Positions 1-64,000 of a stretch of DNA of 64,000 nucleotides are shown here, one piece after another. How positions within the stretch are numbered: position 1 is the first letter of the stretch; each line of letters opens with the position of its first letter. The notes under the pieces are model-generated. The model was not told the origin of the DNA, searched no databases, and was given only the letters and a program-made list of their open reading frames with translations. This stretch comes from Ponticaulis sp. GTDB lineage: Bacteria; Pseudomonadota; Alphaproteobacteria; Caulobacterales; Hyphomonadaceae. Both the position numbers and the translations under genes were made by a program. The stretch covers positions 372,001 through 436,000 of the forward strand of contig NZLU01000046.1 in NCBI GenBank assembly GCA_002692725.1, written 5' to 3'.

Positions 1-434
1 GGGATCATCGGCATATAGAGGATCACCCGGTCGCCTTTGCCGACGCCGCGCGCCTTCAGTACATTCGCGAAAACCTGAACTTCCCGGTGAAGCTCGGAAT
101 AAGTGATGCGCTTATTTGTATGCGGCTCATCCCCTTCCCAGATAATCGCCGTTTCATGCGACTGGGTTTCGAGATGGCGATCGACACAATTGGCGCAGAC
201 ATTCAGAACGCCATCTTCGAACCATTTGATGGAGACGTCCGGATACTCAAACGTTGTATTCTTCACTTTTGTGAAGGGCTTGATCCAGTCTAACCGCGCA
301 CGCGCCTCTTCGCCCCAGAAAGCTTCGGGATCAGCAATTGATGCGGCATATTTTTCTTCATAGAGCGCCAGATCAGCTGTGCCCGGGCGTGAAAACCCCT
401 CTGGTACATCAAAGAGTGTTTTTTCTGCGCTCAC
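1..434 (-). CDS. acs: Acetyl-CoA synthetase, N-terminal part (3' end beyond left edge)
   Basis: This minus-strand frame runs off the left edge, so only the first 144 codons are visible. The product is the AMP-forming ligase that makes acetyl-CoA from acetate, CoA and ATP in the cytoplasm. The visible part is the typical Acs N-terminus: a segment around residues 40-60 reading [20 protein letters not shown], then [18 protein letters not shown], then the start of the AMP-binding fold ([10 protein letters not shown] and [10 protein letters not shown]). The start chosen is GTG at 434, with GGAG eight bases upstream; the nearby ATG at 441 is out of frame. The core AMP-binding motifs and the acetylatable lysine lie outside the window. 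Confidence 0.9.
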
Positions 435-571
435 AGTGCATCTCCATTCGTCTGTCCTGAACCTGCGGGTCTGTGCAGGTCTTCGTCAGACTAATGCCGA
501 AACAGGGCTGATTGCCACCTCATTCACGTAGAATGCTGGTTAAAAATCTGCCCTGGATGTCACCGGAAGTA

Positions 572-648
572 TGGTACCGCCTCCCCGGTTCGAACGGGGG
601 ACCTCTAGATCCACAATCTAGCGCTCTAACCGACTGAGCTAAGGCGGC
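572..648 (-). tRNA. tRNA-His (GTG)
   Basis: A full cloverleaf can be drawn: acceptor GCCGCCT/AGGCGGT, D stem GCTC/GAGC, anticodon stem CTAGA/TCTAG with loop TTGTGGA (anticodon GTG), T stem CCCCG/CGGGG with TTCGAAC, and an encoded CCA. The first acceptor pair is G1:U72 and the discriminator is A73. The base before G1 is U, so there is no encoded G-1 and no C73, unlike most bacterial tRNA-His. This is the divergent type reported for Caulobacter and related alphaproteobacteria. Confidence 0.96.
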
Positions 649-722
649 AAACCAAAGGAACGCGTCTTCTAAGATTATGCGCTCCAAATTGCAAGGAAAA
701 GATCAGCCCTTGTGAGACCTTT

Positions 723-2108
723 TCAGGACTTGTCGGCAAACGGATTCTTACCCTGACGGACATAGAGTCGGATCGGCACGCCGGGCAGATCAAACGCTTC
801 GCGCAAACCATTGATCAGATAGCGCTTATAGGCTTCCGGCATATGTTCGCCGCGATTGGCCATCAGGACAAATGTTGGTGGCCGGGTCTTGATCTGGCTC
901 ATATATTTGCACTTGATCGGCCGACCATGCACCGATGGCGGCGGGTGACGTTCAACCACATGACGCAGCCAGTCGTTCAGATCCTTGGTTTTGACCCGGG
1001 CGTTCCAGTCCGTGAAATTGCTCAGAACTGCAGGCATCAGCCGATCAATTCGTTTCCCGGTCAAACCCGATAGGAACACAATTGGCGCGCCTGACGCATT
1101 CGGCAGCAATCGTTGAGCTTTTTCGCGCAGTGCTTTCGCCAATGCATCCGGGTCTTCGACCAGATCCCATTTCGAAATCACAAAAACAATTCCGCGCCCT
1201 TCCCGAACCACGAGATCGGCAATCTGCAAATCCTGCTTCTCGAACGCATCGCGTGCGTCCATGACCAGAGCCACGACATCAGCAAACCGGATCGACCGAA
1301 TTGTGTCAGACGTCGACATCTTCTCCAGCGTTTCATGCACCTTGGCGCGCTTGCGCAGCCCGGCTGTGTCGACCAGCTGAATGGTTCGGCCTTCATATTC
1401 CCAGGCGATCTCAATTGAATCCCGGGTGATGCCCGCTTCAGGTCCGGTCAACAGACGATCAGATTCAAGCAGCGAATTTACCAGAGTGGATTTTCCGGCA
1501 TTGGGTCGTCCGACAATGATCAGTCGCGCCGTGCGTGGAATTTCCGGCGGGTCTTCGGCATCCGGGTCAAATGGCGCCTCAACCTCTTTTTCGGGTTCCA
1601 CCTGCTGATCTGCGCCCGGAACGGCTTCCACAATTCCGGCATAGAGATCAGACAGCCCTTCGCCGTGCTCGGCAGACAAAGCCACAGGCTCACCGAAGCC
1701 GAGCCCATAAGCTTCATAGAGCCCATTATCCCCGGTTTTGCCTTCACATTTGTTCGCCGCCAGAACGACCGGCTTGCCCGACCGCCGTAGCAATTCAGCG
1801 AAACGCTCATCCAGCGGCGTCACGCCTGCGCGGGCATCAATGATGAACAACGCAACATCCGCCTCGGCGACGGCCTGCTCGGTCTGTTGTCGCATGCGGG
1901 CTTCAAGAGAGGTATCGTGAACGTCCTCAAAGCCCGGTGTGTCGATAATGAGAAGCTTCATCCCAGCAAGTTCTGCCGGCGTTTCCCGTCGGTCACGCGT
2001 CACGCCCGGCTGATCGTCAACGATAGCGAGCCGCTGGCCCGCTAATCGATTGAAAAGCGTAGATTTACCTACATTCGGACGGCCAACAATGGCCATTTTC
2101 AGGGGCAT
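723..2108 (-). CDS. der: Ribosome biogenesis GTPase Der (EngA)
   Basis: Der has two tandem GTPase domains and acts in 50S subunit maturation. The 461-residue product has P-loops GRPNVGKS (about residue 9) and GRPNAGKS (about residue 200), G3 motifs DTPG and DTAGLRKR, and a C-terminal KH-like domain ending in VRQGKNPFA. The first G4 motif is NKCEG. The second reads SKWD where NKxD is usual, an uncommon Asn-to-Ser change at the guanine-specificity position. It is the last gene of the run panB-yfgM-bamB-der; the spacing to bamB is only five bases, so co-transcription is likely. The yfgM-bamB-der order is also seen in Escherichia coli. Confidence 0.97.
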
Positions 2109-2113
2109 TTGCC

Positions 2114-3490
2114 CTACCTTACAGAGAAAAGAGTGCCGTTATCCGCCAGCAGCAGAATGCGGTCACCATAAGCGATCGGCTCGAGGAAGAAACCAGCATC
2201 AGAGCCAAAGCGGCCGGTTTTCACCAATTGCTGTTCTTCGATCATATCCCCCGTTTGCGGAGAATAGGCCGAGAGGCGACCATCAGAAGAAACAGTCACC
2301 AGACGTCCAGACGCCAGAAGTGGTCCGGCATAGGAGATCCGGTTCTTTCGCTTCTCCATATTCTCATAATTCTGCAATTGCTGAACCCAGACCACACGTC
2401 CGGTTACCGCTTCAACGCAGATCAGCTGACCATCCACACCGACGGCGAACAGAAATTCTCCGGCCACAAGCGGGGCTTGCGTTGTTCCAAACGGCAACGC
2501 CCAGACTCGTGTGCCGGACCGGCCGTCAATCGCCGCCAGCACGCCAGACTGGCTGCTTGCATACACCATGCCCGCACTCAGAACCGGACGTGATGCAATG
2601 TCGTTGATGGCTGAAATCGGTGTGAACCGATTGGCGCGTGTGAGGGAGTCCGTCCAGAGACGGCGGCCATTTGCTGGCAGATAGGCAATCACCTCGCCTG
2701 AGGAATATGGCGTCACCACGACATCCTCAATCGCTGCCGGACTTGGAGACGACAAGACGCGAGCGGATTCTGCAATCGCCTGGTCCGTCCATTCCAACGC
2801 GCCGTCGTCTAGCGACAAGACCGAGAACTCGTTATTGTTGGAAACAATGAAAATACGGTCCTCAAAAATCGCCGGCGACCCTGTCATCGGCGCTTCCGTT
2901 TCCCGCTTCCAGATTTCAGATCCAGTGCTTGCATCAAAGGCAGCGACGAAACCAAAACCTGACGCAACAATCAACCTGTCGCCAGCGACGGCGAGGCCGC
3001 CGCCAAAGGCCCGCTTGTCACGCCGGTTTCCAGATTCCAGATCCTTCTCCCAGATGGTCTTTCCGGTTTCAGAATCGACAGCAAAAACAGTCTGATCGGC
3101 ATCGAGAACGAAAATACGACCATCGGCCGCGACTGGGGGAACGGATAGCGCACTGTTCTTGCCAGACCCTTCGGCACCTGACCATGTCCAGGCAACATCA
3201 AAATTCGCGCCAGCCGAGACATGCCCGATCGTTTTTGAACTACTGCGTCCAGCTTGCGCCCAGGATGTCACAGGCGTGGAATCCGGAAGAATGATGGCGG
3301 TTGCCACCAGATCCGGGTCGGGCTCCAGAACGGAGTCGGACGAAACCATGGCAATGCGTCCGGCCTTATCAGCCGCATCTGCCTCATCTTCACCTCCGCC
3401 ACCGAACGGATTTAACTGCGATATTGTCGAACAGGATGACAAAAGGATCGCGGTCAGAGTGACGAGACCGAGCTTGGTGTAGGTTCTCAT
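2114..3490 (-). CDS. bamB: Outer membrane assembly lipoprotein BamB
   Basis: BamB is the beta-propeller lipoprotein of the BAM complex, which inserts beta-barrel proteins into the outer membrane; it sits at the periplasmic face. The 458-residue product starts with a lipoprotein signal whose lipobox ends at Cys20 (LLSSC), followed by a low-complexity acidic linker. From about residue 100 onward there are repeated PQQ-like propeller blades with motifs such as [22 protein letters not shown] and [10 protein letters not shown]. The start codon overlaps the stop of the upstream yfgM-like gene by four bases (ATGA), which implies translational coupling. Confidence 0.94.
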
Positions 3491-4152
3491 TGCGCTGTCC
3501 CTTGAATTTCTTTCATGGCATCTAATACCGCCACGGCCTGAGTTGCACGGTTTTTTGTCACATCACTTGCTTCGAGCGCGCCAGCGATGCGGTTATACCG
3601 TCTCCGCGCTTCGTCGAGATCGCCGGTCTGGAAGGCTTTTGCCGCCAGGATCTCGTCAGCGAGATAGAGATAGGGCGAGTCGAGATTATCACGGATTGGC
3701 GCGAGAAGTTCCTCCAAAGCCGCCATCTCGAGGTCGTCGGCTTTCAGATAGGCCGCTTTGATCAATGCGGCCTGTGAGAAGACGTCATCGTCCCGACCGG
3801 TAGATTTCAGGACCTCAAAAGCCTGATTTCGGTCCCCCATCCCGACAAACTGCGTTAGCGCAAGATAGTGGCCGGCCATCTCAGCAAACGGGCTATCGGA
3901 CTCATGAATCTCTCGAAAAAGTGCTTCCGCCGCGACATAATCATTGGAATCGAGTGCAATCTGCGCCTCATAAAAGGCTTCCGCTGCAACATCCTGGGCT
4001 TTGTCTTTCTGCCAGCTATAGAATTCCCAGCCACCGACACCCAGTATCAAAGCCGCAATCGCGCCAAAAATGACGTATTTAAAGCGACCCCAGATATTGC
4101 TAAGCCGATCCTGGGCAACAGCTTCGTCGACTTCCTGAAAAATATCACTCAC
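3487..4152 (-). CDS. YfgM-like tetratricopeptide membrane protein
   Basis: The 221-residue product resembles the YfgM/ancillary SecYEG translocon subunit family. Such proteins have one N-terminal membrane anchor and periplasmic TPR repeats, and they associate with SecYEG and periplasmic chaperones. A hydrophobic segment spans about residues 25-46 (ending GVGGWEFYSW). It is followed by helical repeats with YEAQIALDSNDYVAAEALF and further Ala-rich helix pairs. Its position directly upstream of bamB and der strongly supports the assignment. Sequence-level certainty is moderate because TPR proteins diverge quickly. Confidence 0.85.
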   Translation of the reverse strand: MSDIFQEVDEAVAQDRLSNIWGRFKYVIFGAIAALILGVGGWEFYSWQKDKAQDVAAEAFYEAQIALDSNDYVAAEALFREIHESDSPFAEMAGHYLALTQFVGMGDRNQAFEVLKSTGRDDDVFSQAALIKAAYLKADDLEMAALEELLAPIRDNLDSPYLYLADEILAAKAFQTGDLDEARRRYNRIAGALEASDVTKNRATQAVAVLDAMKEIQGTAQ

Positions 4153-4185
4153 GCGAACACCTTGTTCATTCTGTTTCGTTCGAGT

Positions 4186-5058
4186 TTAGCTGTTGCCGGG
4201 CTGACCAGCAACGCGGGGAATCTTTAAAGATTTCTCAGATTTCAGAGCGTAGGTCTCGTCTGCACCCGGGAAACTACGCGCTTTGACTTCAGCCGCATAG
4301 CCTTCCACCGCAGCGGTAATCTCGCCTCTGACATTTCCGTACCGGCGGACAAACTTTGGCGTCCAGTCAAATAGACCCAACATGTCTTCAGTCACCAGGA
4401 TCTGCCCGTCACACGCTGCGCTGGCACCAATGCCAATCGTTGGAATCGAAATCGTCTCAGTGATTTCGCGAGCCAGATCTTCGGCGACGCCTTCGACGAC
4501 GACAGCTAATGCACCGCCATCTGAGGCAGCCTTAGCCTCACGAAGGACTTTCTCGCGTTCTTCCTTCGTCCGGCCCTTAGCCTTAAATCCGCCATCGACA
4601 TGGATGGCCTGCGGCCTGAGACCGACATGCGCCAAAACCGGTATGCCACGTTCCACGAGAAAAGCGATGATTTCGCCAGCATACTCGCCGCTTTCGATCT
4701 TCACGGCCTGACAGCCGGTTTCCTTCATGATGCGGGCTGCATTTTCATAGGCATGAACCGGGCTGGCTTCATAGGAGCCAAACGGCATGTCGACGACGAT
4801 GAACGCCTGTTTCGATCCGCGCATGACAGCCTGACCATGTAGGATCATCATCTCCATGGTGACACCGACTGTTGATGGCAAACCGTGGACGACCATTCCC
4901 ACGCTGTCGCCAACCAGGATCAGGTCACAAAATGGGTCCAGCAAAGCGGCTCGCGGCGCGTCATAAGCCGTGAGACAGACCAGTGGATCGCCCTGTTTGG
5001 CTTTGGCTATATCGAGAACGGTTTTACGTCGCTGTTGGGTCTGTGCAGACACGGACAC
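4186..5058 (-). CDS. panB: 3-methyl-2-oxobutanoate hydroxymethyltransferase PanB
   Basis: PanB transfers a hydroxymethyl group from 5,10-methylene-tetrahydrofolate to 2-oxoisovalerate, giving ketopantoate for pantothenate and CoA synthesis. The 290-residue product carries the family motifs LVGDSVGMVVHG, VDMPFGSYE, VKIESGE, GIPVLAHVGLRPQ and EDMLGLFDWTPKF. The Mg2+-binding Asp and Glu residues in these motifs are present. It is the first gene of the minus-strand run into yfgM, 33 bases upstream of it. No panC is seen nearby. Confidence 0.97.
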   Translation of the reverse strand: MSVSAQTQQRRKTVLDIAKAKQGDPLVCLTAYDAPRAALLDPFCDLILVGDSVGMVVHGLPSTVGVTMEMMILHGQAVMRGSKQAFIVVDMPFGSYEASPVHAYENAARIMKETGCQAVKIESGEYAGEIIAFLVERGIPVLAHVGLRPQAIHVDGGFKAKGRTKEEREKVLREAKAASDGGALAVVVEGVAEDLAREITETISIPTIGIGASAACDGQILVTEDMLGLFDWTPKFVRRYGNVRGEITAAVEGYAAEVKARSFPGADETYALKSEKSLKIPRVAGQPGNS

Positions 5059-5245
5059 TCACTCTTACTTGAAATGGAACACGCTGATTAGATCGGATTG
5101 CCGCCGAAGTGAACCGAAATCCGCATTTTTGGCTCGCAACACGACGAAATACTACGCCTGGCAGGCGTCAGATCAGACATCCAAGAGATTAAAACCGCAC
5201 TTCTGCCAGAGCTTCCCGACGCAGTCGCGCCTGGAATCAGCTTTG

Positions 5246-6418
5246 TCAGTACGATTTTGGCAACTCAAGCACGCGTTCAGCGATGTAGTTCAGGATCATC
5301 TCTCGGCTCACCGGTGCAATCCGCGCAATCATGGCTTCGCGCATATAACGCTCAACATGATATTCACGTGCATAGCCCATGCCGCCATGTGCCAACACGG
5401 CTGTCTCACAGGCTTTGAAGCCCGCTTCAGCACCGAGATATTTGGCGGCATTGGCCTCAGCACCACAATCGAGCTTCTGATCGAATTTCGACGCCGCTTT
5501 GTAAGACATGAGCTCCGCTGCTTCGAGTTCGGCCCAACACTTGGCCAGCGGGTGCGCAATGCCCTGGTTCTGCCCGATCGGACGACCAAAGACCGTCCGC
5601 TCGCGTGCATATTGGGTCGCTTTTGCCAGTGCGGCCTGACCGAGCCCAATCGCCTCGACGGCAAACAGAACGCGCTCTGGGTTCAGTCCATGAAGCAGAT
5701 ACTTAAAGCCCTGCCCTTCTTCGCCGATCAGATCTTCCTGCGGAATGAAGTAATCGTCGAAATAGAGCATATTACATTCGACAGCCTTACGCCCCATTTT
5801 CGGGATCGGCTTAGCCCCGGCCTTCACCTTGTCGAAATCCGTATAGAAAAGCGACAGACCAAGATAAGGCTTGGCGACATCTTCTTTTGGTGTTGTCCGC
5901 GCGATGATCAGAATTTTGTCGGCGCGTTGCGCACCTGTTGTCCAGATCTTACGGCCCGACAACATATATCCGCCATCGACTTTTACTGCGCGGGATTCAA
6001 GATTTGACGTGTCCAGACCCGAATTTGGCTCTGTCACGGCAAAACACATTTTCTGCTCACCGGAGATAATCTTGGGCAGGTGCACATTTCGCTGCTCATC
6101 TGACCCGAAAATCTCAAGCGGCTTTGGCCCGAAAATGTTCAAATGGATAGCCGAAGCCCCAGAAAAGCCGGCGCCTGAGCGCGCAACGGTGTGCATCACG
6201 ATAGACGCTTCAGTCAGTCCCAGTCCGGCGCCGCCGACGCTTTCAGGCATGGCCACGCCAAGCCAGCCGCCGTCCGCCATGGCTTTGGTGAATTCTTCCG
6301 GCCACTCTCCGGAGACATCAATATCGTGCCAGTATTCATCAGTGAACTGCGCACAAGTGCGCTCAACGGCATCTTTGATGGCCAGCTGATCTTCGGTTGG
6401 TTCGCCGATAAAGTTCAT
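5246..6418 (-). CDS. Acyl-CoA dehydrogenase
   Basis: This is an FAD-dependent acyl-CoA dehydrogenase of 390 residues, oxidising an acyl-CoA to the trans-2-enoyl-CoA and passing electrons to ETF. The start is ATG at 6418, preceded by GGGAGAG; the frame remains open further upstream but has no ribosome site there. Visible motifs are the mid-domain FAVTEPNSGLD, KIWTTGAQ, and the C-terminal LAHGGMGYAREYHVERYMREA. The usual ETF-type tail ends in LELPKSY. The substrate cannot be read from the sequence; proximity to a leucine dehydrogenase-like gene hints at branched-chain acyl-CoA, which is inference only. Confidence 0.9.
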   Translation of the reverse strand: MNFIGEPTEDQLAIKDAVERTCAQFTDEYWHDIDVSGEWPEEFTKAMADGGWLGVAMPESVGGAGLGLTEASIVMHTVARSGAGFSGASAIHLNIFGPKPLEIFGSDEQRNVHLPKIISGEQKMCFAVTEPNSGLDTSNLESRAVKVDGGYMLSGRKIWTTGAQRADKILIIARTTPKEDVAKPYLGLSLFYTDFDKVKAGAKPIPKMGRKAVECNMLYFDDYFIPQEDLIGEEGQGFKYLLHGLNPERVLFAVEAIGLGQAALAKATQYARERTVFGRPIGQNQGIAHPLAKCWAELEAAELMSYKAASKFDQKLDCGAEANAAKYLGAEAGFKACETAVLAHGGMGYAREYHVERYMREAMIARIAPVSREMILNYIAERVLELPKSY

Positions 6419-6738
6419 GAAACATCTCTCCCCTGAGTCACGATTCTGGGCCTGTGTCGGTCTGGCAGCGTTTATACACCAACTCACACCGTTCTTCTGG
6501 GCCATGCCAGACGAATACCTAGAGTGTGCTACATTTAAGTCCAGCGAAAAAAGTCAGCCATGCGTAAGACGCTTTTCGTCTCGCTGGTCGCCAACAGATC
6601 GACACAGGTCCGCAAATCTGAGAACCAGATGCACTTGATCTTCCGGATCATTTGATTGTCCGGGGAAGTTTCGGCAGCTCAAACCAGAGCATGAGGGCGC
6701 TCATTATCGCCATTGATCAGAATAATCAGAACAGCGCC
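6419..6738. other. 320-base stretch without a supported gene
   Basis: The stretch upstream of the acyl-CoA dehydrogenase holds its ribosome site and presumably its promoter. Two short plus-strand frames lie inside: 6560-6655 (31 codons) and one from 6691 (18 codons, beginning MRALIIAIDQNN). The second resembles the first residues of dihydrofolate reductases but stops at once. Neither has a convincing ribosome site. I see no hairpin with a T-run and no repeat. Confidence 0.5.
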
Positions 6739-7056
6739 TCAGGCTGATTGCTGAGCTCGACGCCAGAGATTCAGGAATTCAGCGGCTGATTGGCGATCCT
6801 GAAAAATAACGGCCTTGCGATGATTCGCTCCGCGCAAAATCGTTTTCGTCATAATGACCGGCGCTTCGCTTCCGCCTGCATTACCTGAGTTTTCGTCGCG
6901 CAGTCTTGCGAACTGATCGATGGTAGCAAGAAATTTGCTCTCGGCCTGATCATCGTTGACTGCGACGTGAACCACAACGTCCGACATGAAATCTACATCC
7001 CCCAGGTCTGCGCCCAGTTTGGTATCAGCATAGAGTGACGCTTCTGCGAACGCCAT
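6739..7056 (-). CDS. Hypothetical protein, unrecognised
   Basis: A 105-residue frame beginning with ATG at 7056; the same frame is open to a TTG at 7128. I do not recognise the family. The product is soluble-looking, with a segment DFMSDVVVHVAVNDDQAESK followed by a helix and a basic C-terminus ending NLWRRAQQSA. There is no signal peptide, membrane segment or cysteine cluster. A run of seven C residues lies just upstream of the ATG. Its neighbours on both sides are read in the same direction, so it could be co-transcribed with the upstream dehydrogenase gene. It may also be a remnant. Confidence 0.4.
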   Translation of the reverse strand: MAFAEASLYADTKLGADLGDVDFMSDVVVHVAVNDDQAESKFLATIDQFARLRDENSGNAGGSEAPVIMTKTILRGANHRKAVIFQDRQSAAEFLNLWRRAQQSA

Positions 7057-7146
7057 ACCCAAAAATGGGGGGGTATTTGTCGTCAGCACCCAAACTGCTG
7101 TGGATGAGCTGAAACAAACTAGGTACAACCACCCAGTTTTTACGCC

Positions 7147-8202
7147 TTAAGAAACCTTGGCGTGCTTTGCGGAGCGAATTCGCGTCCGTGCAATCTCATC
7201 GGCAATCCGATTGGTCGCCGCACCTTCTGATTCGGCGCGCTCAAAAACGTGCTGAAGGGTTTCAACAAGCCGATCGAGTTTGGAAGCCACCCATTCCGTT
7301 CTGTAAGTGCCAGAAATCTCCGCCGCAACATTGATGATGCCGCCACCATTGATCACATAGTCGGGCGCGTAGAGAATGCCTCTCTTGAGAAGCGCGTCAC
7401 CTATGTCAGGCGTCGACAATTGATTGTTTGCACCGCCGGCTACGATTTCACAATTCAATTTGGGAAGTGTTTCGGGGTTCAATATACCACCGAGAGCGTT
7501 TGGCGAGACCACGTCGACTTTCTGGAACAGAATATCGTCAACCGATCCTATGCGCGCGCCCGTCTCCTCTGCGAGCCTGGCCACATGCTCAGATGCAATA
7601 TCAGCGATCTGAACCTGCGCACCTGCTTTGCACAGCTTGCGCACCACATCAGAACCGACATGCCCAACGCCCTGCACTGCTACACTTCGCCCCTCGAGAT
7701 CGTCCGAGCCAAAGCGTGTTTTCACAGCGGCACGAATGCCCCGATAAACGCCTTCCGCGGTGATCGGAGACGGATCGCCGCTCGCGGCTTCGCCTTCTGA
7801 CAGACCGGCCACATAGCGGGTTTCTTCCCGCGCATAGGCAAGATCGGTAGGCGTCAGACCGACATCTTCCGCAGTCCAGTAACGCCCGTCCAGAGACTCG
7901 ATTGCGCGTCCGAAGGCACGAAACATGTCCGGGGTCTTATCCGTCTTTGCATCGCCCCAGATCACGGCCTTCCCGCCGCCCAGCGGCAGATCTGCCATCG
8001 CATTTTTATAGGACATGCCATGCGAAAGACGCAGAACGTCGCGCGTCATGGCCGTGCTGTCAGCATAATTCCACATTCGACAGCCGCCAGCCGCCGGCCC
8101 AAGCGCGCTCGAATGAATGGCGATAATTGCTTTCAGCCCGGTATCTTCGTCATGAAAAAAGTGGACACTTTCATGGGCGTCATAGGCATCGAAATCGAAC
8201 AT
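7147..8202 (-). CDS. Leu/Phe/Val dehydrogenase family protein
   Basis: An amino-acid dehydrogenase of the Glu/Leu/Phe/Val dehydrogenase superfamily, 351 residues, which deaminates a branched-chain or aromatic amino acid to its 2-oxo acid with NAD+. The catalytic region reads GPAAGGCRMW and YKNAMADLPLGGGKAVI, with the two lysines expected for substrate binding and catalysis. The NAD domain has VQGVGHVGSDVVRKL. The length and the short N-terminus fit leucine dehydrogenases rather than glutamate dehydrogenases. With the neighbouring acyl-CoA dehydrogenase it would fit branched-chain amino acid catabolism, but exact substrate preference is not readable. Confidence 0.9.
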   Translation of the reverse strand: MFDFDAYDAHESVHFFHDEDTGLKAIIAIHSSALGPAAGGCRMWNYADSTAMTRDVLRLSHGMSYKNAMADLPLGGGKAVIWGDAKTDKTPDMFRAFGRAIESLDGRYWTAEDVGLTPTDLAYAREETRYVAGLSEGEAASGDPSPITAEGVYRGIRAAVKTRFGSDDLEGRSVAVQGVGHVGSDVVRKLCKAGAQVQIADIASEHVARLAEETGARIGSVDDILFQKVDVVSPNALGGILNPETLPKLNCEIVAGGANNQLSTPDIGDALLKRGILYAPDYVINGGGIINVAAEISGTYRTEWVASKLDRLVETLQHVFERAESEGAATNRIADEIARTRIRSAKHAKVS

Positions 8203-8297
8203 GTGTCAGCTCGGGCATACAATGGTTAAACTTCGTGGCGCTGTTGCAGTTATCTTGCGCACACTCAAGCTTTTTGGGCGGTATATCCCAAAAAATG

Positions 8298-9242
8298 TCA
8301 GTTTGCAGGCTTACGAAACTTCCACAGCTTCACGTGGACGAGCTCACCGGCCAGAGCGCGCTGTCGCCATTTCCAGCTTTCCGCTTCCCAACCCAGTTCC
8401 TGCATGAACACGGCCTTGTTCACATGCTTGAGCTGCTCAGGCAACCGCGTTTCCATCTCATCGGAAAACCGTGCAATTGATGAACGATACGCCTGCACGA
8501 CATCTCCGGTGACATCGTCTTCATCACGGGCAAGTTCGAACCCTGCTGATTCGCAAATCTCGACAATTTCGTCTCCGCGGCAGAGCTGCGGTTCCGCCCA
8601 GGACGACGCAAAAGCCGGTGATAAATTGCCTTTGGCATTGCCACGCACCGTATCGAGCACGAGCCATTGACTACCCGGCTTCAGGCTTCTCCAGACCCGA
8701 ACCGCAAGGCCTGACTTGTGATCCGCAAAAGCAAACGCATCCTGACTGAACACCATTTGCAGCGATTCAGGGGTAAATGTCGGACGATCGAGGTCGCCAG
8801 AAATCACATCAAAATCCGGATGGGACTCTCCAAATCGCGTTTCGCAAGGAGGGCGCCATTCACTGATCACAGGGCAACAACCGAGACGGCTAATAAGCTG
8901 AGTTAGCCAGGCGGGGTCTGTGTTGATCACACCAAACCGGTCGAGCGCACCCTTTTCGAGTTCCGGCAGATTCTCAGTCACACGCGCATATAGCTGGCCG
9001 CCTGCTGGCGAAAACCTGCCCTCGCCCCATAAGGTCTCCAGAGCCGAAATGCGACTTTCCGCCGACGACAACACCGGCCCCGACGTCTCAGACGGACTGG
9101 AAACAGGTGCAGATACAGGTTTTGCTTTAGGCTTACTCTCAGCCACAGGCTCTTGCCCGGGCACATAATCCTGCCCGTTCCACCATGCAGCAAAACGTCC
9201 AGCGAAATTTCCGCCGGTTATTTTATTAAGGGCAGCCACCAT
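8298..9242 (-). CDS. Methyltransferase-like protein, function unknown
   Basis: A 314-residue product of unknown role. Residues about 30-65 are a low-complexity linker rich in Pro, Ser, Lys and Val. From about residue 70 the sequence has the layout of a class I SAM-dependent methyltransferase: a pattern resembling motif I around PVISEWRPP, an acidic strand DFDVISGDLDRP, and LQMVFSQDAFAFADHKSGL followed by SLKPGSQWLVLDTVRG. The glycine-rich SAM loop is not clear, so catalytic competence is doubtful. The C-terminus carries a separate helical segment with WKWRQRALAGELVHVKLWKFRKP. It sits alone between minus-strand neighbours. Confidence 0.6.
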   Translation of the reverse strand: MVAALNKITGGNFAGRFAAWWNGQDYVPGQEPVAESKPKAKPVSAPVSSPSETSGPVLSSAESRISALETLWGEGRFSPAGGQLYARVTENLPELEKGALDRFGVINTDPAWLTQLISRLGCCPVISEWRPPCETRFGESHPDFDVISGDLDRPTFTPESLQMVFSQDAFAFADHKSGLAVRVWRSLKPGSQWLVLDTVRGNAKGNLSPAFASSWAEPQLCRGDEIVEICESAGFELARDEDDVTGDVVQAYRSSIARFSDEMETRLPEQLKHVNKAVFMQELGWEAESWKWRQRALAGELVHVKLWKFRKPAN

Positions 9243-9317
9243 GGAAAACGGGCTCGTTGCAACTTACACAATTCGATTCAGCATAAGAGTGAAATCTTAA
9301 CACCAGACTTCCAACCC

Positions 9318-10364
9318 TCACGGTTTCCGTCCCCAGGGAAGCGGTTCGGCTCCGGATGGAAACTCGGTCGCCGGGTCATCCAGAAAAGCCAGCACATCTT
9401 TCCAGACATTTTCAGCCTGCAAATCCCGCATCAGCATGTGATAGCCGCGCTGATAATAAGCCGTGCGCACATGGTCTGGCAGATGTTTGGCGGTGCGCTT
9501 CATGCCACTTTCAGGGATCACAATATCCTTGGCGCCATAAAGCAACAAAGTGCGTTCCGGCAGTCGCGGTGCCGCTTTGTGCGCACTCTCCATCACGCTG
9601 ACGACTCCGTAGACCTGATCGATTCGATTATCTCTCTGCATGAGCGGATCAGACCAGGTTCTCTGCAGCATTTCGATATTGTCGGAAGGCTCAATTTTGA
9701 CGATTCCCTTCGGCGGAACGACGATCCAGCCGGGTCGCACCTGTGTTGAGATGCGTAAGGCAAGCGCCTGATACCAGGGTATGGCGCCCCACCCTCTCAA
9801 CCCGGGGCCTGATAGAATTAACCGATCAACCTCCGGCGGATTTTCTCCGCCAAACAGGGACATTGCGACGGCGCCACCCATGGAAATGCCGACGACGCTG
9901 ATCTGAGCGTCCGGATGCCGGTCTTTAGCAACCTGAACTGCCGTTCGCAGATCTTCCCGCATCGCATCTTCGTTTGGCCAGAAGCCACGCCCGGGTGATC
10001 GTCCGAACCCGCGCTGATCATATGCGTAAGTCCGCACACCGCGCTCCGCCCAGTAAGGCGCAGCCATATGAAAGGCGTTCGCATAGTCATTCATGCCATG
10101 CACACCAACAATCACGTGCTCCGGCTGCTCCTCGCCCCATACTGTGAGCCCAAGCTCGGAACCATCAAACGAGATGAATCGCTCTCGCTCTACATCAAAT
10201 TGCGGCATGGAAGTCTGTTCCTCAGGATAAGGTGAAAATTGCGGTGTTGCGCAACTCACTACAAGGCCAAGAATGGCACTCAGCACGATCAGAGCGCTGA
10301 GTGCACGGCGTTTTTGAGTTCCGGAAGAAGGTCGTCTTCGAACCAGGGATGTCTGTTCAACCAT
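9318..10364 (-). CDS. Alpha/beta hydrolase lipoprotein (lysophospholipase/monoacylglycerol lipase-like)
   Basis: A 348-residue serine hydrolase. The oxyanion region is VHGMNDYANAF, the nucleophile elbow is VVGISMGGAVA, the acid lies in LLLYGAKDIVIPESG and the histidine in QRGYHMLMRD, so the catalytic triad is complete. The N-terminus has a basic stretch, a hydrophobic segment and a lipobox-like end (LGLVVSCA), so the protein is probably lipid-anchored. The substrate is likely a monoacyl lipid, by family. Its first 76 bases overlap the end of the upstream glycosylase gene in another frame; no later start codon keeps the basic signal region, so the overlap seems real. Confidence 0.85.
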   Translation of the reverse strand: MVEQTSLVRRRPSSGTQKRRALSALIVLSAILGLVVSCATPQFSPYPEEQTSMPQFDVERERFISFDGSELGLTVWGEEQPEHVIVGVHGMNDYANAFHMAAPYWAERGVRTYAYDQRGFGRSPGRGFWPNEDAMREDLRTAVQVAKDRHPDAQISVVGISMGGAVAMSLFGGENPPEVDRLILSGPGLRGWGAIPWYQALALRISTQVRPGWIVVPPKGIVKIEPSDNIEMLQRTWSDPLMQRDNRIDQVYGVVSVMESAHKAAPRLPERTLLLYGAKDIVIPESGMKRTAKHLPDHVRTAYYQRGYHMLMRDLQAENVWKDVLAFLDDPATEFPSGAEPLPWGRKP

Positions 10365-10882
10365 GCGTTATTTCGCCAACTTGGATGTGGAAGGACAAAG
10401 CTATCAGGCGCAAACTGCCGCCAGTTTTCAACCGTCTGCGTAACCGAACCTGCATAATGCTTCCTCAAATGCCATTTCTGCGCATACGCGCCGATCAACA
10501 ATGAAACACGGATATTTGGCAAAATTGTGAGCGCTTGCTCACGCCATTCTGCTGCACATTCTTTTCGGGGCGGTTTGTCTGATCCGTTTGCTGTATAGCC
10601 GGGGAAACAAAACCCCATGGGCAGAATCGCCACCCGCGTTTCGTCATAAAATATCTCAGGCCCAATCCCCATCCATTTCCGCAATCGATCGCCAGATGGA
10701 TCAGTGAAGGGGCGGCCAGTCTGATTAACCAGATTACCCGGCGCCTGCCCGCAAATCAGCACGCTGGCATCGGGATGAAGCTGAAACACGGGATTAGGCG
10801 GGTGCGGGAGCGGATGCATCCCTTCCGAGCAGATCTGGCACGCTCTCATGCGTTCGATCAGGTCTTTTTCTTTGGGGGTCAT
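10289..10882 (-). CDS. Uracil-DNA glycosylase family protein
   Basis: A 197-residue member of the uracil-DNA glycosylase superfamily. Motif A reads LICGQAPGNLVNQTGRPF and motif B reads VLPHPSWRNNAW, the positions that activate water and hold the flipped base. An N-terminal CQIC pair and a third Cys in the FCFPGY region are present but do not form the four-cysteine iron-sulfur pattern of family 4 enzymes. The exact lesion (uracil, hypoxanthine or another) cannot be decided. The gene overlaps the hydrolase gene by 76 bases and is divergent from the pirin gene with 76 bases between them. Confidence 0.82.
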   Translation of the reverse strand: MTPKEKDLIERMRACQICSEGMHPLPHPPNPVFQLHPDASVLICGQAPGNLVNQTGRPFTDPSGDRLRKWMGIGPEIFYDETRVAILPMGFCFPGYTANGSDKPPRKECAAEWREQALTILPNIRVSLLIGAYAQKWHLRKHYAGSVTQTVENWRQFAPDSFVLPHPSWRNNAWLNRHPWFEDDLLPELKNAVHSAL

Positions 10883-10958
10883 GCTCTCATCTTCTGGACT
10901 TCAGCCGGAAAGACAACAAAATAGGTTAATCCAACACGCAGATAAAAGTGATTGCCTC

Positions 10959-11882
10959 ATGTCCGGTGCTCCGAAACTCGTTCTCACCTCAAAGGAAAAA
11001 AGTCTCGGTGCATTCACCGTCCGCAGGGTTCTTCCAAGTTCAAAGCAGAAAACCGTCGGTCCCTTCATCTTCTTCGACCATATGGGACCCGCCGATTTCC
11101 CGGCTGGTTCAGGCATTGATGTACGCCCTCACCCGCATGTCTGTTTGGCCACAGTCACCTATCTCTTTGAAGGTGCCATGCTCCACCGCGACACGCTGGG
11201 CACGGAAATCGAAATCCACCCCGGCGCCGTGAACTGGATGACAGCCGGAAAAGGCATCGCGCATTCAGAACGCACGCCCGAGCCACATCTGTCCAAAGGA
11301 TACCATCTGCACGGCATTCAGACCTGGGTCGCCCTGCCCAAATCCCACGAAGAATGTGAGCCGCGATTTGATCATCATCCAGCTGAAACTCTGCCCGTAC
11401 TCGTGACAGACGGGCTTACGATCCGTATGATTGCAGGCTCAGCTTATGGCCTCACCTCTCCGGTCGATTTCCCTCATCCCATCCTCTATGCCGCGGTCGA
11501 AACTCGCTCAGGCGGGACGCTCAACCTTCCCGAAAACGTTGTTGAACGCTGCGCCTATGTAGTCAGCGGCCAGATGGAAACGCTCGGCACTGTCTATGAG
11601 GAAGGTCAGATGGTGATCTTCGAACCCGGCGGTGCGCCAAAAATCACTTTGGCTGAAAACACGCGTGTCATGCTGGCAGGCGGCGCCCCGATCGATGGTC
11701 GCCGATGGATCGAGTGGAATTTCGTCGCCTCATCTCCAGAGCGTATCGACCAGGCCAAGCAGGACTGGCGCGCCTCCATCGCAGGCAATTGGGTCGACAC
11801 GCCCTTTGCCATGCCACCTAATGAGAATGAGTATATCCCCCTGCCTGGAGATCCTGAAGCAGAAGCACCTCCTGGGAGCTGA
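10959..11882 (+). CDS. Pirin family protein
   Basis: A two-cupin pirin of 307 residues. The N-terminal cupin carries RPHPHVCLATVTYLFEG with the metal-binding histidines, then NWMTAGKGIAHSE. The C-terminal cupin is less conserved (LAGGAPIDGRRWIEWNFV), as in the family. Bacterial pirins include quercetin dioxygenases and regulators; which applies here is not readable. The ATG at 10959 was chosen because homology begins there (MSGAPKLVLTS); the frame is open further upstream to 10848, but that would run into the start of the divergent gene. A strong terminator follows at 11888. Confidence 0.92.
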   Translation: MSGAPKLVLTSKEKSLGAFTVRRVLPSSKQKTVGPFIFFDHMGPADFPAGSGIDVRPHPHVCLATVTYLFEGAMLHRDTLGTEIEIHPGAVNWMTAGKGIAHSERTPEPHLSKGYHLHGIQTWVALPKSHEECEPRFDHHPAETLPVLVTDGLTIRMIAGSAYGLTSPVDFPHPILYAAVETRSGGTLNLPENVVERCAYVVSGQMETLGTVYEEGQMVIFEPGGAPKITLAENTRVMLAGGAPIDGRRWIEWNFVASSPERIDQAKQDWRASIAGNWVDTPFAMPPNENEYIPLPGDPEAEAPPGS

Positions 11883-11887
11883 CAATT

Positions 11888-11913
11888 ACTTGCGAGTTCC
11901 CTCGCAAGTTTTT
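11888..11913 (+). terminator. Rho-independent terminator after the pirin gene
   Basis: A nine-base stem ACTTGCGAG/CTCGCAAGT with loop TTCC is followed by a run of five T. It separates the pirin gene from speE 12 bases further on. Confidence 0.85.
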
Positions 11914-11924
11914 ACAAAGCGCAC

Positions 11925-12770
11925 ATGACTAAACAAAGATTCGACGACCAGCACACTCCATCTTACGGCTCCTATGTCGAAGGTGATCTCATCGCGCACG
12001 AAAAATCGGAATGGCAGGACATCAAAATCGTCCAGACCGAAACGCATGGGCGCGTCATGCTGATAGATGATGTCCTGATGCTCTCTGAAGACACCCACCA
12101 TGTCTATCACGAGCATATGGTGCATTTGCCACTCGCCTGCATCGAAGCGCCTAAATCGGTCCTCGTCATTGGCGGCGGCGATGGTGGCACGGTGAACGAA
12201 CTCGTCAAATACGATGGCATTGAACGCATCGTCCTTGCCGAACTCGACGGTGTGGTCGTGAAAATGTCTGAGGATTACCTTCCGGAACTCACCACAGGCC
12301 TGAAAGACCCGCGCGTCGAAATCCGGATTGGCGATGGCGCGGCTTATCTGGCAGAACAGGAACAAGCCTTCGACGCCATCATCATCGATTCCACCGATGT
12401 CTGCGACGAAGCGGTGAGCGAAGTCGACAATGCAAACCCGCTCATTTCAGATGAGTTCTACCGCAATATCAAAAAGGCGATCCGGCCCGGCGGCGTGACC
12501 TGTCAGATGATTGGCAGCCCGACCTTCTACACAGGCGGTGTCCGCATGATGTATCACAAGCTTGGTGGCAAATTCGCCCATTTCAAACCCTTCCTCATGC
12601 CCACACCTTTCTACATTTCGGGTGACTGGGGCGGCGGTATTTTCAGCGATGACAATCCGCTTATTCCGAAATTTGAGCATGTCAGTGCTGAAAAGCTCGT
12701 CTATTTCAATTCAGACATTGCGACTGGTGCACTGGCCTTGCCAAATTCCGTTCGGAAATTGATGAAATAG
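11925..12770 (+). CDS. speE: Spermidine synthase (polyamine aminopropyltransferase)
   Basis: SpeE transfers an aminopropyl group from decarboxylated SAM to putrescine. The 281-residue product shows DDVLMLSEDTHHVYHEHMVH (substrate gate), the glycine-rich VIGGGDGGTVNEL, the acidic end LAELDGVVV, and the catalytic loop IIIDSTD. The length is typical. The gene starts right after the pirin terminator; its promoter would have to overlap that terminator or lie inside pirin. No speD (SAM decarboxylase) or speC is in the window. Confidence 0.95.
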   Translation: MTKQRFDDQHTPSYGSYVEGDLIAHEKSEWQDIKIVQTETHGRVMLIDDVLMLSEDTHHVYHEHMVHLPLACIEAPKSVLVIGGGDGGTVNELVKYDGIERIVLAELDGVVVKMSEDYLPELTTGLKDPRVEIRIGDGAAYLAEQEQAFDAIIIDSTDVCDEAVSEVDNANPLISDEFYRNIKKAIRPGGVTCQMIGSPTFYTGGVRMMYHKLGGKFAHFKPFLMPTPFYISGDWGGGIFSDDNPLIPKFEHVSAEKLVYFNSDIATGALALPNSVRKLMK

Positions 12771-12839
12771 CCCAGAATTCTTGCCCTGACGGGTGGGCCA
12801 TGCCAGATCATTGCCAAAATCGGAAACAGGATTCTTTAT

Positions 12840-14615
12840 ATGAAACGCCTTTTCGCCAGTTCAGCACTCGCGCTTCTGCTCGCGGCCTGTGCCCCTCCAG
12901 AAGACGAGACCACACCAGCTGAAGGTGCAACACCTGCACCGACCGAAACACCCTCCTCAGACGCCGAAACAGACTCTGCGCTTCTGATGCCACTTCCGGA
13001 CGGAACGACCTCAGAGATCACTGAAGCAGACCTGCGTGCACGTCTCTCCACTCTGGCTGACGACACGTTTGAAGGGCGCGGACCGGGCAGCGAAGCCGGT
13101 GAAGCTGCGGCTGACTGGATCGCTGCGGAAATGGAGCGGATCGGCCTGACCCCAGCCGTCGACGGCTCCTGGTACCAGACTGTTGGCATGGTGAACCAGT
13201 TTGTCGACGAGGGACTTTCGGGCCTGACTATTTCTTCTGCCCCGGACGCCGATCCCCTGATCATGCGTCAGGAAGCCGTTTACTGGACAAAACGTCAGGA
13301 AGAACTCGATCTGTCTTTTGAAGACTCTGAGGTTATTTTCATCGGCTATGGCGCAGTTGCCCCGGAATATGACTGGAACGATTACGAAGGCTTCGACCCA
13401 AAAGGCAAAACCGTCGTCATGCTCGTGAATGACCCGGGTTATGCCACTCAGGACCCCGACCTCTTCAACGGCAATGCCATGACCTATTACGGTCGCTGGA
13501 CGTATAAATTCGAAGAAGCCGCCCGCCAGGGTGTGGACGCGGCCATCGTCATTCACGAGACAGAACCTGCATCTTATGGCTGGGATGTCGTCCGCAATTC
13601 CTGGACGGGCGCCCAGGCTGATCTCGTCCGCAAAAATGGCGGCGCCGATCGCGCCATCATGGAAGGATGGGTCACGAAGGATACTGCCGTCAGACTGTTT
13701 GAAGAAGCCGGTCTTGATTTCGAGACGCTGAAAAAGGCTGCCGAAAAGCCAGGCTTTGAGCCAGTCCCGATGGGCGACCTCAAGGCCTCAGGCCGCATTG
13801 TTCAAACTGTCGAAAAAGCAGAATCCCGCAATGTGATTGGCATGATTGAAGGCACTGAAACGCCTGACGAATACATGCTTTACACCGCGCATTGGGATCA
13901 CCTTGGCAATGCCGCGACGCCTGACGACCCGAACTTCACCTTTGCATCAGAAGACCTGATCTATAACGGCGCCGTCGACAATGCGACAGGCTCCTCTGCC
14001 CTGCTCGAAATCGCGGAGAAGATGAAGGCAGAAGCTCCTGCCCGGTCAGTTCTGTTTGCCGCCGTTACCCTCGAGGAATCCGGCCTTCTGGGCTCAGCTT
14101 ACATGGCTGAGAACCCGATCGTCCCGCACAATCAGATCGTTGCCGGGATCAATATGGATGGCGCACTCCCAATCGGACGCACGAAAGACATGGTCGTGGT
14201 TGGCTATGGCGCGTCTGAACTCGAGACCATTCTGGAAGAGGTGCTTGAAGGTCAGGACCGCGTTGTGAAGCCAGACCCAATGCCTCAGAACGGCTCTTTC
14301 TACCGCTCAGACCATATCAGCTACGCCAAGAAAGGTGTGCCAATGCTGTATGCTGACGGTGGTGACGACATGATTGAGGGTGGCCGGGCCGCAGGCCAGG
14401 CGGCTGGACGGGATTACACCGCCAATCGCTATCACAAGCCACAGGATGAGTACTCACCAGACTGGAACATGGCTGGCATGGTCGAAGACGTCACCGCATT
14501 GTTCGAAGTCGGCTTTCAGATCGCGCAGTCAGATGATTGGCCAACCTGGTTCGAAGGCAATGAATTCAAAGCCATCCGTGAAGCCGATCTGGCCACACGA
14601 ACCGACAGCGAATAA
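12840..14615 (+). CDS. M28 family zinc aminopeptidase, lipoprotein
   Basis: A 591-residue secreted peptidase with a lipoprotein signal (LLLAAC, Cys17) and a Thr/Pro/Glu-rich linker. A PA-like inserted domain occupies roughly residues 130-320. The di-zinc site of family M28 is complete: TAHWDHLG, then NGAVDNATGSSALLE, the catalytic VTLEESGLLGS, INMDG, and YRSDHISYAKKGVP. It is expected in the periplasm or on the outer membrane, releasing N-terminal amino acids from peptides. It stands alone between speE and rlmJ, with a GC-rich hairpin downstream. Confidence 0.92.
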   Translation: MKRLFASSALALLLAACAPPEDETTPAEGATPAPTETPSSDAETDSALLMPLPDGTTSEITEADLRARLSTLADDTFEGRGPGSEAGEAAADWIAAEMERIGLTPAVDGSWYQTVGMVNQFVDEGLSGLTISSAPDADPLIMRQEAVYWTKRQEELDLSFEDSEVIFIGYGAVAPEYDWNDYEGFDPKGKTVVMLVNDPGYATQDPDLFNGNAMTYYGRWTYKFEEAARQGVDAAIVIHETEPASYGWDVVRNSWTGAQADLVRKNGGADRAIMEGWVTKDTAVRLFEEAGLDFETLKKAAEKPGFEPVPMGDLKASGRIVQTVEKAESRNVIGMIEGTETPDEYMLYTAHWDHLGNAATPDDPNFTFASEDLIYNGAVDNATGSSALLEIAEKMKAEAPARSVLFAAVTLEESGLLGSAYMAENPIVPHNQIVAGINMDGALPIGRTKDMVVVGYGASELETILEEVLEGQDRVVKPDPMPQNGSFYRSDHISYAKKGVPMLYADGGDDMIEGGRAAGQAAGRDYTANRYHKPQDEYSPDWNMAGMVEDVTALFEVGFQIAQSDDWPTWFEGNEFKAIREADLATRTDSE

Positions 14616-14639
14616 GCTGACTTCAATCTTGAATTCTCA

Positions 14640-14663
14640 GGGCCCGCTCATCAGAGTGGGCCC
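14640..14663 (+). terminator. Probable terminator after the M28 peptidase gene
   Basis: A ten-base stem GGGCCCGCTC/GAGTGGGCCC (one G-U pair) with loop ATCA is followed by a broken T-rich tract (GTTTCGTTTT). Confidence 0.6.
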
Positions 14664-14687
14664 GTTTCGTTTTAAAGGCCCGCAACA

Positions 14688-15491
14688 ATGTTGAGCTATC
14701 AACACATCTATCACGCCGGAAATCGCGCCGATGTTCTCAAACACGCCGTTCTGACAGAAATTCTGTCCGAACTGTCCACGCAGAAACGACCTGTTTGCTA
14801 TGTGGAAACCCATGCCGCACGCGGGCTTTACGACCTCTCCTCTCCGGAAGCCCAGAAAGGCGCCGAGTACCCCGAAGGCATTGGTCAGCTCCTTACCCAA
14901 GCCAATATCCCCAAACCCATGCGGTCTTATGCCGATCTCGTGCGCAGCTTCAACGAAGGCGATGGTTTTCAGATTTATCCGGGCTCTCCCGCGATTGCCT
15001 CCAAACTCCTGAGACCCAATGATCGCCTGAGCTTCTTCGAACTTCATCCAAAAGAACACGAGGCTCTCACGAAGAATTTCGGTGGCGATCCGCGCGTTCA
15101 GATCAAAAAGGCTGACGGGTATCGCGGCGCACTGTCGCTCGCCCCCCGCTCCCGTGAGCGCATGGTCGTTCTGATTGATCCCAGCTACGAAACTCTGGGC
15201 GATCTCGAAGCTCTGATCGAATGGGTGCCAAAAGCGCTCAGACGCTGGCCTGATGCCATCATCCTTATCTGGCTTCCCCTGTTCAAAGATGGCCGTGAGG
15301 ACGAATTCGGCGCCTATCTGGCAGACCTGGAGGCCGGCGGTATCGCAGGCGCGCGCTGGCCGGACGATCCGGACTCAAAATCTGCGCTCGCCGGAACCGC
15401 GATGATTTCCTATCGGATTTCCGAGGCGCTGGTTGAGAAATCTGCGCGGATCGCAGAAGTGTGCGAAAACCTGTGGGCTCAGGCCAGCTGA
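14688..15491 (+). CDS. rlmJ: 23S rRNA (adenine-2030-N6)-methyltransferase RlmJ
   Basis: RlmJ methylates A2030 of 23S rRNA. The 267-residue product begins with the family signature MLSYQHIYHAGNRADVLKHA. It has a SAM-binding region ETHAARGLYDL and the catalytic motif VLIDPSYE, the DPPY equivalent with Ser as the third residue. Length and motif order match the family. Confidence 0.94.
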   Translation: MLSYQHIYHAGNRADVLKHAVLTEILSELSTQKRPVCYVETHAARGLYDLSSPEAQKGAEYPEGIGQLLTQANIPKPMRSYADLVRSFNEGDGFQIYPGSPAIASKLLRPNDRLSFFELHPKEHEALTKNFGGDPRVQIKKADGYRGALSLAPRSRERMVVLIDPSYETLGDLEALIEWVPKALRRWPDAIILIWLPLFKDGREDEFGAYLADLEAGGIAGARWPDDPDSKSALAGTAMISYRISEALVEKSARIAEVCENLWAQAS

Positions 15492-15614
15492 AAGCCGGCT
15501 CTCGCCTCCGCTATCCGTTGAAATAAAAAAAGCTGGAAAACCCGCAGTTTGGTGATGGACAGGCCGCTCTGAGATCACTATACAGCGCTTTCGCTTTTCA
15601 AGCAGACCCCAGAT

Positions 15615-15689
15615 GCCCGGGTAGCTCAGGGGTAGAGCAGCGGATTGAAAATCCGCGTGTCGGTGGTTCAAATCCGCCCCCGGGCACCA
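15615..15689 (+). tRNA. tRNA-Phe (GAA)
   Basis: Cloverleaf: acceptor GCCCGGG/CCCGGGC, D stem GCTC/GAGC, anticodon stem GCGGA/TCCGC with loop TTGAAAA (anticodon GAA), T stem GGTGG/CCGCC, discriminator A and encoded CCA. Confidence 0.97.
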
Positions 15690-15701
15690 TCCGCCTTCGC
15701 A

Positions 15702-15724
15702 AAATTTGATGAAATCAAATTTTT
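15702..15724 (+). terminator. Hairpin with T-run after tRNA-Phe
   Basis: A nine-base AT-rich stem AAATTTGAT/ATCAAATTT with loop GAA runs into five T. It is a plausible terminator for the tRNA-Phe transcript. A second inverted repeat GCTTCGGC/GCCGAAGC with a seven-base loop follows directly (15725-15747). Confidence 0.6.
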
Positions 15725-15893
15725 GCTTCGGCGCGATATGCCGAAGCGCGAAACGGATGCCACGCCGAAGTGAAGCATAGGCGGGCGCTGAATTTCTTCT
15801 CTTAAAATTACCTCGCGTCGCGAGAGCCACCTCCGGCCGGGCGGGCCTTAGCCCGATGGCAGGTCTGCCGCAGCATGGCACTACGCGCTGCGC

Positions 15894-16316
15894 TCAGCTT
15901 TCGCTGGTATCGATGATTTCAAAATCATGCGTCAGCTCGGCGGACTTCTGCATCATCGCAGAGGCCGAACAATACTTTTCAATCGACAGCTCCACAGCAC
16001 GCGACACACGCTTTTCGTCGAGCTGTCGTCCCTTCACGATGAAATGCATATGGATCCGTGTAAAAATCTTGGGGTCCGTTTCTGCCCGGTCCGCGTGAAG
16101 CTCGACCTCAACATTTTCGACAGCCTGCCGCCCCTTCTCCAGAATAGCGACGACATCATAAACAGAGCACCCACCCGTCCCCATCAGGATCAGCTCCATA
16201 GGACTTGGGCCGGGCTTCAGGCCGTCCGAACCCACGGCACCAAATGCGATCTTATGTCCGGTGTCGCAAGCGCCGACAAAACTGCGCTCTTCGATCCATT
16301 TAACACGAACGTCCAT
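15894..16316 (-). CDS. OsmC family protein
   Basis: A 140-residue OsmC/YhfA-type protein. The two redox-active cysteines of the family are in MGTGGCSVYD (about residue 50) and EKYCSASAMM (about residue 115). OsmC-type proteins reduce organic hydroperoxides; YhfA-like ones are poorly characterised. It is convergent with tRNA-Phe and divergent from the ATP-grasp/C26 fusion gene. No EcfG-type site was found on its own strand. Confidence 0.9.
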   Translation of the reverse strand: MDVRVKWIEERSFVGACDTGHKIAFGAVGSDGLKPGPSPMELILMGTGGCSVYDVVAILEKGRQAVENVEVELHADRAETDPKIFTRIHMHFIVKGRQLDEKRVSRAVELSIEKYCSASAMMQKSAELTHDFEIIDTSES

Positions 16317-16478
16317 AATTATTCTCCAGCATCACAAGCCCTCTGGATAGGCAATGCTGAAGAAGCTTGCAATCCGCCAAGCCTGTTATCCTCAGTCCGA
16401 CCGACTGGCGGCATTAATGTTCCCACATAGTGCTTTTTCACTACCCTGCAGCGTTAACACTTTTCAGCAGACAGGGTG

Positions 16479-16503
16479 GGAACTGCGCTAGTCAACGTGC
16501 GTT
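16479..16503 (+). promoter_or_regulatory. EcfG-type general stress promoter
   Basis: GGAAC at 16479-16483 and CGTT at 16500-16503 are separated by exactly 16 bases, the consensus bound by alphaproteobacterial EcfG/SigT sigma factors. It points into the ATP-grasp/C26 gene. Transcription would start near 16510, which rules out the upstream GTG at 16476 as a start codon. Confidence 0.75.
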
Positions 16504-16556
16504 TCAGTTGCATGTCGAACAGAATGGATGTGCATACTTTGAGCCCTGAAGCAGAA

Positions 16557-18686
16557 ATGACTTCAAAACCGTCCCCAGCTGACGAACGCGCCATTAAAGG
16601 GCGCGCCATCGTCACCTATGGCCGCAGCCTGATTTCCCTGGTGATTGCGCGGTCTCTTCACGAACGGGGCATCGAGGTCATCGGTGCCGATGATGTCGGC
16701 ATGACGGTGCTGTCCTTTTCCAAACATGTCAAAGACACCTTCATCCATGCCAGCCTCGAGAAAGACGAAGACGAAGCTCTGAACGATTTCGAAGAGGCCG
16801 TCAGGAAATATGCGCCGGAGGATGACCGACCTTATGTTCTCATCCCGGCGTTTCGGGATGCAAAGCTATTCGCAAAACATCGCAACCGGTTCGAGCCGCT
16901 GATCCAGATCGCGGCGCCCGAGATCGAGTCCATTTCTAAAATCGACCCGAAAGATGCACTCGCAGAATTTGCTCAGAAACACGATCTGGACATTCCGGAA
17001 ACCCACATCATCCAGCCCGAAGACTTCAACGCGGACGATTACGCCTCTGTCGACTTTCCGCGCATTGCAAAGCCCGTCGATGGTGTTGGCGGCCGCGGCG
17101 TCGAGAAAATTGCCTCGCTGGAGAAGCTGAAAGACTATGTCGACGCTGCTGATCCGTCTTCGCCAATCCTGCTACAAGAACTTGTTGAAGGGGAAGACTA
17201 TTGCGTCTCCGTCGTTGCCAATAAAGGCGAACTGCTGGGCGCAGTGACCTATCACAATCTGCGCCAGTTTCCGAATGATGCCGGCGCGGGCGCTATTCGG
17301 GAGACGGTCGATGAAACGCCGTTTCTGGAAAGCACTCGAAAACTCCTGGAACTCTCCAACTGGCATGGCGTAGCTGAGATCGATTTCCGCTGGAATGGCG
17401 ATCCGGATACCCCGCCAAAAATTATCGAAATCAATCCGCGCTATTGGGCAGGCCTGTTCCATTCGACCGCCTCGGGTATTGATTTCCCGTGGCTCGCTTT
17501 TGCATTGGCCGCAGATATCGAAATCGATCGTTCAGAGGACATGTCGGCCGAGATTGGCTTCAAATCCAAAACGCCGGGTGCCTGGCTGCTGTCAATCGCA
17601 GAGGAAACTGCAAGCTCTGACGAACATCTGAAGCAGTCCGGACGGGCATGGGTGCGCATGAAATATCATGCCTCCCGTGGCCATATCCTCAAGGCAACGT
17701 CTCATTTTCTCAAAAGTGCAGGTCATAGTGCAGCCACGCCAGGCATGTTGTCGACACTGCAGAAAGAAGTGGCACGCCATGACGACCTTCCGTCAGAGTT
17801 TTCAGCGGATGACGATCCGGCTGTCGGCCTCGGCATTCTGTTCGCGCTCAGTTCACTGGCGCGTCACGGCGAATTGCCACCCGAACTTAAATTCGAAGCC
17901 CCCGGTAAAGACGAAGAGGAACCAGCTCAACCGGAGCGCAAACCGCGCAAAACGGATCGTCCTGTGATTGGTATCACAAAGCCGGAAAAGGGTGATTTTC
18001 TCGCATATCTAGCCATGAAACTCGCGGTCTGGCTTGCGGGTGGTTCACCCGTCAAAATCACTTCTTCCGCGCCGCGCGATCCCCGCTCTATCGATGGGCT
18101 TCTCTTTGGAGGCGGATCGGATGTGTATCCCGAGCACTATCAAGGCCAGATCAAACCCGGATATCAGTATGATCACGCACGCGATGCTTTGGAAGAATCC
18201 TGGGCGAAAACCGCCCTGCGTCAGAACATTCCTGTTCTTGGCGTCTGCCGCGGCATGCAAATGCTGAACGTTCTCCAAGGAGGGACTCTGTCGAGCGATC
18301 TTAGCAAGTATGACGACATCAAGTATCCGATGACGTTCCTTAAGCGGCTGTTTTTCAGGAAATCGATTGCGATCAAGCCTGACAGCTGGCTGGCCCGCAT
18401 CACCGGCAAGAATCTTCTGTCTGTGAACTCCATTCACACACAGGCCATTCAGACGCTGGGTAATGGCTTTACTGCGTCCGCGCACGAGATTAACGGCCTG
18501 ATACAATCGATCGAACACAAGGATGCAGACTTTATGGTGGGCGTTCAATTCCACCCTGAATTTTTGATCCATAAGCGGTTCGCACGAGAGATTTTCAAAC
18601 AATTCATCGGGCACGCCAGGAATCGCATGGCACCGCGCGATGAGAAGTCTGAAACGCGTGTGGTAGGCGGTGCCCTCGCCGATTAG
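16557..18686 (+). CDS. ATP-grasp ligase fused to C26 (gamma-glutamyl amidase-like) domain
   Basis: A two-domain protein of 709 residues from ATG 16557. Earlier in-frame ATGs at 16524 and 16512 are also possible. Residues about 15-110 form a pre-ATP-grasp fold (AIVTYGRSLISLVIARSL). The ATP-grasp domain follows, with IAKPVDGVGGRGVEKI (about 168-183), LLQELVEGEDYC and the Mg2+-binding IIEINPRYW (about 290). After an acidic, proline-rich linker, residues from about 468 are a class I amidotransferase-like C26 domain as in PuuD: GLLFGGGSDVYPEHY, nucleophile Cys564 in LGVCRGMQ, and His666/Glu668 in VQFHPEF. Both active sites look intact. ATP-grasp enzymes make amide bonds, while C26 enzymes cut gamma-glutamyl amides, so the protein may form and hydrolyse the same conjugate, as glutathionylspermidine synthetase/amidase does. 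The substrate is unknown. Confidence 0.85.
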   Translation: MTSKPSPADERAIKGRAIVTYGRSLISLVIARSLHERGIEVIGADDVGMTVLSFSKHVKDTFIHASLEKDEDEALNDFEEAVRKYAPEDDRPYVLIPAFRDAKLFAKHRNRFEPLIQIAAPEIESISKIDPKDALAEFAQKHDLDIPETHIIQPEDFNADDYASVDFPRIAKPVDGVGGRGVEKIASLEKLKDYVDAADPSSPILLQELVEGEDYCVSVVANKGELLGAVTYHNLRQFPNDAGAGAIRETVDETPFLESTRKLLELSNWHGVAEIDFRWNGDPDTPPKIIEINPRYWAGLFHSTASGIDFPWLAFALAADIEIDRSEDMSAEIGFKSKTPGAWLLSIAEETASSDEHLKQSGRAWVRMKYHASRGHILKATSHFLKSAGHSAATPGMLSTLQKEVARHDDLPSEFSADDDPAVGLGILFALSSLARHGELPPELKFEAPGKDEEEPAQPERKPRKTDRPVIGITKPEKGDFLAYLAMKLAVWLAGGSPVKITSSAPRDPRSIDGLLFGGGSDVYPEHYQGQIKPGYQYDHARDALEESWAKTALRQNIPVLGVCRGMQMLNVLQGGTLSSDLSKYDDIKYPMTFLKRLFFRKSIAIKPDSWLARITGKNLLSVNSIHTQAIQTLGNGFTASAHEINGLIQSIEHKDADFMVGVQFHPEFLIHKRFAREIFKQFIGHARNRMAPRDEKSETRVVGGALAD

Positions 18687-19363
18687 TGCCGGATCATCCA
18701 GACCAATGTCCAGACGAGCGAGGAATAGAGGAAGAACAGAATTCCACAGCGGACCACAAAGCCAAAAACCATTGGCTTGATATCTTTCCAGCTCGTTTCG
18801 GCCGCGATATCTGCGACCGCTCGGGCAAGCTTCTCGGTCAGGTCATCCCGCTTTCGCCCAGCCAGCAATAGCAGAATATTCTCAGATTGTTTGACTTCCA
18901 GCTGCCGCGCTTCTTCCAGGACTTGCTCGAAAACCTGAGCTGAAACAGTCTCTGCTAATATAAGTTTGGGACGCCAGCCGAACTTCCGCAGCTCACCAAA
19001 CAGAAATTTGGCAGAAGGAAAGATGCGCCAGGCATCATAGCTGGTGAAGACCACAAACATCAGTGCCAGCGCCGCCGCCGACCAATGGTCGGCCACCCAC
19101 CCCATCAGGAACAAGGAGGCGATGGTCAGTATGATTGAGGCTTTGCCCAGAGTTGTCCAAAAAAAACGAATAAAACCATCTGAGAAAAATAGATGGGCTT
19201 GTTCGCGAATACGCTGTCGCGCCTGTTGGGCTGCGTCTGCAATTGCTTTGTCCGTCCGTCGATCGACCTCTCGACCCAGCACCTGACGCACAGCAGCAGC
19301 TGACGCCGATACGCCAGCTGCGATAGAGATCAGATTCTTCAGATTCCAGATGGACATGATCAA
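18683..19363 (-). CDS. Membrane protein of the YqjD-type operon, unknown function
   Basis: A 226-residue protein of unknown function with about three membrane segments. Two are adjacent around residues 70-110 (ASIILTIASLFLMGWVADHW, then SAAALALMFVVFTSYDAW) and one lies at the C-terminus (GILFFLYSSLVWTLVWM). Between them is a charged helical region with LAGRKRDDLTEKLARAVADI. It is the third gene of a minus-strand run after the ElaB/YqjD-like and YqjE-like genes, 33 bases from the second. Its stop overlaps the stop of the convergent ATP-grasp/C26 gene by four bases. It is therefore probably under the EcfG-type promoter at 20151-20175. Confidence 0.8.
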   Translation of the reverse strand: MIMSIWNLKNLISIAAGVSASAAAVRQVLGREVDRRTDKAIADAAQQARQRIREQAHLFFSDGFIRFFWTTLGKASIILTIASLFLMGWVADHWSAAALALMFVVFTSYDAWRIFPSAKFLFGELRKFGWRPKLILAETVSAQVFEQVLEEARQLEVKQSENILLLLAGRKRDDLTEKLARAVADIAAETSWKDIKPMVFGFVVRCGILFFLYSSLVWTLVWMIRH

Positions 19364-19396
19364 CTAGGTCGGTCACCTGCCCCCAGAATGCAAGCC

Positions 19397-19795
19397 TCAA
19401 AGGAGGCTAAACATAACCCGTTCCGCATTCTTGACGGCCCGGTCTGGATCGCTCGTTGCCGCATAGCCAACAAGCGCTGCGATACCCAAAGCGGTTACAG
19501 GCCGCTTCTCGACAATTGCAGAGATCGTATCGAAAGGCAGATCTGCGAGCATATCCGCTGTCGCGTCCTCAAACTGATCCAGTTCTTCATCAGCCGATTT
19601 GAAAATATCGAGGAAGAACAGCACACAAAGCGCAGCGACAAGGAACAACAATCCGCCCGTCGATAGCCCTGCCACCCAAAGCGGCATCCAATTGGCCAGC
19701 AACATCGTGACAGCCGCCGACAACGCAAGTACGCCAGCGAAGCCAAAAACAGCTCCGCTGACGCCTGCAAGCAATCTTAGTTTTGCTTTATCCAT
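19397..19795 (-). CDS. YqjE/holin-like small membrane protein
   Basis: A 132-residue protein with two strong membrane segments near the N-terminus (GAVFGFAGVLALSAAVTMLL and GGLLFLVAALCVLFFLDIF) and a weaker Ala/Gly-rich hydrophobic stretch near the C-terminus (VTALGIAALVGYAA). This resembles YqjE and holin-like partners of YqjD. The role is unknown; in enterobacteria yqjD, yqjE and yqjK form a stationary-phase operon. It lies six bases downstream of the YqjD-like gene. Confidence 0.75.
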   Translation of the reverse strand: MDKAKLRLLAGVSGAVFGFAGVLALSAAVTMLLANWMPLWVAGLSTGGLLFLVAALCVLFFLDIFKSADEELDQFEDATADMLADLPFDTISAIVEKRPVTALGIAALVGYAATSDPDRAVKNAERVMFSLL

Positions 19796-19801
19796 GTGCG
19801 T

Positions 19802-20122
19802 TTACCGGCGGGTCGCGATCGCGATCAGCGCGCCCACGCCAGCTGCTATACCAACTGCTGCGAGCGGCTTGCTGCGGATTTGTGACTGGATCGAGTCGCG
19901 TGTTGATTCGAGCGTATCAACCGCATCATCAGCCAGAGCTTTGCCCTTGTCGGCGCTTTTCTCAGCCTGCTTCCCAGCAAGACGTGAGACGCTTGCCATG
20001 AGAGAATTTACGTTGCCCTTCAGAGACTCAAAGTCTGACTTCAGCGCCTCAACGTCTGAATCAATCTCTTTGACCTCTTTTTTTTCATCTGAAGTCGGTA
20101 GTGGAATAGTGTTGGTCGACAT
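19802..20122 (-). CDS. ElaB/YqjD/DUF883-like membrane-anchored protein
   Basis: A 106-residue protein starting with ATG at 20122, preceded by AAGGAG. Residues about 10-75 form a charged amphipathic helix of the DUF883 type (VEALKSDFESLKGNVNSLM and KGKALADDAVDTLESTRDSI). The C-terminus is a glycine/alanine membrane anchor ending in ALIAIATRR. In E. coli, YqjD binds ribosomes at the inner membrane in stationary phase and is RpoS-controlled; here the gene has an EcfG-type promoter, which is the alphaproteobacterial counterpart. The longer frame to 20317 is rejected because it runs through that promoter. Confidence 0.85.
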   Translation of the reverse strand: MSTNTIPLPTSDEKKEVKEIDSDVEALKSDFESLKGNVNSLMASVSRLAGKQAEKSADKGKALADDAVDTLESTRDSIQSQIRSKPLAAVGIAAGVGALIAIATRR

Positions 20123-20150
20123 TATTGCTCTCCTTTCTGCGTGATGAACC

Positions 20151-20175
20151 AACGCAGCAATCGAGCAAGTGTTCC
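20151..20175 (-). promoter_or_regulatory. EcfG-type general stress promoter for the YqjD-like operon
   Basis: On the minus strand GGAAC (20175-20171) and CGTT (20154-20151) are separated by exactly 16 bases. The predicted transcript would have a leader of about 20 bases holding the AAGGAG site before ATG 20122. Confidence 0.78.
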
Positions 20176-20242
20176 GCAAAACCAGAAGCCCGACACCGAT
20201 GGGTATAATTTGGGCAATTTGGTGAAAGCGCCATTCTTCCCG

Positions 20243-20267
20243 GGAACGATCAGAACCAATCTTCGTT
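20243..20267 (+). promoter_or_regulatory. EcfG-type general stress promoter for the Crp/Fnr gene
   Basis: GGAAC (20243-20247) and CGTT (20264-20267) lie 16 bases apart, pointing to the Crp/Fnr gene. The expected start of transcription is within a few bases of ATG 20277, so this transcript would be nearly leaderless. A separate TATAAT at 20204-20209 lacks a matching -35 hexamer. Confidence 0.7.
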
Positions 20268-20276
20268 ATCGGTAGC

Positions 20277-21020
20277 ATGATTGCACTACGTAACAGACTT
20301 TCGCAGTTCAGCCCCATCCCGGATCCAATCTGGGCTGAGATGGGTCGTCTGGACAGGCAGAAAATGACGTTCTTCCCAGGGGAAGACGTTATTAAGGAGG
20401 GCGAGCCTGCTGATCGGATTTTTGTTATCCGTCGTGGGTGGGCTATTCGTTATAAGATGCTCGATGACGGTCGCCGTCAGATCGTAAACTTCATGCTTCC
20501 GGGCGATGTTTTCGATCTACAGGCTCTCGCTACACTAAGAGCGGACCATACCGTGACGGCTGTTACGGCTTGCGACATTACGTTCGTCCAGCAAGAGAGC
20601 TTCATGTCTGCGCTGTCGCGTTCAGCTCCATTGGCAGGCGCTTTCTGGTGGGCAGCGGTTCAGGAGGAAGCGATCCTGCGGGAGCAGATCGTGCGCGTGG
20701 GTCGCTTGTCCGCAAAAGAAAGAATTGGTCACCTGCTGCTGGAGCTTCAACGCCGTCAGAATGCAGGCCTCGGACGCGAGCAGAACGAAGTCGGCCTGCC
20801 GATCACGCGAACTGACATCGCAGATGCGCTCGGCCTTACGTCGGTGCACGTCTCGCGGACAATGTCGGCGATGCGACGCGACAACCTCATTGAAGAGGAA
20901 AATCATGCCGTCCGGATCATCGATCGGCGCATGCTGGCACAGATTTGCCATTTTGATGATGATTATTTGCACGTCCGACGCCCGGAAAAGCCTCTTTTTC
21001 AGGTGCCGGAAAGAAGCTGA
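20277..21020 (+). CDS. Crp/Fnr family transcriptional regulator
   Basis: A 247-residue regulator with an N-terminal cyclic-nucleotide-binding-type beta-barrel (FPGEDVIKEGEPADRIFVIRRG and LPGDVFDLQAL) and a C-terminal winged helix (LPITRTDIADALGLTSVHVSRTMSAMRRDNLI). The N-terminal FNR iron-sulfur cysteines are absent, so it is not an oxygen sensor of the FNR type. It lacks clear cAMP-binding residues as well. It is divergent from the YqjD-like operon across 154 bases that contain one EcfG-type promoter in each direction, so it may belong to the general stress regulon. Confidence 0.9.
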   Translation: MIALRNRLSQFSPIPDPIWAEMGRLDRQKMTFFPGEDVIKEGEPADRIFVIRRGWAIRYKMLDDGRRQIVNFMLPGDVFDLQALATLRADHTVTAVTACDITFVQQESFMSALSRSAPLAGAFWWAAVQEEAILREQIVRVGRLSAKERIGHLLLELQRRQNAGLGREQNEVGLPITRTDIADALGLTSVHVSRTMSAMRRDNLIEEENHAVRIIDRRMLAQICHFDDDYLHVRRPEKPLFQVPERS

Positions 21021-21091
21021 CGCAGCGGATTAACCTGCATCAACGAACCCGCCGGCGTTCTGTGACAGCCTGATCGCCGGGAAGGCATACG

Positions 21092-21571
21092 ATGGAACTA
21101 CCAGATCACGATCAACCCACACAACGCATATACGGACGGCTCCGTCGCTCCGGCTGGCTGATCATGGGTAGCCAGCAGGAAACGGATGACATTCTGGAAG
21201 ATTCCGTCCGCACCCGCTTCAAAGAACTCATGCACGCGCATACGGAACGCTCAATTGACGTCGAGGTGTTTACACTAGCCATTGGTGCCTTTGAACGGTC
21301 GCTGAATAACCGGCCAAAAGTCGCTTTTCTGGAGCAACCATCTACAAAGCGCCCGGAGCTATCCCGCGACATCAGAAAGCTGTCGCGAGTTGAACGCATA
21401 TCCCTGGCTCTGCTCGAAGTGGAAAATTTCAGCCTTGAAGAAGCTAGTCAAATCGCCGACCGGCATAGATCAGTCCTCGAGGCGGCGCTGTCACGCGCGG
21501 TGGAAATGCTTCGAGACCATGCGCTTCCAGAAATTATTGAGACCGAATGGACATCTTTGGGACGCGCTTAA
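21092..21571 (+). CDS. Sigma-factor-like protein (ECF-like or PhyR sigma-like domain without receiver)
   Basis: A 159-residue protein. The N-terminal half (RLRRSGWLIMGSQQETDDIL) has the spacing of sigma region 2 and is close in style to the sigma-like domain of PhyR. The C-terminal half resembles sigma region 4: LSRVERISLALLEVENFSLEEASQIADR followed by a recognition-like helix and SRAVEMLRDH. The acidic DNA-melting features of true region 2 are weak and there is no receiver domain. Possible roles are a divergent ECF sigma factor or a standalone sigma mimic that could bind an anti-sigma factor such as NepR. It lies 71 bases after the Crp/Fnr gene on the same strand, within a cluster of EcfG-type promoters. 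Confidence 0.6.
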   Translation: MELPDHDQPTQRIYGRLRRSGWLIMGSQQETDDILEDSVRTRFKELMHAHTERSIDVEVFTLAIGAFERSLNNRPKVAFLEQPSTKRPELSRDIRKLSRVERISLALLEVENFSLEEASQIADRHRSVLEAALSRAVEMLRDHALPEIIETEWTSLGRA

Positions 21572-21599
21572 ACACAGTCAGGAATTTTTGAAAAGTCTC

Positions 21600-21624
21600 G
21601 GAACCACCTCCACGGTCGTCCGTT
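21600..21624 (+). promoter_or_regulatory. EcfG-type general stress promoter for the 50-residue membrane protein
   Basis: GGAAC (21600-21604) and CGTT (21621-21624) are 16 bases apart, just after the sigma-like gene. The ATG of the small gene lies 19 bases beyond CGTT, with AGGAG in between. Confidence 0.75.
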
Positions 21625-21642
21625 GGATTTGGCAGGAGATTT

Positions 21643-21795
21643 ATGATGATGAACCCGACTGACGATCAAAAAACCTTCACAAATTCAAAGCCAAACAAAA
21701 AGGGCGTTCTCGCAGCGCTCTCGTTGATGACTGGCGCATCTGCCGTGTCTTTTGCGGTAATGGCCTTCGCCTTCGTTGAACAAGTCACGATCTGA
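21643..21795 (+). CDS. Small single-span membrane protein (50 residues)
   Basis: A 50-codon gene with a good ribosome site (AGGAG six bases before the ATG). The N-terminal 20 residues are hydrophilic with several Lys and Asp; then comes one membrane segment, LAALSLMTGASAVSFAVMAF. It ends FVEQVTI. I do not recognise a family. It has its own EcfG-type promoter and is followed by a strong bidirectional terminator, so it is a complete small transcription unit. Confidence 0.75.
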   Translation: MMMNPTDDQKTFTNSKPNKKGVLAALSLMTGASAVSFAVMAFAFVEQVTI

Positions 21796-21816
21796 ACAAT
21801 AAAGACCAAAACAAAA

Positions 21817-21840
21817 AAGCCGGGTTTCAAAACCCGGCTT
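21817..21840. terminator. Bidirectional terminator between the small stress gene and ndk
   Basis: A ten-base stem AAGCCGGGTT/AACCCGGCTT with loop TCAA is flanked by A-rich sequence on the left and a short T-tract on the right. It can end the small plus-strand gene and, on the minus strand, ndk. Confidence 0.88.
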
Positions 21841-21864
21841 TTCTGTATCTGAATTTCAGAAGGA

Positions 21865-22281
21865 TCAGCCGACGATCTCAGCTTCAGAAAAGAACTGAGC
21901 AATTTCAATTGCCGCGTTTTCCTGGCTGTCAGACCCGTGTACAGAGTTCTCGCCGATCGAAAGCGCAACTTCCTTACGGATCGTACCAGCATCCGCTTCT
22001 TCTGGGTTCGTCGCACCCATGACTTCGCGATATTTCGCAACGGCATTGTCTGCTTCCAGCACCTGAACGACAACCGGAGCAGACGTCATGAATTCGACCA
22101 GCTCGCCATAGAATGGGCGTTCAGCATGCACTTCATAGAAGCGTTTCGCCTGAGCTTCCGTCATTTGAATTCGACGCTGAGCCACAATGCGAAGACCAGC
22201 ACCCTCGATCATCGCATTGACTTTGCCAGTCAGATTACGCTTTGTCGCATCCGGTTTGATAATTGAGAATGTACGTTCCAT
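21865..22281 (-). CDS. ndk: Nucleoside diphosphate kinase
   Basis: Ndk transfers the gamma phosphate between nucleoside triphosphates and diphosphates through a phosphohistidine. The 138-residue product has the family start [21 protein letters not shown] (here about residues 1-21) and the catalytic histidine in [20 protein letters not shown]. It is a single-gene unit with a terminator downstream. Confidence 0.98.
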
Positions 22282-22392
22282 AGCTGTCCCAGAACCTTTT
22301 GTTTGAAAGGGAAATCGAAATTCCCGCCGCTATAGAGGGCAAGTGACGCTCTGCCAACAGGGTTTATGGGAAAATCGGCGTTCAGCCTTCGA

Positions 22393-22848
22393 TCAGCTTT
22401 TCATTTCGGTCCAGCCAGAGCCTGAAGATTGCTGAAAATAGCGAACACTTTGCTCGTTCTTTTTCGCCTGGCTGTATTGCTGCCTGGCGGTTGCGCGCGC
22501 GGCCTGATCCTGATCTTCGAACACGACCATAACCCGCTCAAACGGCAGGTCAGATGTCTCAGTCGTTTTTCCGTTCAGCAAGACAAGCACGCGGGATTTA
22601 TTGGGATTAGCGAGTTCCGAACTCAGCAATATGGGCTGGCGCTCTGCCAGCTCTCCGTCCCGACCATGCGGAAGAAAACTATCATCCCGCCACTTCCATA
22701 AATCGGCATCGATACTGGCAAGCTCTGCGCTGTTGTCAGACACGACCAGCACGCGCCAGCCCCGTTCAAGACATTTCTCGAACAAGGGCGCGAGAGCAGC
22801 GGCGAGCGGTGGCTGCTGCAGATGATAGAACCACCACTCGCAAGCCAT
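22393..22848 (-). CDS. holC: DNA polymerase III chi subunit HolC
   Basis: HolC connects the clamp-loader complex to single-stranded-DNA-binding protein at the replication fork. The 151-residue product shows family features: WWFYHLQQPPLAAALAPLFEKCLERGWRV near the start (positions about 5-33), DADLWKWRDDSFLPHG, and a segment ending in FEDQDQAARATARQQY. It follows pepA by only three bases, an order common in proteobacteria. Confidence 0.93.
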   Translation of the reverse strand: MACEWWFYHLQQPPLAAALAPLFEKCLERGWRVLVVSDNSAELASIDADLWKWRDDSFLPHGRDGELAERQPILLSSELANPNKSRVLVLLNGKTTETSDLPFERVMVVFEDQDQAARATARQQYSQAKKNEQSVRYFQQSSGSGWTEMKS

Positions 22849-22851
22849 GTT

Positions 22852-24315
22852 TTATCCGACCTCGTAATGGTCTTTTACGAGACGATCGAGCAGGCGCGGG
22901 CCAAAGCCACTCGCCCATGACGGGTCGATTGCAGATTTGTCACCTGTCTTCCAGGCAACTCCGGCAATATCGATATGCGCCCAAGGCGTACCATCTTTGA
23001 TGAACCGCTTCAGGAATTGCGCAGCCGTGATCGACCCGGCCGCCGGACCACCAATATTCTTCATATCTGCGAACTGAGACTTGAGCAGTTTGTCATACGC
23101 CGGTGACAGTGGAAGTCTCCAGCAGGTTTCGCCCTCTGCCACACCTGACGAAATGAGCTGATCAGCCAGCGCATCGTCGTTTGAGAACACGCCAGCATTC
23201 TCATGACCGAGGGACACAATGATCGCGCCGGTCAGTGTTGCCAGATCGATGATGGCCTTGGGCTTGTAGGTTTCCTGCGCATACCAAAGCACATCACACA
23301 GAACGAGGCGGCCTTCGGCATCGGTGTTCTGGTTCTCAACCGTCTGGCCTGACATGGTGTAGACAATATCGCCCGGGCGGCTTGCATTACCGTCTGGCAT
23401 ATTCTCAACGAGACCAACCAGTCCGACCACATTGGCCTTGGCCTTACGCATTGCGAGGGTTTTCATCGCGCCCACAACAGCCGCCGATCCGCCCATATCG
23501 CCCTTCATGTCCTGCATGTTCGGGCCGGGCTTGAGGGAAATACCGCCCGTATCAAAACAAACGCCCTTACCGACAAGTGCCAGCGGCGCTTCATCGCCTC
23601 CACCATTCCATTCCATGATGGCCATCTGGGACTCACGAACAGAGCCCTGCCCCACGCCGAGCAGGGAATTCATGCCCAGCTTGGTCATTTCGTCTTCGCC
23701 GAGAACGGTCACTTTGATGCCAAGCGCTTCCATCTCTTTGATTCGATCCGCATAGCTTTCGGGATAAAGTACATTTGGTGGCTCATTCATGAGATCACGC
23801 GCCATCTCAGTGCCCGCTGCAGCGGCTTCCAGCTCTTTCCAGAGCGCGGTCACGCTATCCGACACTGATGTCACCAGAGACACAGTCTCCAGCGATGGTT
23901 TCTGATCATCCGTCAGCTTCGTCATGTATTTGTCGAAGCGATATGCAGCGAGCCGCGCGCCGAGCAGGATGCGGGCATCATCCGCACCACCAACGCCCAT
24001 GATTGCGATAGATGTGTAACCAGACGTCAAAGTCTGCTTCACGGCCTGACCGCCGAATTCTTCCAATGCACGGGCTGTGTCGCCATCGAGCTTTCCAGCG
24101 CCGATCACAATAATCTTCGCCGGTTCATCACCATTGGTGATGTAGGAAAGCGACTGACCAGACTTGCCACGAAAACGCGAAGCCTCGGCAGCTTTGGTCA
24201 GTTTATCGCTCAATCCTGCCTCAACATCATTCAGGCTGGTAGGGATAGAATTGTCCTCTGTTGCCAGAACGATAAGCACCTGGGCGGAAGGACTGTCTTT
24301 TATTTCGAAGTTCAT
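22852..24315 (-). CDS. pepA: Leucyl aminopeptidase (cytosol aminopeptidase)
   Basis: A 487-residue M17 aminopeptidase that removes N-terminal residues in the cytoplasm. The di-metal site is visible in VGKGVCFDTGGISLKPG, MKGDMGGSAAV and NTDAEGRLVLCDVL; PepA also has DNA-binding roles in some bacteria. It is divergent from lptF and co-directional with holC. Confidence 0.97.
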   Translation of the reverse strand: MNFEIKDSPSAQVLIVLATEDNSIPTSLNDVEAGLSDKLTKAAEASRFRGKSGQSLSYITNGDEPAKIIVIGAGKLDGDTARALEEFGGQAVKQTLTSGYTSIAIMGVGGADDARILLGARLAAYRFDKYMTKLTDDQKPSLETVSLVTSVSDSVTALWKELEAAAAGTEMARDLMNEPPNVLYPESYADRIKEMEALGIKVTVLGEDEMTKLGMNSLLGVGQGSVRESQMAIMEWNGGGDEAPLALVGKGVCFDTGGISLKPGPNMQDMKGDMGGSAAVVGAMKTLAMRKAKANVVGLVGLVENMPDGNASRPGDIVYTMSGQTVENQNTDAEGRLVLCDVLWYAQETYKPKAIIDLATLTGAIIVSLGHENAGVFSNDDALADQLISSGVAEGETCWRLPLSPAYDKLLKSQFADMKNIGGPAAGSITAAQFLKRFIKDGTPWAHIDIAGVAWKTGDKSAIDPSWASGFGPRLLDRLVKDHYEVG

Positions 24316-24422
24316 ACTTTTGCTCCAATTGAATCCGAAGTAAGCCCTGATGCGTATTCGGGCAACCGGTTGAAGAAGATGTTTGGCGTCTCGGCGCTGG
24401 GAAGCTAAGCAATAGTGACATT

Positions 24423-25559
24423 ATGAAGAAAATTCAGCGATACATCTTTTTCAATGTTCTGCGCGCAGTCGTCACAATTGTCGGGGGACTCGCCCTGATT
24501 GCGATTCTCGTTCAAGGCATTTCTCAAACCGATCTTATTGTCGAAAACCGGCAGAGCGCCCTCACCTATCTTCGCGTTGTCGCTTTAGGCGCGCCTCAGA
24601 TCATCGCCGTTCTCGCGCCGATTGCTCTATTTGTCGCCAGTCTGAACGCACTGAATCGCCTTCAGCGCGACAGCGAGGTTGTCACCGCGCACTCTGCGGG
24701 CCTGACCCGCTGGCAGATCGCATCGCCTGTTTTCCGCCTGGCGATTCTTGCCGCGATTGCTCACCTCCTCGTCAACCTCTTCGTTCAGCCAATGGCGCAG
24801 AGAGAGCTCCGTCAGACACTTGCAGACGCTCAGGCAGATCTCGCTGCTTCCTTTATTCGCCCCGGTGCCTTCACTTATCCGGCCGAGGGGCTCACCATCT
24901 ATGCCCGCGAATCAAGCGGAGGCCTCATGCGCGGCATGTTGATCTCCGATACGCGTGTCGCTGGTTCGCCGGTTGATTACATCGCACAGATTGGCAGCAT
25001 TATCGAAATCGAAGGCGTTCCGGCCATTCAGATGACCAATGGGCAGATCCAACAGCTAGACGCGCAGGGTCAGCTCTCCATTCTTGATTTTGATGACTAT
25101 GTGTTCGACATGACCGGCTTTCTGGCTGAGGATTCGGACCTCATCCTGAAGCCGTCAGACCGCTTCCTCTATGAGTTGTTTTTCCCGGATCTTGGTGATT
25201 GGAACCAAAATCAAAACCAGGATAAATACCGGGCAGAAGCGCATACCCGGTTGGCCCTTCCGCTATTGAACCTGGCCATGGCGGCCATTGCGATCATTGC
25301 CGTTGTTGGCGGAAATTTCAGTCGTCGAGGCTATCAGAAACGCATCATCATTGCGTCCGTCAGTGCGACGGTCCTCACAATTCTGACCCTCGCCATTCCA
25401 CCGAACGCCGCGTCAACACCCGAGCTCAGCGCGCTCCAGTACGCGCTGCCGCTGGGCACAGCATTCATCATCATGTTCGTCTATCTCACGGGTGGTTTGC
25501 CGCGACTATTCCGGCGCAAACCATCGCGTTCAAAACTCGCACAGCCGGAGGCCGCCTGA
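24423..25559 (+). CDS. lptF: LPS export ABC transporter permease LptF
   Basis: LptF is one of the two inner-membrane permeases that, with LptB2, extract lipopolysaccharide for transport to the outer membrane. The 378-residue protein has three N-terminal membrane helices, a periplasmic beta-jellyroll region in the middle and three C-terminal helices. Conserved parts include the cytoplasmic coupling region NRLQRDSEVVTAHSAG. lptG follows after three bases. Confidence 0.95.
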   Translation: MKKIQRYIFFNVLRAVVTIVGGLALIAILVQGISQTDLIVENRQSALTYLRVVALGAPQIIAVLAPIALFVASLNALNRLQRDSEVVTAHSAGLTRWQIASPVFRLAILAAIAHLLVNLFVQPMAQRELRQTLADAQADLAASFIRPGAFTYPAEGLTIYARESSGGLMRGMLISDTRVAGSPVDYIAQIGSIIEIEGVPAIQMTNGQIQQLDAQGQLSILDFDDYVFDMTGFLAEDSDLILKPSDRFLYELFFPDLGDWNQNQNQDKYRAEAHTRLALPLLNLAMAAIAIIAVVGGNFSRRGYQKRIIIASVSATVLTILTLAIPPNAASTPELSALQYALPLGTAFIIMFVYLTGGLPRLFRRKPSRSKLAQPEAA

Positions 25560-25562
25560 CCC

Positions 25563-26681
25563 ATGCTTCTCAGACGACTTCAATGGTATGTGGCGAAACA
25601 ATGCCTTTCATCTCTGCTCCTGACAGTTTGCATCATCATGGGTGCGATCTTGCTGGTCGACGTCGTGGAGCAGTTCCGGACGGTTGGTAATGCGGCTGGC
25701 ATCACATTCTTCATGGCGGTCCAGCTATCTCTGATGAAAATGCCCATGCTGCTTGAGCACACAATGCCCTTCATTGTGCTGATCGGCGCCATGCTGGCAT
25801 ATTCCAGACTATCGCGGCTGACAGAGCTTCCGGCCATGCGAGCCGCGGGCCTCTCCGCCTGGCGCTTTTTGGCTCCATTAGCTCTGATTGCGCTCTGTCT
25901 GGGCTTTTTCTCGACCTTGGTGCTCAATCCTGTGGGCGCGGATCTCAACAGCAATTTCGAGACGACGCGCGAACGCATTGTCGGCTCGTCCAGCGCCCGC
26001 TCTCAGGCTCAGACCAATGGCGTCTGGTTACGCCAGGGCTCCGATACCGACCAATTCGTCATACACGCTACGGGAACAGAACAGAGCGGCGTCGTTCTGA
26101 CGAACGTGAAGATCTTCGAATACGAGCGAATTTACACCCGCAGCCAGGGCACGGACGAGTTTGATTTCAAACGTCGCATCGAAGCTGAACGGGCGACTCT
26201 CAAAGACGGATTCTGGGAGTTGATCGACGTCGTCGAAAACATGCCGGGGCAACAGACGGTCCGCAAGGATGCGCTCTCCATCCCGACCGATCTCGACCCT
26301 GCAAAGCTTCTGGACAAGTTTGCCTCGCCTCAAACGATTGGTTTTTGGAGCCTTCCCGGTTTTATTCAGGATACTGAACGCGCCGGCCTCGATGCTTCGC
26401 GCTATCAAATGCATTACCAGGCCCTGATCGCCAAACCTATTCTGTTTGTCGCTATGGCGCTGATCGGGGCCCTGGTCTGCCTTCGATTGGCGCGTCTTGG
26501 TGGAACCGGAGCCTTGCTCGCCTGGGGCGCTTTTGCAGCGATCATGCTTTATTTTGTGAACGAGTTGACGCATGGCCTTGGGGCAGCAGGCGCGACACCA
26601 AGAACCGTGGCAGCTTTTGCGCCTCCGTTATTTGCACTGTTTACAGCCCTGACTGCCATCGCCTATCTGGAAGATGGGTGA
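25563..26681 (+). CDS. lptG: LPS export ABC transporter permease LptG
   Basis: Partner permease of LptF, 372 residues, with the same layout of three N-terminal helices, a periplasmic jellyroll and three C-terminal helices. The coupling region reads SRLSRLTELPAMRAAGLSAW. In many alphaproteobacteria lptD, surA and pdxA follow; here topA follows instead after 66 bases. Confidence 0.95.
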   Translation: MLLRRLQWYVAKQCLSSLLLTVCIIMGAILLVDVVEQFRTVGNAAGITFFMAVQLSLMKMPMLLEHTMPFIVLIGAMLAYSRLSRLTELPAMRAAGLSAWRFLAPLALIALCLGFFSTLVLNPVGADLNSNFETTRERIVGSSSARSQAQTNGVWLRQGSDTDQFVIHATGTEQSGVVLTNVKIFEYERIYTRSQGTDEFDFKRRIEAERATLKDGFWELIDVVENMPGQQTVRKDALSIPTDLDPAKLLDKFASPQTIGFWSLPGFIQDTERAGLDASRYQMHYQALIAKPILFVAMALIGALVCLRLARLGGTGALLAWGAFAAIMLYFVNELTHGLGAAGATPRTVAAFAPPLFALFTALTAIAYLEDG

Positions 26682-26747
26682 GCCGGGGTTGACCTCTCTT
26701 GTACTGAAACACACCTTCCGCTCGAACGGGGAATCTGGAATTCATTG

Positions 26748-29315
26748 ATGAAAGTCGTTGTCGTAGAGTCGCCCGCGAAGGCTAAGACAATCAACAAATA
26801 TCTCGGCTCGGACTATAAAGTTCTCGCCAGCTATGGCCATATCCGCGACCTTCCATCCAAGGATGGATCGGTCAATCCGGATGAAGATTTCGCCATGGTC
26901 TGGGAGGCCGATTCCAAATCCTCCAAGCGCATCAAGGAAATCGCCGATGCGGTGAAGGGATCAAGCGACCTCATTCTCGCGACTGACCCCGACCGCGAAG
27001 GTGAAGCCATTTCCTGGCACCTTCTCGAAGCCCTCAAGAACCGTCGTGTTCTAAAAGATGTGAATGTCAGCCGCGTGGTCTTCAACGCGATCACCAAGTC
27101 TGCTGTCACCTCCGCAATGGGCAATCCGCGCGCGATCGATCAGGAATTGGTTGATGCCTATCTGGCACGTCGTGCGCTCGACTATCTCGTTGGGTTCTCA
27201 CTGTCTCCAGTGCTCTGGCGCAAACTGCCCGGCTCCCGCTCTGCGGGTCGGGTCCAGTCGGTTGCCCTGCGGCTCATCTGCGAACGCGAGCATGAGATCG
27301 AAATCTTCAAACCGGAAGAATACTGGCAGATCGCCACAGATCTGAAAGCGTCTGACGGGTCTAAGTTCGAAGCCCGGCTTGTCGAGCTGAAAGGCGAGAA
27401 ACTTAAAAAGTTCTCGCTGTCCAACGAGGCAGATGCCACTGCCGCGCTCGAAATCGTGCGTCGTGGCGGCTACACGGTCGACGCGGTCGAAGCCAAGCCC
27501 GTCAAACGCAATCCTCCACCGCCCTTCATCACCTCAACGCTTCAGCAGGACGCCTCTCGCCGCCTCGGCTTCTCTGCCAAGCGCACCATGCAGGCGGCGC
27601 AAAAACTCTACGAAGATGGGCGCATCACCTATATGCGAACCGATGGCGTGCAGATGGCCGAAGAGGCCTACCACGCGGCTCGTGACGTAATCCGCGCCGA
27701 TCATGGCAGCAAATATCTTCCGGATCAGCCGCGCCGCTATTCCTCGAAAGCCAAGAACGCTCAGGAAGCACACGAGGCCATCCGCCCGACTGATTTCCGA
27801 CTGCATCCGAACGAAATCAAAGCCGACGCCGACCTCGCTCGTCTTTATGGCCTGATCTGGCGCCGTGCTGTCGCCTCTCAGATGGAAGCAGCGCGTTTTG
27901 AGCGAACCACAGTGGACATCATGTCCGCTGACAAGGAAGCAGGCCTTCGCGCCACCGGTTCGGTTCTCATGTTTGATGGTTTCCTGTCACTCTATCAGGA
28001 GGGCACAGACGACCCGTCTGATGGGGACGACGACAATCGACTGCCGGCTCTGAAACAGGGCGAGAAGCCTGAGCTTCTGGAAGCACGCTCCAGCCAGCAC
28101 TTCACTGAGCCTCCGCCGCGCTTCTCTGAAGCCTCACTCGTCAAGCGCCTTGAAGAGCTCGGCATTGGTCGTCCGTCGACCTACGCCTCCATTATTTCGG
28201 TCCTTCAGGACCGCGAATATGTCCGCATCGATAAAAAGCGCTTCATTCCGGAAGACAAAGGCCGTCTGGTCACCGGCTTCCTCGAAAGCTTTTTCCAGCG
28301 CTATGTCCAGTATGACTTCACTGCCGATCTCGAGGAAAAACTCGACCTCGTATCCGCTGGCGATCTCGAATGGAAAGTCTTCTTGCGCGATTTCTGGAAA
28401 GACTTCCAGGCCGCCATTGGAGAGATTTCCGATCTCCGTGTCAGTGAAGTGCTCGACGCGCTGAACGAAGTCCTTGGCCCTTATGTCTTCCAACGGGCAG
28501 AAGGCGCAGATGAATCCGTCAATCCGCGCGCCTGCCCGAATTGCGGCGATGGTCTGCTCAGCCTTAAACTGGGTCGTCACGGCGCTTTTGTAGGTTGTTC
28601 AAACTATCCTGAGTGCAAATTCACGCGCGCCTTTTCGGTCGATGCAGAGGAACAACAGAACGCCATCAATCCGGACGGCAATGTGCTTGGCCAGGACCCG
28701 GAAACCGGCCTCGACGTCGCGCTCAAAACCGGGCGGTTCGGTCCTTATGTCGAACTTGCGGCCGCTGAAGAGGGCGAGAAGCCCAAACGCGGCAGCATCC
28801 CGAAGGGCTGGGATCCGAATGAGCTCGACCTCCAAAAGGCGCTCATGCTTCTGTCGCTCCCGCGCGAAGTCGGTAAACACCCGGAAGATGGCGAGCCTAT
28901 CCTCGCCAATATCGGTCGATACGGCCCCTATGTTCAGCACATCAAGACCTACGCCAACCTGCCAAGCGTAGACGAAGTCTTCGAGATCGGCCTGAACCGC
29001 GCGGTCTCTGTCATCGCCGACAAACGCGCAAATCCGGGCCGCCGTGGCGCGGCACCAAAGGTTCTGAAAGATCTTGGCAAGCATCCGACGGACGAGGAGC
29101 CAATTCAGGTTCTCGAGGGTCGCTACGGGCCTTATGTGAAGCATGGCAAAACCAATGCGACCCTGCCGAAGGATCAGAAGCCGGAAGAGGTTACGCTCGA
29201 ACAGGCGGTTGAATTGATCGCCGCCAAGGCCAAATCTCCTCCGAAGAAGAAAAAGCCCGCGGCCAAGAAAAAAGCGCCGGCCAAAAAGAAGACGTCTAAA
29301 GCCAAATCTGAATGA
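26748..29315 (+). CDS. topA: DNA topoisomerase I
   Basis: Type IA topoisomerase relaxing negative supercoils; 855 residues. Toprim motifs are VVVESPAKAKTI (residues 3-14) and ATDPDREGEAISWHL, and the active-site tyrosine is in RITYMRTDGVQ. One four-cysteine zinc element is present (CPNCGDGL and GCSNYPEC), followed by three repeats of the topo C-terminal type (GRFGPYV, GRYGPYV twice). The tail is very rich in Lys and Ala, as is usual for this group. ATG 26748 is preferred to the TTG three bases upstream. The gene overlaps rnr by four bases. Confidence 0.97.
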   Translation: MKVVVVESPAKAKTINKYLGSDYKVLASYGHIRDLPSKDGSVNPDEDFAMVWEADSKSSKRIKEIADAVKGSSDLILATDPDREGEAISWHLLEALKNRRVLKDVNVSRVVFNAITKSAVTSAMGNPRAIDQELVDAYLARRALDYLVGFSLSPVLWRKLPGSRSAGRVQSVALRLICEREHEIEIFKPEEYWQIATDLKASDGSKFEARLVELKGEKLKKFSLSNEADATAALEIVRRGGYTVDAVEAKPVKRNPPPPFITSTLQQDASRRLGFSAKRTMQAAQKLYEDGRITYMRTDGVQMAEEAYHAARDVIRADHGSKYLPDQPRRYSSKAKNAQEAHEAIRPTDFRLHPNEIKADADLARLYGLIWRRAVASQMEAARFERTTVDIMSADKEAGLRATGSVLMFDGFLSLYQEGTDDPSDGDDDNRLPALKQGEKPELLEARSSQHFTEPPPRFSEASLVKRLEELGIGRPSTYASIISVLQDREYVRIDKKRFIPEDKGRLVTGFLESFFQRYVQYDFTADLEEKLDLVSAGDLEWKVFLRDFWKDFQAAIGEISDLRVSEVLDALNEVLGPYVFQRAEGADESVNPRACPNCGDGLLSLKLGRHGAFVGCSNYPECKFTRAFSVDAEEQQNAINPDGNVLGQDPETGLDVALKTGRFGPYVELAAAEEGEKPKRGSIPKGWDPNELDLQKALMLLSLPREVGKHPEDGEPILANIGRYGPYVQHIKTYANLPSVDEVFEIGLNRAVSVIADKRANPGRRGAAPKVLKDLGKHPTDEEPIQVLEGRYGPYVKHGKTNATLPKDQKPEEVTLEQAVELIAAKAKSPPKKKKPAAKKKAPAKKKTSKAKSE

Positions 29316-31573
29316 CCGAAATCACACGCCAGACCGTTCTCGATTATCTCGCCCAGAACCCGGGTGACACCAACAAGCGGGATATTGCCAAAGGTTTGGG
29401 TGTAAACGGAGAGGCGCGGCGCGAGCTGCGCATGATCCTGAAGGCGCTCGAGGAAGAAGGCGTGATTTCCCGTGTTGGAAAGCGCTCCTTCGCCAAGGCT
29501 GACGCACCACCGCCTACGGGCGTCGTCGAATTCACCCATCTTGATGAACACGGCGAGCTGATTGGCAAAGCCGTCGGCAAGGAAGGCCTGTTTGGTCCCG
29601 ACATTCTCTATTCTGGTCCGAGAGGACGTCGCCGAGATCCTGATCCCGGCGTAAAAGATCGCGCCTTGTGTGATGTCGAACAGGGCCGCGATGGCCACTG
29701 GCGGGCCCGCATGATCAAGAAACTTGAAAACCGGCGCGAAGCCCTGATCGGCGTCTTTGAAAAGAACGCCCATGGTGGTGGCACCGTTGAGGGCACGTCC
29801 CGCAAGGACAAGCGCTCCTTTCTGGTCTTTCCCGGTGATGCCGGTGACGCTCAGGATGAAGACCTTGTCCGATGTGAGCCCCTGCCCTCTCGCGGACATG
29901 GCCCGAAACGCGGTCGGATTATCGAAGTTCTCGGCAATTCCGAAGACCCGCGCGCGGCAAGCCTCATTGCCATGGCGGCCTTCGACATTCCCGACCAGTT
30001 CGATCCGTCAGTCATCAAGGCGGCTGAAGAGGCACAGCCGGTCGAATGCAAACGGGAAGACCTCACCAAGATTCCACTCATTACCATCGACCCTGCAGAC
30101 GCCCGCGACCATGACGACGCGGTCTATGCCTGCGCCGATGACGATCCGAAAAATCCGGGCGGCTGGAAAGTTCTGGTCGCCATCGCCGATGTGTCTGCCT
30201 TCGTGCCTTACAATGGCGAACTCGATCGCGAAGCCTATAAACGCGCCAACTCGACCTATTTTCCGGATCGCGTTGCCAGCATGCTACCCAAGGCGCTGTC
30301 TGCCGGTGAGTGTTCTCTGAAAGAAGGCGAGCTTCGCTGCTGCCTCGCATTCGAAATGAAGATTTCAAAGGACGGCTCCAAACTCGGACATCGCCTGATA
30401 CGCGGCATGATGCGTTCGGCTGCCGGGTTATCCTATGAAGAGGCTCAGGCTGCGATTGATGGCGATCCAAGCGATCGCGCTGGCCCGCTATTGGAACCCG
30501 TGCTCAAGCCTCTTTGGGCGGCGTATGACGCTCTTAAGAAAAAACGATCTCAGCGTGCGCCGCTCGATCTCGACCTGCCGGAACGAAAGGTCGAATTATC
30601 AGAAGATGGTGAAGTGCTCGGTGTCACAATACGTGACCGGTTCGATGCGCATATGCTCATCGAAGAAATGATGATCCAGGCAAACGTGTGTGCTGCTGAG
30701 GCGCTTGAAGCCAAACGCTCAGAGTTGATCTATCGCGTTCATGACGAACCATCCTCCGAGAAAATCGATGGCCTTGCCACCTTCCTCGATACACTGAACC
30801 TCGACTGGACCCGCGGCGAGCGCGTCACGCCGGCACGCTTCAATAAACTGCTTGCGATCGCTCGGGAAACTGACCGCCATCACGAAATTTCAGAAATCGT
30901 TCTGCGTAGCCAGAGCCAGGCCATTTATTCGCCCGACAATAACGGACACTTCGGACTGAACCTGCAGCGATACGCGCATTTCACATCACCGATCCGTCGC
31001 TATTCGGACCTTATCGTTCATCGGGCACTGATCAGCGCGTATGACCTCGGTCCGGACGGTTTGCCAGACGAACAACGTGTTCGACTCGAGGAAGTCGCAA
31101 GCCATCTCGTCGAACGTGAGCGTGCCAGCATGGCCGCAGAACGCGACGCAACCGATCGCTATCTCACAGCGTTTCTTGCAGATCGGGTCGGAGCTGAATT
31201 CGATGGCCGGATTACAGGCGTCGCGAAATTCGGACTGTTCGTACGCCTTGCAGAAACTGCCGCAGACGGCTTCATTCCGGCAGGCTCGCTCAGCGATGAA
31301 TTCTGGATCTTTGATGAAAAAGCCTCCGCGCTGGTTGCAGAGCGGTCCGGGCGCCGGTTTGAGCTTGGCCAACCCGTCCGGGTTCGTCTTCAGGAGGCGG
31401 ACGCCATGTCAGCCAGCCTGCTGCTCGAAATGCTCTCAGAGCCGCGCCCCAAGCGCGAAGGTGAGAAGCCATCCTCCAGACGCGGCCCCAAACGTGCTAT
31501 GTCAAACAAACGCCCGGGGAGATCCGGCCCGCCACGTCGTGGGTCAGGTAAAGCCAAAAAAAGAAAACGATGA
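29312..31573 (+). CDS. rnr: Ribonuclease R
   Basis: A 753-residue 3'-5' exoribonuclease of the RNB family that degrades structured RNA. An N-terminal winged-helix-like region precedes cold-shock domains. The catalytic acidic cluster is in TIDPADARDHDDAVYA, HFTSPIRRYSDLIVHRAL is the substrate-channel signature, and an S1 domain follows (GRITGVAKFGLFVRL). The tail is basic (KRPGRSGPPRRGSGKAKKRK). The overlaps with topA and with the nudix gene (four bases each, ATGA) imply translational coupling. Confidence 0.97.
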   Translation: MTEITRQTVLDYLAQNPGDTNKRDIAKGLGVNGEARRELRMILKALEEEGVISRVGKRSFAKADAPPPTGVVEFTHLDEHGELIGKAVGKEGLFGPDILYSGPRGRRRDPDPGVKDRALCDVEQGRDGHWRARMIKKLENRREALIGVFEKNAHGGGTVEGTSRKDKRSFLVFPGDAGDAQDEDLVRCEPLPSRGHGPKRGRIIEVLGNSEDPRAASLIAMAAFDIPDQFDPSVIKAAEEAQPVECKREDLTKIPLITIDPADARDHDDAVYACADDDPKNPGGWKVLVAIADVSAFVPYNGELDREAYKRANSTYFPDRVASMLPKALSAGECSLKEGELRCCLAFEMKISKDGSKLGHRLIRGMMRSAAGLSYEEAQAAIDGDPSDRAGPLLEPVLKPLWAAYDALKKKRSQRAPLDLDLPERKVELSEDGEVLGVTIRDRFDAHMLIEEMMIQANVCAAEALEAKRSELIYRVHDEPSSEKIDGLATFLDTLNLDWTRGERVTPARFNKLLAIARETDRHHEISEIVLRSQSQAIYSPDNNGHFGLNLQRYAHFTSPIRRYSDLIVHRALISAYDLGPDGLPDEQRVRLEEVASHLVERERASMAAERDATDRYLTAFLADRVGAEFDGRITGVAKFGLFVRLAETAADGFIPAGSLSDEFWIFDEKASALVAERSGRRFELGQPVRVRLQEADAMSASLLLEMLSEPRPKREGEKPSSRRGPKRAMSNKRPGRSGPPRRGSGKAKKRKR

Positions 31574-32307
31574 CCACGTTGAAATCAGACGCCAACACCA
31601 GCACCTTCGACAAGCTCGAAGATGGCGACATTGTCGATCGAACTAAAAAATCCATCCGTCCTAAAGATGCCGCCACGCTGATTCTGATTCGTCGCGATGG
31701 TCCCAAGCCCCGTGTGCTCGTCGGGAAGCGCTCGAACAAGCATGTCTTCATGCCGGAAAAATATGTCTTTCCGGGCGGGCGGGTTGATACCGAAGATGGT
31801 CGCGCGCCGTCAGTGTCTGAGTTGCGCGAGGCTGTTGAGCACAAACTCTCCTACCGCGCTCGCCGGAAACCCAGAGCCTTCGGTCTGACTGCAATTCGGG
31901 AGACCTTTGAAGAAACCGGTCTGATCATCGGTCAGAACTTTGCCGACCAAAAGCGAGCTCCCGCCAATTGGCAGCCTTTTCTGGATCAGGGTGCCCTGCC
32001 CTGCCTCACCAATCTGGAATTCATTGGCAGGGCCATTACTCCGCCTTATCGCCCTCGTCGATTTGATGCGCGCTTTTTCATGGTTGAAGCCGAAACAGCC
32101 CTGATTGACGAACGTCCCGCCTGCGCGGGCGCCGAGCTTGTGGATGTCCAGTGGATTGAGCTCGACGACACAAAGGACATCGACTTGCCCATGATCACCC
32201 AGCGCATGCTGGATGAGGTCTCTGCGCGTCTGAAGGCCCCTCAGGAAGCGCATGACCCGCTCTTCTTGCGCTATTCTCCCAGCCGTCCGATCCGCGAACG
32301 GATCTGA
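31570..32307 (+). CDS. NUDIX hydrolase (NUDT19-like)
   Basis: A 245-residue NUDIX protein. The Nudix box is split: the strand PEKYVFPGGRVD comes first, then an insertion of about 35 residues, then GLTAIRETFEETGLIIG. This separation is typical of the NUDT7/NUDT19-type group, some of which hydrolyse CoA derivatives; the substrate here is unknown. It completes a coupled run topA-rnr-nudix. Confidence 0.88.
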   Translation: MTTLKSDANTSTFDKLEDGDIVDRTKKSIRPKDAATLILIRRDGPKPRVLVGKRSNKHVFMPEKYVFPGGRVDTEDGRAPSVSELREAVEHKLSYRARRKPRAFGLTAIRETFEETGLIIGQNFADQKRAPANWQPFLDQGALPCLTNLEFIGRAITPPYRPRRFDARFFMVEAETALIDERPACAGAELVDVQWIELDDTKDIDLPMITQRMLDEVSARLKAPQEAHDPLFLRYSPSRPIRERI

Positions 32308-32393
32308 CGCAGAAAATGCCGCAAATGCCCCTTGACTTAATCCCCCAAGCCGGTGTTTATGCGCGCTTCGAATTCTAACCGAGGTCTGCTGTC

Positions 32394-32561
32394 ATGGCGA
32401 AGCCAGCCACAATCAAAATCCGCCTGAACTCTACGGCAGGGACCGGATTTTTCTATGTCACGAAAAAGAACCCACGCAACATCACTGAGAAAATGGTGAT
32501 GCGTAAATATGATCCCGTCGTGCGCAAGCATGTCGAGTTCAAAGAAGGTAAGATCAAGTAA
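32394..32561 (+). CDS. rpmG: 50S ribosomal protein L33
   Basis: A 55-residue ribosomal protein beginning [20 protein letters not shown] and continuing with TKKNPRN and the basic tail [18 protein letters not shown]. It is the cysteine-free (zinc-independent) form. It has its own intergenic region and a strong terminator. Confidence 0.98.
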
Positions 32562-32588
32562 GATCAGCTTTTGAAGGCTCAGAAAAAC

Positions 32589-32615
32589 GCCGGCGATAAT
32601 CGCCGGCTTTTTTTT
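32589..32615 (+). terminator. Rho-independent terminator after rpmG
   Basis: A seven-base GC stem GCCGGCG/CGCCGGC with loop ATAAT is followed by eight T. It lies in the convergent gap between rpmG and pleD. Confidence 0.93.
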
Positions 32616-32629
32616 GCTTTCAAGATGGC

Positions 32630-33994
32630 TCAGGCCGCGTGACTTTTCACCTGATTACGGCCCGCCTCCTTGGCCTCATACAAAGCTTCATCTGCACGCT
32701 TGATCAATTCATCAATCGTGCATTTCTGATTGTCTGAGGTCGATACACCGACGCTGACCGTTACATCCAACGATCTACGATCTCGATCCACCGAGAAGGA
32801 TTTACCGGCGATATTGCGACGCAGACGCTCCGCTGCCGCACTGGCCAGGTCACCTGTCGTGTCTGGCATAATCACCACGAACTCCTCGCCACCCTGACGA
32901 CAGGGAATATCGCCAGGCCGGACATTATCTTTAATGCGCGCTGCAAACTCCTGCAGCACCTCATCACCAACATCATGGCCATAGGTATCGTTCACCCGCT
33001 TGAAGTGATCGATGTCGGCAATGAAGACAGATACGGGCGGGCCGCCTGTATTGGCGCGCTTCAGGTATTGTCCCAATTGTTTCATCATATGGCGGCGATT
33101 GAACAAGCCGGTCAGCTGGTCGGTAATCGCCAGCTCCATACTCTCATCGAGCCGCTTGCGAATGGCATCAAGCGAACGCTTTTTTCGCACCTGTGTTCGC
33201 ACACGTGCGCTTAATTCTTCGGTGTCGATCGGGCGCATAATCACATCACTGGCACCCAGTTGAAGCGCCCGCATGGCTTTTGCTTCTTCTTCGAAGTCCG
33301 CCACAATCAGAATCGGCAGATCACGTGTCGATTTCTGAGATTTGAAATGCGCACAAAGACGAAGCGGATCGAAAGTTTTGGCATCCAGCGTCAGAACGAT
33401 CAGATCGATCGCTGCACTGCCCGAACCGCCCTGTGACTTCAGATCCGTCCAGAGAATCGGACGATGTTCCTGTTTCAACGTCAGCCCGATGCGGCGCGCC
33501 TGCCGCTCATTGTCATCGATCACCAAAATTCGGGCCGGCTCAACAGGTCCGCGCGAATCTTCACCTTCAATGACGCCAATGCGTCGACCGCTTGCCTCGC
33601 GCAGTCGCAGCTCATCCAGAACAAGCTTGTATTTGGTCAACGCCTGAATACGCGACAAAAGCGCAAAATCGTCGACCGGCTTTGTCAGAAAGTCATCTGC
33701 CCCCGCCGTCAGACCCTTCAGCCTATGCTCACGGTCACCGAGTGCGGTCACCATCACGACGGGTATATGCGCCGTGTCCTGACTGGTCTTGAGAATCTCA
33801 CACGCCTCAAAACCATCCATTTCCGGCATCATCACATCAAGCAGGATAATGTCCGGGCTCTCGGTGATTGCGGCATCAATGGCTTCGCGCCCATTCGAAG
33901 CCGTCACCACTTCGAAATACTCATGGCTCAGCTTCGCCTGAAGCAGTTTGCGGTTGGCAAGAATATCGTCGACGACGAGAACCCTGGCGCTCAA
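32630..33994 (-). CDS. pleD: Response regulator diguanylate cyclase PleD
   Basis: PleD makes cyclic-di-GMP and controls the swarmer-to-stalked transition in Caulobacter. The 454-residue product has a first receiver domain (phospho-Asp in IILLDVMMPEMDG), a second receiver-like adaptor domain lacking the canonical site, and a GGDEF domain with active loop RQGGEEFVV. The inhibitory I-site RPGD sits five residues before GGEEF. It overlaps divK by four bases, as in related species. Confidence 0.96.
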   Translation of the reverse strand: MSARVLVVDDILANRKLLQAKLSHEYFEVVTASNGREAIDAAITESPDIILLDVMMPEMDGFEACEILKTSQDTAHIPVVMVTALGDREHRLKGLTAGADDFLTKPVDDFALLSRIQALTKYKLVLDELRLREASGRRIGVIEGEDSRGPVEPARILVIDDNERQARRIGLTLKQEHRPILWTDLKSQGGSGSAAIDLIVLTLDAKTFDPLRLCAHFKSQKSTRDLPILIVADFEEEAKAMRALQLGASDVIMRPIDTEELSARVRTQVRKKRSLDAIRKRLDESMELAITDQLTGLFNRRHMMKQLGQYLKRANTGGPPVSVFIADIDHFKRVNDTYGHDVGDEVLQEFAARIKDNVRPGDIPCRQGGEEFVVIMPDTTGDLASAAAERLRRNIAGKSFSVDRDRRSLDVTVSVGVSTSDNQKCTIDELIKRADEALYEAKEAGRNQVKSHAA

Positions 33995-34383
33995 CGCACT
34001 GCCTCTCGCGCGGTCAGCTCCTGAACCCGGTTCAGGAACGGCATCATCTGGATCGGTTTGGACATATAGGCTTCACAGCCAGCTTCCTTCACGCGATCCT
34101 CATCCGATCGCATGGCGAATGCCGTCACAGCCATCACCGGAATATCGGCAAGCTCTTCATCATCCTTAATCCACCGCGTCAGATCGAGTCCCGATACTGA
34201 CGGAAGATTGATGTCCATGATGATAAGCGCCGGCTTATGTTCATGAGCAAGTTCGAGAGCCTTCACGCCATCGCGCGACTGAACGGGCACGAAACCGAAT
34301 GCGGTCAAAAGATCGCAGAACAGTTTCATGTTCAGTTCGTTGTCCTCAATCACGAGGACCTTTTTGCGATCACCTTCGGACAT
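33991..34383 (-). CDS. divK: Cell-cycle response regulator DivK
   Basis: Single-domain receiver of 130 residues, starting at ATG 34383 (MSEGDRKKVLVIEDNELNMK). The phosphorylation site is in ALIIMDINLPSVSGLDL, and the conserved Thr and Lys are in VMAVTAFAM and YMSKPI. In Caulobacter, DivK is phosphorylated by DivJ and PleC and works through DivL-CckA on CtrA. A near-match CtrA site lies upstream at 34450. Confidence 0.96.
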   Translation of the reverse strand: MSEGDRKKVLVIEDNELNMKLFCDLLTAFGFVPVQSRDGVKALELAHEHKPALIIMDINLPSVSGLDLTRWIKDDEELADIPVMAVTAFAMRSDEDRVKEAGCEAYMSKPIQMMPFLNRVQELTAREAVR

Positions 34384-34449
34384 AAGCTCGAATTCTTCCC
34401 CGCGAATCGGACAAACCTGCGAACAGCCCACTTCATAACCCATATTGTC

Positions 34450-34464
34450 TTAAGTCTTGTTTAC
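34450..34464. promoter_or_regulatory. Near-match CtrA-like site between divK and dinB
   Basis: TTAA at 34450-34453, seven bases, then TTAC at 34461-34464, which is one base off TTAA-N7-TTAA. A GAATC site lies at 34404-34408, closer to divK. Confidence 0.35.
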
Positions 34465-34498
34465 AGAATGGGCTGCAAGCTCACATCGATCTGTTAAT

Positions 34499-35839
34499 AT
34501 GATGAAAATGGATGCTCGAATTCCGCCTTCAGATATGTATTTTCTCTGCCGAGACTGTTCTCGCATTCAGTCTGACAGCACGATTTGCGCATATTGTGGC
34601 AAGGCAAATCGCCTCGCACACCCCGAAATTCGGGATTTGTCGATCGCTCACATCGATTGCGATGCATTTTTTGCGGCGATTGAAAAGCGTGACGATCCTT
34701 CACTGCATGGTAAGCCAGTGATTATTGGAGGTGGCAGACGCGGCGTCGTTGCCACTTGTTGCTATACGGCCCGACTGTTTGGCGTCCGGTCGGCCATGCC
34801 CATGTTCAAGGCGCTGAAACTTTGCCCGGACGCGATCATCGTCAAACCCGAATTCGACAAATATAAAACCGCCTCACGCGAAATCCGGGCGCGGATGGAT
34901 GCCCTTACACCGCTTGTTCAGCAGGTCTCGATTGATGAGGCCTATCTCGATTTGTCTGGCACGGAAAAACTCCATGGCTCGCCCCCGGCTGAACTCCTGT
35001 CGCGGCTACAGCGCAGCATTCAGACAGACATTGGTATCACCGTATCGATTGGCCTCTCTCACAACCGCTTCCTTGCGAAGTCGGCGTCGGAACTCGACAA
35101 ACCCAATGGCTTTGCCGTCATCGGCCGCGCTGAAACGAAAACCTTCCTAGCGGAAAGGCCCGTCGACTTCATCCACGGCATCGGTCCAGCGTTTGCCAAA
35201 CAGATCCGCGGTAAAGGCTTTGAAACCCTGGGCCAGCTCCAGCTTGCCGATATCAAAACCCTGATCCGGCATTTCGGCGAACAGGGCTTGTGGTTGCACC
35301 AGCGCGCCAATGGAATTGACGACCGCAAAGTCGATCCACACTCCGAGCGTAAGTCCATCTCGGCGGAAACCACGTTTTTCGAAGACATTTCTGATCTCGC
35401 ATTGCTGGAAGACCAGCTCTGGTGGCTGTGCGAAAAGACGGCATTCCGAGCCAAGGAAACCGGTTTGCAGGGCCATGTGGTCACGCTCAAACTCAAAACA
35501 TCTGATTTTAAATCCAGAACACGCCGGATTACGCTCTCCAGTCCAACCCAGCTTGCTCATCCCCTGTTCCGCACCGCGCGGCAACTCATGCTCAAGGAAC
35601 TTGATGGCACGCGCTTCCGGTTAATCGGGGTCGGGCTGACCGAACTCGAACCCGCAGGCGCCGACGTCGCAGACCTTATCGACCCCTCCACGATCAAACG
35701 CGCCAAAGCAGAACGGGCGGCTGATCTCGCCAAGGCAAAATTTGGAAAAGAGGCTGTTTCCACCGGACGCGGTATGCGAATGATAGCCCAGCGGGAAGCT
35801 CGCCGCGCGGCGGCATCGCCCGACAAAAAACCTGAGTGA
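34499..35839 (+). CDS. dinB: DNA polymerase IV with N-terminal zinc ribbon
   Basis: A Y-family translesion polymerase of 446 residues from ATG 34499 (ATGs at 34502 and 34508 are also possible). Catalytic carboxylates are in HIDCDAFFAAIEK and SIDEAYLD; the little-finger domain follows, and the tail is Lys/Ala rich. Ahead of the polymerase is a small zinc-ribbon-like segment (CRDCSR and CAYCGK), an N-terminal feature common in alphaproteobacterial DinB. Two bases separate its stop from the extended upstream frame of the RidA gene; that gene's likely start is 17 bases on. Confidence 0.95.
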   Translation: MMKMDARIPPSDMYFLCRDCSRIQSDSTICAYCGKANRLAHPEIRDLSIAHIDCDAFFAAIEKRDDPSLHGKPVIIGGGRRGVVATCCYTARLFGVRSAMPMFKALKLCPDAIIVKPEFDKYKTASREIRARMDALTPLVQQVSIDEAYLDLSGTEKLHGSPPAELLSRLQRSIQTDIGITVSIGLSHNRFLAKSASELDKPNGFAVIGRAETKTFLAERPVDFIHGIGPAFAKQIRGKGFETLGQLQLADIKTLIRHFGEQGLWLHQRANGIDDRKVDPHSERKSISAETTFFEDISDLALLEDQLWWLCEKTAFRAKETGLQGHVVTLKLKTSDFKSRTRRITLSSPTQLAHPLFRTARQLMLKELDGTRFRLIGVGLTELEPAGADVADLIDPSTIKRAKAERAADLAKAKFGKEAVSTGRGMRMIAQREARRAAASPDKKPE

Positions 35840-35856
35840 CACTGGAAAGGATCGTC

Positions 35857-36312
35857 ATGACACCGGAAGAAAAACTCCAATCCCTCGGGATCACCCTTCC
35901 AGAACCGGCGAAAGCCGTCGCCAATTATGTACCCTTCGTGATCACTGGTCATCAGCTCTTCATTTCAGGGCAGGTCAGCCTCGGTCCGGATGGCCTGGTC
36001 AAAGGCTGTCTCGGCGAGACCATGGAGCTTGAGGCCGGCCAGGCCGCTGCCAAACTATGCGGCATCAATCTTCTAGCTCAGTGCAAATCCGCCCTTGGCG
36101 AACTTTCTCGTATCAAGCGTGTCGTGAAACTTGGCGGCTTCGTAAACGCGGCGCCGTCATTTGTTGACATTCCGCAAGTGATCAATGGCTGCTCGGATCT
36201 GATGGTTGAGGTGCTCGGCGACGCAGGTCGCCATGCCCGGTCCGCTGTCGCCTGCCCGACCCTGCCGCTGGGTGTCGCTGTGGAAGTGGACGGCATTTTC
36301 GAAATCGCCTGA
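35857..36312 (+). CDS. RidA/YjgF family protein
   Basis: A 151-residue RidA-type protein; the family deaminates reactive enamine/imine intermediates, although subgroups differ. It has FISGQVSLGPDG, NLLAQCKSALGELSRIKRVVKLGGFVNA and RSAVACPTLPLGVAVEVDGI, where RSAV...LP aligns with the substrate-binding Arg region. ATG 35857 follows GGAAAGGATC. Its stop overlaps the start of the phosphodiesterase gene by one base. Confidence 0.92.
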   Translation: MTPEEKLQSLGITLPEPAKAVANYVPFVITGHQLFISGQVSLGPDGLVKGCLGETMELEAGQAAAKLCGINLLAQCKSALGELSRIKRVVKLGGFVNAAPSFVDIPQVINGCSDLMVEVLGDAGRHARSAVACPTLPLGVAVEVDGIFEIA

Positions 36313-37052
36313 TGCACGACCCATTCAGGATCACAGATTTTGCCTATGCCCATCGCGGCCTCTGGAACGCTGACCGGCCCGAAAACTCCGCGTCAGCCTT
36401 TAAGGCAGCTGCCGCGCACGGGCTGGGCGCAGAGTGTGACGTGCATCTGACGGCGGATGGTGAAGTCGTGGTCCATCATGATTTCACCCTGCAGCGTATG
36501 TTCGGTGACACCCGCGCCCTTCGCGACGTCGCACTCGATGATCTTCGCTCAATTACCTTTTCACGACCCCACGAAACCATTCCGACCCTCACCGAAATCG
36601 TCGATGTTATGGGTGACCTTCCCCTTCTGATCGAACTGAAAGTCGACGACACCACGGACCGCCAGGCGCTCGCAGACGCTGTCTGGAAAGTCTTCCGGGG
36701 GCGCATCACCAAGGTCGGGATTATGAGCTTCGACACAGCAATCCTCAAACACTTCATGGACCCGGCGCGCACATTCAAACTCGGCCTTCTGACGACGCCA
36801 CTCGCACTTCAAACTGACGAGAGCATTGCACAAACCCGACGAACCCTGATCGATCTGACGGCTGATTTTTACGCGCCTCATGTCGTAGATTGCGGTCCCG
36901 CACGGGCGCACATCTGCAAACACGGACAGGCCTTGATCACGTGGACAGTGTCCCAGCCAGAGCACCTCCAATTCGCCCGAGCGGCAAATGCAGCCCCTAT
37001 CTTCGAAAAGCTTGATCCGGACCTCGTAACCGCAATCAATCCCCCTACATAA
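36312..37052 (+). CDS. Glycerophosphodiester phosphodiesterase family protein
   Basis: A 246-residue GDPD TIM-barrel enzyme hydrolysing glycerophosphodiesters to glycerol-3-phosphate and an alcohol. The active-site histidines and acids are in AYAHRGLWN, GAECDVHLTADGEVVVHHDFTL and LLIELKVDD. There is no signal peptide, so it acts in the cytoplasm. It is part of a tight run ridA-gdpd-acetyltransferase-HIT. Confidence 0.92.
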   Translation: MHDPFRITDFAYAHRGLWNADRPENSASAFKAAAAHGLGAECDVHLTADGEVVVHHDFTLQRMFGDTRALRDVALDDLRSITFSRPHETIPTLTEIVDVMGDLPLLIELKVDDTTDRQALADAVWKVFRGRITKVGIMSFDTAILKHFMDPARTFKLGLLTTPLALQTDESIAQTRRTLIDLTADFYAPHVVDCGPARAHICKHGQALITWTVSQPEHLQFARAANAAPIFEKLDPDLVTAINPPT

Positions 37053-37057
37053 TCACT

Positions 37058-38224
37058 ATGCGAGAGCTTCAGCTGAAAACCTTAACTTCGTTGTCCGATG
37101 TCAGCGCTGAAGCCTGGAACGCGGTCGCCAATCCACCGGGCCTGCCTTTTGATCCGTTTCTCAGCTGGGAGTTTCTGGAAGCGCTCGAAGCCTCCGGCGC
37201 GGCAACACCAGAAACCGGCTGGTCCCCGCTCCACATGATCATCGAGAGCCCTGAGGATGGATTGCTGGCGGCCATGCCGCTCTATGCCAAAACCCACTCG
37301 CGCGGTGAATTCATCTTCGACCAGTCCTGGGCAGATGCCTATGAACGCGCAGGCGGGCAGTATTATCCAAAGCTGCTCAACGCTATTCCCTTCACCCCTG
37401 TCACGGGCCGCCGCCAATTCATCCACCCTTATCACCCGGATCAGGATGGCCTAAAAAACGCACTCATAGCTGGTGCGATCCAACTCACGCAGGATAATGA
37501 CCTGTCATCAGTTCACTTTAATTTTCTCGAACAGGCGGACTACACAGCATTCGGAGACCTCGGTCTGCTCCAACGCACCGATCAACAGTTTCATTTCGAA
37601 AACAAAGGCTATGAGAGCTTTGACGACTTCCTTTCAGAGCTGACCTCAGCCAAACGCAAAAACCTTCGCAAGGAGCGAAAAAAAGCCCAGGACGGCCTCA
37701 CTTTCAAATGGCTCACCGGCGACGACATCACCGCGCAGGACTGGGACTATTTCTTCGACTTCTACATGGATACCGGCAGCCGGAAATGGGGCTATCCCTA
37801 TCTGAACCGGAACACATTTGAACTTCTGCATGACCGTCTTCGCGAGCATATCCTTTTGGTCTTTGCCTGTGATGGCGATGAGCCGATTGCCGGTGCCCTC
37901 AACATGATCGGGTCGGAAACCCTCTATGGCCGGTATTGGGGCCGGTCAGAGGAACGCCCCTTCCTGCATTTCGAAGTCTGCTATTATCAAGCGATCGATT
38001 TCGCCATCGAAAAGGGATTGAAACGCGTCGAAGCCGGGGCCCAGGGCGGGCACAAACTCGCACGCGGCTATGGACCCGAAACAATTTATTCTGCGCACTG
38101 GATCGGCCATGAAGGTCTGCGGCATGCAGTCGATCAGTATTTGGCTCAGGAGCGTGAAGCGGTATCACAGGAACAAACCTATCTCGCCCAGCGTCAGCCA
38201 TTCAAAAAAGGGGAACCGACATGA
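37058..38224 (+). CDS. GNAT/FemAB-like acyltransferase (COG3146 type)
   Basis: A 388-residue protein of the DUF482/FemAB-like group, often annotated as a peptidogalycan or GNAT-type transferase. Recognisable segments are NPPGLPFDPFLSWEFLEALE, AMPLYAKTHSRGEFIFD, SAKRKNLRKERKKA and GYGPETIYSAHW near the end. The acceptor is unknown. It overlaps the HIT gene by four bases. Confidence 0.85.
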   Translation: MRELQLKTLTSLSDVSAEAWNAVANPPGLPFDPFLSWEFLEALEASGAATPETGWSPLHMIIESPEDGLLAAMPLYAKTHSRGEFIFDQSWADAYERAGGQYYPKLLNAIPFTPVTGRRQFIHPYHPDQDGLKNALIAGAIQLTQDNDLSSVHFNFLEQADYTAFGDLGLLQRTDQQFHFENKGYESFDDFLSELTSAKRKNLRKERKKAQDGLTFKWLTGDDITAQDWDYFFDFYMDTGSRKWGYPYLNRNTFELLHDRLREHILLVFACDGDEPIAGALNMIGSETLYGRYWGRSEERPFLHFEVCYYQAIDFAIEKGLKRVEAGAQGGHKLARGYGPETIYSAHWIGHEGLRHAVDQYLAQEREAVSQEQTYLAQRQPFKKGEPT

Positions 38225-38658
38225 GTCTGCACGGTACATATGATGACGACAATATCTTCGCCAAAATCCTGAGATCGGAAATCCCGTGCGTGAAGGTTTA
38301 CGAAGACGATGTCGCACTGGCGTTCATGGATCTGTTCCCGCAATCAGAGGGCCACACGCTCGTCATCCCGAAACAAACGCGGTCGCGAAATTTTCTCGAA
38401 TTACCAGAGGATTATATCGCGCCCTTCATGCAACGCGTTCAGAAGATTGCCGCAGGCGTCGAAAAGGCACTCACGCCGGATGGCCTTGTCATCACACAGT
38501 TTAACGGCGCCCCTGCCGGGCAAACTGTTTTCCACCTCCACTTCCACATCATTCCCCGATGGGAAGGCCAGTCGATGAAGGGGCATGGTGCGTCAGGGCA
38601 AGCCGATCCCGGCGAACTTGAAGGCGTGGCAGAAAAAATCCGGGCTGCACTGAGCTGA
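38221..38658 (+). CDS. HIT family nucleotide hydrolase
   Basis: A 145-residue histidine-triad protein. The triad reads FHLHFHIIPRW. Branches of this family hydrolyse nucleoside phosphoramidates or dinucleoside polyphosphates. It is the last gene of the plus-strand run from dinB. Confidence 0.95.
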   Translation: MSLHGTYDDDNIFAKILRSEIPCVKVYEDDVALAFMDLFPQSEGHTLVIPKQTRSRNFLELPEDYIAPFMQRVQKIAAGVEKALTPDGLVITQFNGAPAGQTVFHLHFHIIPRWEGQSMKGHGASGQADPGELEGVAEKIRAALS

Positions 38659-38697
38659 CCTTACGGAAACTTTGATCTGTTAACTGTTCTTTTCTGA

Positions 38698-38718
38698 GAA
38701 TCCTGCTAGATAGGATTC
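38698..38718. repeat. Inverted repeat with two GANTC sites ahead of the small ORF
   Basis: GAATCCT and AGGATTC form a seven-base inverted repeat around GCTAGAT. Each arm contains one GANTC (GAATC at 38698-38702, GATTC at 38714-38718), the CcrM methylation target. The centre and right arm contain TAGATA, a possible -10 hexamer for the transcript that follows. Confidence 0.6.
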
Positions 38719-38733
38719 AGGTTTAGCAATCGA

Positions 38734-38747
38734 AAGGAGGTGATCCA
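38734..38747 (+). promoter_or_regulatory. Maximal Shine-Dalgarno sequence
   Basis: AAAGGAGGTGATCC is complementary to 14 consecutive bases of the usual 16S rRNA 3' end. GGAGG lies seven bases before the ATG. CCTCC at 38811-38815, inside the same ORF, could pair with it. Confidence 0.8.
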
Positions 38748-38828
38748 ATGTCGAGTGAGATACTTCAGGTGAAACAAGTGCTTGTGAGTGTGATCGGCGA
38801 GTTGGAGCAGCCTCCGGTTCGCAGATGA
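38748..38828 (+). CDS. 26-residue small protein or leader peptide, unrecognised
   Basis: A 26-codon frame beginning MSSEILQVKQVLVSVIGELE and ending QPPVRR, directly after the longest Shine-Dalgarno match in the window. The peptide has an amphipathic helical pattern and no membrane segment. I do not recognise a family. The next gene downstream is on the opposite strand, so this is not a leader of a following gene. The ORF, three hairpins and a terminator make up a self-contained transcript of roughly 190 bases. Confidence 0.55.
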   Translation: MSSEILQVKQVLVSVIGELEQPPVRR

Positions 38829-38838
38829 CGTCCGCGTC

Positions 38839-38901
38839 TGCTTTGTGACAAAGCATTTGAGACACCATGTCTCACGGAAGCCGCGCCGAGCGCGGCTTTT
38901 T
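38839..38901 (+). ncRNA. Three tandem hairpins, the last a terminator
   Basis: Three perfect stems follow one another with gaps of two to three bases: TGCTTTG/CAAAGCA with loop TGA (38839-38855), TGAGACA/TGTCTCA with loop CCA (38858-38874), and AAGCCGCGC/GCGCGGCTT with loop CGA (38878-38898), ending in a T-tract. The third is a Rho-independent terminator. Together with the preceding small ORF they suggest a structured or dual-function small RNA. It matches no RNA family I know. Confidence 0.55.
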
Positions 38902-38917
38902 CCGTTTTAGGGGAGTT

Positions 38918-40180
38918 CTAAAACTGGCTGAGATGATCCAGTGCGGCATTCATCGGGCCATCCTGGCCTTCGTCTGACCGGGCATCGGCATAGTTGAAAT
39001 AAGTGCGCGGACGGAAGAACTCTCTTGGCGTTCCATCCATATGATAGAGACGCTCCGTGGTGAGCTTTACCGTGACACCGGTCTGTTTCAGTCGGTGCTC
39101 AGTGATCCCACCCAGCAGTCCGGCCATATTTGTGCCGAAGCTTGCTGCGCCAATCGCGTCGAGGCCAACCGTCAGCCCCTCGCCCATGCTCGCCGTCCAG
39201 CGTCCGGAAATCACGGCAACAGGTCGGGTAAACTGCCAGCCACGCGGTGTAACTTCTTCTGTCCATGACCGACGCACACCGAAATCGCGCTCATCGCTTG
39301 GAATTTCATGACGCTGATAGGCAGTCGCCTTTGACACAAACCGCGAGAGAATCCCGCGCGCAATCAGCGTGTCGCCACCGCTTGCCGTATCGCGCAAATC
39401 CAGAACCAGACCATCAACGGACTGCAGCGTGTTCAACGCATAGTCAAAGGCCGGAATCGTTTGCGGATAGCTTAGGCTGTCATTGAACCGGATCACGCCA
39501 AACCGGCGTCCGGCATGGCTGACCGATTTCACACTCAGCATGCCCGTGTCCCGGCGGAGACGCGAATAATAAAGCGTCGGCAATTCCACCGTCCAGTCGA
39601 GCCCATTGGCATAAAGGCCAATCCGGCGGATCCAACCCTTTCGGCCAGCCGTCATCACACGCGCGGCATAAGCGCGACGCTCATCATTCAGCGCATACGG
39701 GTAATAGCCAATGAAGTCAGCGACGGCCTGCGTAACCGGTTTACCTTCAAGCGAGGTAATTACAGTGCCCGGACGAATGCCGACCAATTGGGCTGGCGAC
39801 CCCTGCCGCACATCCATGATCTCATAGCCATTGCAGGTCTTTTCCACCCACATATCGGCAAAGCTCGGAACAAGCGCATAGTCGTCAATCAGGCCGGTTC
39901 CGGTGATGGAGTGATGATCGTACAGCGCATGAAACGCATTCTGACAGAACGCAATCAGATCATTACGTGTATTCAGATACGGAATTTGAGTTTGGAGTTC
40001 GGCGCGAACGGGAATGAAGCCATTCGGATACCGATAGGAATAGGCAAAACGCGCCTCAATCAGGTCGATCAACTCATAAGCATCGCTCTGTACACCGGCG
40101 CGCACATTTGGGTCGACATAGGTGTTGCCCCATGTGCCCATTGTGTTTGACGAAACAAGCGTTAGCCCACTCACTTCCAC
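38918..40180 (-). CDS. S41 family peptidase
   Basis: A 420-residue C-terminal-processing-type serine protease. It has a PDZ-like segment (DVRQGSPAQLVGIRPGTVI) and the S41 core: RFGVIRFNDSLSY, LVLDLRDTASGG, and the nucleophile region RWTASMGEGLTVGLDAIG. The start is GTG at 40180, directly preceded by an in-frame stop. No signal peptide is seen in front of the catalytic part, which is unusual for this mostly periplasmic or exported family; ATG 40141 is an alternative start and also lacks a signal. Confidence 0.8.
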   Translation of the reverse strand: MEVSGLTLVSSNTMGTWGNTYVDPNVRAGVQSDAYELIDLIEARFAYSYRYPNGFIPVRAELQTQIPYLNTRNDLIAFCQNAFHALYDHHSITGTGLIDDYALVPSFADMWVEKTCNGYEIMDVRQGSPAQLVGIRPGTVITSLEGKPVTQAVADFIGYYPYALNDERRAYAARVMTAGRKGWIRRIGLYANGLDWTVELPTLYYSRLRRDTGMLSVKSVSHAGRRFGVIRFNDSLSYPQTIPAFDYALNTLQSVDGLVLDLRDTASGGDTLIARGILSRFVSKATAYQRHEIPSDERDFGVRRSWTEEVTPRGWQFTRPVAVISGRWTASMGEGLTVGLDAIGAASFGTNMAGLLGGITEHRLKQTGVTVKLTTERLYHMDGTPREFFRPRTYFNYADARSDEGQDGPMNAALDHLSQF

Positions 40181-40285
40181 AACCCTCTACAAAACTGCCA
40201 TCGCCTCACTTTGGAAGCTTCTCTGAACGTCTTGCTGACAATTGCGCCTATGGGCTTAAAATTTGGCTAACCATGATTCGGAAAT

Positions 40286-40313
40286 GAAAAAGCCCGGCGC
40301 ACAGGCCGGGCTT
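40286..40313 (-). terminator. Rho-independent terminator after clpA
   Basis: On the minus strand a nine-base stem AAGCCCGGC/GCCGGGCTT with a six-base loop runs into TTTTT. Confidence 0.88.
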
Positions 40314-40351
40314 CTCCAGAATAATTTCATGTCGTCCGAATGCTGATCAGG

Positions 40352-42706
40352 TCAGCTGACCGGAGCTTTCTCATCGGAATCCGATGCATCTCCATCATCT
40401 TCGGACTCAGCATCAGTCGTCTCCGGTTTCGGCGCCGGGAAGTATTCGAAAGTCAGTTTGCCATCGCCATTTTCAGCGTCGGCCTCCATGTCGACTTTCA
40501 CCGCGCCACCATATTTCAGGCCACCAAACAAGAGTTCATCGGCCATTGGTTTTTTGACATGCTCCTGAATGATCCGCGACAGAGGGCGTGCGCCGTAATC
40601 CGGATCAAATCCTTTCTTTCCGAGCCATGCTTTCGCTGCATCCGTCATCTCAATCGTCACATTACGATCAGACAATTGCGCTTCCAGCTGAAGCACAAAT
40701 TTCTCGACAACGCGTTCGATGATCGGCTGCGACAGGCCTGCAAACGGGATGGTCGCATCAAGGCGGTTACGGAATTCCGGCGTGAACAGCTTCTTGATCG
40801 CCTCGTCATCCTCGCCTTCGCGCTTACCGCGCCCGAAGCCGATCGAGTTCTTGGCGGCTTCAGAAGCCCCTGCATTCGTGGTCATAATCAGGATCACATT
40901 CCGGAAGTCGATTTTCTTACCATTCGAATCTGTCAGCGTACCGTTATCCATCACCTGCAGAAGAATGTTGAAGATTTCCGGATGCGCTTTCTCAATCTCG
41001 TCGAGCAACAACACACAATGCGGATGCTGGTCGACGCCATCGGTCAGAAGACCGCCCTGATCATATCCGACATATCCCGGAGGCGCTCCAATCAGACGGC
41101 TGACCGTGTGACGCTCCATATACTCGGACATGTCAAATCGCAGCAGTTCAACGCCCATAATGGATGAGAGCTGACGAGCGACTTCCGTCTTACCCACACC
41201 CGTTGGGCCGGAGAACAGATAGCAACCGATCGGCTTGTTCGGCTCTCGCAGACCCGCACGCGCCAGCTTGATCGCAGACGACAGCGCATCAATCGCATTG
41301 TCCTGACCATAAACCACGCGCTTCAGATCAAGCTCCAGGCCTTTCAGCGCTTCGGCGTCAGACTTGGTGACCTGCTTCGGCGGAATGCGCGCCATTTTTG
41401 CGATCACGGCTTCGATGGTTTCAACATCGATGGTTTTCTTGCGATCTTCTTCAGCAAGCAGCCATTGGCTGGCACCCGCCTCGTCGATCACATCAATCGC
41501 TTTATCCGGCAGTTTCCGGTCCGTGATATAACGAGCCGAAAGCTCAACAGCCGTTTTGATGGCCTCATCAGAATATTTCAGACCGTGAAACTCTTCAAAA
41601 TGCGGGCGCAGACCTTTGAGAATTTTGATCGTGTCCGGAACGGTTGGCTCCACAACATCAATCTTCTGGAAGCGACGCGCAAGGGCACGGTCTTTTTCAA
41701 AGTGCTGGCGGTATTCTTTAAATGTCGTTGAGCCCATGCAACGAAGGCCACCGGACTGAAGCGCAGGCTTCAGAAGGTTAGACGCGTCCATCGCGCCGCC
41801 TGATGTGGCACCGGCACCAATCACGGTGTGAATCTCATCGATGAACAAGATCGCTTTTTCCTGCTGCTCAAGCTCTTTCATCACGGCTTTGAGACGTTCC
41901 TCAAAGTCACCGCGATAGCGTGTACCGGCAAGCAAAGCGCCCATGTCGAGTGAAAAGATCGTTGCATCTTTCAGAATGGTGGGGGCTTCCCCATCGACAA
42001 TCCGTTTGGCCAGACCTTCTGCAATCGCCGTTTTACCCACGCCCGGATCGCCTACCAGAAGCGGGTTATTCTTGCGACGACGGCACAGAACCTGGATCGA
42101 CCGTTCGACTTCGAGCTGACGACCAATCAGTGGATCGATCTTGCCCTCTTTGGCTTTGTGATTGAGGTTTACACAATACGCATCAAGCGCTTCGCTCGAA
42201 GCCTTTTGAATTTCTTCTTCTTTCTCGCTGGTCGGGCGTGTCGGGCGCGGCTTGGACATGCCCGGCTTCTTCGCGACACCGTGAGAGATGAAGTTCACAG
42301 CGTCATAGCGGGTCATGTCCTGCTCTTGCAGGAAATACGCCGCATGGCTTTCACGCTCAGAGAAGATCGACACCAGCACATTCGCACCGGTCACTTCGTC
42401 GCGACCTGAGCTCTCAACGTGCAGGATGGCCCGCTGGACAACGCGCTGAAATGCGGCTGTCGGGCGAACCTGATCGTCGAGTTCGTCGACCGCGAGGTTC
42501 GACAGATCATCATCGATATAATCGGTGAGATCTTCCTGCAGTTTCTCGAGATCCACTTTACAGGCTGTCATGACTTCGACGGCTTCTTCATCGTCAGTCA
42601 GAGCCAGAAGCAGATGCTCCAGCGTGGCATATTCGTGATGGCGCTCTGCGGCGAGAGCTAAGGCTTTCTCCAGGGCGCGTTCGAGACTGGGGGTCAGTGA
42701 TGGCAT
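40352..42706 (-). CDS. clpA: ATP-dependent Clp protease ATP-binding subunit ClpA
   Basis: ClpA unfolds substrates and feeds them to ClpP. The 784-residue product has an N-terminal double Clp_N repeat, D1 with Walker [18 protein letters not shown] and Walker [10 protein letters not shown], and D2 with [14 protein letters not shown] and [11 protein letters not shown]. The ClpP-docking loop IGFGRG is present. The C-terminus has an acidic tail. clpS lies nine bases upstream, the usual pairing. Confidence 0.97.
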
Positions 42707-42715
42707 AGTGTGGCC

Positions 42716-43105
42716 CTAATCTTCTTTTTCCATTGTACACTGAAGCGGGTGTTCATTCCGCCTCGCGAGATCCAGCACCTGTGCAACTTTGGTTTCTGCC
42801 ACTTCATAGGTAAAAACCCCGCACACCCCGACCCCGTGATTGTGGACGTGCAGCATAATCTGCGTCGCCTGATCACGGGATTTGTTGAAATACCGTTCCA
42901 GCACATAAACGACGAATTCCATCGGAGTGTAATCGTCGTTCAGCAACAACACACGATACATGCTCGGCCGTTTGGTCCGAACCTTGGTTCGTGTGGCTAT
43001 GCCCGTTCCGATACCGTCGTCACCGGACTTGTCGCCCTCTCCCTCATCCGACATCGAAATCAGGGGCAAGGTCTCATCCGAAAGTCTGAAATTCTGCATT
43101 TGCAT
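42716..43105 (-). CDS. clpS: ClpS, N-end rule adaptor of ClpAP
   Basis: ClpS delivers N-degron substrates to ClpAP. The core has [16 protein letters not shown] and the family's [19 protein letters not shown] with the substrate-pocket residues. The full frame gives 129 residues; an ATG at 43054 would give 112 and is equally possible. The N-terminal extension is acidic and glycine rich. Substrates of this pathway also include proteins modified by the bpt product encoded at 59179. Confidence 0.96.
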
Positions 43106-43163
43106 GGTTCAAAGATAATGTTTCGGTCCGGTTTCTGAAGCCTGACTGTAAAATGAGTCAGGT

Positions 43164-43574
43164 TCAAGCGTTTTCGACATGTTGGCCCAGCAGATCCATC
43201 CACTGACCAACGCGTTTGCGGTTCACTCCAAAGTCGGAATACCCGACTCGGGAAGCACTATATAATAGCACGCTTGAAGATTGCGCCCCAAAGGCAACAA
43301 CTTCCAGGCATATATCGTCTTTAAATCCGAAAATGGCTGAACGGGCGATGAAATGCGCCGTGAGGCGGTCGCGATCGCTATCGGCCAATTCGACGCGCTC
43401 GAGACCGGTCCATGTATTGAGGCACAGGTCAAACAAGGTGCTGGCATCACAAGCGAAAACAGGCGCGACCTCATCAATAGAGGAACGGGTCTCTGTTTCC
43501 GGAGGCGCGATGAAGGCTGTATTTGGGGAATTGGGCCGCTCAATCTGGCTGAGCGGGTACGAACAGGCTGTCAT
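43164..43574 (-). CDS. DUF1499 family protein
   Basis: A 136-residue protein of unknown function. It has the DUF1499 signature AIFGFKDDICLEVV and a C-terminal RVGYSDFGVNRKRVGQWMDLL. Family members are often membrane-anchored or lipoproteins, but no signal is seen here. It is followed by clpS in the same direction after 58 bases. Confidence 0.8.
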   Translation of the reverse strand: MTACSYPLSQIERPNSPNTAFIAPPETETRSSIDEVAPVFACDASTLFDLCLNTWTGLERVELADSDRDRLTAHFIARSAIFGFKDDICLEVVAFGAQSSSVLLYSASRVGYSDFGVNRKRVGQWMDLLGQHVENA

Positions 43575-43618
43575 ACATCCTATTTAGGGCGGATCCGTGG
43601 ACGGCCAAGACCCAAACG

Positions 43619-43648
43619 AAAAAAGGCTGACCAGAAGGTCAGCCTTTT
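43619..43648 (-). terminator. Rho-independent terminator after the phasin gene
   Basis: A 12-base stem AAAAGGCTGACC/GGTCAGCCTTTT with a four-base loop; on the minus strand it ends in a T-run. It closes the phasin transcript before the DUF1499-clpS-clpA genes. Confidence 0.9.
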
Positions 43649-43681
43649 CACACAATACACACACTACGAGAGTTTGAGGTC

Positions 43682-44122
43682 TCAGGCGGTTTTCTGAACC
43701 GTAGAGACGAACTTGCCAGCCTGCGCGTTCAGCGGTGCCGCGGCTTCGCGCACCATGCTGGCGAACATGCCGGTCATTGCGTTCACTTCTTCAAGATAGG
43801 TTTCGAAGGCAGATTTTGTGAAATTCGCCTGCAATTCCATGGCTTCCTGAACGGATTGAGCGCCAGTCATCGTGCGAGCGGCTTCAACGCCTTTCTCAAA
43901 AGCGCCTCGGGAATACGCTGCAGCGCGCGTGCCCATTTCTTCAACGCCTTTGGTCGCGATGCGTGTCGATTCCGCCATCGCTTCCATATTCTGCTTCTGA
44001 AGCTCACCGAACTCGCCCATCATTTCGACAGAACGCTCGTATGATTTCTTCATGGTTTCGTTTGCATTGCCTGAAAATGCATCAAAGGCACTCTCGAAGG
44101 TCTTAGAAGCTGACTTAGCCAT
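43682..44122 (-). CDS. Phasin family protein
   Basis: Phasins coat polyhydroxyalkanoate granules and control their number and size. The 146-residue product is helical and Ala/Met rich, with FESAFDAFSGNANETMKKSY, a central KQNMEAMAESTRIATKGVEE and SVQEAMELQANFTKSAFETY, the phasin-2 pattern. The start is ATG 44122 after AAGGAAAAG; the longer upstream frame is rejected because it runs through the repeat region. No other PHA gene is in the window. Confidence 0.9.
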   Translation of the reverse strand: MAKSASKTFESAFDAFSGNANETMKKSYERSVEMMGEFGELQKQNMEAMAESTRIATKGVEEMGTRAAAYSRGAFEKGVEAARTMTGAQSVQEAMELQANFTKSAFETYLEEVNAMTGMFASMVREAAAPLNAQAGKFVSTVQKTA

Positions 44123-44162
44123 TTGACTTTTCCTTATCGGTCTGGGGTAGTCTGTATATAGC

Positions 44163-44213
44163 GCACCTTTTGTGCGGATGCAACATTTTTTTGTGCAGCG
44201 CACAATTTTGTGC
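44163..44213. promoter_or_regulatory. Repeated TTGTGC sites upstream of the phasin gene
   Basis: TTGTGC occurs at 44170-44175, 44191-44196 and 44208-44213. The inverse GCACAA at 44200-44205 makes TTGTGC-AGC-GCACAA a perfect inverted repeat. GCAC/GTGC (44163-44175) forms another. This is a likely operator, possibly for the PHA-responsive repressor PhaR. Confidence 0.55.
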
Positions 44214-44337
44214 TGAACTTAAGTTAACGACAAACTCACCGAATGGTGTGAATTATGGTCTGGAACCATCGCATCCATTAACGTTTGTGAAATCTCCTAA
44301 GTGGACACTCAGGTTTTTCTGAGGAGGACTTTGCCAG

Positions 44338-45297
44338 ATGAATTTATCCTCGATCATTCCTTTTGGAGCTTTGAAACGCGTATTTGCTGCGGTGTTGTTC
44401 GCAGCTGCAATGACGACGTCAACGGTCGCCACTGCTGAGAATGAGAAATATGCCAGCATTGTTGTGGATGTGAAATCCGGACAAGTGCTGCACGACCGGT
44501 TTGCAGATTCCCCACGCTATCCAGCGTCCATCACGAAAGTGATGACGCTCTACATGGTGTTCGACGCGCTTGATTCCGGAAAACTGACACTTGAGGAAGA
44601 ACTTCCGGTTTCGGTTGAAGCCTCTCGCGCGCAACCATCGAAACTCGGTCTGGCTCCGGGGTCTACCATTACGGTCGAAGACGCTATTCTGGCACTCGTC
44701 ACAAAGTCTGCAAACGATGTTGCGGTTGTTGTCGCTGAGCGTCTTGGCGGCTCTGAATCCCGCTTTGGCGCTTTGATGACGGTTAAAGCACGATCACTCG
44801 GTATGGAAAACACGCGATTTTACAACGCACATGGCCTGCCGGATGCCCGTCAGGTCACAACAGCTCGTGATCTTTCCAAGCTGGCGGTGCGCATGATGGA
44901 AGATCATCAGGCCTATTACGATTATTTCTCCACGCGACAGTTCAACTGGGGCAATTCCCGCTACAAAAACCACAACAATTTGCTCGGCTCCGTGCCAGGC
45001 GTAGATGGCATCAAGACCGGTTACACCCGCGCATCCGGCTTTAACCTCATGGCGACCGCAGAGCGCGACGGAAACCGTGTGATTGCAATTATGCTCGGTG
45101 GCCGGACATCCCGCGCTCGAGATGGTCATGTGAAGGAACTCATCGAAGCCGCATTCGATGCAATTGATATGACTGCGCCATCGGCACCAGACCTGCGCAC
45201 GCGCCTCGCCTTCCAGGCAATCCAGAGCCCGGATAGCTCAGAGATTACGGCCCTCGCCAACGCACTTCAGTTAGAGCAAGGCTCTGGCGGCGAATAG
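44338..45297 (+). CDS. D-alanyl-D-alanine carboxypeptidase (PBP5/6 type)
   Basis: A 319-residue S11 family penicillin-binding protein that trims the terminal D-Ala from peptidoglycan stem peptides. A signal peptide occupies the first about 32 residues. The active-site motifs are SITK (Ser64 to Lys67), SAND and KTGYT. The C-terminal amphipathic anchor domain typical of PBP5 is short or absent. It is a single-gene unit with a good terminator. Confidence 0.95.
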   Translation: MNLSSIIPFGALKRVFAAVLFAAAMTTSTVATAENEKYASIVVDVKSGQVLHDRFADSPRYPASITKVMTLYMVFDALDSGKLTLEEELPVSVEASRAQPSKLGLAPGSTITVEDAILALVTKSANDVAVVVAERLGGSESRFGALMTVKARSLGMENTRFYNAHGLPDARQVTTARDLSKLAVRMMEDHQAYYDYFSTRQFNWGNSRYKNHNNLLGSVPGVDGIKTGYTRASGFNLMATAERDGNRVIAIMLGGRTSRARDGHVKELIEAAFDAIDMTAPSAPDLRTRLAFQAIQSPDSSEITALANALQLEQGSGGE

Positions 45298-45320
45298 CAG
45301 ACACAAAACCTGATAGAGAA

Positions 45321-45348
45321 AAGCGGGCCTTCCGGGTCCGCTTTTTTT
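45321..45348 (+). terminator. Rho-independent terminator after the carboxypeptidase gene
   Basis: A nine-base stem beginning AAGCGGGCC and ending GGTCCGCTT (one G-U pair) runs into seven T. Confidence 0.88.
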
Positions 45349-45444
45349 GTGGAGCAAATCCGGGATTCGGTGGAAAGCCGTTTTCCACAGACTCGCCAGT
45401 TTCACGCGAAACCGTCACACTGTGCCCAGTGACGGAGCGATTCG

Positions 45445-47820
45445 ATGGCCGAAAATATCACAGAAAATTTCGCTAAACCTGACTGGCTGACCGGACATTT
45501 GTCCGCGGCGAAGGCATTCATTCAACGTGATGTCGATTTCGAACCGGACGATCAGATCGACGGCGAAGAATGGGCGAACCTCACCGCATCGCTCTCGTTA
45601 TCGGAGCTGACAAACGACCAGAAAACGCTTTATCTCTCGCTGATTGGCCAACATGTCATCACGCCCCTCGCCCCCTCAAGTCTGCTGTGTGACATCCAGA
45701 AAACGGCACCGACGCCGCTGACAGCAACAGCCATTGATCAGGCAATTTCCCGGCGTCTCACCGACGATGTCCAGAAAGACCTTCTCCGCGCTGCGGCGGA
45801 ACAATTGGAAGACCTCGGCCCGGCCCCGCGCGATCCTGAGATCGCCGCCGCCATGGATGCCGGTCTCAGCGTTGACCTGCTCGAACGCGCCCTGTCACAC
45901 CCGGAAGGCATTCGCGGCACTCTGTCTGCACTCTATGATGCGCTCGGAACCTCGGAACTCGACCGACAAATGTTTTATGTCAGTGAGGCATCCGAAACCG
46001 GCCTCACATCTGAACTTCAGCGCTTTCTGAAAACCGGCGACGACATCATCCTCACCGGCAAAGCCATCGAAACGTCTCACGCCGAACTGTCCGTTGGGGT
46101 CAGCCTGCCCCAGCTCATCGCGAATGGCGAACTCGATCCTGACCTGATTGCCACACTGTCCGCACTTCTCGCTGATCTTTCAGACGCGTCTCACGCCCGC
46201 ATCCAGCTGGTGCTCGCCGGACTTCACGACGCCAGTCTGAAGCTTGGCCTGAACTGGCTCTCACCGGAAATCTCAGGTCTCGCCGGTCAGCTCCTTTCCG
46301 CGCTGTCCTCACCATCTGATAAATTGAGCGTCAGTTTCGACCTTTTATCCTCAGATGCACTCAGCCATCTCAAATGCGCATCTGACGGTGCCTCTCCCGT
46401 CCGGATTGACCTTCACACACTGGCGCTGAATGAAGACGCGATCTCTCTGGTGCGTGACAGCCTCAGTGCACGGTCCCCGGCGCGGTTGCCAGAGTTTGAA
46501 ACTGCCCTTTCAACGCTCTATTCACTCCAGGGTGTGCCAGGTGTCGATGCGGCAAGGCTTCAATCGCGCGGCCTGTCACCAGAAACCATTGCCCGGATTG
46601 AGGAGAAACTCGGCGAAGGCCTTACGCTGTCGCAAGCCAGTTCCCGGTGGATGCTTGGAGACCAGGTGATCTCGTCCGAACTCAACCTTCCGTCAGAAGC
46701 GCTCTCCGAAGAAGATCCTGACATTCTGCGATTGCTTGGGTTTTCCAGAAAAGACATCGACGCCGCAGAAGCCTTCCTCTCTCATGTCGCAGAAGACCGA
46801 TTGGCCCCGCTCCTCGAACTGGCGGGCATGTCTCAATACAGCGACCCTGAAGCGATTTTCTCCTGGCTGAATGACTTCACGTCAGTCCAACCGGATATTT
46901 CGATTGGCCTCAGAACAAACCTCAATCCGGCCACCCAGTCTGCACTGATCGATCAGGCGCTCGATTTGCTCAACGGTCGTGCGCTCACCATGCAGATTTC
47001 CGGTACAGTCAATCCGGATGTCAATCGCGTCTCAGAACGCATCAACTCTATTCTTTCCATGGTGGAAGACAGCCGCGAGGCCGATCAGCACTATCGTGAA
47101 GACGCCGAACCGGAACCCGTGCCATCAGACCAATTTTACGCAACACACAGCGAGGCTCAGGGCCGCTCCCGCCGCCTCCGTCTGCCAGACCGCCGCAAAG
47201 GCTATATCCAGAAAGCCACGGTTGGCGGCCACAAAGTCTATCTGCACACCGGTGAATTCGATAATGGCGAATTGGGTGAAATCTTCATCGATATGCACAA
47301 GGAAGGCGCCGCCTTCCGTTCACTGATGAACAATTTCGCCATCGCAATCTCGATTGGCCTTCAGTATGGGGTGCCGCTGGAAGAATTCGTCGAAGCCTTC
47401 GTCTACACCCGGTTCGATCCTGCGGGCGACGTCACCGGCAATGACTCCATCAAACGCGCCACATCTATTCTCGATTATATTTTCCGTGAGCTCGCCGTCT
47501 CTTATCTCGGACGCGAGGATCTCGCTGAGCTGTCTGAAGGTCAGAGCCATGATGGTCTGGGACGCGGACTGAAGGACGATGTTTTCCAATTCCCGGCCGA
47601 GGCCGCACAAATCGTCTCAAAAGGCTTCAGCCGCGGTCAGCTGCCAGACAATATCGTCATTCTCGACAAGCGTCGGAAAAGCAGTGAAGAAGAGGAAGCC
47701 GAACAGGACAATTATCTGGGTGACCCTTGCCCGTCCTGCGGACACTTCACACTTCGCGCTGATGGTGACGACGTAAGATGCGACGCCTGTGGCCATGTGA
47801 CGGCGGCTCAGAACACATAA
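45445..47820 (+). CDS. Degenerate class II ribonucleotide reductase (NrdJ) paralogue
   Basis: A 791-residue protein. The C-terminal part from about residue 575 is a good copy of the end of adenosylcobalamin-dependent NrdJ: RRKGYIQKATVGGHKVYLHT, GEIFIDMHKEGAAFRSLMNN, VPLEEFVEAFVYTRFDPAGD, NDSIKRATSILDYIFRELAV, then a zinc element with CPSC and CDAC near residues 761-784. A trace of NrdJ is also visible at about residue 428 (LGFSRKDIDAAEAF). The first about 420 residues, which should hold the catalytic barrel, are leucine-rich helical sequence with only two cysteines ahead of the C-terminal part, so radical chemistry is not expected. A regulatory or binding role is inference; I know of no described function. 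Confidence 0.8.
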   Translation: MAENITENFAKPDWLTGHLSAAKAFIQRDVDFEPDDQIDGEEWANLTASLSLSELTNDQKTLYLSLIGQHVITPLAPSSLLCDIQKTAPTPLTATAIDQAISRRLTDDVQKDLLRAAAEQLEDLGPAPRDPEIAAAMDAGLSVDLLERALSHPEGIRGTLSALYDALGTSELDRQMFYVSEASETGLTSELQRFLKTGDDIILTGKAIETSHAELSVGVSLPQLIANGELDPDLIATLSALLADLSDASHARIQLVLAGLHDASLKLGLNWLSPEISGLAGQLLSALSSPSDKLSVSFDLLSSDALSHLKCASDGASPVRIDLHTLALNEDAISLVRDSLSARSPARLPEFETALSTLYSLQGVPGVDAARLQSRGLSPETIARIEEKLGEGLTLSQASSRWMLGDQVISSELNLPSEALSEEDPDILRLLGFSRKDIDAAEAFLSHVAEDRLAPLLELAGMSQYSDPEAIFSWLNDFTSVQPDISIGLRTNLNPATQSALIDQALDLLNGRALTMQISGTVNPDVNRVSERINSILSMVEDSREADQHYREDAEPEPVPSDQFYATHSEAQGRSRRLRLPDRRKGYIQKATVGGHKVYLHTGEFDNGELGEIFIDMHKEGAAFRSLMNNFAIAISIGLQYGVPLEEFVEAFVYTRFDPAGDVTGNDSIKRATSILDYIFRELAVSYLGREDLAELSEGQSHDGLGRGLKDDVFQFPAEAAQIVSKGFSRGQLPDNIVILDKRRKSSEEEEAEQDNYLGDPCPSCGHFTLRADGDDVRCDACGHVTAAQNT

Positions 47821-47846
47821 AAAAGGCCCGTCCTTCGACGAGCCTT
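47819..47846 (-). terminator. Terminator after the MarR-family gene
   Basis: On the minus strand a ten-base stem beginning AAGGCTCGTC (one mismatch) with a four-base loop runs into six T, in the convergent gap. Confidence 0.75.
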
Positions 47847-47874
47847 CTTCATATCAAAAAAGATGGGCCGCTTA

Positions 47875-48408
47875 TTAGAGGCGGTAGCGAATCTGGTCTG
47901 ACCAGAAACGCTCAAGACGGGTCGCCGTCTTGTTGAAAGCATCCAGATCATCCGGACGAACGCTTGCCGTTGGCTCAAGCGCATGCGCCTGACGCTCAAA
48001 GAGCGCAGCAACCTGCTTGCGGACATCCTGACCTGCAGGTGTCAGCTTCAGGCGGACTGTGCGGCGATCATCATTCGAACGGGTCTGAACCAGATAGCCG
48101 CCTTCCTGAAGCTTTTTGACGTTGTAAGACATAGACGTACCGGCAAAAGCGCCACGGGCACGAAGAGCAGAGGCTGGTGTTTCACCATCGCCAATCTCGT
48201 AAAGCAAAAGAGCCTGAACACCCGTCAGCGAACGTTCGCCAGCGCGTTCCAGATCGTCTTTCACCACATCGTGCAGGCGACGATGCACTTGTTCCAGAAG
48301 CGTAAGGCTCTTCAGGAATGTTTCTCCAACCGTAGCTTCCGCTACATCGTTATGGCTTTTTGCCTCGATCATCATGTCAACACCCATCAATTTTTGTTTG
48401 GTTTTCAT
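47875..48408 (-). CDS. MarR/LdtR-like transcriptional regulator
   Basis: A 177-residue winged-helix regulator of the alphaproteobacterial LdtR-like MarR group. The core reads LTGVQALLLYEIGDGETPAS, a recognition helix region with FAGTSMSYNVKKLQEGGYLV, and the wing SNDDRRTVRLKLT. LdtR in relatives controls cell-wall L,D-transpeptidase and stress genes. Upstream, on its own strand, are a full CtrA-like site (48462-48476) and a palindrome (48509-48529). Confidence 0.85.
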   Translation of the reverse strand: MKTKQKLMGVDMMIEAKSHNDVAEATVGETFLKSLTLLEQVHRRLHDVVKDDLERAGERSLTGVQALLLYEIGDGETPASALRARGAFAGTSMSYNVKKLQEGGYLVQTRSNDDRRTVRLKLTPAGQDVRKQVAALFERQAHALEPTASVRPDDLDAFNKTATRLERFWSDQIRYRL

Positions 48409-48461
48409 GGGTTTTACATCAACGATGCTAAGAAATCGCTAATCGCGAATCTCTTCGATAG

Positions 48462-48476
48462 TTAACAGTCGCTTAA
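48462..48476 (-). promoter_or_regulatory. CtrA-like binding site upstream of the MarR gene
   Basis: Read on the minus strand the site is TTAA-GCGACTG-TTAAC, a complete match to the TTAA-N7-TTAAC consensus of the cell-cycle regulator CtrA. It lies about 54 bases upstream of the start codon; a GAATC (CcrM) site lies between. Confidence 0.65.
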
Positions 48477-48508
48477 ATTACTTAAGTTTTTTACCTTTTA
48501 CTATGTCT

Positions 48509-48529
48509 TTTGTTCCAATACGGAACAAA
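48509..48529. repeat. Perfect eight-base inverted repeat TTTGTTCC/GGAACAAA
   Basis: TTTGTTCC and GGAACAAA are separated by AATAC, directly after the stop of the hydrolase gene. No T-run follows in either direction, so it is a better candidate for an operator than for a terminator. Confidence 0.6.
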
Positions 48530-49597
48530 TCAAAGAAAAGTCAGCTCATCTACACTGAGCGGTGCAAAAATTTCTTGTAATTTTTTTTCATGAACCTGGC
48601 TCAGATCCCCCGATGGCCAATTGGGGGCGTTATCCTTGTCGATGATGACAGCCCGCACGCCTTCGTGAAACTCGCCTTCTCGTACCATCCGGGCACCGAT
48701 GCGGTACTCCATCACCATATTGTCCTCGAAACTGGCCATATGCGCACCTTCCCTCAATTGGCGGAATGCCACCTTGAGCGTCAGCGGGGACTTCTCTTTC
48801 AGAATATTGACCTGCGCTCTGGCCCAGTCATCTTCCTGCGAAGCCAGGCATTCCAGAATGCGCTCAACGCTATCAGCAGAAAAACAAGTATTGATCATGT
48901 CTTCATAGTCTTCGATCTCGGCATGCGGAACGGTCTGGCTCACACTTCCGAGAATAGAATTCAGCAGATGCTCGGCCTCAAATGAAAAGTCGGCGCTTTC
49001 AATCTGGCCGACCAGATTGCCAAGCAATTCGCCCGGCACATGATGCGTGCCAATCCCAAGCGCGGTCACATCGCTGCCTTTGAGGCGCGCGCCAGTGAGT
49101 GCGAGCCACATCCCATACTCGCCCGGCAGGCGCGGCAGAAACCATCCACCGCCGACATCGGGAAACAGGCCAATCCCGCTTTCGGGCATGGCGAACAGAG
49201 TCTTCTCTGTCGTTATGCGGTGACTGCCATGAACTGAAACCCCGACGCCGCCGCCCATGGTGACGCCATTCAGAATGGACACATATGGTTTAGGATAATT
49301 ATGGATCAGCGTATTCAGCCGGTACTCAGCGCGAAAGAAATCTGTGGCCGCCTTACCGTCGCCTGCACCGCTCTCCGCCAGCATGCGGATATCGCCGCCC
49401 GCGCAAAACCCGCGTGTGCCTTCGGCGTGATCCACCAGAACCACCCCAATCTCATCATCCTCCCGCCAGTCCAGCAGCGCGTCCGACATGATCACGCACA
49501 TCTCTTCAGTCAGCGCATGCAGCGCCTCTGGCCGATTGAGCGTAATCCGGCCCACTGAGCCAACTTTGCGGGTGATGACTGGAGTGATGTCTGACAT
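48530..49597 (-). CDS. 3-hydroxyisobutyryl-CoA hydrolase (enoyl-CoA hydratase/isomerase family)
   Basis: A 355-residue crotonase-fold enzyme. Length and motifs (EGTRGFCAGGDIRML, ILNGVTMGGGVGVSVHG, FAMPESGIGLFPDVGGG) fit 3-hydroxyisobutyryl-CoA hydrolase of valine catabolism rather than ordinary enoyl-CoA hydratases of about 260 residues. It is nine bases downstream of an acyl-CoA dehydrogenase likely to be isobutyryl-CoA dehydrogenase, which agrees with the pathway order. Confidence 0.88.
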   Translation of the reverse strand: MSDITPVITRKVGSVGRITLNRPEALHALTEEMCVIMSDALLDWREDDEIGVVLVDHAEGTRGFCAGGDIRMLAESGAGDGKAATDFFRAEYRLNTLIHNYPKPYVSILNGVTMGGGVGVSVHGSHRITTEKTLFAMPESGIGLFPDVGGGWFLPRLPGEYGMWLALTGARLKGSDVTALGIGTHHVPGELLGNLVGQIESADFSFEAEHLLNSILGSVSQTVPHAEIEDYEDMINTCFSADSVERILECLASQEDDWARAQVNILKEKSPLTLKVAFRQLREGAHMASFEDNMVMEYRIGARMVREGEFHEGVRAVIIDKDNAPNWPSGDLSQVHEKKLQEIFAPLSVDELTFL

Positions 49598-49606
49598 TCA
49601 GCGGTC

Positions 49607-50743
49607 CTATTTCAGCAAATCGCGCGAGATGATGACCCGCATGATTTCATTTGTGCCTTCGAGAATCTGGTGCACACGCAAATCTCTCACAATGCGCTCC
49701 ATCTCATAATCGGCCAGATACCCATAGCCGCCATGCAGCTGCAACGCATCATTGGCGACTTTAAACCCGACATCTGTCACAAAGCGCTTCGCCATCGCGC
49801 ACCATTTCGTCGCCTGCGGATGTCCGGCATCGAGCCCGCGCGCCGCCTGATAGAGAAAGACACGCGCTGCTTCGAGCTCGGTTGCCATGTCGGCCAGTTT
49901 GAACTGGGTTGCCTGAAAATCAGCGATGGCGCGGCCAAACTGTTTCCGCTCTTTTGTGTATTCGAGTGCCTTATCCAGCGCGAGCTGCGCGCCACCCAGC
50001 GAACACGCCGCAATATTGAGCCGGCCACCATCCAGCCCCGCCATGGCATATTTAAAGCCATCGCCTTCAGGTCCGATCCGGTTTGCTGCCGGCACCCGAA
50101 CACCATCCATCAACACCTGACGTGTCGGCTGGCTCTTCCAGCCCATCTTCTTCTCATTCGCGCCAAAGCTTAGACCGTCAGCCTCTTTCGGCACGATGAA
50201 GGCCGATACGCCCTTTGGCCCGTCTTCGCCCGTACGCGCCATGACCAGATACACATCTGAGGTGCCAGCCCCAGAGATGAATTGCTTCGATCCGGAGATT
50301 ACATACTCATCGCCATCTTTCAGGGCGCGGGTCTTCATACCCGCCGCATCCGATCCCGAACCCGGCTCGGTCAGACAATAGCTCGCCAGAGACTCCATAC
50401 TGGTCAGCTTTGGCAGCCAGGTCTGTCGCTGATCCTCAGAGCCGAATTTATCCACCATCCAGCTGACCATATTGTGGATGGAGATATAGGCCGCCGTTGC
50501 CACACACCCATAGGATAATTGCTCAAAGATCAGAACCGCATCTTCACGACCAAATCCCGATCCACCGACATCGTCGCGCACATAAATACCGGCAAAGCCA
50601 AGTTCAGCAGCAGACTTGATAACATCCACCGGAAAATGCCCGGTCTCATCCCATGTCGCAGCATGCGGCGCCAATCGGTCCCGCGCAAATCCTGCAGCGG
50701 TATCGCGGATCATGTCCTGTTCTTCTGTGAAGACCAGAGTCAT
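49607..50743 (-). CDS. Acyl-CoA dehydrogenase, probably isobutyryl-CoA dehydrogenase
   Basis: A 378-residue FAD enzyme. ATG 50743 was chosen because GGGAG lies just upstream and homology begins at MTLVFTEEQDMIRD. It has SYCLTEPGSGSDAAGMKTRA, LGGAQLALDKALEYTKERKQ, LHGGYGYLADYEMERIVRD and the C-terminal EGTNEIMRVIISRDLL. With the hydrolase gene it forms a two-gene valine-catabolism operon (isobutyryl-CoA to methacrylyl-CoA); the substrate is inferred from context. Confidence 0.9.
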   Translation of the reverse strand: MTLVFTEEQDMIRDTAAGFARDRLAPHAATWDETGHFPVDVIKSAAELGFAGIYVRDDVGGSGFGREDAVLIFEQLSYGCVATAAYISIHNMVSWMVDKFGSEDQRQTWLPKLTSMESLASYCLTEPGSGSDAAGMKTRALKDGDEYVISGSKQFISGAGTSDVYLVMARTGEDGPKGVSAFIVPKEADGLSFGANEKKMGWKSQPTRQVLMDGVRVPAANRIGPEGDGFKYAMAGLDGGRLNIAACSLGGAQLALDKALEYTKERKQFGRAIADFQATQFKLADMATELEAARVFLYQAARGLDAGHPQATKWCAMAKRFVTDVGFKVANDALQLHGGYGYLADYEMERIVRDLRVHQILEGTNEIMRVIISRDLLK

Positions 50744-50830
50744 GCGCTCACTCCCTGAATTGTTATTTTGTTCTGCTTGGCCCAAGGTGGCAAAGGGGTC
50801 AATGCACACAGAGGGTCAACGGGGGCACGA

Positions 50831-51439
50831 ATGACCACATTTTTGCAGAAAATTAGCATACATCCGGCTCGTATTGAAGATATTGAAGAAATTCAATCTG
50901 TCGATCTGGCGGCTGGAACATTATTTGATGCAACGGGTCTGATCAATGAAGGCCCAACGGGACAGTCTCCCATCCCAACGCGTGCGCTCAAGGCAGGTTG
51001 CATGTCGGGTCTATTGAGCCTCGCCGCGATCGAAGAAACAATTGTGGGCTTCGTTCTTTGCCGGAAAGTCTCCCCGGACCTCTATCTTGAGCAGATTTCT
51101 GTACAACCGGAGTTTGGCCGTCGCGGCATCGGGGCCTGCCTTACCCAACATACCATTCAGCAAGCCGACAATCTTCGCCTGCGCGGCGTTGTGCTCTCCA
51201 CTTTTCGGGACGTCGCCTGGAATGGTCCCTTTTACAGACGCCTCGGCTTCTCTGAACTTCCCCGCCAGGCGATGAAGCCCTGGATGCTCGAACTCGAAAC
51301 CCTTCAGGCGCACAGTATGGACGTCTCATTGCGCTGTTTCATGCGTCGCCCGGGACGTTGGGATAAAAACTGGCTCCGGCTTCCTGCGGCCAATGGCTCG
51401 GAATCTCAAAAGCCGATTGCGATTGAAGAGAATTCGTGA
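50831..51439 (+). CDS. GNAT family N-acetyltransferase
   Basis: A 202-residue acetyltransferase. The acetyl-CoA-binding motif A is LYLEQISVQPEFGRRGIGACL, followed by FRDVAWNGPFYRRLGFSEL. The substrate is unknown. ATG 50831 was chosen because the family fold begins there; the frame is open further upstream toward the divergent dehydrogenase gene. hemB follows after 13 bases. Confidence 0.85.
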   Translation: MTTFLQKISIHPARIEDIEEIQSVDLAAGTLFDATGLINEGPTGQSPIPTRALKAGCMSGLLSLAAIEETIVGFVLCRKVSPDLYLEQISVQPEFGRRGIGACLTQHTIQQADNLRLRGVVLSTFRDVAWNGPFYRRLGFSELPRQAMKPWMLELETLQAHSMDVSLRCFMRRPGRWDKNWLRLPAANGSESQKPIAIEENS

Positions 51440-51452
51440 AATCTGACCCATC

Positions 51453-52454
51453 ATGACTGACATCGTACCAACGCGTTACCCGCTCACCCGCCCTCGCCGA
51501 ACTCGTCAGGCCGATTGGGTCCGTCGCCTCACCCGTGAGACGGTTCTTTCCAAAGACGATCTGATCTGGGCGCTCATTGTCCATGACGGCAGCAAGCCGC
51601 GCATTCCGGTGAACGCGCTACCGGGCGTTGATCGGCTCAATCTCGATCAGGCGGTCGAAGCTGCGCGCACGGCCCGCGATCTCGGCATTCCTGCGCTCGC
51701 GCTGTTTCCGCACATTGATCCTGCCCTGAAGAATGAAAAAGGCACCGAAGCCGGCAATCCCAACGGCTTTGTTCCGCGCGTCATCAAAGCCATCAAGGAT
51801 GAAGTGCCGGAAGTCGGCGTCATGTGCGATGTCGCGCTCGACCCCTTCACCAGCCACGGTCATGACGGCGTGCTCAATGCCCGCGATGAGATCGACAATG
51901 ATGCGACCATATCCCGCCTCGTCGAACAAAGCCTTGTCCAGGCCGAAGCCGGTGTCGACGTCGTCGCCCCCTCCGACATGATGGATGGCCGCATCGCTGC
52001 CATTCGCGAGGCGCTTGAGGATGACGACTTCAAGAACACCATGATCATGGCTTATTCAGCCAAATATGCGAGCGCCTTTTATGGTCCCTATCGCGAAGCC
52101 ATCGGCTCTGCCACGGCCCTGAAAGGCGACAAGAAAACCTATCAGATGGATTTCGGAAATACGGACGAAGCCCTGCGCGAAACCGCCATGGATATCGCCG
52201 AAGGCGCAGACATGGTGATGGTGAAGCCGGGCCTGCCTTATCTCGATATTGTTCAGCGCGTCTCTTCGACCTTTGACGTTCCGACCTATGTCTTCCAGAT
52301 TTCCGGCGAGTATGCGCAGATCATGGCCGCCTCCGAACGCGGCTGGCTCGACGCCGATCGCGCCATTATCGAGACCCTGTCCGCCTTCAAGCGCGCTGGA
52401 TCGGATGGTGTCATCACCTATTTCGCTGAACGGGCCGCGCGTCTTCTGAGCTGA
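51453..52454 (+). CDS. hemB: Delta-aminolevulinic acid dehydratase HemB
   Basis: HemB joins two aminolevulinate molecules into porphobilinogen for heme and cobalamin. The 333-residue enzyme has the Schiff-base lysines in MAYSAKYASAFYGP and MVMVKPGLPYLDI. The metal region reads CDVALDPFTSHGHDG, with Ala and Asp where the zinc-dependent type has Cys, so this is the magnesium/potassium type. It lies between two acetyltransferase genes, with two bases to the next. Confidence 0.97.
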   Translation: MTDIVPTRYPLTRPRRTRQADWVRRLTRETVLSKDDLIWALIVHDGSKPRIPVNALPGVDRLNLDQAVEAARTARDLGIPALALFPHIDPALKNEKGTEAGNPNGFVPRVIKAIKDEVPEVGVMCDVALDPFTSHGHDGVLNARDEIDNDATISRLVEQSLVQAEAGVDVVAPSDMMDGRIAAIREALEDDDFKNTMIMAYSAKYASAFYGPYREAIGSATALKGDKKTYQMDFGNTDEALRETAMDIAEGADMVMVKPGLPYLDIVQRVSSTFDVPTYVFQISGEYAQIMAASERGWLDADRAIIETLSAFKRAGSDGVITYFAERAARLLS

Positions 52455-52456
52455 TC

Positions 52457-53164
52457 ATGTCAAACGACCTCACCAATTATCATCCGCGTCCCCTGCCCGG
52501 ATCTGAAATTCTGCATGGGCATTACGTCGTGCTGGCCCCATTCGATAAGGAAACCCATGGCTTCCAGCTTGGGCAGGTTCTGGTCGGTGGCAAAGCAGCA
52601 GGCACATGGGATTATATGCCGTTTGACTTCCAGGAAGCCGCCCATTTCGGCCATGACTTCGAAAAGATGATGATCGAAAAGGATTGGCTGACTTACACGA
52701 TCCTTGATCGCGAAACGACCCGGCCACTCGGCATGGCAAGCTATATGCGCCAGCGTCCTGAACATGGCTCGATCGAGGTCGGCTGTGTCGCGTTCAGTCC
52801 CGCCCTGCGCCGGACAATCGCCGCCACCGAAGCCATGTATCTCATGGCGGCTCATGTGTTCGACGATCTGCACTACCGCCGCTATGAATGGAAATGCCAC
52901 AACAAGAATACCGCGTCGAAAAATGCCGCCCTACGATTTGGCTTCCAGTTCGAAGGCGTTCACCGGAATGACATGGTGATGAAAGGGACAAGCCGCGACA
53001 CGGCCTGGTTCGCCATGACCGATGATGACTGGCCGGGCGTGAAAGCTGCCTTCAAACGCTGGCTCTCGCCGGACAATTTCGATGAGAACGGCCAACAGAA
53101 ATTACCATTATCCGCGCTTCAGGCGGCGCACGCACAGCATCCGCCTGAACAACAGCAACAATAG
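52457..53164 (+). CDS. RimJ/RimL-type GNAT acetyltransferase
   Basis: A 235-residue GNAT protein with MASYMRQRPEHGSIEVGCV, YLMAAHVFDDLHYRRYEWKC, KNAALRFGFQFEGVHRNDMV and WFAMTDDDW, a pattern widespread in proteobacteria and often annotated as a RimJ/RimL-like acetyltransferase. The C-terminus is glutamine-rich (PPEQQQQ). The substrate is unknown. It is two bases after hemB, so probably co-transcribed. Confidence 0.88.
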   Translation: MSNDLTNYHPRPLPGSEILHGHYVVLAPFDKETHGFQLGQVLVGGKAAGTWDYMPFDFQEAAHFGHDFEKMMIEKDWLTYTILDRETTRPLGMASYMRQRPEHGSIEVGCVAFSPALRRTIAATEAMYLMAAHVFDDLHYRRYEWKCHNKNTASKNAALRFGFQFEGVHRNDMVMKGTSRDTAWFAMTDDDWPGVKAAFKRWLSPDNFDENGQQKLPLSALQAAHAQHPPEQQQQ

Positions 53165-53181
53165 TCATTTGCTCACGGCAC

Positions 53182-54030
53182 TCAGGCCTGGACATTCACC
53201 ACCGTCCGACCGCGAACTTTGCCCTCTAGGATGGCATTTGCCAAATCCGGCACCTCGCCGAGCGTGATCTCATTGATCGTGCTTTCGAGCTTGCCCGGGT
53301 CCAGATCCGTTGCCAGTCGCTTCCATGCCATCAGACGTTTCTCGCGGCCAGCATTCACCGAATCAATCCCCGCCAACGTAACATTGCTCAGAATAAACGG
53401 CGCGACACTCCCGGGCAGATCAAGGCCCTGAGCCAGACCGCACGCCGCGACAACGCCCTCATATTTCGTCTGCGCCAGAACGTTGGCCAGCGTGTGACTG
53501 CCGACGGAATCCACAGCGCCCGCCCATTTCTCTGATCCGATGGGGCGTCCCGGCTCTGACAGCGTCTCCCGGTCCACAATATCAGTCGCACCAAGCGATT
53601 TCAGATACGCCGCCTCAGACGCACGTCCCGTTGAAGCCAGCACAGTATATCCGAGGCCGGATAGGATCGCGACGGAGATCGACCCAACCCCGCCATTTGC
53701 GCCGGTCACCAGAACGTCGCCCTTTTCCGGCACCAATCCGCCATGCTCCAGCGCCAGCACACACAGCATGGCAGTATATCCGGCTGTTCCAATGGCCATG
53801 GCATCCCGGGTGGAAAACGTTTCCGGTATCGGGATCACCCAGTCTGCAGGCACGCGCGCTTTTTCGGCATATCCGCCATTATGGGTCTGGCTCAGCCCAT
53901 AGCCATTCACCAGAACCTTGTCGCCGGGTTTGAAATTGAGACTGTCGGAGGCTTCCACCGAGCCCGCGAGATCAATCCCGCCAATCATTGGATAGCTCGC
54001 CATGATGCGCTTTCCGTTCAGCGCCAGCCC
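53182..54030 (-). pseudogene. AcuI-like quinone/acrylyl-CoA reductase, N-terminally truncated
   Basis: The C-terminal about 280 residues of a medium-chain dehydrogenase of the AcuI/YhdH type: SYPMIGGIDLAGSVEAS, KVLVNGYGLSQTHNGGYAEK, VLVTGANGGVGSISVAIL and the end VRGRTVVNV. Relatives have about 325-330 residues; the first about 45, with the catalytic TLNYKDGL segment, are missing. Homology starts abruptly at GLALNGKR (54030), where a fragment of an unrelated synthetase is joined. No good start codon exists at the junction; ATG 54003 would give a protein lacking part of the catalytic domain. Probably inactive. Confidence 0.75.
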
Positions 54031-54225
54031 AGCCCAGCGTTTGCACCTCGCCCAGCTCATTTTCACAGATAATCTCTGGATGGCCTGAGGCTTCAGCCGC
54101 CTCGACATGCCGAAGCGCTTCGCTTGCCAGATTTACGCTCGCGCCGCGAAACCACTCGCCGCCCGGCATCTGATCCTTGTACAAAACGCACTCATATGGC
54201 GTTGCAGATTGAACGCCCCGACAGA
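54028..54225 (-). pseudogene. Internal fragment of an acetoacetyl-CoA synthetase-like gene
   Basis: About 65 codons in a different frame from both neighbours read YKDQMPGGEWFRGASVNLAS, then EALRHVEAAEASGHPEIICE and NELGEVQTLGWA. This matches the early part of acetoacetyl-CoA synthetase-type AMP ligases (MPGA.WFPGA.LNYAE ... ELSWAELR). Nothing before or after belongs to such an enzyme, so this is an internal remnant between two deletion joints. Confidence 0.6.
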
Positions 54226-54458
54226 ACACAGCAACAGGCCGGACAGAACAAAATTTCGAGCGATGGATCATGACTGTCATGGCGGGCATAACTTGCGGGC
54301 GTCTTCCCCGTCAGCCGAACTTTTTCATTCTCATAATCATAGATCCAGAGCGTTCCGAGACGGTGACACAAAGAGCAATTGCATGCCGTCGCATCGCCCG
54401 GGTCGCCCTCATACTCCCAGCCCGTTGCTCCGCAATGACATTTGCCCGTCAGAATCAT
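54192..54458 (-). pseudogene. GFA family protein, C-terminally truncated
   Basis: The N-terminal part of a glutathione-dependent formaldehyde-activating (GFA/CENP-V) family protein: LTGKCHCGATGWEYEG, CNCSLCHRLGTLWIYDY and ILFCPACCCVL, carrying the zinc-binding cysteines; one CPxCGC position is altered to Cys. Homology ends near SGR, and the frame stops after about six unrelated codons, giving 88 residues where about 120-135 are usual. The start overlaps the DUF1801 stop by four bases (ATGA). The product might still fold, but the truncation fits the scar beside it. Confidence 0.65.
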
Positions 54459-54892
54459 TCCGGTTTCCAGTTCGGATATCTTGTTTTCATTTCGTCAAAC
54501 CCGGCTGTGATCAGTTCTTTCAGCACGTCCATATCCACATCAGCCAGCTTGTTGATATAGAGACACGACTTTCCAAGCTTGTACTTGCCGATCCGGTTCA
54601 GAATGTCTGAGTGATCGGTATAACCGGGCAGAACATAGACCACCATATTGGCCTTGCGCGGGCTGAACCCGGTCATAAGGAACTCACCTTCCCGACCGCT
54701 TTCATACTTATAATGATATCGCCCATAGCCGATCATGCTCGGCCCCCACATGCTGGGTTCAAGGCCCGTCACCTCAGTGAAGACATCAAGCAGGGTCTCG
54801 GCGTCCGCGCGTCGACCATCGTGTTCCACGTTGGCCACAAACGATTTCGGATCAACATCCGTTGCCTTGGTTTTATTCTCCGCCTTCGCCAT
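54455..54892 (-). CDS. DUF1801 family protein
   Basis: A 145-residue protein with WGPSMIGYGRYHYKYESGR, FSPRKANMVVYVLPGY and IGKYKLGKSCLYINKLADVD, the DUF1801 pattern of an SRPBCC-like small fold. The function is not known. It overlaps the end of the upstream dehydrogenase gene by 20 bases and the truncated GFA gene by four. Confidence 0.9.
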   Translation of the reverse strand: MAKAENKTKATDVDPKSFVANVEHDGRRADAETLLDVFTEVTGLEPSMWGPSMIGYGRYHYKYESGREGEFLMTGFSPRKANMVVYVLPGYTDHSDILNRIGKYKLGKSCLYINKLADVDMDVLKELITAGFDEMKTRYPNWKPE

Positions 54893-55775
54893 TCCCTGTC
54901 CCCCCCTTTGTCAGCCGGGCGATCAGGCTGGACGTATCCCATCGGCTGCCGCCCATATCCTGAACGTCAGCATAGAATTGGTCGACCAGCGCCGCCACAG
55001 GGAGTTTGGAGCCATTCGCCCGCGCCTCTTCAAGCGCAATCCGCAAATCCTTGCGCATCCAGTCTATCGCGAACCCATAGTCAAACTTGCCCTCAACCAT
55101 GGTCTGCCAGCGATTTTCCATCTGCCAGCTTTGTGCCGCGCCTTTTGAGATCGCTTCGATGACCTTAGCCGGATCGAGCCCCGCATTCTGCGCAAAGGCG
55201 AGGCCCTCAGACAGCCCCTGCACAATTCCGGCGATACAAATCTGATTGACCATTTTGGCCTGCTGACCTGCGCCCGGTCCGCCAATATGGGTTATTTGCT
55301 TGGCATAAGCCCGCATCACCGGTTCGGCCTTCTTGAAGGCTTCGTCCCGGCCACCGCACATAATAGTCAGCTGACCATTTTCAGCACCGGCCTGCCCGCC
55401 TGACACCGGCGCATCCACAAACAGAGCGCCCTTTTTGATCGCCGCCTCATCCAGTTGCCGAGCGAGATCTGCGCTCGCTGTGGTGTGATCAACCAACACC
55501 ATGCCGCCGCCCATGGTCGGCTGTAATTCAGCATAGACTGATTGAACGTCCGGATCGTCCCCCAGACACGAAAACACAAATTCCGATCCAAATGCCGCCT
55601 GTGCCGGATCGTTGGCAATATTTGCCTTTTTCGATCCAACCGCCTCAAGCCAGGCTTCAGACTTTGCTTGCGTTCGGTTCCACACCACGACCTTGTGACC
55701 AGCTTTCACCAGATAGCGAGCCATAGGCGCACCCATCACGCCAAGGCCAAGAAAACTGCATCGGGCCATGGTCAC
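54873..55775 (-). CDS. 3-hydroxyisobutyrate dehydrogenase-like NAD(P) oxidoreductase
   Basis: A 300-residue beta-hydroxyacid dehydrogenase. The Rossmann motif is FLGLGVMGAPMARYL, the substrate motif is FVDAPVSGGQAGAENGQL, and the catalytic Lys is in GAGQQAKMVNQ. It could be 3-hydroxyisobutyrate dehydrogenase (valine catabolism) or a tartronate-semialdehyde-type reductase; the valine enzymes encoded at 48.5-50.7 kb favour the first. The start is GTG 55775, overlapping the upstream stop, or ATG 55769. Confidence 0.88.
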   Translation of the reverse strand: MTMARCSFLGLGVMGAPMARYLVKAGHKVVVWNRTQAKSEAWLEAVGSKKANIANDPAQAAFGSEFVFSCLGDDPDVQSVYAELQPTMGGGMVLVDHTTASADLARQLDEAAIKKGALFVDAPVSGGQAGAENGQLTIMCGGRDEAFKKAEPVMRAYAKQITHIGGPGAGQQAKMVNQICIAGIVQGLSEGLAFAQNAGLDPAKVIEAISKGAAQSWQMENRWQTMVEGKFDYGFAIDWMRKDLRIALEEARANGSKLPVAALVDQFYADVQDMGGSRWDTSSLIARLTKGGTGNGEGGE

Positions 55776-56281
55776 TCACTCCCTGAGGTCAGCGGCACAT
55801 ATCCGCCTTTGAAAAATCCGAGCGCGCTTCCTGTTTCCGACCGAAACGACTTCACGCCGCCGAATATCACAATGTGGTCGCCCGCTTTCTGTCGCCACAA
55901 CGTCTCACACACCATGCTCGCCAACCCGCCTGTAAAAACGGGCGTTTTCCGCCAGTCCCGCGCTTGTTGATCCTCCGGCAGTGTCGCCGTCATGTCTTTT
56001 GCGAACTGACGGGCATAGTCCTGTTGATCCTCACGCAGAATATTCACCGAAAACGTCTCGGACTCGACAAAAAAATCTCGCCGATCAGACTGAAGATCGA
56101 TCGACCAGAGAATAATTGGCGGATGCAGCGACACGCTCGAAAAACTGTTTGCCGTAATGCCCCGCACAATTCCGTCAGCAGTTTCTGTCAGCATCACACA
56201 GACGCCGGTGCCGAAACAGCCCAGCGCATCCCGATAGGCCCGTGTGTCAAACACCGTTTCTGTTGATTTATCAGTGTTCAT
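55772..56281 (-). CDS. Flavin reductase family protein
   Basis: A 169-residue FMN-binding split-barrel protein (flavin reductase-like). It shows FGTGVCVMLTE, RGITANSFSSVSLHPPIILW, DFFVESETFSVNIL and GDHIVIFGGVKSF, the standard motifs. Such proteins supply reduced flavin to monooxygenases; no partner oxygenase is adjacent. It is the first gene of the minus-strand run and is divergent from motB. Confidence 0.92.
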   Translation of the reverse strand: MNTDKSTETVFDTRAYRDALGCFGTGVCVMLTETADGIVRGITANSFSSVSLHPPIILWSIDLQSDRRDFFVESETFSVNILREDQQDYARQFAKDMTATLPEDQQARDWRKTPVFTGGLASMVCETLWRQKAGDHIVIFGGVKSFRSETGSALGFFKGGYVPLTSGSE

Positions 56282-56342
56282 CCACTCTGCCTTAACTCTA
56301 AACTGCTAGGAATTCGTCTCCAGAAGAGAGACATGTCACACC

Positions 56343-57260
56343 ATGGCGGGCAATCAACCTATCGTCATAAAAAAGGTCAAAAAGGTTTCTGGCGGCGGTC
56401 ATCATGGCGGCGCCTGGAAAGTGGCCTATGCCGATTTTGTGACCGCGATGATGGCGTTTTTCCTGCTCATGTGGCTCATCAATACCACCAGTCCCGAACA
56501 AAAACGCGGCATCGCCGACTATTTCGCACCGGCTGCGGTTTCATCCTCTACGTCGGGTACAGGCGGCGTACTGGGCGGCACAGCCATTTCGACCGAAGGC
56601 TCGCGGTCTCAGGGATCAAAATCTATCATTGAACAATTATCGCCGGAAACCCCTCGGACGATTTCACGTGATCGTCAGGAAATCCGGGATCCGAAAGCAG
56701 CCATTCAGCGGGTCAATCTGGAGGTGTCCGAAGATGCGCTTCAGGCGGCGCTCGCCATTCGCGAGCGCGCTGAGTTTGAACGCGCTGAACAGTCTCTCCG
56801 TCAGGCCATTGAAAGCATGCCGGAACTGGCAGAGCTGTCTAAACAGCTTATTATCGACCAAACACCTGAAGGTCTGCGCATCCAGCTGGTCGACCAAGAG
56901 GGTCGCTCCATGTTCGAACCGGGCTCATCGCGCCCGAATTCCCGTGCCATTCGACTCATGGAAGCCATCACGCCGATTATTGCGCGCCTGCCGAATCGTC
57001 TGTCCATTTCAGGGCACACCGACCGGAGAGGCAGCACGGATCCTGATTATTCCAATTGGGAACTCTCGTCAGATCGCGCGAACGCGTCTCGTCGCATTCT
57101 CGCAGAAAATGGCGTCATGCCAGATCGTTTCGCCCGAGTCTCTGGCAAAGCGGGGTCTGAACCTCTCTATCCTGACGATCCTGACTTGCCAGGTAATCGA
57201 CGTATCAGCATAGTCCTCCTTCGGGAGGCACCTGTCCTCCCGCCTGAACACGAGCTTTAA
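56343..57260 (+). CDS. motB: Flagellar motor protein MotB
   Basis: MotB anchors the stator to peptidoglycan and forms the proton channel with MotA. The 305-residue product has one membrane helix with the essential Asp31 in AYADFVTAMMAFFLLMWLIN and a plug/linker region. The C-terminal OmpA-like domain carries ISGHTDRRGSTDPDYSNWEL and LPGNRRISIVLL. motA is not adjacent, as is often seen in this group. Confidence 0.95.
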   Translation: MAGNQPIVIKKVKKVSGGGHHGGAWKVAYADFVTAMMAFFLLMWLINTTSPEQKRGIADYFAPAAVSSSTSGTGGVLGGTAISTEGSRSQGSKSIIEQLSPETPRTISRDRQEIRDPKAAIQRVNLEVSEDALQAALAIRERAEFERAEQSLRQAIESMPELAELSKQLIIDQTPEGLRIQLVDQEGRSMFEPGSSRPNSRAIRLMEAITPIIARLPNRLSISGHTDRRGSTDPDYSNWELSSDRANASRRILAENGVMPDRFARVSGKAGSEPLYPDDPDLPGNRRISIVLLREAPVLPPEHEL

Positions 57261-57316
57261 CCCAAAAAAAAGCTCAGGCCTTCAGGACGTAAGGTCGTTT
57301 GACCGTGGGAGAGAAC

Positions 57317-59161
57317 ATGCTGGCGGACCTAGCCGCAAACTGGCCGATGATCGTGAGTGTGATCGTCGTCATTGGTGCGATTTATTTCTATACACGTGAT
57401 AAATATCCGATGGAGCTGGTCTCCATTACCGTGCTCTGTGTTCTACTCGTCGTTTTCTATTTCCAGGAGTTCATTCCCCATCGCGGTGAAAGCCTGTCTC
57501 CCGAGGAATTGCTATCCGGCTTCGGCAATCCGGCACTGATCACAATCATGGCTCTGCTCGTTGTCGGGCAAGGCCTGTTCCAGACCGGTGCACTGGATGG
57601 CCCGTCGCGCTTCATGATGTCATCTTATGATGCGCGCCCTTTCCTGACGCTGATCGCTGCTTTCACAGCCGTATTCGTCACCTCGGCCTTCATCAACAAT
57701 ACGCCGGTCGTTGTGATGTTTCTGCCAATCATGGCGGCCTTCGCCGAGAAAATGAGACTCTCACCGTCCAAACTCATGCAGCCTCTGAGCTTCATTTCCG
57801 TCTTTGCCGGGATGACGACGCTGATTGGTACATCAACCAACCTTCTCGCTGCCGACATCTATCGATCAACAGAAGGCGTCTCGCTCGGCTTTTTTGAGCT
57901 GGCCCCCGTCGGTCTCATCCTCGCAGCCGCGGGCGTGATCTATATGGTTTTCGCCTCGCGTTTCCTCTTGCCTAACCGCGAAGGACTTGAGGCCAGTCTC
58001 GTATCGCGCTCTGGCAGGCAATTCATCGCGCAGATTGCCGTGACGGAAGGAAATCCGCTCGTCGGTCAGACCGCGATTGCGGGCATGTTCCCCGATCTGG
58101 CTGAAATGACCGTTCGGATGATCCAGCGAGGAGAGAGCTCCTTTCTTCCGCCATTTGATGACGTTACTCTGCAAGCTGGCGACATGCTGATCGTTGCGGC
58201 GACCCGGAAGACACTGACCGACACTTTAGCCTCTCAACCAGACTTGTTGCGCCAGATGTGGCAGGCCAAGGACGGCGCGACTGACGAGGATGGCAATACC
58301 ACGCCGCGTCTTTTGTTGATCGAAGCGGTCGTGGCTCCCGGCTCCCGCATGATCGGGCGTGCGATTGAGCAACTCGGCTTCCGTCGTCTCACCAACACCC
58401 TCGTGCTCGGCGTACAGCGCCGCTCCCGCATGATCCGCGCACGTCTTGGCGATATACGTCTCGAAGCCGGCGACACGCTCCTCCTATGCGGGCCATCCGC
58501 CTCTTTCAAGGATCTCCGCGTCAGTCGCGATTTACTCTTGCTTGAATGGTCTCAGGTCGAGCTTCCGGTCACCGAAAAAAGCCACATCTCGCGCATCATC
58601 ACACTGGGCTTAGTCATCGCTGCTGCCACTGGTGCGCTCGACATTCTTCACGCCTCCGTGCTCGGCGCGGTCGCCATGATCATCACCGGATGTCTGAACA
58701 TCCGGCAGGCCGCCCGCTCGCTCGATCTTCGTATTTTCACCCTCATTGCTGCCGCTATCGCCATGGGCATGGCGCTCGACAAATCCGGAGCAGCCCTCAC
58801 ACTTGCCCAGGGCGTGGTCGACCTTGTTTCTCCGTTTGGCACTCTTGCTGTTTTGTCCATCCTGTTTCTTCTTGTCGCAGTCATGACGAATGTTCTGTCG
58901 AACTCCGCGACAGCGGTCCTCTTCACACCGATTGCAATTTCAGCGGCTAAACTCCTGGGCGTGGACCCGAAACCCTTTGTTTTAGCAGTCATTTATGCCG
59001 CAAACTGTTGCTTCGCGACCCCGATCGCTTATCAGACCAATCTTCTTGTCATGGGCCCGGGCCACTACCGCTTCATGGACTATCTCAAATTTGGCGGACC
59101 ACTTGTTATCGTTATCTGGATAGCCTTCACGGTTATTGCGCCTTTTCGCTTCAGTCTCTGA
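57317..59161 (+). CDS. SLC13-family permease with TrkA-C domains
   Basis: A 614-residue membrane transporter of the divalent anion/Na+ symporter family. N- and C-terminal membrane halves (each with several helices) flank two soluble TrkA-C domains in the middle (GNPLVGQTAIAG to VAATRKTL, and GSRMIGRAIEQL to LLLCGPSASF). Conserved permease features are FGNPALITIMALLVVGQGL, AFINNTPVVVMFLP, and SNSATAVLFTPIAI near the end. The substrate may be sulfate, thiosulfate or a dicarboxylate; this cannot be decided. ATG 57317 follows GGGAGAG. Confidence 0.92.
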   Translation: MLADLAANWPMIVSVIVVIGAIYFYTRDKYPMELVSITVLCVLLVVFYFQEFIPHRGESLSPEELLSGFGNPALITIMALLVVGQGLFQTGALDGPSRFMMSSYDARPFLTLIAAFTAVFVTSAFINNTPVVVMFLPIMAAFAEKMRLSPSKLMQPLSFISVFAGMTTLIGTSTNLLAADIYRSTEGVSLGFFELAPVGLILAAAGVIYMVFASRFLLPNREGLEASLVSRSGRQFIAQIAVTEGNPLVGQTAIAGMFPDLAEMTVRMIQRGESSFLPPFDDVTLQAGDMLIVAATRKTLTDTLASQPDLLRQMWQAKDGATDEDGNTTPRLLLIEAVVAPGSRMIGRAIEQLGFRRLTNTLVLGVQRRSRMIRARLGDIRLEAGDTLLLCGPSASFKDLRVSRDLLLLEWSQVELPVTEKSHISRIITLGLVIAAATGALDILHASVLGAVAMIITGCLNIRQAARSLDLRIFTLIAAAIAMGMALDKSGAALTLAQGVVDLVSPFGTLAVLSILFLLVAVMTNVLSNSATAVLFTPIAISAAKLLGVDPKPFVLAVIYAANCCFATPIAYQTNLLVMGPGHYRFMDYLKFGGPLVIVIWIAFTVIAPFRFSL

Positions 59162-59178
59162 GTGTCATAGTCGGTGAT

Positions 59179-59937
59179 ATGAAGATCATTGATTCTCCCG
59201 CAGTCCGTGGCATCGCGAATCGTCAACTCCGGTTTTACATGACGAACCCCGCGCCTTGCCCGTATCTGGAAGGCAAGTCAGAACGCAAAGTCTTCACCAA
59301 TCTGGCCGTCTCTGACGCAGAGCTTCTGCATGATGCTTTATCCCATTCCGGGTTCCGCCGATCGCAATCCATAGCCTATCGACCAGCCTGCACGGCCTGC
59401 AATGCCTGCCGGGCGACACGCATTCCCGTAGCAGACTTTTCGCCCACGAAGCGCTGGCGGCGGGTCCTCAAAAAGAATGCCTCGCTTATCCGCGAACCCA
59501 AACGCCCGACGGCGACACGCGAGCAATACAATCTCCTGAAACGCTATCTGGATGGTCGCCATGCTCATGGCGGCATGGCCGGCATGAATTTGCGCGACTA
59601 TGTCAGCATGGTTGAAGGCTCGCCTGTGCCCACCGTCGTCTTTGAATATCGCGAAGGCCCGGAGCCAGACTCAACCCTTATTGCCGCCGCCCTGGTCGAT
59701 GTTCTGAAAGATGGCCTCTCTATGGTCTATTCCTTCTTCGAGCCGGAACGCGCGACTCAGAGCATGGGTAATTTCATCATTCTCGATCACATTGCCTATG
59801 CTCAGGAACTGAACCTCGACTATGTCTATCTTGGCTATTGGGTCGAGAGCAGCCCGAAAATGGGCTATAAGGCGGACTTCCGGCCACTCGAAATACTGGA
59901 CGGTGACGAGTGGCGCATATTAGAAGACGAAGCATAG
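59179..59937 (+). CDS. bpt: Aspartate/glutamate leucyltransferase Bpt
   Basis: Bpt adds leucine from Leu-tRNA to proteins starting with Asp or Glu, creating degrons for ClpS-ClpAP (both encoded near 40-43 kb). The 252-residue product has the family start with FYMTNPAPCPYLEGKSERKV, the cysteine cluster PACTACNACRATRIPV, and YLGYWVESSPKMGYKADFRP near the end. It starts 17 bases after the permease stop. Confidence 0.95.
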   Translation: MKIIDSPAVRGIANRQLRFYMTNPAPCPYLEGKSERKVFTNLAVSDAELLHDALSHSGFRRSQSIAYRPACTACNACRATRIPVADFSPTKRWRRVLKKNASLIREPKRPTATREQYNLLKRYLDGRHAHGGMAGMNLRDYVSMVEGSPVPTVVFEYREGPEPDSTLIAAALVDVLKDGLSMVYSFFEPERATQSMGNFIILDHIAYAQELNLDYVYLGYWVESSPKMGYKADFRPLEILDGDEWRILEDEA

Positions 59938-59990
59938 TTTCGCGCAACTGACCGAAAAGAGTCAGCCCAGTCCGGCATCGGGGAGGTGTT

Positions 59991-61112
59991 ATGATCAATC
60001 GCCGCAATCTTATCGGTGCAGGCCTGCTCGGCGCAGGTGGCGCAGCCGCGGCATTCGCAAACCCGGAAAAAGCCGCAGATCTGGCTGCGCCGGCGGTCAG
60101 CCGCAATCGCCGCCGCTTCAATATGGTCACCACCTGGCCCAAAGGCCTTCCTGGCCTTGGTGAGGCCGCCGAACGCGTGGCCCAGCGTATTCAGACCATG
60201 TCCGAAGGTCTGATAGAGGTGAAAGTCTTCGCGGCCGGAGAGCTCGTCCCGGCGTTTGAGAGCTTTGATGCCGTGGCAAACGGCTCTGCCGACATGTATC
60301 ACGGCGCTGAATATTACTGGACCGCCAAATCCACCGCCTACCCCTTCTTCACTGCTGTGCCTTTCGGAATGACCGCTCAGGAACTTATGGGCTGGATCGA
60401 TTTTGGTGGCGGGCAGGAACTCTGGGATGAGCTCTCTGCGCAATACGGCATCAAATCCATTCAGGCGGCCAATACAGGCCATCAAATGGGTGGCTGGTTC
60501 CGTAAGGAAATCAACTCGCTGGATGATCTGGTCGGACTTCAGATGCGCATTCCCGGACAGGGCGGCGATGTCCTGCGCGCGCTTGGCGGGTCTGCGAAGG
60601 CGCTTCCGGGCGGCGAAATTTATCAGGCACTCCAGACCGGAAACATCGACGCCACTGAATGGGTCGGTCCGTGGAATGACTACACGCTCGGCTTTTATCG
60701 CGAGGCCCCTTATTATTATGGCCCCGGCTTCCACGAGCCCGGTGCATCCCTCGCAGTCGGGATGAATCTCCGCGTCTGGAACGATCTCACCCCCGGCGAA
60801 AAGGCAATCGTCAAAGCCGCCTGCGAAAGCGTGAACCACACCTCACTCGGCGAATTCACCCATTTCAACGCCATGTATCTCGACATTCTTCAGCGCGAAC
60901 ATGATGTCCGGCTGCGCTCTTTCCCGGATGATGTGGTGAAAGCCATGTCCGAAGCCTCCCGCGACGTGCGCGCCGCCTCAGGTCGTGATGGGCTGGAAAA
61001 ACGCATCTATGAAAGCTTTGAAGAAAGCCTTCGCAAAATGCGCGACTGGGCAGCCGTGTCCGATGGCCCGTATTACGCCGCCCGCCAACTCGGCGCAGAA
61101 GCTGGCAGCTAG
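59991..61112 (+). CDS. TRAP transporter substrate-binding protein (DctP family)
   Basis: A 373-residue periplasmic binding protein. The N-terminus has a Tat-type signal (NRRNLIGAGLLGAGGAAAAF), unusual among solute-binding proteins but common in this TakP/COG4663 subgroup. The binding core has FNMVTTWPKGLPGLGEAAER, ADMYHGAEYYWTAKS, MRIPGQGGDVLRALGGSAKA and NIDATEWVGPWNDY, consistent with keto- or hydroxy-carboxylates bound via a metal ion. It is the first gene of a three-gene TRAP operon. Confidence 0.94.
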   Translation: MINRRNLIGAGLLGAGGAAAAFANPEKAADLAAPAVSRNRRRFNMVTTWPKGLPGLGEAAERVAQRIQTMSEGLIEVKVFAAGELVPAFESFDAVANGSADMYHGAEYYWTAKSTAYPFFTAVPFGMTAQELMGWIDFGGGQELWDELSAQYGIKSIQAANTGHQMGGWFRKEINSLDDLVGLQMRIPGQGGDVLRALGGSAKALPGGEIYQALQTGNIDATEWVGPWNDYTLGFYREAPYYYGPGFHEPGASLAVGMNLRVWNDLTPGEKAIVKAACESVNHTSLGEFTHFNAMYLDILQREHDVRLRSFPDDVVKAMSEASRDVRAASGRDGLEKRIYESFEESLRKMRDWAAVSDGPYYAARQLGAEAGS

Positions 61113-61120
61113 TCTCTGTT

Positions 61121-61786
61121 ATGGACCTTCAGGACATATTCCTTCTTTTCGGCCGATATCTGAACTGGTTGGGTCTGGGCCTATCCGTTCTGCTTCTCTT
61201 GCCCTTAGTGACACTGATCCTGCCCGATCTCGTGCACAAACCCTCCCGTGGCCTATCCGAATTCATCGACCGGCTGACAGGCATCGCACTTGAGATCTCG
61301 ATTTTCGCCGCGATGTTTCTTGTGCTGATCCAGCTGACTGCCGTGCTGGCATCCTATGCAATGGGCCTGTCATTCACCTGGCTGTCAGAGCTCGTGATCT
61401 ATGGGTTTGCCACACTCTTCATGTTTGGCAGTGCTGTCGCCTTGCGAAACAGCGCTCATGTTCGCGTTGATATTTTCCGACCGCGCTTTGGTGAAACCGG
61501 GCGCAACTGGATCGAGCTGACCGGCATATATCTCTTTCTCTTCCCCATCATGATCCGCATTCTCCAGACCGGCGAACAAGGCCTCACCCGTGCATGGACC
61601 ATCTTTGAAGGCTCGCGCGAGACCGATGGCCTGCCCATCCTCTTTCTTTTCAAGACGCTGCTGCCAATCTTCGCGATCCTGATGATTGTTCAGGGCCTGT
61701 CAGAAGCGCTCAAAGCCGCGCTTCGCCTGACAGGGCATCTCGAGCCGCAAACACCTCAGAGCGAAGGAGCGGGTCATGGAGCTTGA
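61121..61786 (+). CDS. TRAP transporter small permease (DctQ family)
   Basis: A 221-residue small subunit with four membrane segments, including ISIFAAMFLVLIQLTAVLAS, LVIYGFATLFMFGSAVALRN (followed by VRVDIF) and LLPIFAILMIVQGL. The length and the segment spacing match COG4665. It overlaps the large permease gene by 11 bases, which supports coupled translation. Confidence 0.9.
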   Translation: MDLQDIFLLFGRYLNWLGLGLSVLLLLPLVTLILPDLVHKPSRGLSEFIDRLTGIALEISIFAAMFLVLIQLTAVLASYAMGLSFTWLSELVIYGFATLFMFGSAVALRNSAHVRVDIFRPRFGETGRNWIELTGIYLFLFPIMIRILQTGEQGLTRAWTIFEGSRETDGLPILFLFKTLLPIFAILMIVQGLSEALKAALRLTGHLEPQTPQSEGAGHGA

Positions 61787-63356
61787 AATCATCCTCGCCA
61801 TCCTGATGTTTCTCACCGCGATTGGCGCGCTGCTCATGGGCTATCCTGTGGCGCTCACCCTTGGCGGTGTCGCGCTCCTGTTCGCACTGATCGGTATTGG
61901 CCTCGGCGCATTCCCCGAACCCATGCTTCGCTCCCTGCCCAGCCGGATACAAGGCGAAACCATCATGCAGAACGAGACGCTCGTCGCCGTTCCGCTTTTC
62001 ATAATCATGGGCGTCATTCTCGAACGCTCCCGTGTCGCCGAAGACCTTCTGCACATTGCAAGTCGCCTGCTCGGAAAGGTCAGGGGCGGCCTCGGCTTTG
62101 CGGTCATCCTCGTCGGTGCACTTCTTGCCGCTTCGACCGGTATTGTCGGCGCGACCGTCATCACCATGACCCTCATCGCCCTGCCAACCATGCTGAAGCA
62201 AAACTATGATCCGCGCCTGGCCTCAGGCACCATTGCGGCATCCGGCACGCTCGGCCAGATCATTCCGCCCAGCATCGTTCTCATTCTGCTGGCGGATGCC
62301 GTTTCAAATGCGGCAAGTCAGGCCGCGAGCCGCATGGGTTCAGGCACCAGCTTTGTTGTCTCCGTGGGCGACCTCTTCTCGGGCGCCCTTATTCCAGGCT
62401 TCCTGCTCGTCGGCTTCTACCTAGCTTATGTCGCCTTCACTGCCTTCTTCAGACCCGCAGCCTGTCCCGCTGTCGAACAGGATGACTCCCCACCACTCAC
62501 GACGAAAGAGCTGACCTTCGGGCTCGGTGCGCCACTTCTTCTGATCATCGCCGTGCTCGGCTCCATCCTGTTCGGCATCGCAACCCCGACCGAAGCCGCG
62601 GCAGTTGGTGCAGCGGGCGCCGTACTGCTCGCAGGCCTGCGCCTCTCTCAGGAAAATGAAACCGGCCTGACGCGCCTCATCCTGATCTCGCTCGCGTCAA
62701 TCGTCGCCGTCATCCTGTTCCGTAACCTGTTCGATCTGCGGATCGCCGTTGAAACCGTGTCTGCCGTGAATGGCATCGGCATTGCGCTCACGCTCTTCGC
62801 CTCAGCGCTCTTCCTCACAGGCCTCGCAGCAGGAGCGCTCGTGCTTCACCGCCGCGAACAACTCATGCCCGCCATGAAAAGCGCGGTTGAGATCACATCC
62901 ATGGTCTTCCTTATCCTGATCGGTGCCAGCCTGTTCAGCCTCGTCTTTCGCGGCTTTGGCGGCGACGATCTGGTGCATGACCTTCTGTCAGCCACACCAG
63001 GCGGAAAATGGGGCGCGCTCATCGTCGCCATGCTGGTCATGTTTGTCCTCGGCTTTTTCCTCGACTTTATCGAGATCGTCTTTGTGGTGGTCCCACTCGT
63101 TGCCCCACCGCTCATCGTCGCGGGCTTTGATCCGGTCTGGCTCGCCATTCTCATGGCGCTGAACCTTCAGACGAGCTTCCTGACCCCGCCATTCGGCTTT
63201 GCGCTGTTCTACCTTCGAGGCGCGGCGCCCTCTGACCTCGAAACCCTCGATATCTGGAAAGGCGCGCTGCCCTACATTGGCCTGCAGCTCCTCATGATTG
63301 CCCTGGTCGCGGCCATCCCTGCCCTTGCAACCTGGCTCCCGAGCCTGACGCGATAG
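61776..63356 (+). CDS. TRAP transporter large permease (DctM family)
   Basis: A 526-residue large permease with about twelve or more membrane helices. Conserved elements are LVAVPLFIIMGVILERSRVA, ASTGIVGATVITMTLIALP and ASGTLGQIIPPSIVLILLAD. The sequence TPTEAAAVGAAGAVLL lies in the second half, and LNLQTSFLTPPFGFALFYLRG near the end. It is longer than typical DctM (about 430), with an extra segment after the seventh helix, as in the COG4664 mannitol/chloroaromatic type. Confidence 0.93.
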   Translation: MELEIILAILMFLTAIGALLMGYPVALTLGGVALLFALIGIGLGAFPEPMLRSLPSRIQGETIMQNETLVAVPLFIIMGVILERSRVAEDLLHIASRLLGKVRGGLGFAVILVGALLAASTGIVGATVITMTLIALPTMLKQNYDPRLASGTIAASGTLGQIIPPSIVLILLADAVSNAASQAASRMGSGTSFVVSVGDLFSGALIPGFLLVGFYLAYVAFTAFFRPAACPAVEQDDSPPLTTKELTFGLGAPLLLIIAVLGSILFGIATPTEAAAVGAAGAVLLAGLRLSQENETGLTRLILISLASIVAVILFRNLFDLRIAVETVSAVNGIGIALTLFASALFLTGLAAGALVLHRREQLMPAMKSAVEITSMVFLILIGASLFSLVFRGFGGDDLVHDLLSATPGGKWGALIVAMLVMFVLGFFLDFIEIVFVVVPLVAPPLIVAGFDPVWLAILMALNLQTSFLTPPFGFALFYLRGAAPSDLETLDIWKGALPYIGLQLLMIALVAAIPALATWLPSLTR

Positions 63357-63365
63357 CGCTACTGT

Positions 63366-64000
63366 TTAGGGGTTTGGCGGGAACATCCTACCACGATGAC
63401 CGGACAACTCCATTTCGGAGCCGTTCAGTCGCAAAGTCGAATGTCGTCTGAACGGGCTGAAAAGCTCAAGCACTGCCTCTTGTCTCCGCTCTAACATGTC
63501 CGAAGCCACCGTGCCTAATCCCTGAGTCTCGCAGAAATGAGCAAAGTCAAATTCATAGCTAAACAGATCTGGGTCATTCATCAGCGAGATAACTTGATCA
63601 ATTGTCTGCTGATTAAACTCAATGGAGTCATACTTGAACGGCATCTCTCCCGAGGATAGCTCTCGGATCGGATTGTAATTTGCGATAAAGACGCCATCAC
63701 AATGCGCCGCCTCCCAGGCAAGCCTGGTATTGCCGAGGGCTTTGAGAGCGTGAAACACCTGAAATTGATTGGCTCGAACTTGCATCGAAACGCCGGTTTC
63801 GGGCAATCCCCATCGGGTTCTGACAAGAAAACTCAGGCAATGTCCGGATAATTCACGTGCGTAATTGGTGACAAACAATCGTCGCGCCTCACTCGACCTG
63901 ATGCTCGCATCTGGCACCTTCTCGCTGCCGTAGCACGCCTCGTTTAACCTTGCCTCATAGTCTGCGCGCAATTGGCGTTGAGGATCGCTCTCGAAATCGG
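63366..64000 (-). CDS. Hypothetical protein, unrecognised (5' end beyond right edge)
   Basis: The frame is open from 63366 through the right edge, so the N-terminus lies outside the window; at least 210 residues are visible. I do not recognise the family. The visible part looks soluble, with two helical stretches: one around QVFHALKALGNTRLAWEAAH and one around DQVISLMNDPDLFSYEFDFA. The tail is basic, near GRMFPPNP. It is read toward the TRAP operon and stops ten bases after the dctM stop. G+C appears lower than in the neighbours. Confidence 0.55.
   Translation of the reverse strand, partial: DFESDPQRQLRADYEARLNEACYGSEKVPDASIRSSEARRLFVTNYARELSGHCLSFLVRTRWGLPETGVSMQVRANQFQVFHALKALGNTRLAWEAAHCDGVFIANYNPIRELSSGEMPFKYDSIEFNQQTIDQVISLMNDPDLFSYEFDFAHFCETQGLGTVASDMLERRQEAVLELFSPFRRHSTLRLNGSEMELSGHRGRMFPPNP

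Follow-up and report, generated by a model that had tools for sequence, protein, structure and literature searches.

A probable EcfG-regulated stress-response module in Ponticaulis, displaced from the stress-control locus and carrying a PhyR-like sigma mimic

Introduction

Within 5.15 kb of a Ponticaulis genome, four short sequences resembling promoters of the general stress response (GSR) lie amongst genes for membrane proteins, a regulator and a sigma-like protein. Are these sites genuine EcfG-type promoters, and if so, what is the sigma-like protein (SL) that is encoded between them? In the GSR of this class, phosphorylated PhyR removes NepR from EcfG under stress, a rule that holds at the level of the family. 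The stretch of DNA analysed here (the window) is 64 kb long and comprises positions 372001-436000 of contig C42 in a genome of 3.89 Mb (G000). A preliminary description of the window had proposed a candidate GSR island and placed its owner in the Hyphomonadaceae. The latter is consistent with the nearest named relatives, which are the Ponticaulis MAGs NAT89 and NAT113.

Results

Four EcfG-type promoter sequences and the genes behind them

A pattern scan of both strands of the 64-kb window found four exact GGAAC-N16-CGTT sites, each with the -35 (GGAAC) and -10 (CGTT) elements of an EcfG promoter at one of the expected distances (16-17 nt). No GGAAC/CGTT sites at N17 or N18 spacing were found in the window by the same scan; two more matches at N15 spacing (26073 and 44262) are separate from the four sites considered here. 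The sites and the genes of the module are as follows.

16479..16503, plus strand: EcfG-type promoter of the ATP-grasp/C26 gene, GGAAC-N16-CGTT
16512..18686, plus strand: ATP-grasp ligase/peptidase C26 fusion, 724 aa, mRNA predicted to be leaderless
18683..19363, minus strand: TM226 membrane protein, about 224-226 aa, third gene of the DUF883 operon
19397..19795, minus strand: Phage_holin_3_6-type membrane protein, 132 aa, second gene of the operon (PF07332, 3.9e-7)
19802..20122, minus strand: YqjD/DUF883-like membrane-anchored protein, 106 aa, first gene of the operon
20151..20175, minus strand: EcfG-type promoter of the DUF883-holin-TM operon, 28 bp 5′ of the ATG
20243..20267, plus strand: EcfG-type promoter of crp, ATG 9 nt past CGTT
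20277..21020, plus strand: Crp/Fnr-superfamily regulator, FixK-like, 247 aa (PF00027, PF13545)
21092..21571, plus strand: stand-alone PhyR-like sigma-like protein (SL), 159 aa, without a receiver domain
21600..21624, plus strand: EcfG-type promoter of the 50-aa membrane protein gene, 18 bp 5′ of the ATG
21643..21795, plus strand: ORF for a 50-aa single-helix membrane protein
21811..21846, no strand assigned: 16-pair hairpin between the module and ndk

All four N16 sites had been described previously as lying directly in front of genes, and this holds for each of them. Two details required correction: the minus-strand site occupies 20151-20175 and not 20171, and the mechanically called ATP-grasp ORF starts at a GTG (16476) that lies 5′ of its site. 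The conserved start of this gene is the ATG at 16512, 8 nt past the site, a position shared with two sister genomes. The gene set given in the preliminary description (ATP-grasp/C26 fusion, YqjD-like membrane operon, Crp/Fnr regulator and 50-residue membrane protein) is the one found here. Judged by its sequence, the fusion protein (ATPgrasp_Ter, 4.7e-13; Peptidase_C26, 2.7e-42) joins a ligase to a gamma-glutamyl hydrolase-like domain. The match of the 106-aa protein to DUF883_C is weak and below the cut-off, and the start of its gene was set by conserved position. The TM226 protein has no Pfam match; its gene keeps the third place in the operon across the majority of related loci that we compared. 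The regulator combines a cNMP-binding-type sensor (PF00027, 5e-16) with a Crp-like winged helix (PF13545, 5e-17); its best solved relative is FixK2 (1.8e-25), and it is without the N-terminal cysteines of the FNR type. In other GSR loci, short single-helix proteins are found at places resembling that of the 50-aa gene. The hairpin is likely a bidirectional terminator separating the module from ndk.

Placement of the motif in the genome

Shuffling of the window gave an expectation of 1.74 matches for four spacings, or about 0.43 per spacing, in agreement with the earlier estimate of roughly half a chance match. A search of the whole genome for GGAAC-N16/17-CGTT, as the preliminary description had suggested, returned 56 sites. 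The raw genome-wide count is not enriched over controls, the reversed pattern occurring 64 times and GGAAC-N19/20-CGTT 45 times, and does not separate signal from background; placement was therefore used instead, with genes called by a simple codon-usage gene caller. Of the N16/17 sites, 31/56 precede a called gene by no more than 150 bp, but only 1/30 of the N19/20 control sites do so (Fisher p = 5e-7). Conversely, 16/56 of the former and 25/30 of the latter fall inside genes, so that the motif is not equally frequent in coding sequence, the outcome that had been held to speak against the island. Four sites within 5.15 kb anywhere in the genome would arise by chance with p = 0.003 (56 random sites), or p = 0.0002 where only the 31 promoter-like sites are considered. 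At N16/17 the loci of relatives contain 284 sites; two wrong spacings gave 16 and 17, counts that take in loci of the window's own genome as well. Separately, a sigma-70 promoter origin was weighed and rejected (2 sites found, 3.9 expected).

The genes downstream of the motif across the genome are typical stress-regulon genes. From their sequences, we take them to encode small lipoproteins, of which two are near dps, as well as proteins of the glycine-zipper type, one protein resembling hemerythrin and one resembling YciF/DUF892.

The stress-response core

The cognate regulators are encoded in the same genome (C42:490000-509990), where phyR (265 aa), nepR (56 aa), ecfG and a gene for an HWE-type kinase form a complete core, present in one copy and about 100 kb from the window module. 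Behind the core come dps and small proteins, and the motif precedes their starts by about 30 bp. No exact motif was found before phyR or nepR in this genome, and autoregulation of the core is not visible here. Two Ponticaulis sister genomes (G002 and G005) likewise have one core each.

Conservation of the promoters in relatives

The entire module is present in the same two sister genomes (locus L126 of G002 and locus L127 of G005) in a gene order identical to that of the window, with the motif ahead of DUF883, crp and ATP-grasp. All four promoter positions are kept despite changes in the intervening DNA. The 21600 position, exact here with CGTT, is degenerate in the two relatives, with one mismatch in each (GGAAC-N16-TGTT in L127 and GGAAC-N16-CGTA in L126). 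At the ATP-grasp promoter, the -35 element, the 16-nt spacer length, the -10 element and an ATG exactly 8 nt further on are kept in all three genomes, whilst the spacer itself and the first codons are unrelated. A comparison across related Hyphomonadaceae, proposed in the preliminary description, favoured the promoters: the motif lies upstream of DUF883 in 23/23 Hyphomonadaceae-type loci and upstream of crp in 11/23, compared with 0/23 for control spacings upstream of either gene. These sites are thus found upstream of genes beyond chance and at orthologous positions.

A probably displaced part of the stress locus

In four other Ponticaulis genomes (G001, G003, G004 and G006) the DUF883-holin pair and the ATP-grasp gene adjoin phyR. 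In Hyphomonas, Henriciella and UBA5336 it is the TM226-holin-DUF883 operon and crp that do so. Moreover, phyR lies no more than 6 kb away in 72/80 named crp homologues, reaching as far as Sphingopyxis and Erythrobacter; the exceptions include the two Ponticaulis. Because the operon and crp adjoin phyR across related genera, linkage to phyR is probably the older state and the arrangement in the window a derived split, as judged from gene order. With the relatives of its genes found beside the core in Hyphomonas, Henriciella and other Ponticaulis, the window would hold a relocated part of the stress locus. The converse order of events, from an ancestral window arrangement to a derived, compact one linked to phyR, could draw on the former being common to the two sister genomes. 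We consider this unlikely given the linkage in the three groups above, and given that crp is also linked to phyR in Hellea, Sphingopyxis and Erythrobacter. Moreover, in G001 and G004 the ndk site, which is the place of the module in the window, carries nothing but the TM226 gene.

Start codons close to the -10 element

The distance from CGTT to the ATG in the loci of relatives shows a sharp peak at 8 nt (29/284 sites, which are not independent as the loci share orthologues) and a broad peak at 29-32 nt. Both crp (9 nt in the window, 8-9 nt in 11 named loci) and ATP-grasp (8 nt) fall in the short class. Transcription from ECF promoters usually starts a few nucleotides past the -10 box. With an ATG only 8-9 nt past this box, the crp and ATP-grasp mRNAs are therefore predicted to be leaderless, and probably are. 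A comparable arrangement is known from Sphingomonas melonis, where the motif of an EcfG-dependent Crp-like gene lies 10 bp from the start (PMC6599016).

A stand-alone sigma-like protein

The protein encoded behind crp matches the NCBIfam PhyR model NF006623 (3e-8) over the sigma-like part only. A single-sequence search of the PDB with SL gave nothing useful and the family profile alone worked. This profile (15 members) found the sigma-like domain of PhyR first (2lfw, 1e-10) and other PhyRs next, with EcfG of Bartonella quintana at 6e-6 and other sigma factors matched mainly via region 4. Alignment with hhalign also favoured the PhyR sigma-like domain (1.7e-7) over a sigma factor (4.1e-6). In Pfam, 5/15 family members match PhyR_sigma2 and 5/15 match PhyR_sigma-like. 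An AF2 model (pLDDT 84, pTM 0.78) contains both the sigma2 and the sigma4 lobe, as in the N-terminal domain of PhyR. It superposes on NepR-bound RpoE/EcfG of B. quintana with Z 14.8 and on NepR-bound PhyR with Z 13.3; as these scores are similar, the fold alone cannot tell a PhyR from an ECF sigma factor.

The regions that would contact DNA have lost the positive charge of EcfG, as they have in PhyR. Mean net charge in the SL family is -0.8 in the helix of region 4.2, compared with +4.6 in EcfG, and +0.1 in regions 2.3-2.4, compared with +4.9. SL therefore has neither the basic regions 2.3-2.4 nor the basic recognition helix of an EcfG sigma factor, the KSR..RAR helix being lost. Nor does it have the C-terminal receiver of PhyR with its phosphoacceptor Asp, because the ORF stops at 21571, past the sigma-like part, and the next ORF is that of the 50-aa membrane protein. 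The preliminary description had placed a sigma-like protein before the 50-aa gene; the sigma fold stands on the model and the profile, whilst an ordinary sigma factor does not, its DNA-contact charge having been lost. From these comparisons we interpret SL as a PhyR-like sigma mimic that is neither a PhyR nor an ordinary sigma factor, and call it PhyR-like since the receiver is absent.

In a tree, the SL family forms one clade (96/92) on long branches, separate from PhyR and EcfG. As this deep clade does not lie inside PhyR, binding of NepR cannot be assumed. The order crp-SL is found in nearly all loci, in several families of the order, and SL is tied to crp far more tightly than to nepR. One locus (L129) has SL beside phyR with no neighbouring crp, and another (L156) has a NepR-like gene of 52 aa next to SL. 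Several NepR-bearing Hyphomonas genomes have crp but no SL, which is therefore dispensable.

Discussion

Very probably, the island is an EcfG-regulated GSR module that was relocated from the stress-control locus. Five independent lines support the proposal of a GSR island with EcfG-type promoters: the complete PhyR-NepR-EcfG-kinase core in the genome, the concentration of the motif upstream of typical stress genes genome-wide, the conservation of the promoters at orthologous positions in diverged DNA, the presence of relatives of the window genes next to phyR in related genera, and the identity of the consensus with that found by RNA-seq in Sphingopyxis, GGAAC-N16-CGTT (PMC7083833). It is highly improbable that the four sites arose by chance or serve an ECF sigma factor other than EcfG. 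Whilst the intragenic sites (about 16/56) do look chance-like, neither explanation sits well with a fixed spacing kept in diverged DNA, at DUF883 without exception (23/23), nor with a GSR core whose linked genes are those of the window elsewhere.

What SL does is a more delicate matter. Could it be a working EcfG-type sigma paralogue that reads the GGAAC-CGTT promoters itself? Such paralogues are common in the class (PMC3892343), and the sigma fold, which superposes on RpoE/EcfG as well as on PhyR, would suit one. This is very unlikely, as profiles and hhalign prefer the PhyR sigma-like domain and the positive charge of the DNA-touching regions has gone together with the recognition helix. Closer to our own reading is a sigma mimic whose target is not NepR but a Crp partner or a different anti-sigma factor, or which acts as a negative decoy. 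The tight association with crp and the separate deep clade point in this direction, and some NepR paralogues are known to have other partners (PMC4814048). Against it, several genomes have phyR or nepR next to SL, amongst them those with the locus that has no neighbouring crp and the locus with the 52-aa NepR-like gene; we regard this alternative as possible, if somewhat doubtful. The reading that we put forward, tentatively, is that SL may be a phosphorylation-independent anti-anti-sigma factor that is made from the EcfG-controlled crp operon and latches the GSR on.

The module itself very probably parted from the phyR-nepR-ecfG-kinase core in the ancestor of this Ponticaulis group. Under stress, phosphorylated PhyR would pull NepR off EcfG, and RNA polymerase with EcfG would start at the four sites, transcribing crp-SL, the DUF883-holin-membrane operon, the ATP-grasp/C26 gene and the 50-aa gene. 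SL would most likely compete for NepR, or for a NepR-like anti-sigma factor, with no need for phosphorylation. The crp-SL operon would thereby feed forward a response already under way and so prolong it, and the Crp regulator may relay the signal to further, second-tier genes.

Already known were the promoter type (Sphingopyxis, PMC7083833), the core, and the presence of a Crp-Fnr gene close to phyR, as in Rhodobacter sphaeroides, where it is downstream of phyR (PMC5830050). The Ponticaulis module resembles the EcfG regulons of Sphingopyxis granuli, S. melonis and Caulobacter (sigma-T) in its promoter and core genes and in its targets, which are small membrane or envelope proteins, Dps and a Crp-like regulator. 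Unlike them, it is a relocated module with four clustered promoters 100 kb from the core, and encodes an ATP-grasp/C26 enzyme as well as a stand-alone sigma mimic. The Crp of the window shares with that of R. sphaeroides (PMC5830050) the Crp-Fnr family and a position in the GSR locus, which does not imply identity of subfamily; it differs in having its own EcfG promoter, a start codon 9 nt past the -10 and SL behind it.

SL shares with the sigma-like domain of PhyR (PDB 2lfw, 3t0y and 4qic) the two-lobed sigma fold, the lack of basic DNA-contact residues, a common LRR...TGSQ-like first helix and a similar second lobe. However, identity is under 20% in profile and fold alignments, and SL differs in lacking a receiver, in forming its own deep clade and in being encoded behind crp. 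With EcfG/RpoE2/SigT (PDB 5uxx) it has in common the overall fold and a compact conformation resembling the NepR-bound form, but its regions 2.3-2.4 and 4.2 lack the positive charge of these sigma factors. In the literature searched, outside whose scope most subscription journals fall, we found no receiver-less PhyR, no stand-alone PhyR-like mimic tied to a Crp gene and no account of a feedback arm such as the one proposed. A stand-alone PhyR-like sigma mimic associated with the Crp gene of the stress locus is what is new here.

Taken together, strong comparative evidence extends the EcfG regulon to Ponticaulis, and the start codons 8-9 nt past the -10 box predict a class of leaderless EcfG-dependent mRNAs. 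Beside EcfG and PhyR, SL represents a third family of sigma-fold proteins in the stress locus. Should it bind NepR without phosphorylation, the partner-switch model would gain an element of memory, or a latch.

Genes for a glycine-zipper lipoprotein, a 76-aa protein and a 186-aa protein adjoin phyR and the ATP-grasp gene in four same-genus genomes (G001, G003, G004 and G006). In the genome of the window these genes are dispersed (stretches L043 and L044; C42:511162, 556402 and 556688), each with its own EcfG motif. The stretch of this genome carrying the phyR-nepR-ecfG-kinase core (L039) contains two EcfG motifs on opposite strands that overlap almost completely (18772-18798; C42:508771-508797), a palindromic divergent promoter arrangement, and a similar pair lies at 9557-9584 of locus L136.

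Immediately 3′ of crp and the gene for the PhyR-like sigma-like protein (SL), loci L136, L151, L154 and L155 encode a divergent PhyR (33% identity). The gene for this PhyR has an EcfG motif of its own, and the gene that comes after it encodes a 68-aa ribbon-helix-helix-like protein. At L033 (1-1041, minus strand), a gene close to an ECF sigma/anti-sigma pair encodes a very long EEEQEE repeat and then a subtilase-like domain.

An additional NepR paralogue (39% identity) adjoins the core general stress response genes in L130 of G013 (9474-9656, minus strand). In L156 of G185, a gene (1333-1491, minus strand) that lies immediately next to crp-SL and to the gene for a PhyR homologue encodes a 52-aa NepR-like protein, LKQYKQELLDAPLPEPLEKLLAE; this protein may be SL's cognate anti-sigma partner.

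Follow-up and report, generated by a model that had tools for sequence, protein, structure and literature searches.

Why would a bacterial genome carry, in front of a reading frame of 26 codons and with no same-strand gene behind it, a sequence complementary to the whole 3′ tail of 16S rRNA? This question is raised by a locus on the forward strand of a 64-kb stretch of a Ponticaulis sp. genome, referred to below as the window, along which all positions are counted. The original prediction, drawn from the letters of this stretch, recognized a perfect anti-16S match of 14 bases, the short ORF and three perfect hairpins with three-base loops, the last one a terminator. It offered three readings of the locus: a dual-function sRNA, a ribosome-binding sponge or a highly translated micropeptide. 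Here, we followed these elements through the relatives of the locus.

A candidate small RNA gene led by the complement of the 16S rRNA tail

The 14-mer AAAGGAGGTGATCC is found at positions 38733–38746 of the plus strand and is the exact complement of the 16S tail. Its second-best site in the 64-kb window has two mismatches, and it occurs exactly once in the 3.89-Mb genome, where simple arithmetic expects about 0.03 occurrences and the reversed control gave none. We read nine 16S 3′ ends in eight genomes of Alphaproteobacteria, including one from the genus of the window, and each runs TGGATCACCTCCTTTCT; the tail assigned to the window is taken from these relatives, since its own 16S was not found. 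The complement is therefore 16 nt long rather than 14, GAAAGGAGGTGATCCA at 38732–38747 of the plus strand, and its duplex with the 16S tail has a predicted energy of −30.6 kcal/mol. We refer to it as an extended Shine-Dalgarno sequence (SD).

The 26-codon ORF follows directly, at 38748–38828 of the plus strand (MSSEILQVKQVLVSVIGELEQPPVRR), as had been predicted; its peptide matches no Pfam family at E ≤ 0.01. All three hairpins are present downstream on the same strand: hairpin 1 (GCTTTG-TGA-CAAAGC, 6 bp with a 3-nt loop, 38840–38854), hairpin 2 (TGAGACA-CCA-TGTCTCA, 7 bp, 38858–38874) and a predicted intrinsic terminator of 11 bp with a CGA loop and a T tail (38876–38900). The conservation in relatives on which the original prediction depended was found for the SD, the ORF and the terminator; hairpin 1 is absent from all six Ponticaulis genus mates that were compared. 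Of the 158 aligned relatives, 156 have a called terminator-like hairpin; the set retained two sequences without one, and a few calls are wrong by eye (L094, L104).

Upstream, an SD-anchored alignment of 64 lineages displays a conserved CAAC-rich leader and weak signals resembling −10 and −35 elements, T-rich at −50 to −48 and with an A at −25. The position of these signals points to CTAGAT (38706–38711, plus strand) as the probable −10 element; a sigma-70 consensus search around these positions gave no match. The 5′ end of the RNA probably lies near 38718, since 38698–38715 resembles a promoter. An inverted repeat, GAATCCT-GCTAGAT-AGGATTC (38698–38719), spans the probable −10 element and is kept in part within the genus. 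We rejected this palindrome as a conserved hairpin, as it is missing from L003 (the same place as L197).

On the same strand, the locus is preceded by a FemAB-like/GNAT gene and a HIT gene, and the next gene 3′ of it (38918–40180) lies on the minus strand and encodes an S41 peptidase. The original statement that no same-strand gene follows was thus correct for the window. In 20 of the 64 lineages the closest ORF downstream shares the strand of the element, in 37 it has the opposite orientation and in 7 none was called; every neighbour family is confined to four lineages at most (mechanically called ORFs of at least 90 aa). In Pelagibacterium luteolum (L063:5129-5280), an FMN riboswitch is located shortly 3′ of the element. 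From its predicted parts, the locus is a stand-alone small RNA gene of ~185 nt with its own terminator and an inferred promoter.

Distribution and relationship to CC2171

By blastn, homologues were detected in 41 of 61 genomes, the window's own counted. The exact pattern AAAGGAGGTGATCN{1,3}ATGTCNAGTSAG is present in 71 of 398 genomes of the order. The shorter AAAGGAGGTGATCN{1,3}TGTC matches 65 of 398 genomes of the phylum, 64 of them from the window's class; the single match beyond the class has a different spacing and may be due to chance, and the reversed pattern matches one genome. In a sample of the class with one mismatch permitted, 63 of 289 genomes were positive and the control gave none. 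Given the strictness of the patterns, these genome counts are lower bounds. At least 119 stretches were retrieved when genomes with names were scanned, including some from Ponticaulis, Henriciella, Hyphomonas, Pelagibacterium, Rhizobium, Stappia and Parvularcula. Among the matches listed are some MAGs carrying Gammaproteobacteria titles; all these names are those of the record titles. We did not find any match in the plasmid collection searched and rejected the idea of a plasmid-borne element.

The element occurs nearly throughout as one copy per genome, with two copies in G321 and in G423. Those of G321 are ~2 kb apart, and those of G423 (L259 and L260) differ in subtype, MSHC versus MSHG.

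At gathering thresholds, an Rfam scan of the window returned two tRNAs and nothing else. At a relaxed threshold, RF01867 (CC2171, a Caulobacter sRNA) aligned to the window over all 159 model positions with 28.9 bits (E ~1e-4; mean accuracy 0.58). The gathering cut-off of this model, 75 bits, is reached neither by the window nor by any of 20 other family loci. Among 34 chosen genomes of the order, nine exceed the cut-off and 23 match at E ≤ 0.1; the sequences of the nine are of the type AAAGGAGGTGATCCAGTGTCTCAT, which some of them carry with one or two changes. As 5 of 14 control genomes also match, the weaker matches are partly due to chance; one control genome is over the cut-off (Caulobacter vibrioides listed first). 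The full-length matches form a graded series (60.9, 49.2, 40.6 and 35.5 bits), so that intermediates within the order connect the two ends, and the architecture of the window element is collinear with that of the model, with AAAGGAGGUGAUCC and a start codon at the 5′ end, then the long-range helix P1 described below, then the terminator. CC2171 has in common with the window the 16S-tail complement followed by a start codon, the terminator and, in its Rfam consensus, P1; it differs in that P1 and the start of the peptide are wholly replaced (CATTGTC/GACAATG versus GTGAGATA/TGTCTCAC). The window element is therefore not a member by Rfam's rule, 28.9 bits lying below the 75-bit cut-off, and from sequence and architecture we consider it a distant homologue. 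The whole would form a superfamily spanning the class, with CC2171 as its Caulobacter branch.

Seventeen papers contain the name CC2171 or RF01867, and among the 15 of them that were listed, two deal with this RNA. The available lines of the Rfam record describe an sRNA gene and name no ORF. The portion of PMC11701678 at hand lists CC2171 in a table row on structure revision. In the passages available from PMC5596092, a Mesorhizobium sRNA, MH_s33, is labelled CC2171, and RNA-seq products are reported for 34 of 35 non-riboswitch candidates. The main text of PMC4117421 makes no mention of CC2171, and neither do the retrieved passages of PMC5082802 and PMC11005374.

A maintained frame with a drifting peptide

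For the tests below, 205 unique relatives were reduced to 94 clusters whose terminator was recognizable and whose ORF did not exceed 45 codons, a limit that places L263 (58-codon ORF) outside the set. The frame is open over codons 6–17 in 91 of the 94 clusters, compared with 53 and 73 for the other two frames. It starts with ATG in 70 clusters, GTG in 23 and TTG in one, runs for 14–35 codons with a mode of 26, and in all 94 clusters ends at least 22 nt 5′ of the terminator stem. ORFs of 14 codons, of VSYLKRCHLAGIAR type, are carried by L242–L244 (family code f11, genomes of 6–8 Mb).

The amino acids behave differently. In 47 close pairs without shared members, many of them from one large Hyphomonadaceae cluster, we counted 90, 96 and 102 changes at codon positions 1, 2 and 3, with a pN/pS of 0.76. 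This value does not indicate purifying selection on the amino acids, although it is compatible with a mild constraint. Codons 2–5, which hold P1, are the exception to this drift, with differences at 2.7% of sites in the same pairs. Since frame, start and stop are kept, initiation and termination seem to be maintained, with little to hold back the drift of the peptide. The suggestion of a micropeptide valued for its sequence is not supported by these even substitutions, and we rejected a peptide-driven function on the same pN/pS.

A ribosome site predicted to be exposed

We inspected 18 matches of the RF01867 covariance model (L181–L197 and L199, leaving out the window's own L198 and the weaker L200–L210). 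The 14-mer is exact in 12 of them, with one change in five and two changes in one. This invariance is partly selected in, because most homologues came from a pattern that fixes the SD, and the covariance model likewise favours it. Among L062–L180, the base 5′ of AAAGGAGG is G in 97 of 100 loci and A in 14 of 19 gamma-like loci, a group put together manually on the basis of titles and resemblance; two loci with gamma-type titles and a G, L147 and L157, were counted with the others. The A may track a different 16S tail, which we mention as a lead only: the search for 16S 3′ ends gave a match in 8 of 40 genomes and in none of the 16 gamma-like ones.

It was originally proposed that CCTCC inside the ORF could mask the SD. 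This motif lies in a mini-hairpin seen by eye, GGAGCAGCCTCC (38804–38815, plus strand), which covers the codons for E-Q-P. Complementarity to the 16-nt SD is indeed enriched within the element (16.72 versus 15.25 in shuffles, sd 0.25), without enrichment for a reversed SD (14.74 versus 14.79). The accessibility of the site, however, is not lower than in shuffles and is even somewhat higher. In the 94 clusters, with 12 shuffles each that preserve dinucleotides as in the complementarity test, the unpaired probability is 0.318 versus 0.283 for GGAGG and 0.523 versus 0.398 for the start codon. For the 5′ strand of P1, it is 0.353 versus 0.42, the observed strand being the more paired in 66 clusters. 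Despite the enriched complementarity, folding thus led us to reject masking as the main purpose, and the predicted picture is rather that of a ribosome site exposed with a brake directly behind it than of a hidden one. The mini-hairpin GGAG-CAGC-CUCC itself is out of the ORF frame in L011; in L066, L136 and L151, where it shows changes of the GGGGCAACCCC type, it follows the stop codon (all by eye).

Segments resembling or matching the 16S tail occur in a few relatives. L245–L250 (family code f16, probably Rhodobacteraceae) have 18-codon ORFs, and in L245–L249 CACCTCC, a near copy of the anti-SD seen by eye, stands just upstream of the terminator and could pair with their own SD. In L257 (family code f9, probably a sphingomonad), GGATCACCTCC, an exact part of the 16S tail, is found 3′ of the ORF.

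Two predicted rival helices

In the minimum-energy fold of the window RNA (whole-fold z-score −3.1), GTGAGATA at 38755–38762, corresponding to ORF nucleotides 8–15 in codons 3–5, pairs with TGTCTCAC at 38868–38875, which adjoins the terminator. This predicted long-range helix on the plus strand, P1, also appears, built from other bases, in the consensus structure that Rfam gives for CC2171. When the ORF start of each of the 94 clusters is paired with the segment preceding the terminator, the best uninterrupted duplex scores 14.65 on average; mispaired partners score 11.94 (sd 0.28), and none of 1000 partner swaps reached 14.65. A 5-bp core is present at the expected place in 72 of the 94 clusters (mean 26 and maximum 39 in 2000 swaps); because 43 of the 94 share GTGAG, the covariation rests on the remaining ones. 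With one cluster per sequence class, the core is found in 12 of 30 (mean 2.8, maximum 8), and a test with 22 sequence classes gave 0 of 2000 swaps. The core is missing from its standard place in 22 of the 94 clusters, several of which pair with a bulge or a shift by eye, and 15 of the 30 classes are without any paired cluster. The paired variants include GTGAG/CTCAC, GTCAG/CTGAC, CATTGTC/GACAATG, CATAGTT/GACTATG and CACCAAA/TTTGGTG, as well as CATGGTC/GACCATG, GTGTTT/AAACAC, CGAGATC/GATCTCG and ATGAGATT/AATCTCAT. By these comparisons, the predicted P1 covaries across relatives. Covariation, for which the original prediction had looked to the hairpins, appears in a long-range helix absent from that prediction; hairpin 1 is not conserved.

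The 3′ strand of P1 has a second potential partner. In the window, most of it belongs to hairpin 2, a local helix that we call P2; P2 excludes P1 and is contained in the free centroid fold of the window RNA. Among the 72 clusters having P1, the best upstream local partner of this strand scores 11.97, against 10.11 (sd 0.23) and a maximum of 10.62 in 200 shuffles that preserve base content only. Local pairing of at least 5 bp was found in 43 of these 72. P2 is strong in many MSSE types (GAGGTTG/CGATCTC, TGAGACA/TGTCTCA, GAGCC/GGCTC) and weak, with 3–5 bp, in most Caulobacter-type sequences. When the initiation region is held open, the minimum-energy fold of the window loses P1, leaves its 3′ strand unpaired and does not form P2. 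The predicted helices P1 and P2 are mutually exclusive, which is the design of a switch.

Ribosome-gated switch or static RNA?

The evolution of the sequences among relatives speaks for the 16S complement, the start codon, the open frame, P1, its rivalry with P2 and the stand-alone position as features of this candidate RNA. Drift affects the peptide, the interior of the RNA and its neighbours, and extends to the letters of P1; P1 and the terminator are preserved as structures, and the 16S complement and the start codon stay. The constant partner in trans would therefore most simply be the ribosome. The best explanation that we can offer, and one that we hold tentatively, is a ribosome-gated small RNA with two states, whose conserved partner is the 30S subunit. 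The 16-nt leader, complementary to the free 16S tail over its full length and set beside an accessible start codon, would recruit the 30S subunit. P1 would lock ORF nucleotides 8–15 to the pre-terminator strand, acting as a brake in the path of 30S entry. A 30S or 70S particle at the start site would exclude P1, and the freed 3′ strand could refold as P2. The short ORF would then be translated and the ribosome released, the peptide sequence hardly mattering. The output would be ribosome engagement itself or the fate of the RNA, through its stability or the availability of the freed 3′ strand, and neither a conserved peptide nor the control of a gene further downstream. Binding of the 30S subunit in the cell, gating and any output are what we infer here. 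The weakness of P2 in most Caulobacter types counts against gating, as does the window fold with the initiation region held open, in which P2 does not form, and a static sRNA fold would keep P1 too. Among the readings offered originally, the dual-function sRNA and the ribosome-binding sponge appear to fit best.

The second of these could also stand without a switch. The 16-nt duplex would hold free 30S subunits and P1 would be a permanent brake against their leaving. The effect would be to keep these subunits from initiating, or else to protect the 3′ end of 16S rRNA against RNase R and similar exonucleases. This tail-cap version is made concrete by the protection of 30S subunits against RNase R by an SD oligonucleotide in vitro, as described in the accessible part of PMC10901742. 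It would agree with the fact that the 16S-tail complement beside the start codon is the sole long sequence common to the clusters, and with a start codon more open and following codons more paired than in shuffles. However, the open frame and the choice of start codons argue that ribosomes do initiate and terminate, and with one gene copy per genome, titration of 30S subunits would demand very strong expression. We consider such a sponge or cap, although a main rival of our reading, unlikely.

Improbable too, in our opinion, is an ordinary base-pairing sRNA with incidental translation, in which a static scaffold would present a variable loop to mRNAs. Rfam files CC2171 as an sRNA gene, and a stand-alone gene with a terminator is what one would expect of it. 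Nevertheless, this proposal leaves the 16-nt SD and the maintained frame unexplained, and the interior and both P1 strands are replaced between lineages. We saw no conserved mRNA-pairing seed in an alignment of the 58 terminator-bearing representatives out of 63 (L030, L094, L189, L193 and L196 left out).

A bolder proposal, which we regard as quite improbable, is that of a class-wide housekeeping RNA. It would cap the whole 16S tail and lead the subunit through a mock initiation and termination on an ORF without meaning, whereby subunits would be tested, stored or protected, with the P1/P2 exchange reporting the docking of a competent 30S subunit.

Very unlikely is a gene whose product is the micropeptide itself, preceded by an unusually strong ribosome site. 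It would account for the maintained start codon and frame, the modal length and the recurrence of the MSSE start and the EQP motif. Yet substitutions fall evenly over codon positions, the peptides are unrelated in sequence and variable in length, MSSE is part of P1, and the hairpin holding EQP persists even where it is out of frame. Finally, a transcription attenuator or leader of a downstream gene, which the leader-like ORF, the alternative hairpins and the terminator bring to mind, was rejected as extremely improbable, since across the 64 lineages there is no conserved same-strand gene downstream and no recurrent neighbour family, the next ORF being on the other strand in the window and in 37 of the 57 lineages with a called neighbour.

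Comparison with known systems

If our reading of the sequences is correct, CC2171 widens from a Caulobacter sRNA to one branch of an RNA found across Alphaproteobacteria. This RNA has a maintained throw-away ORF, complementarity to the full 16S tail and a covarying helix that may lock the start of translation. It raises the possibility of an RNA whose job would be to engage the small ribosomal subunit and not some mRNA. The Caulobacter branch permits direct tests in a standard laboratory organism.

Other RNAs, such as 6S RNA and the CsrB-type decoys, mimic the natural ligand of a core machine; their targets are RNA polymerase and CsrA. Closer to the site discussed here, the consulted text of PMC13009471 describes extended-SD initiation in Staphylococcus aureus, in which the SD pairing is likewise lengthened towards the start codon. 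By the estimate given there, extended pairing serves about 30% of initiation sites, and the structure shows two extra pairs, whereas here one RNA per genome could pair with the whole tail. In Sinorhizobium meliloti, rnTrpL/peTrpL is also a small RNA with a translated short ORF, presented in the available portion of PMC10117765 as the product of a tryptophan attenuator with a functional leader peptide; the element described here has neither a downstream gene nor a conserved peptide. The SisA-D RNAs of Caulobacter, as far as the available passages of PMC12559287 go, resemble it as an alphaproteobacterial sRNA family marked by an SD/anti-SD-type sequence. Their motif is an anti-SD thought to pair with mRNAs, in contrast to the present element, which has the SD itself, matching the 16S rRNA.
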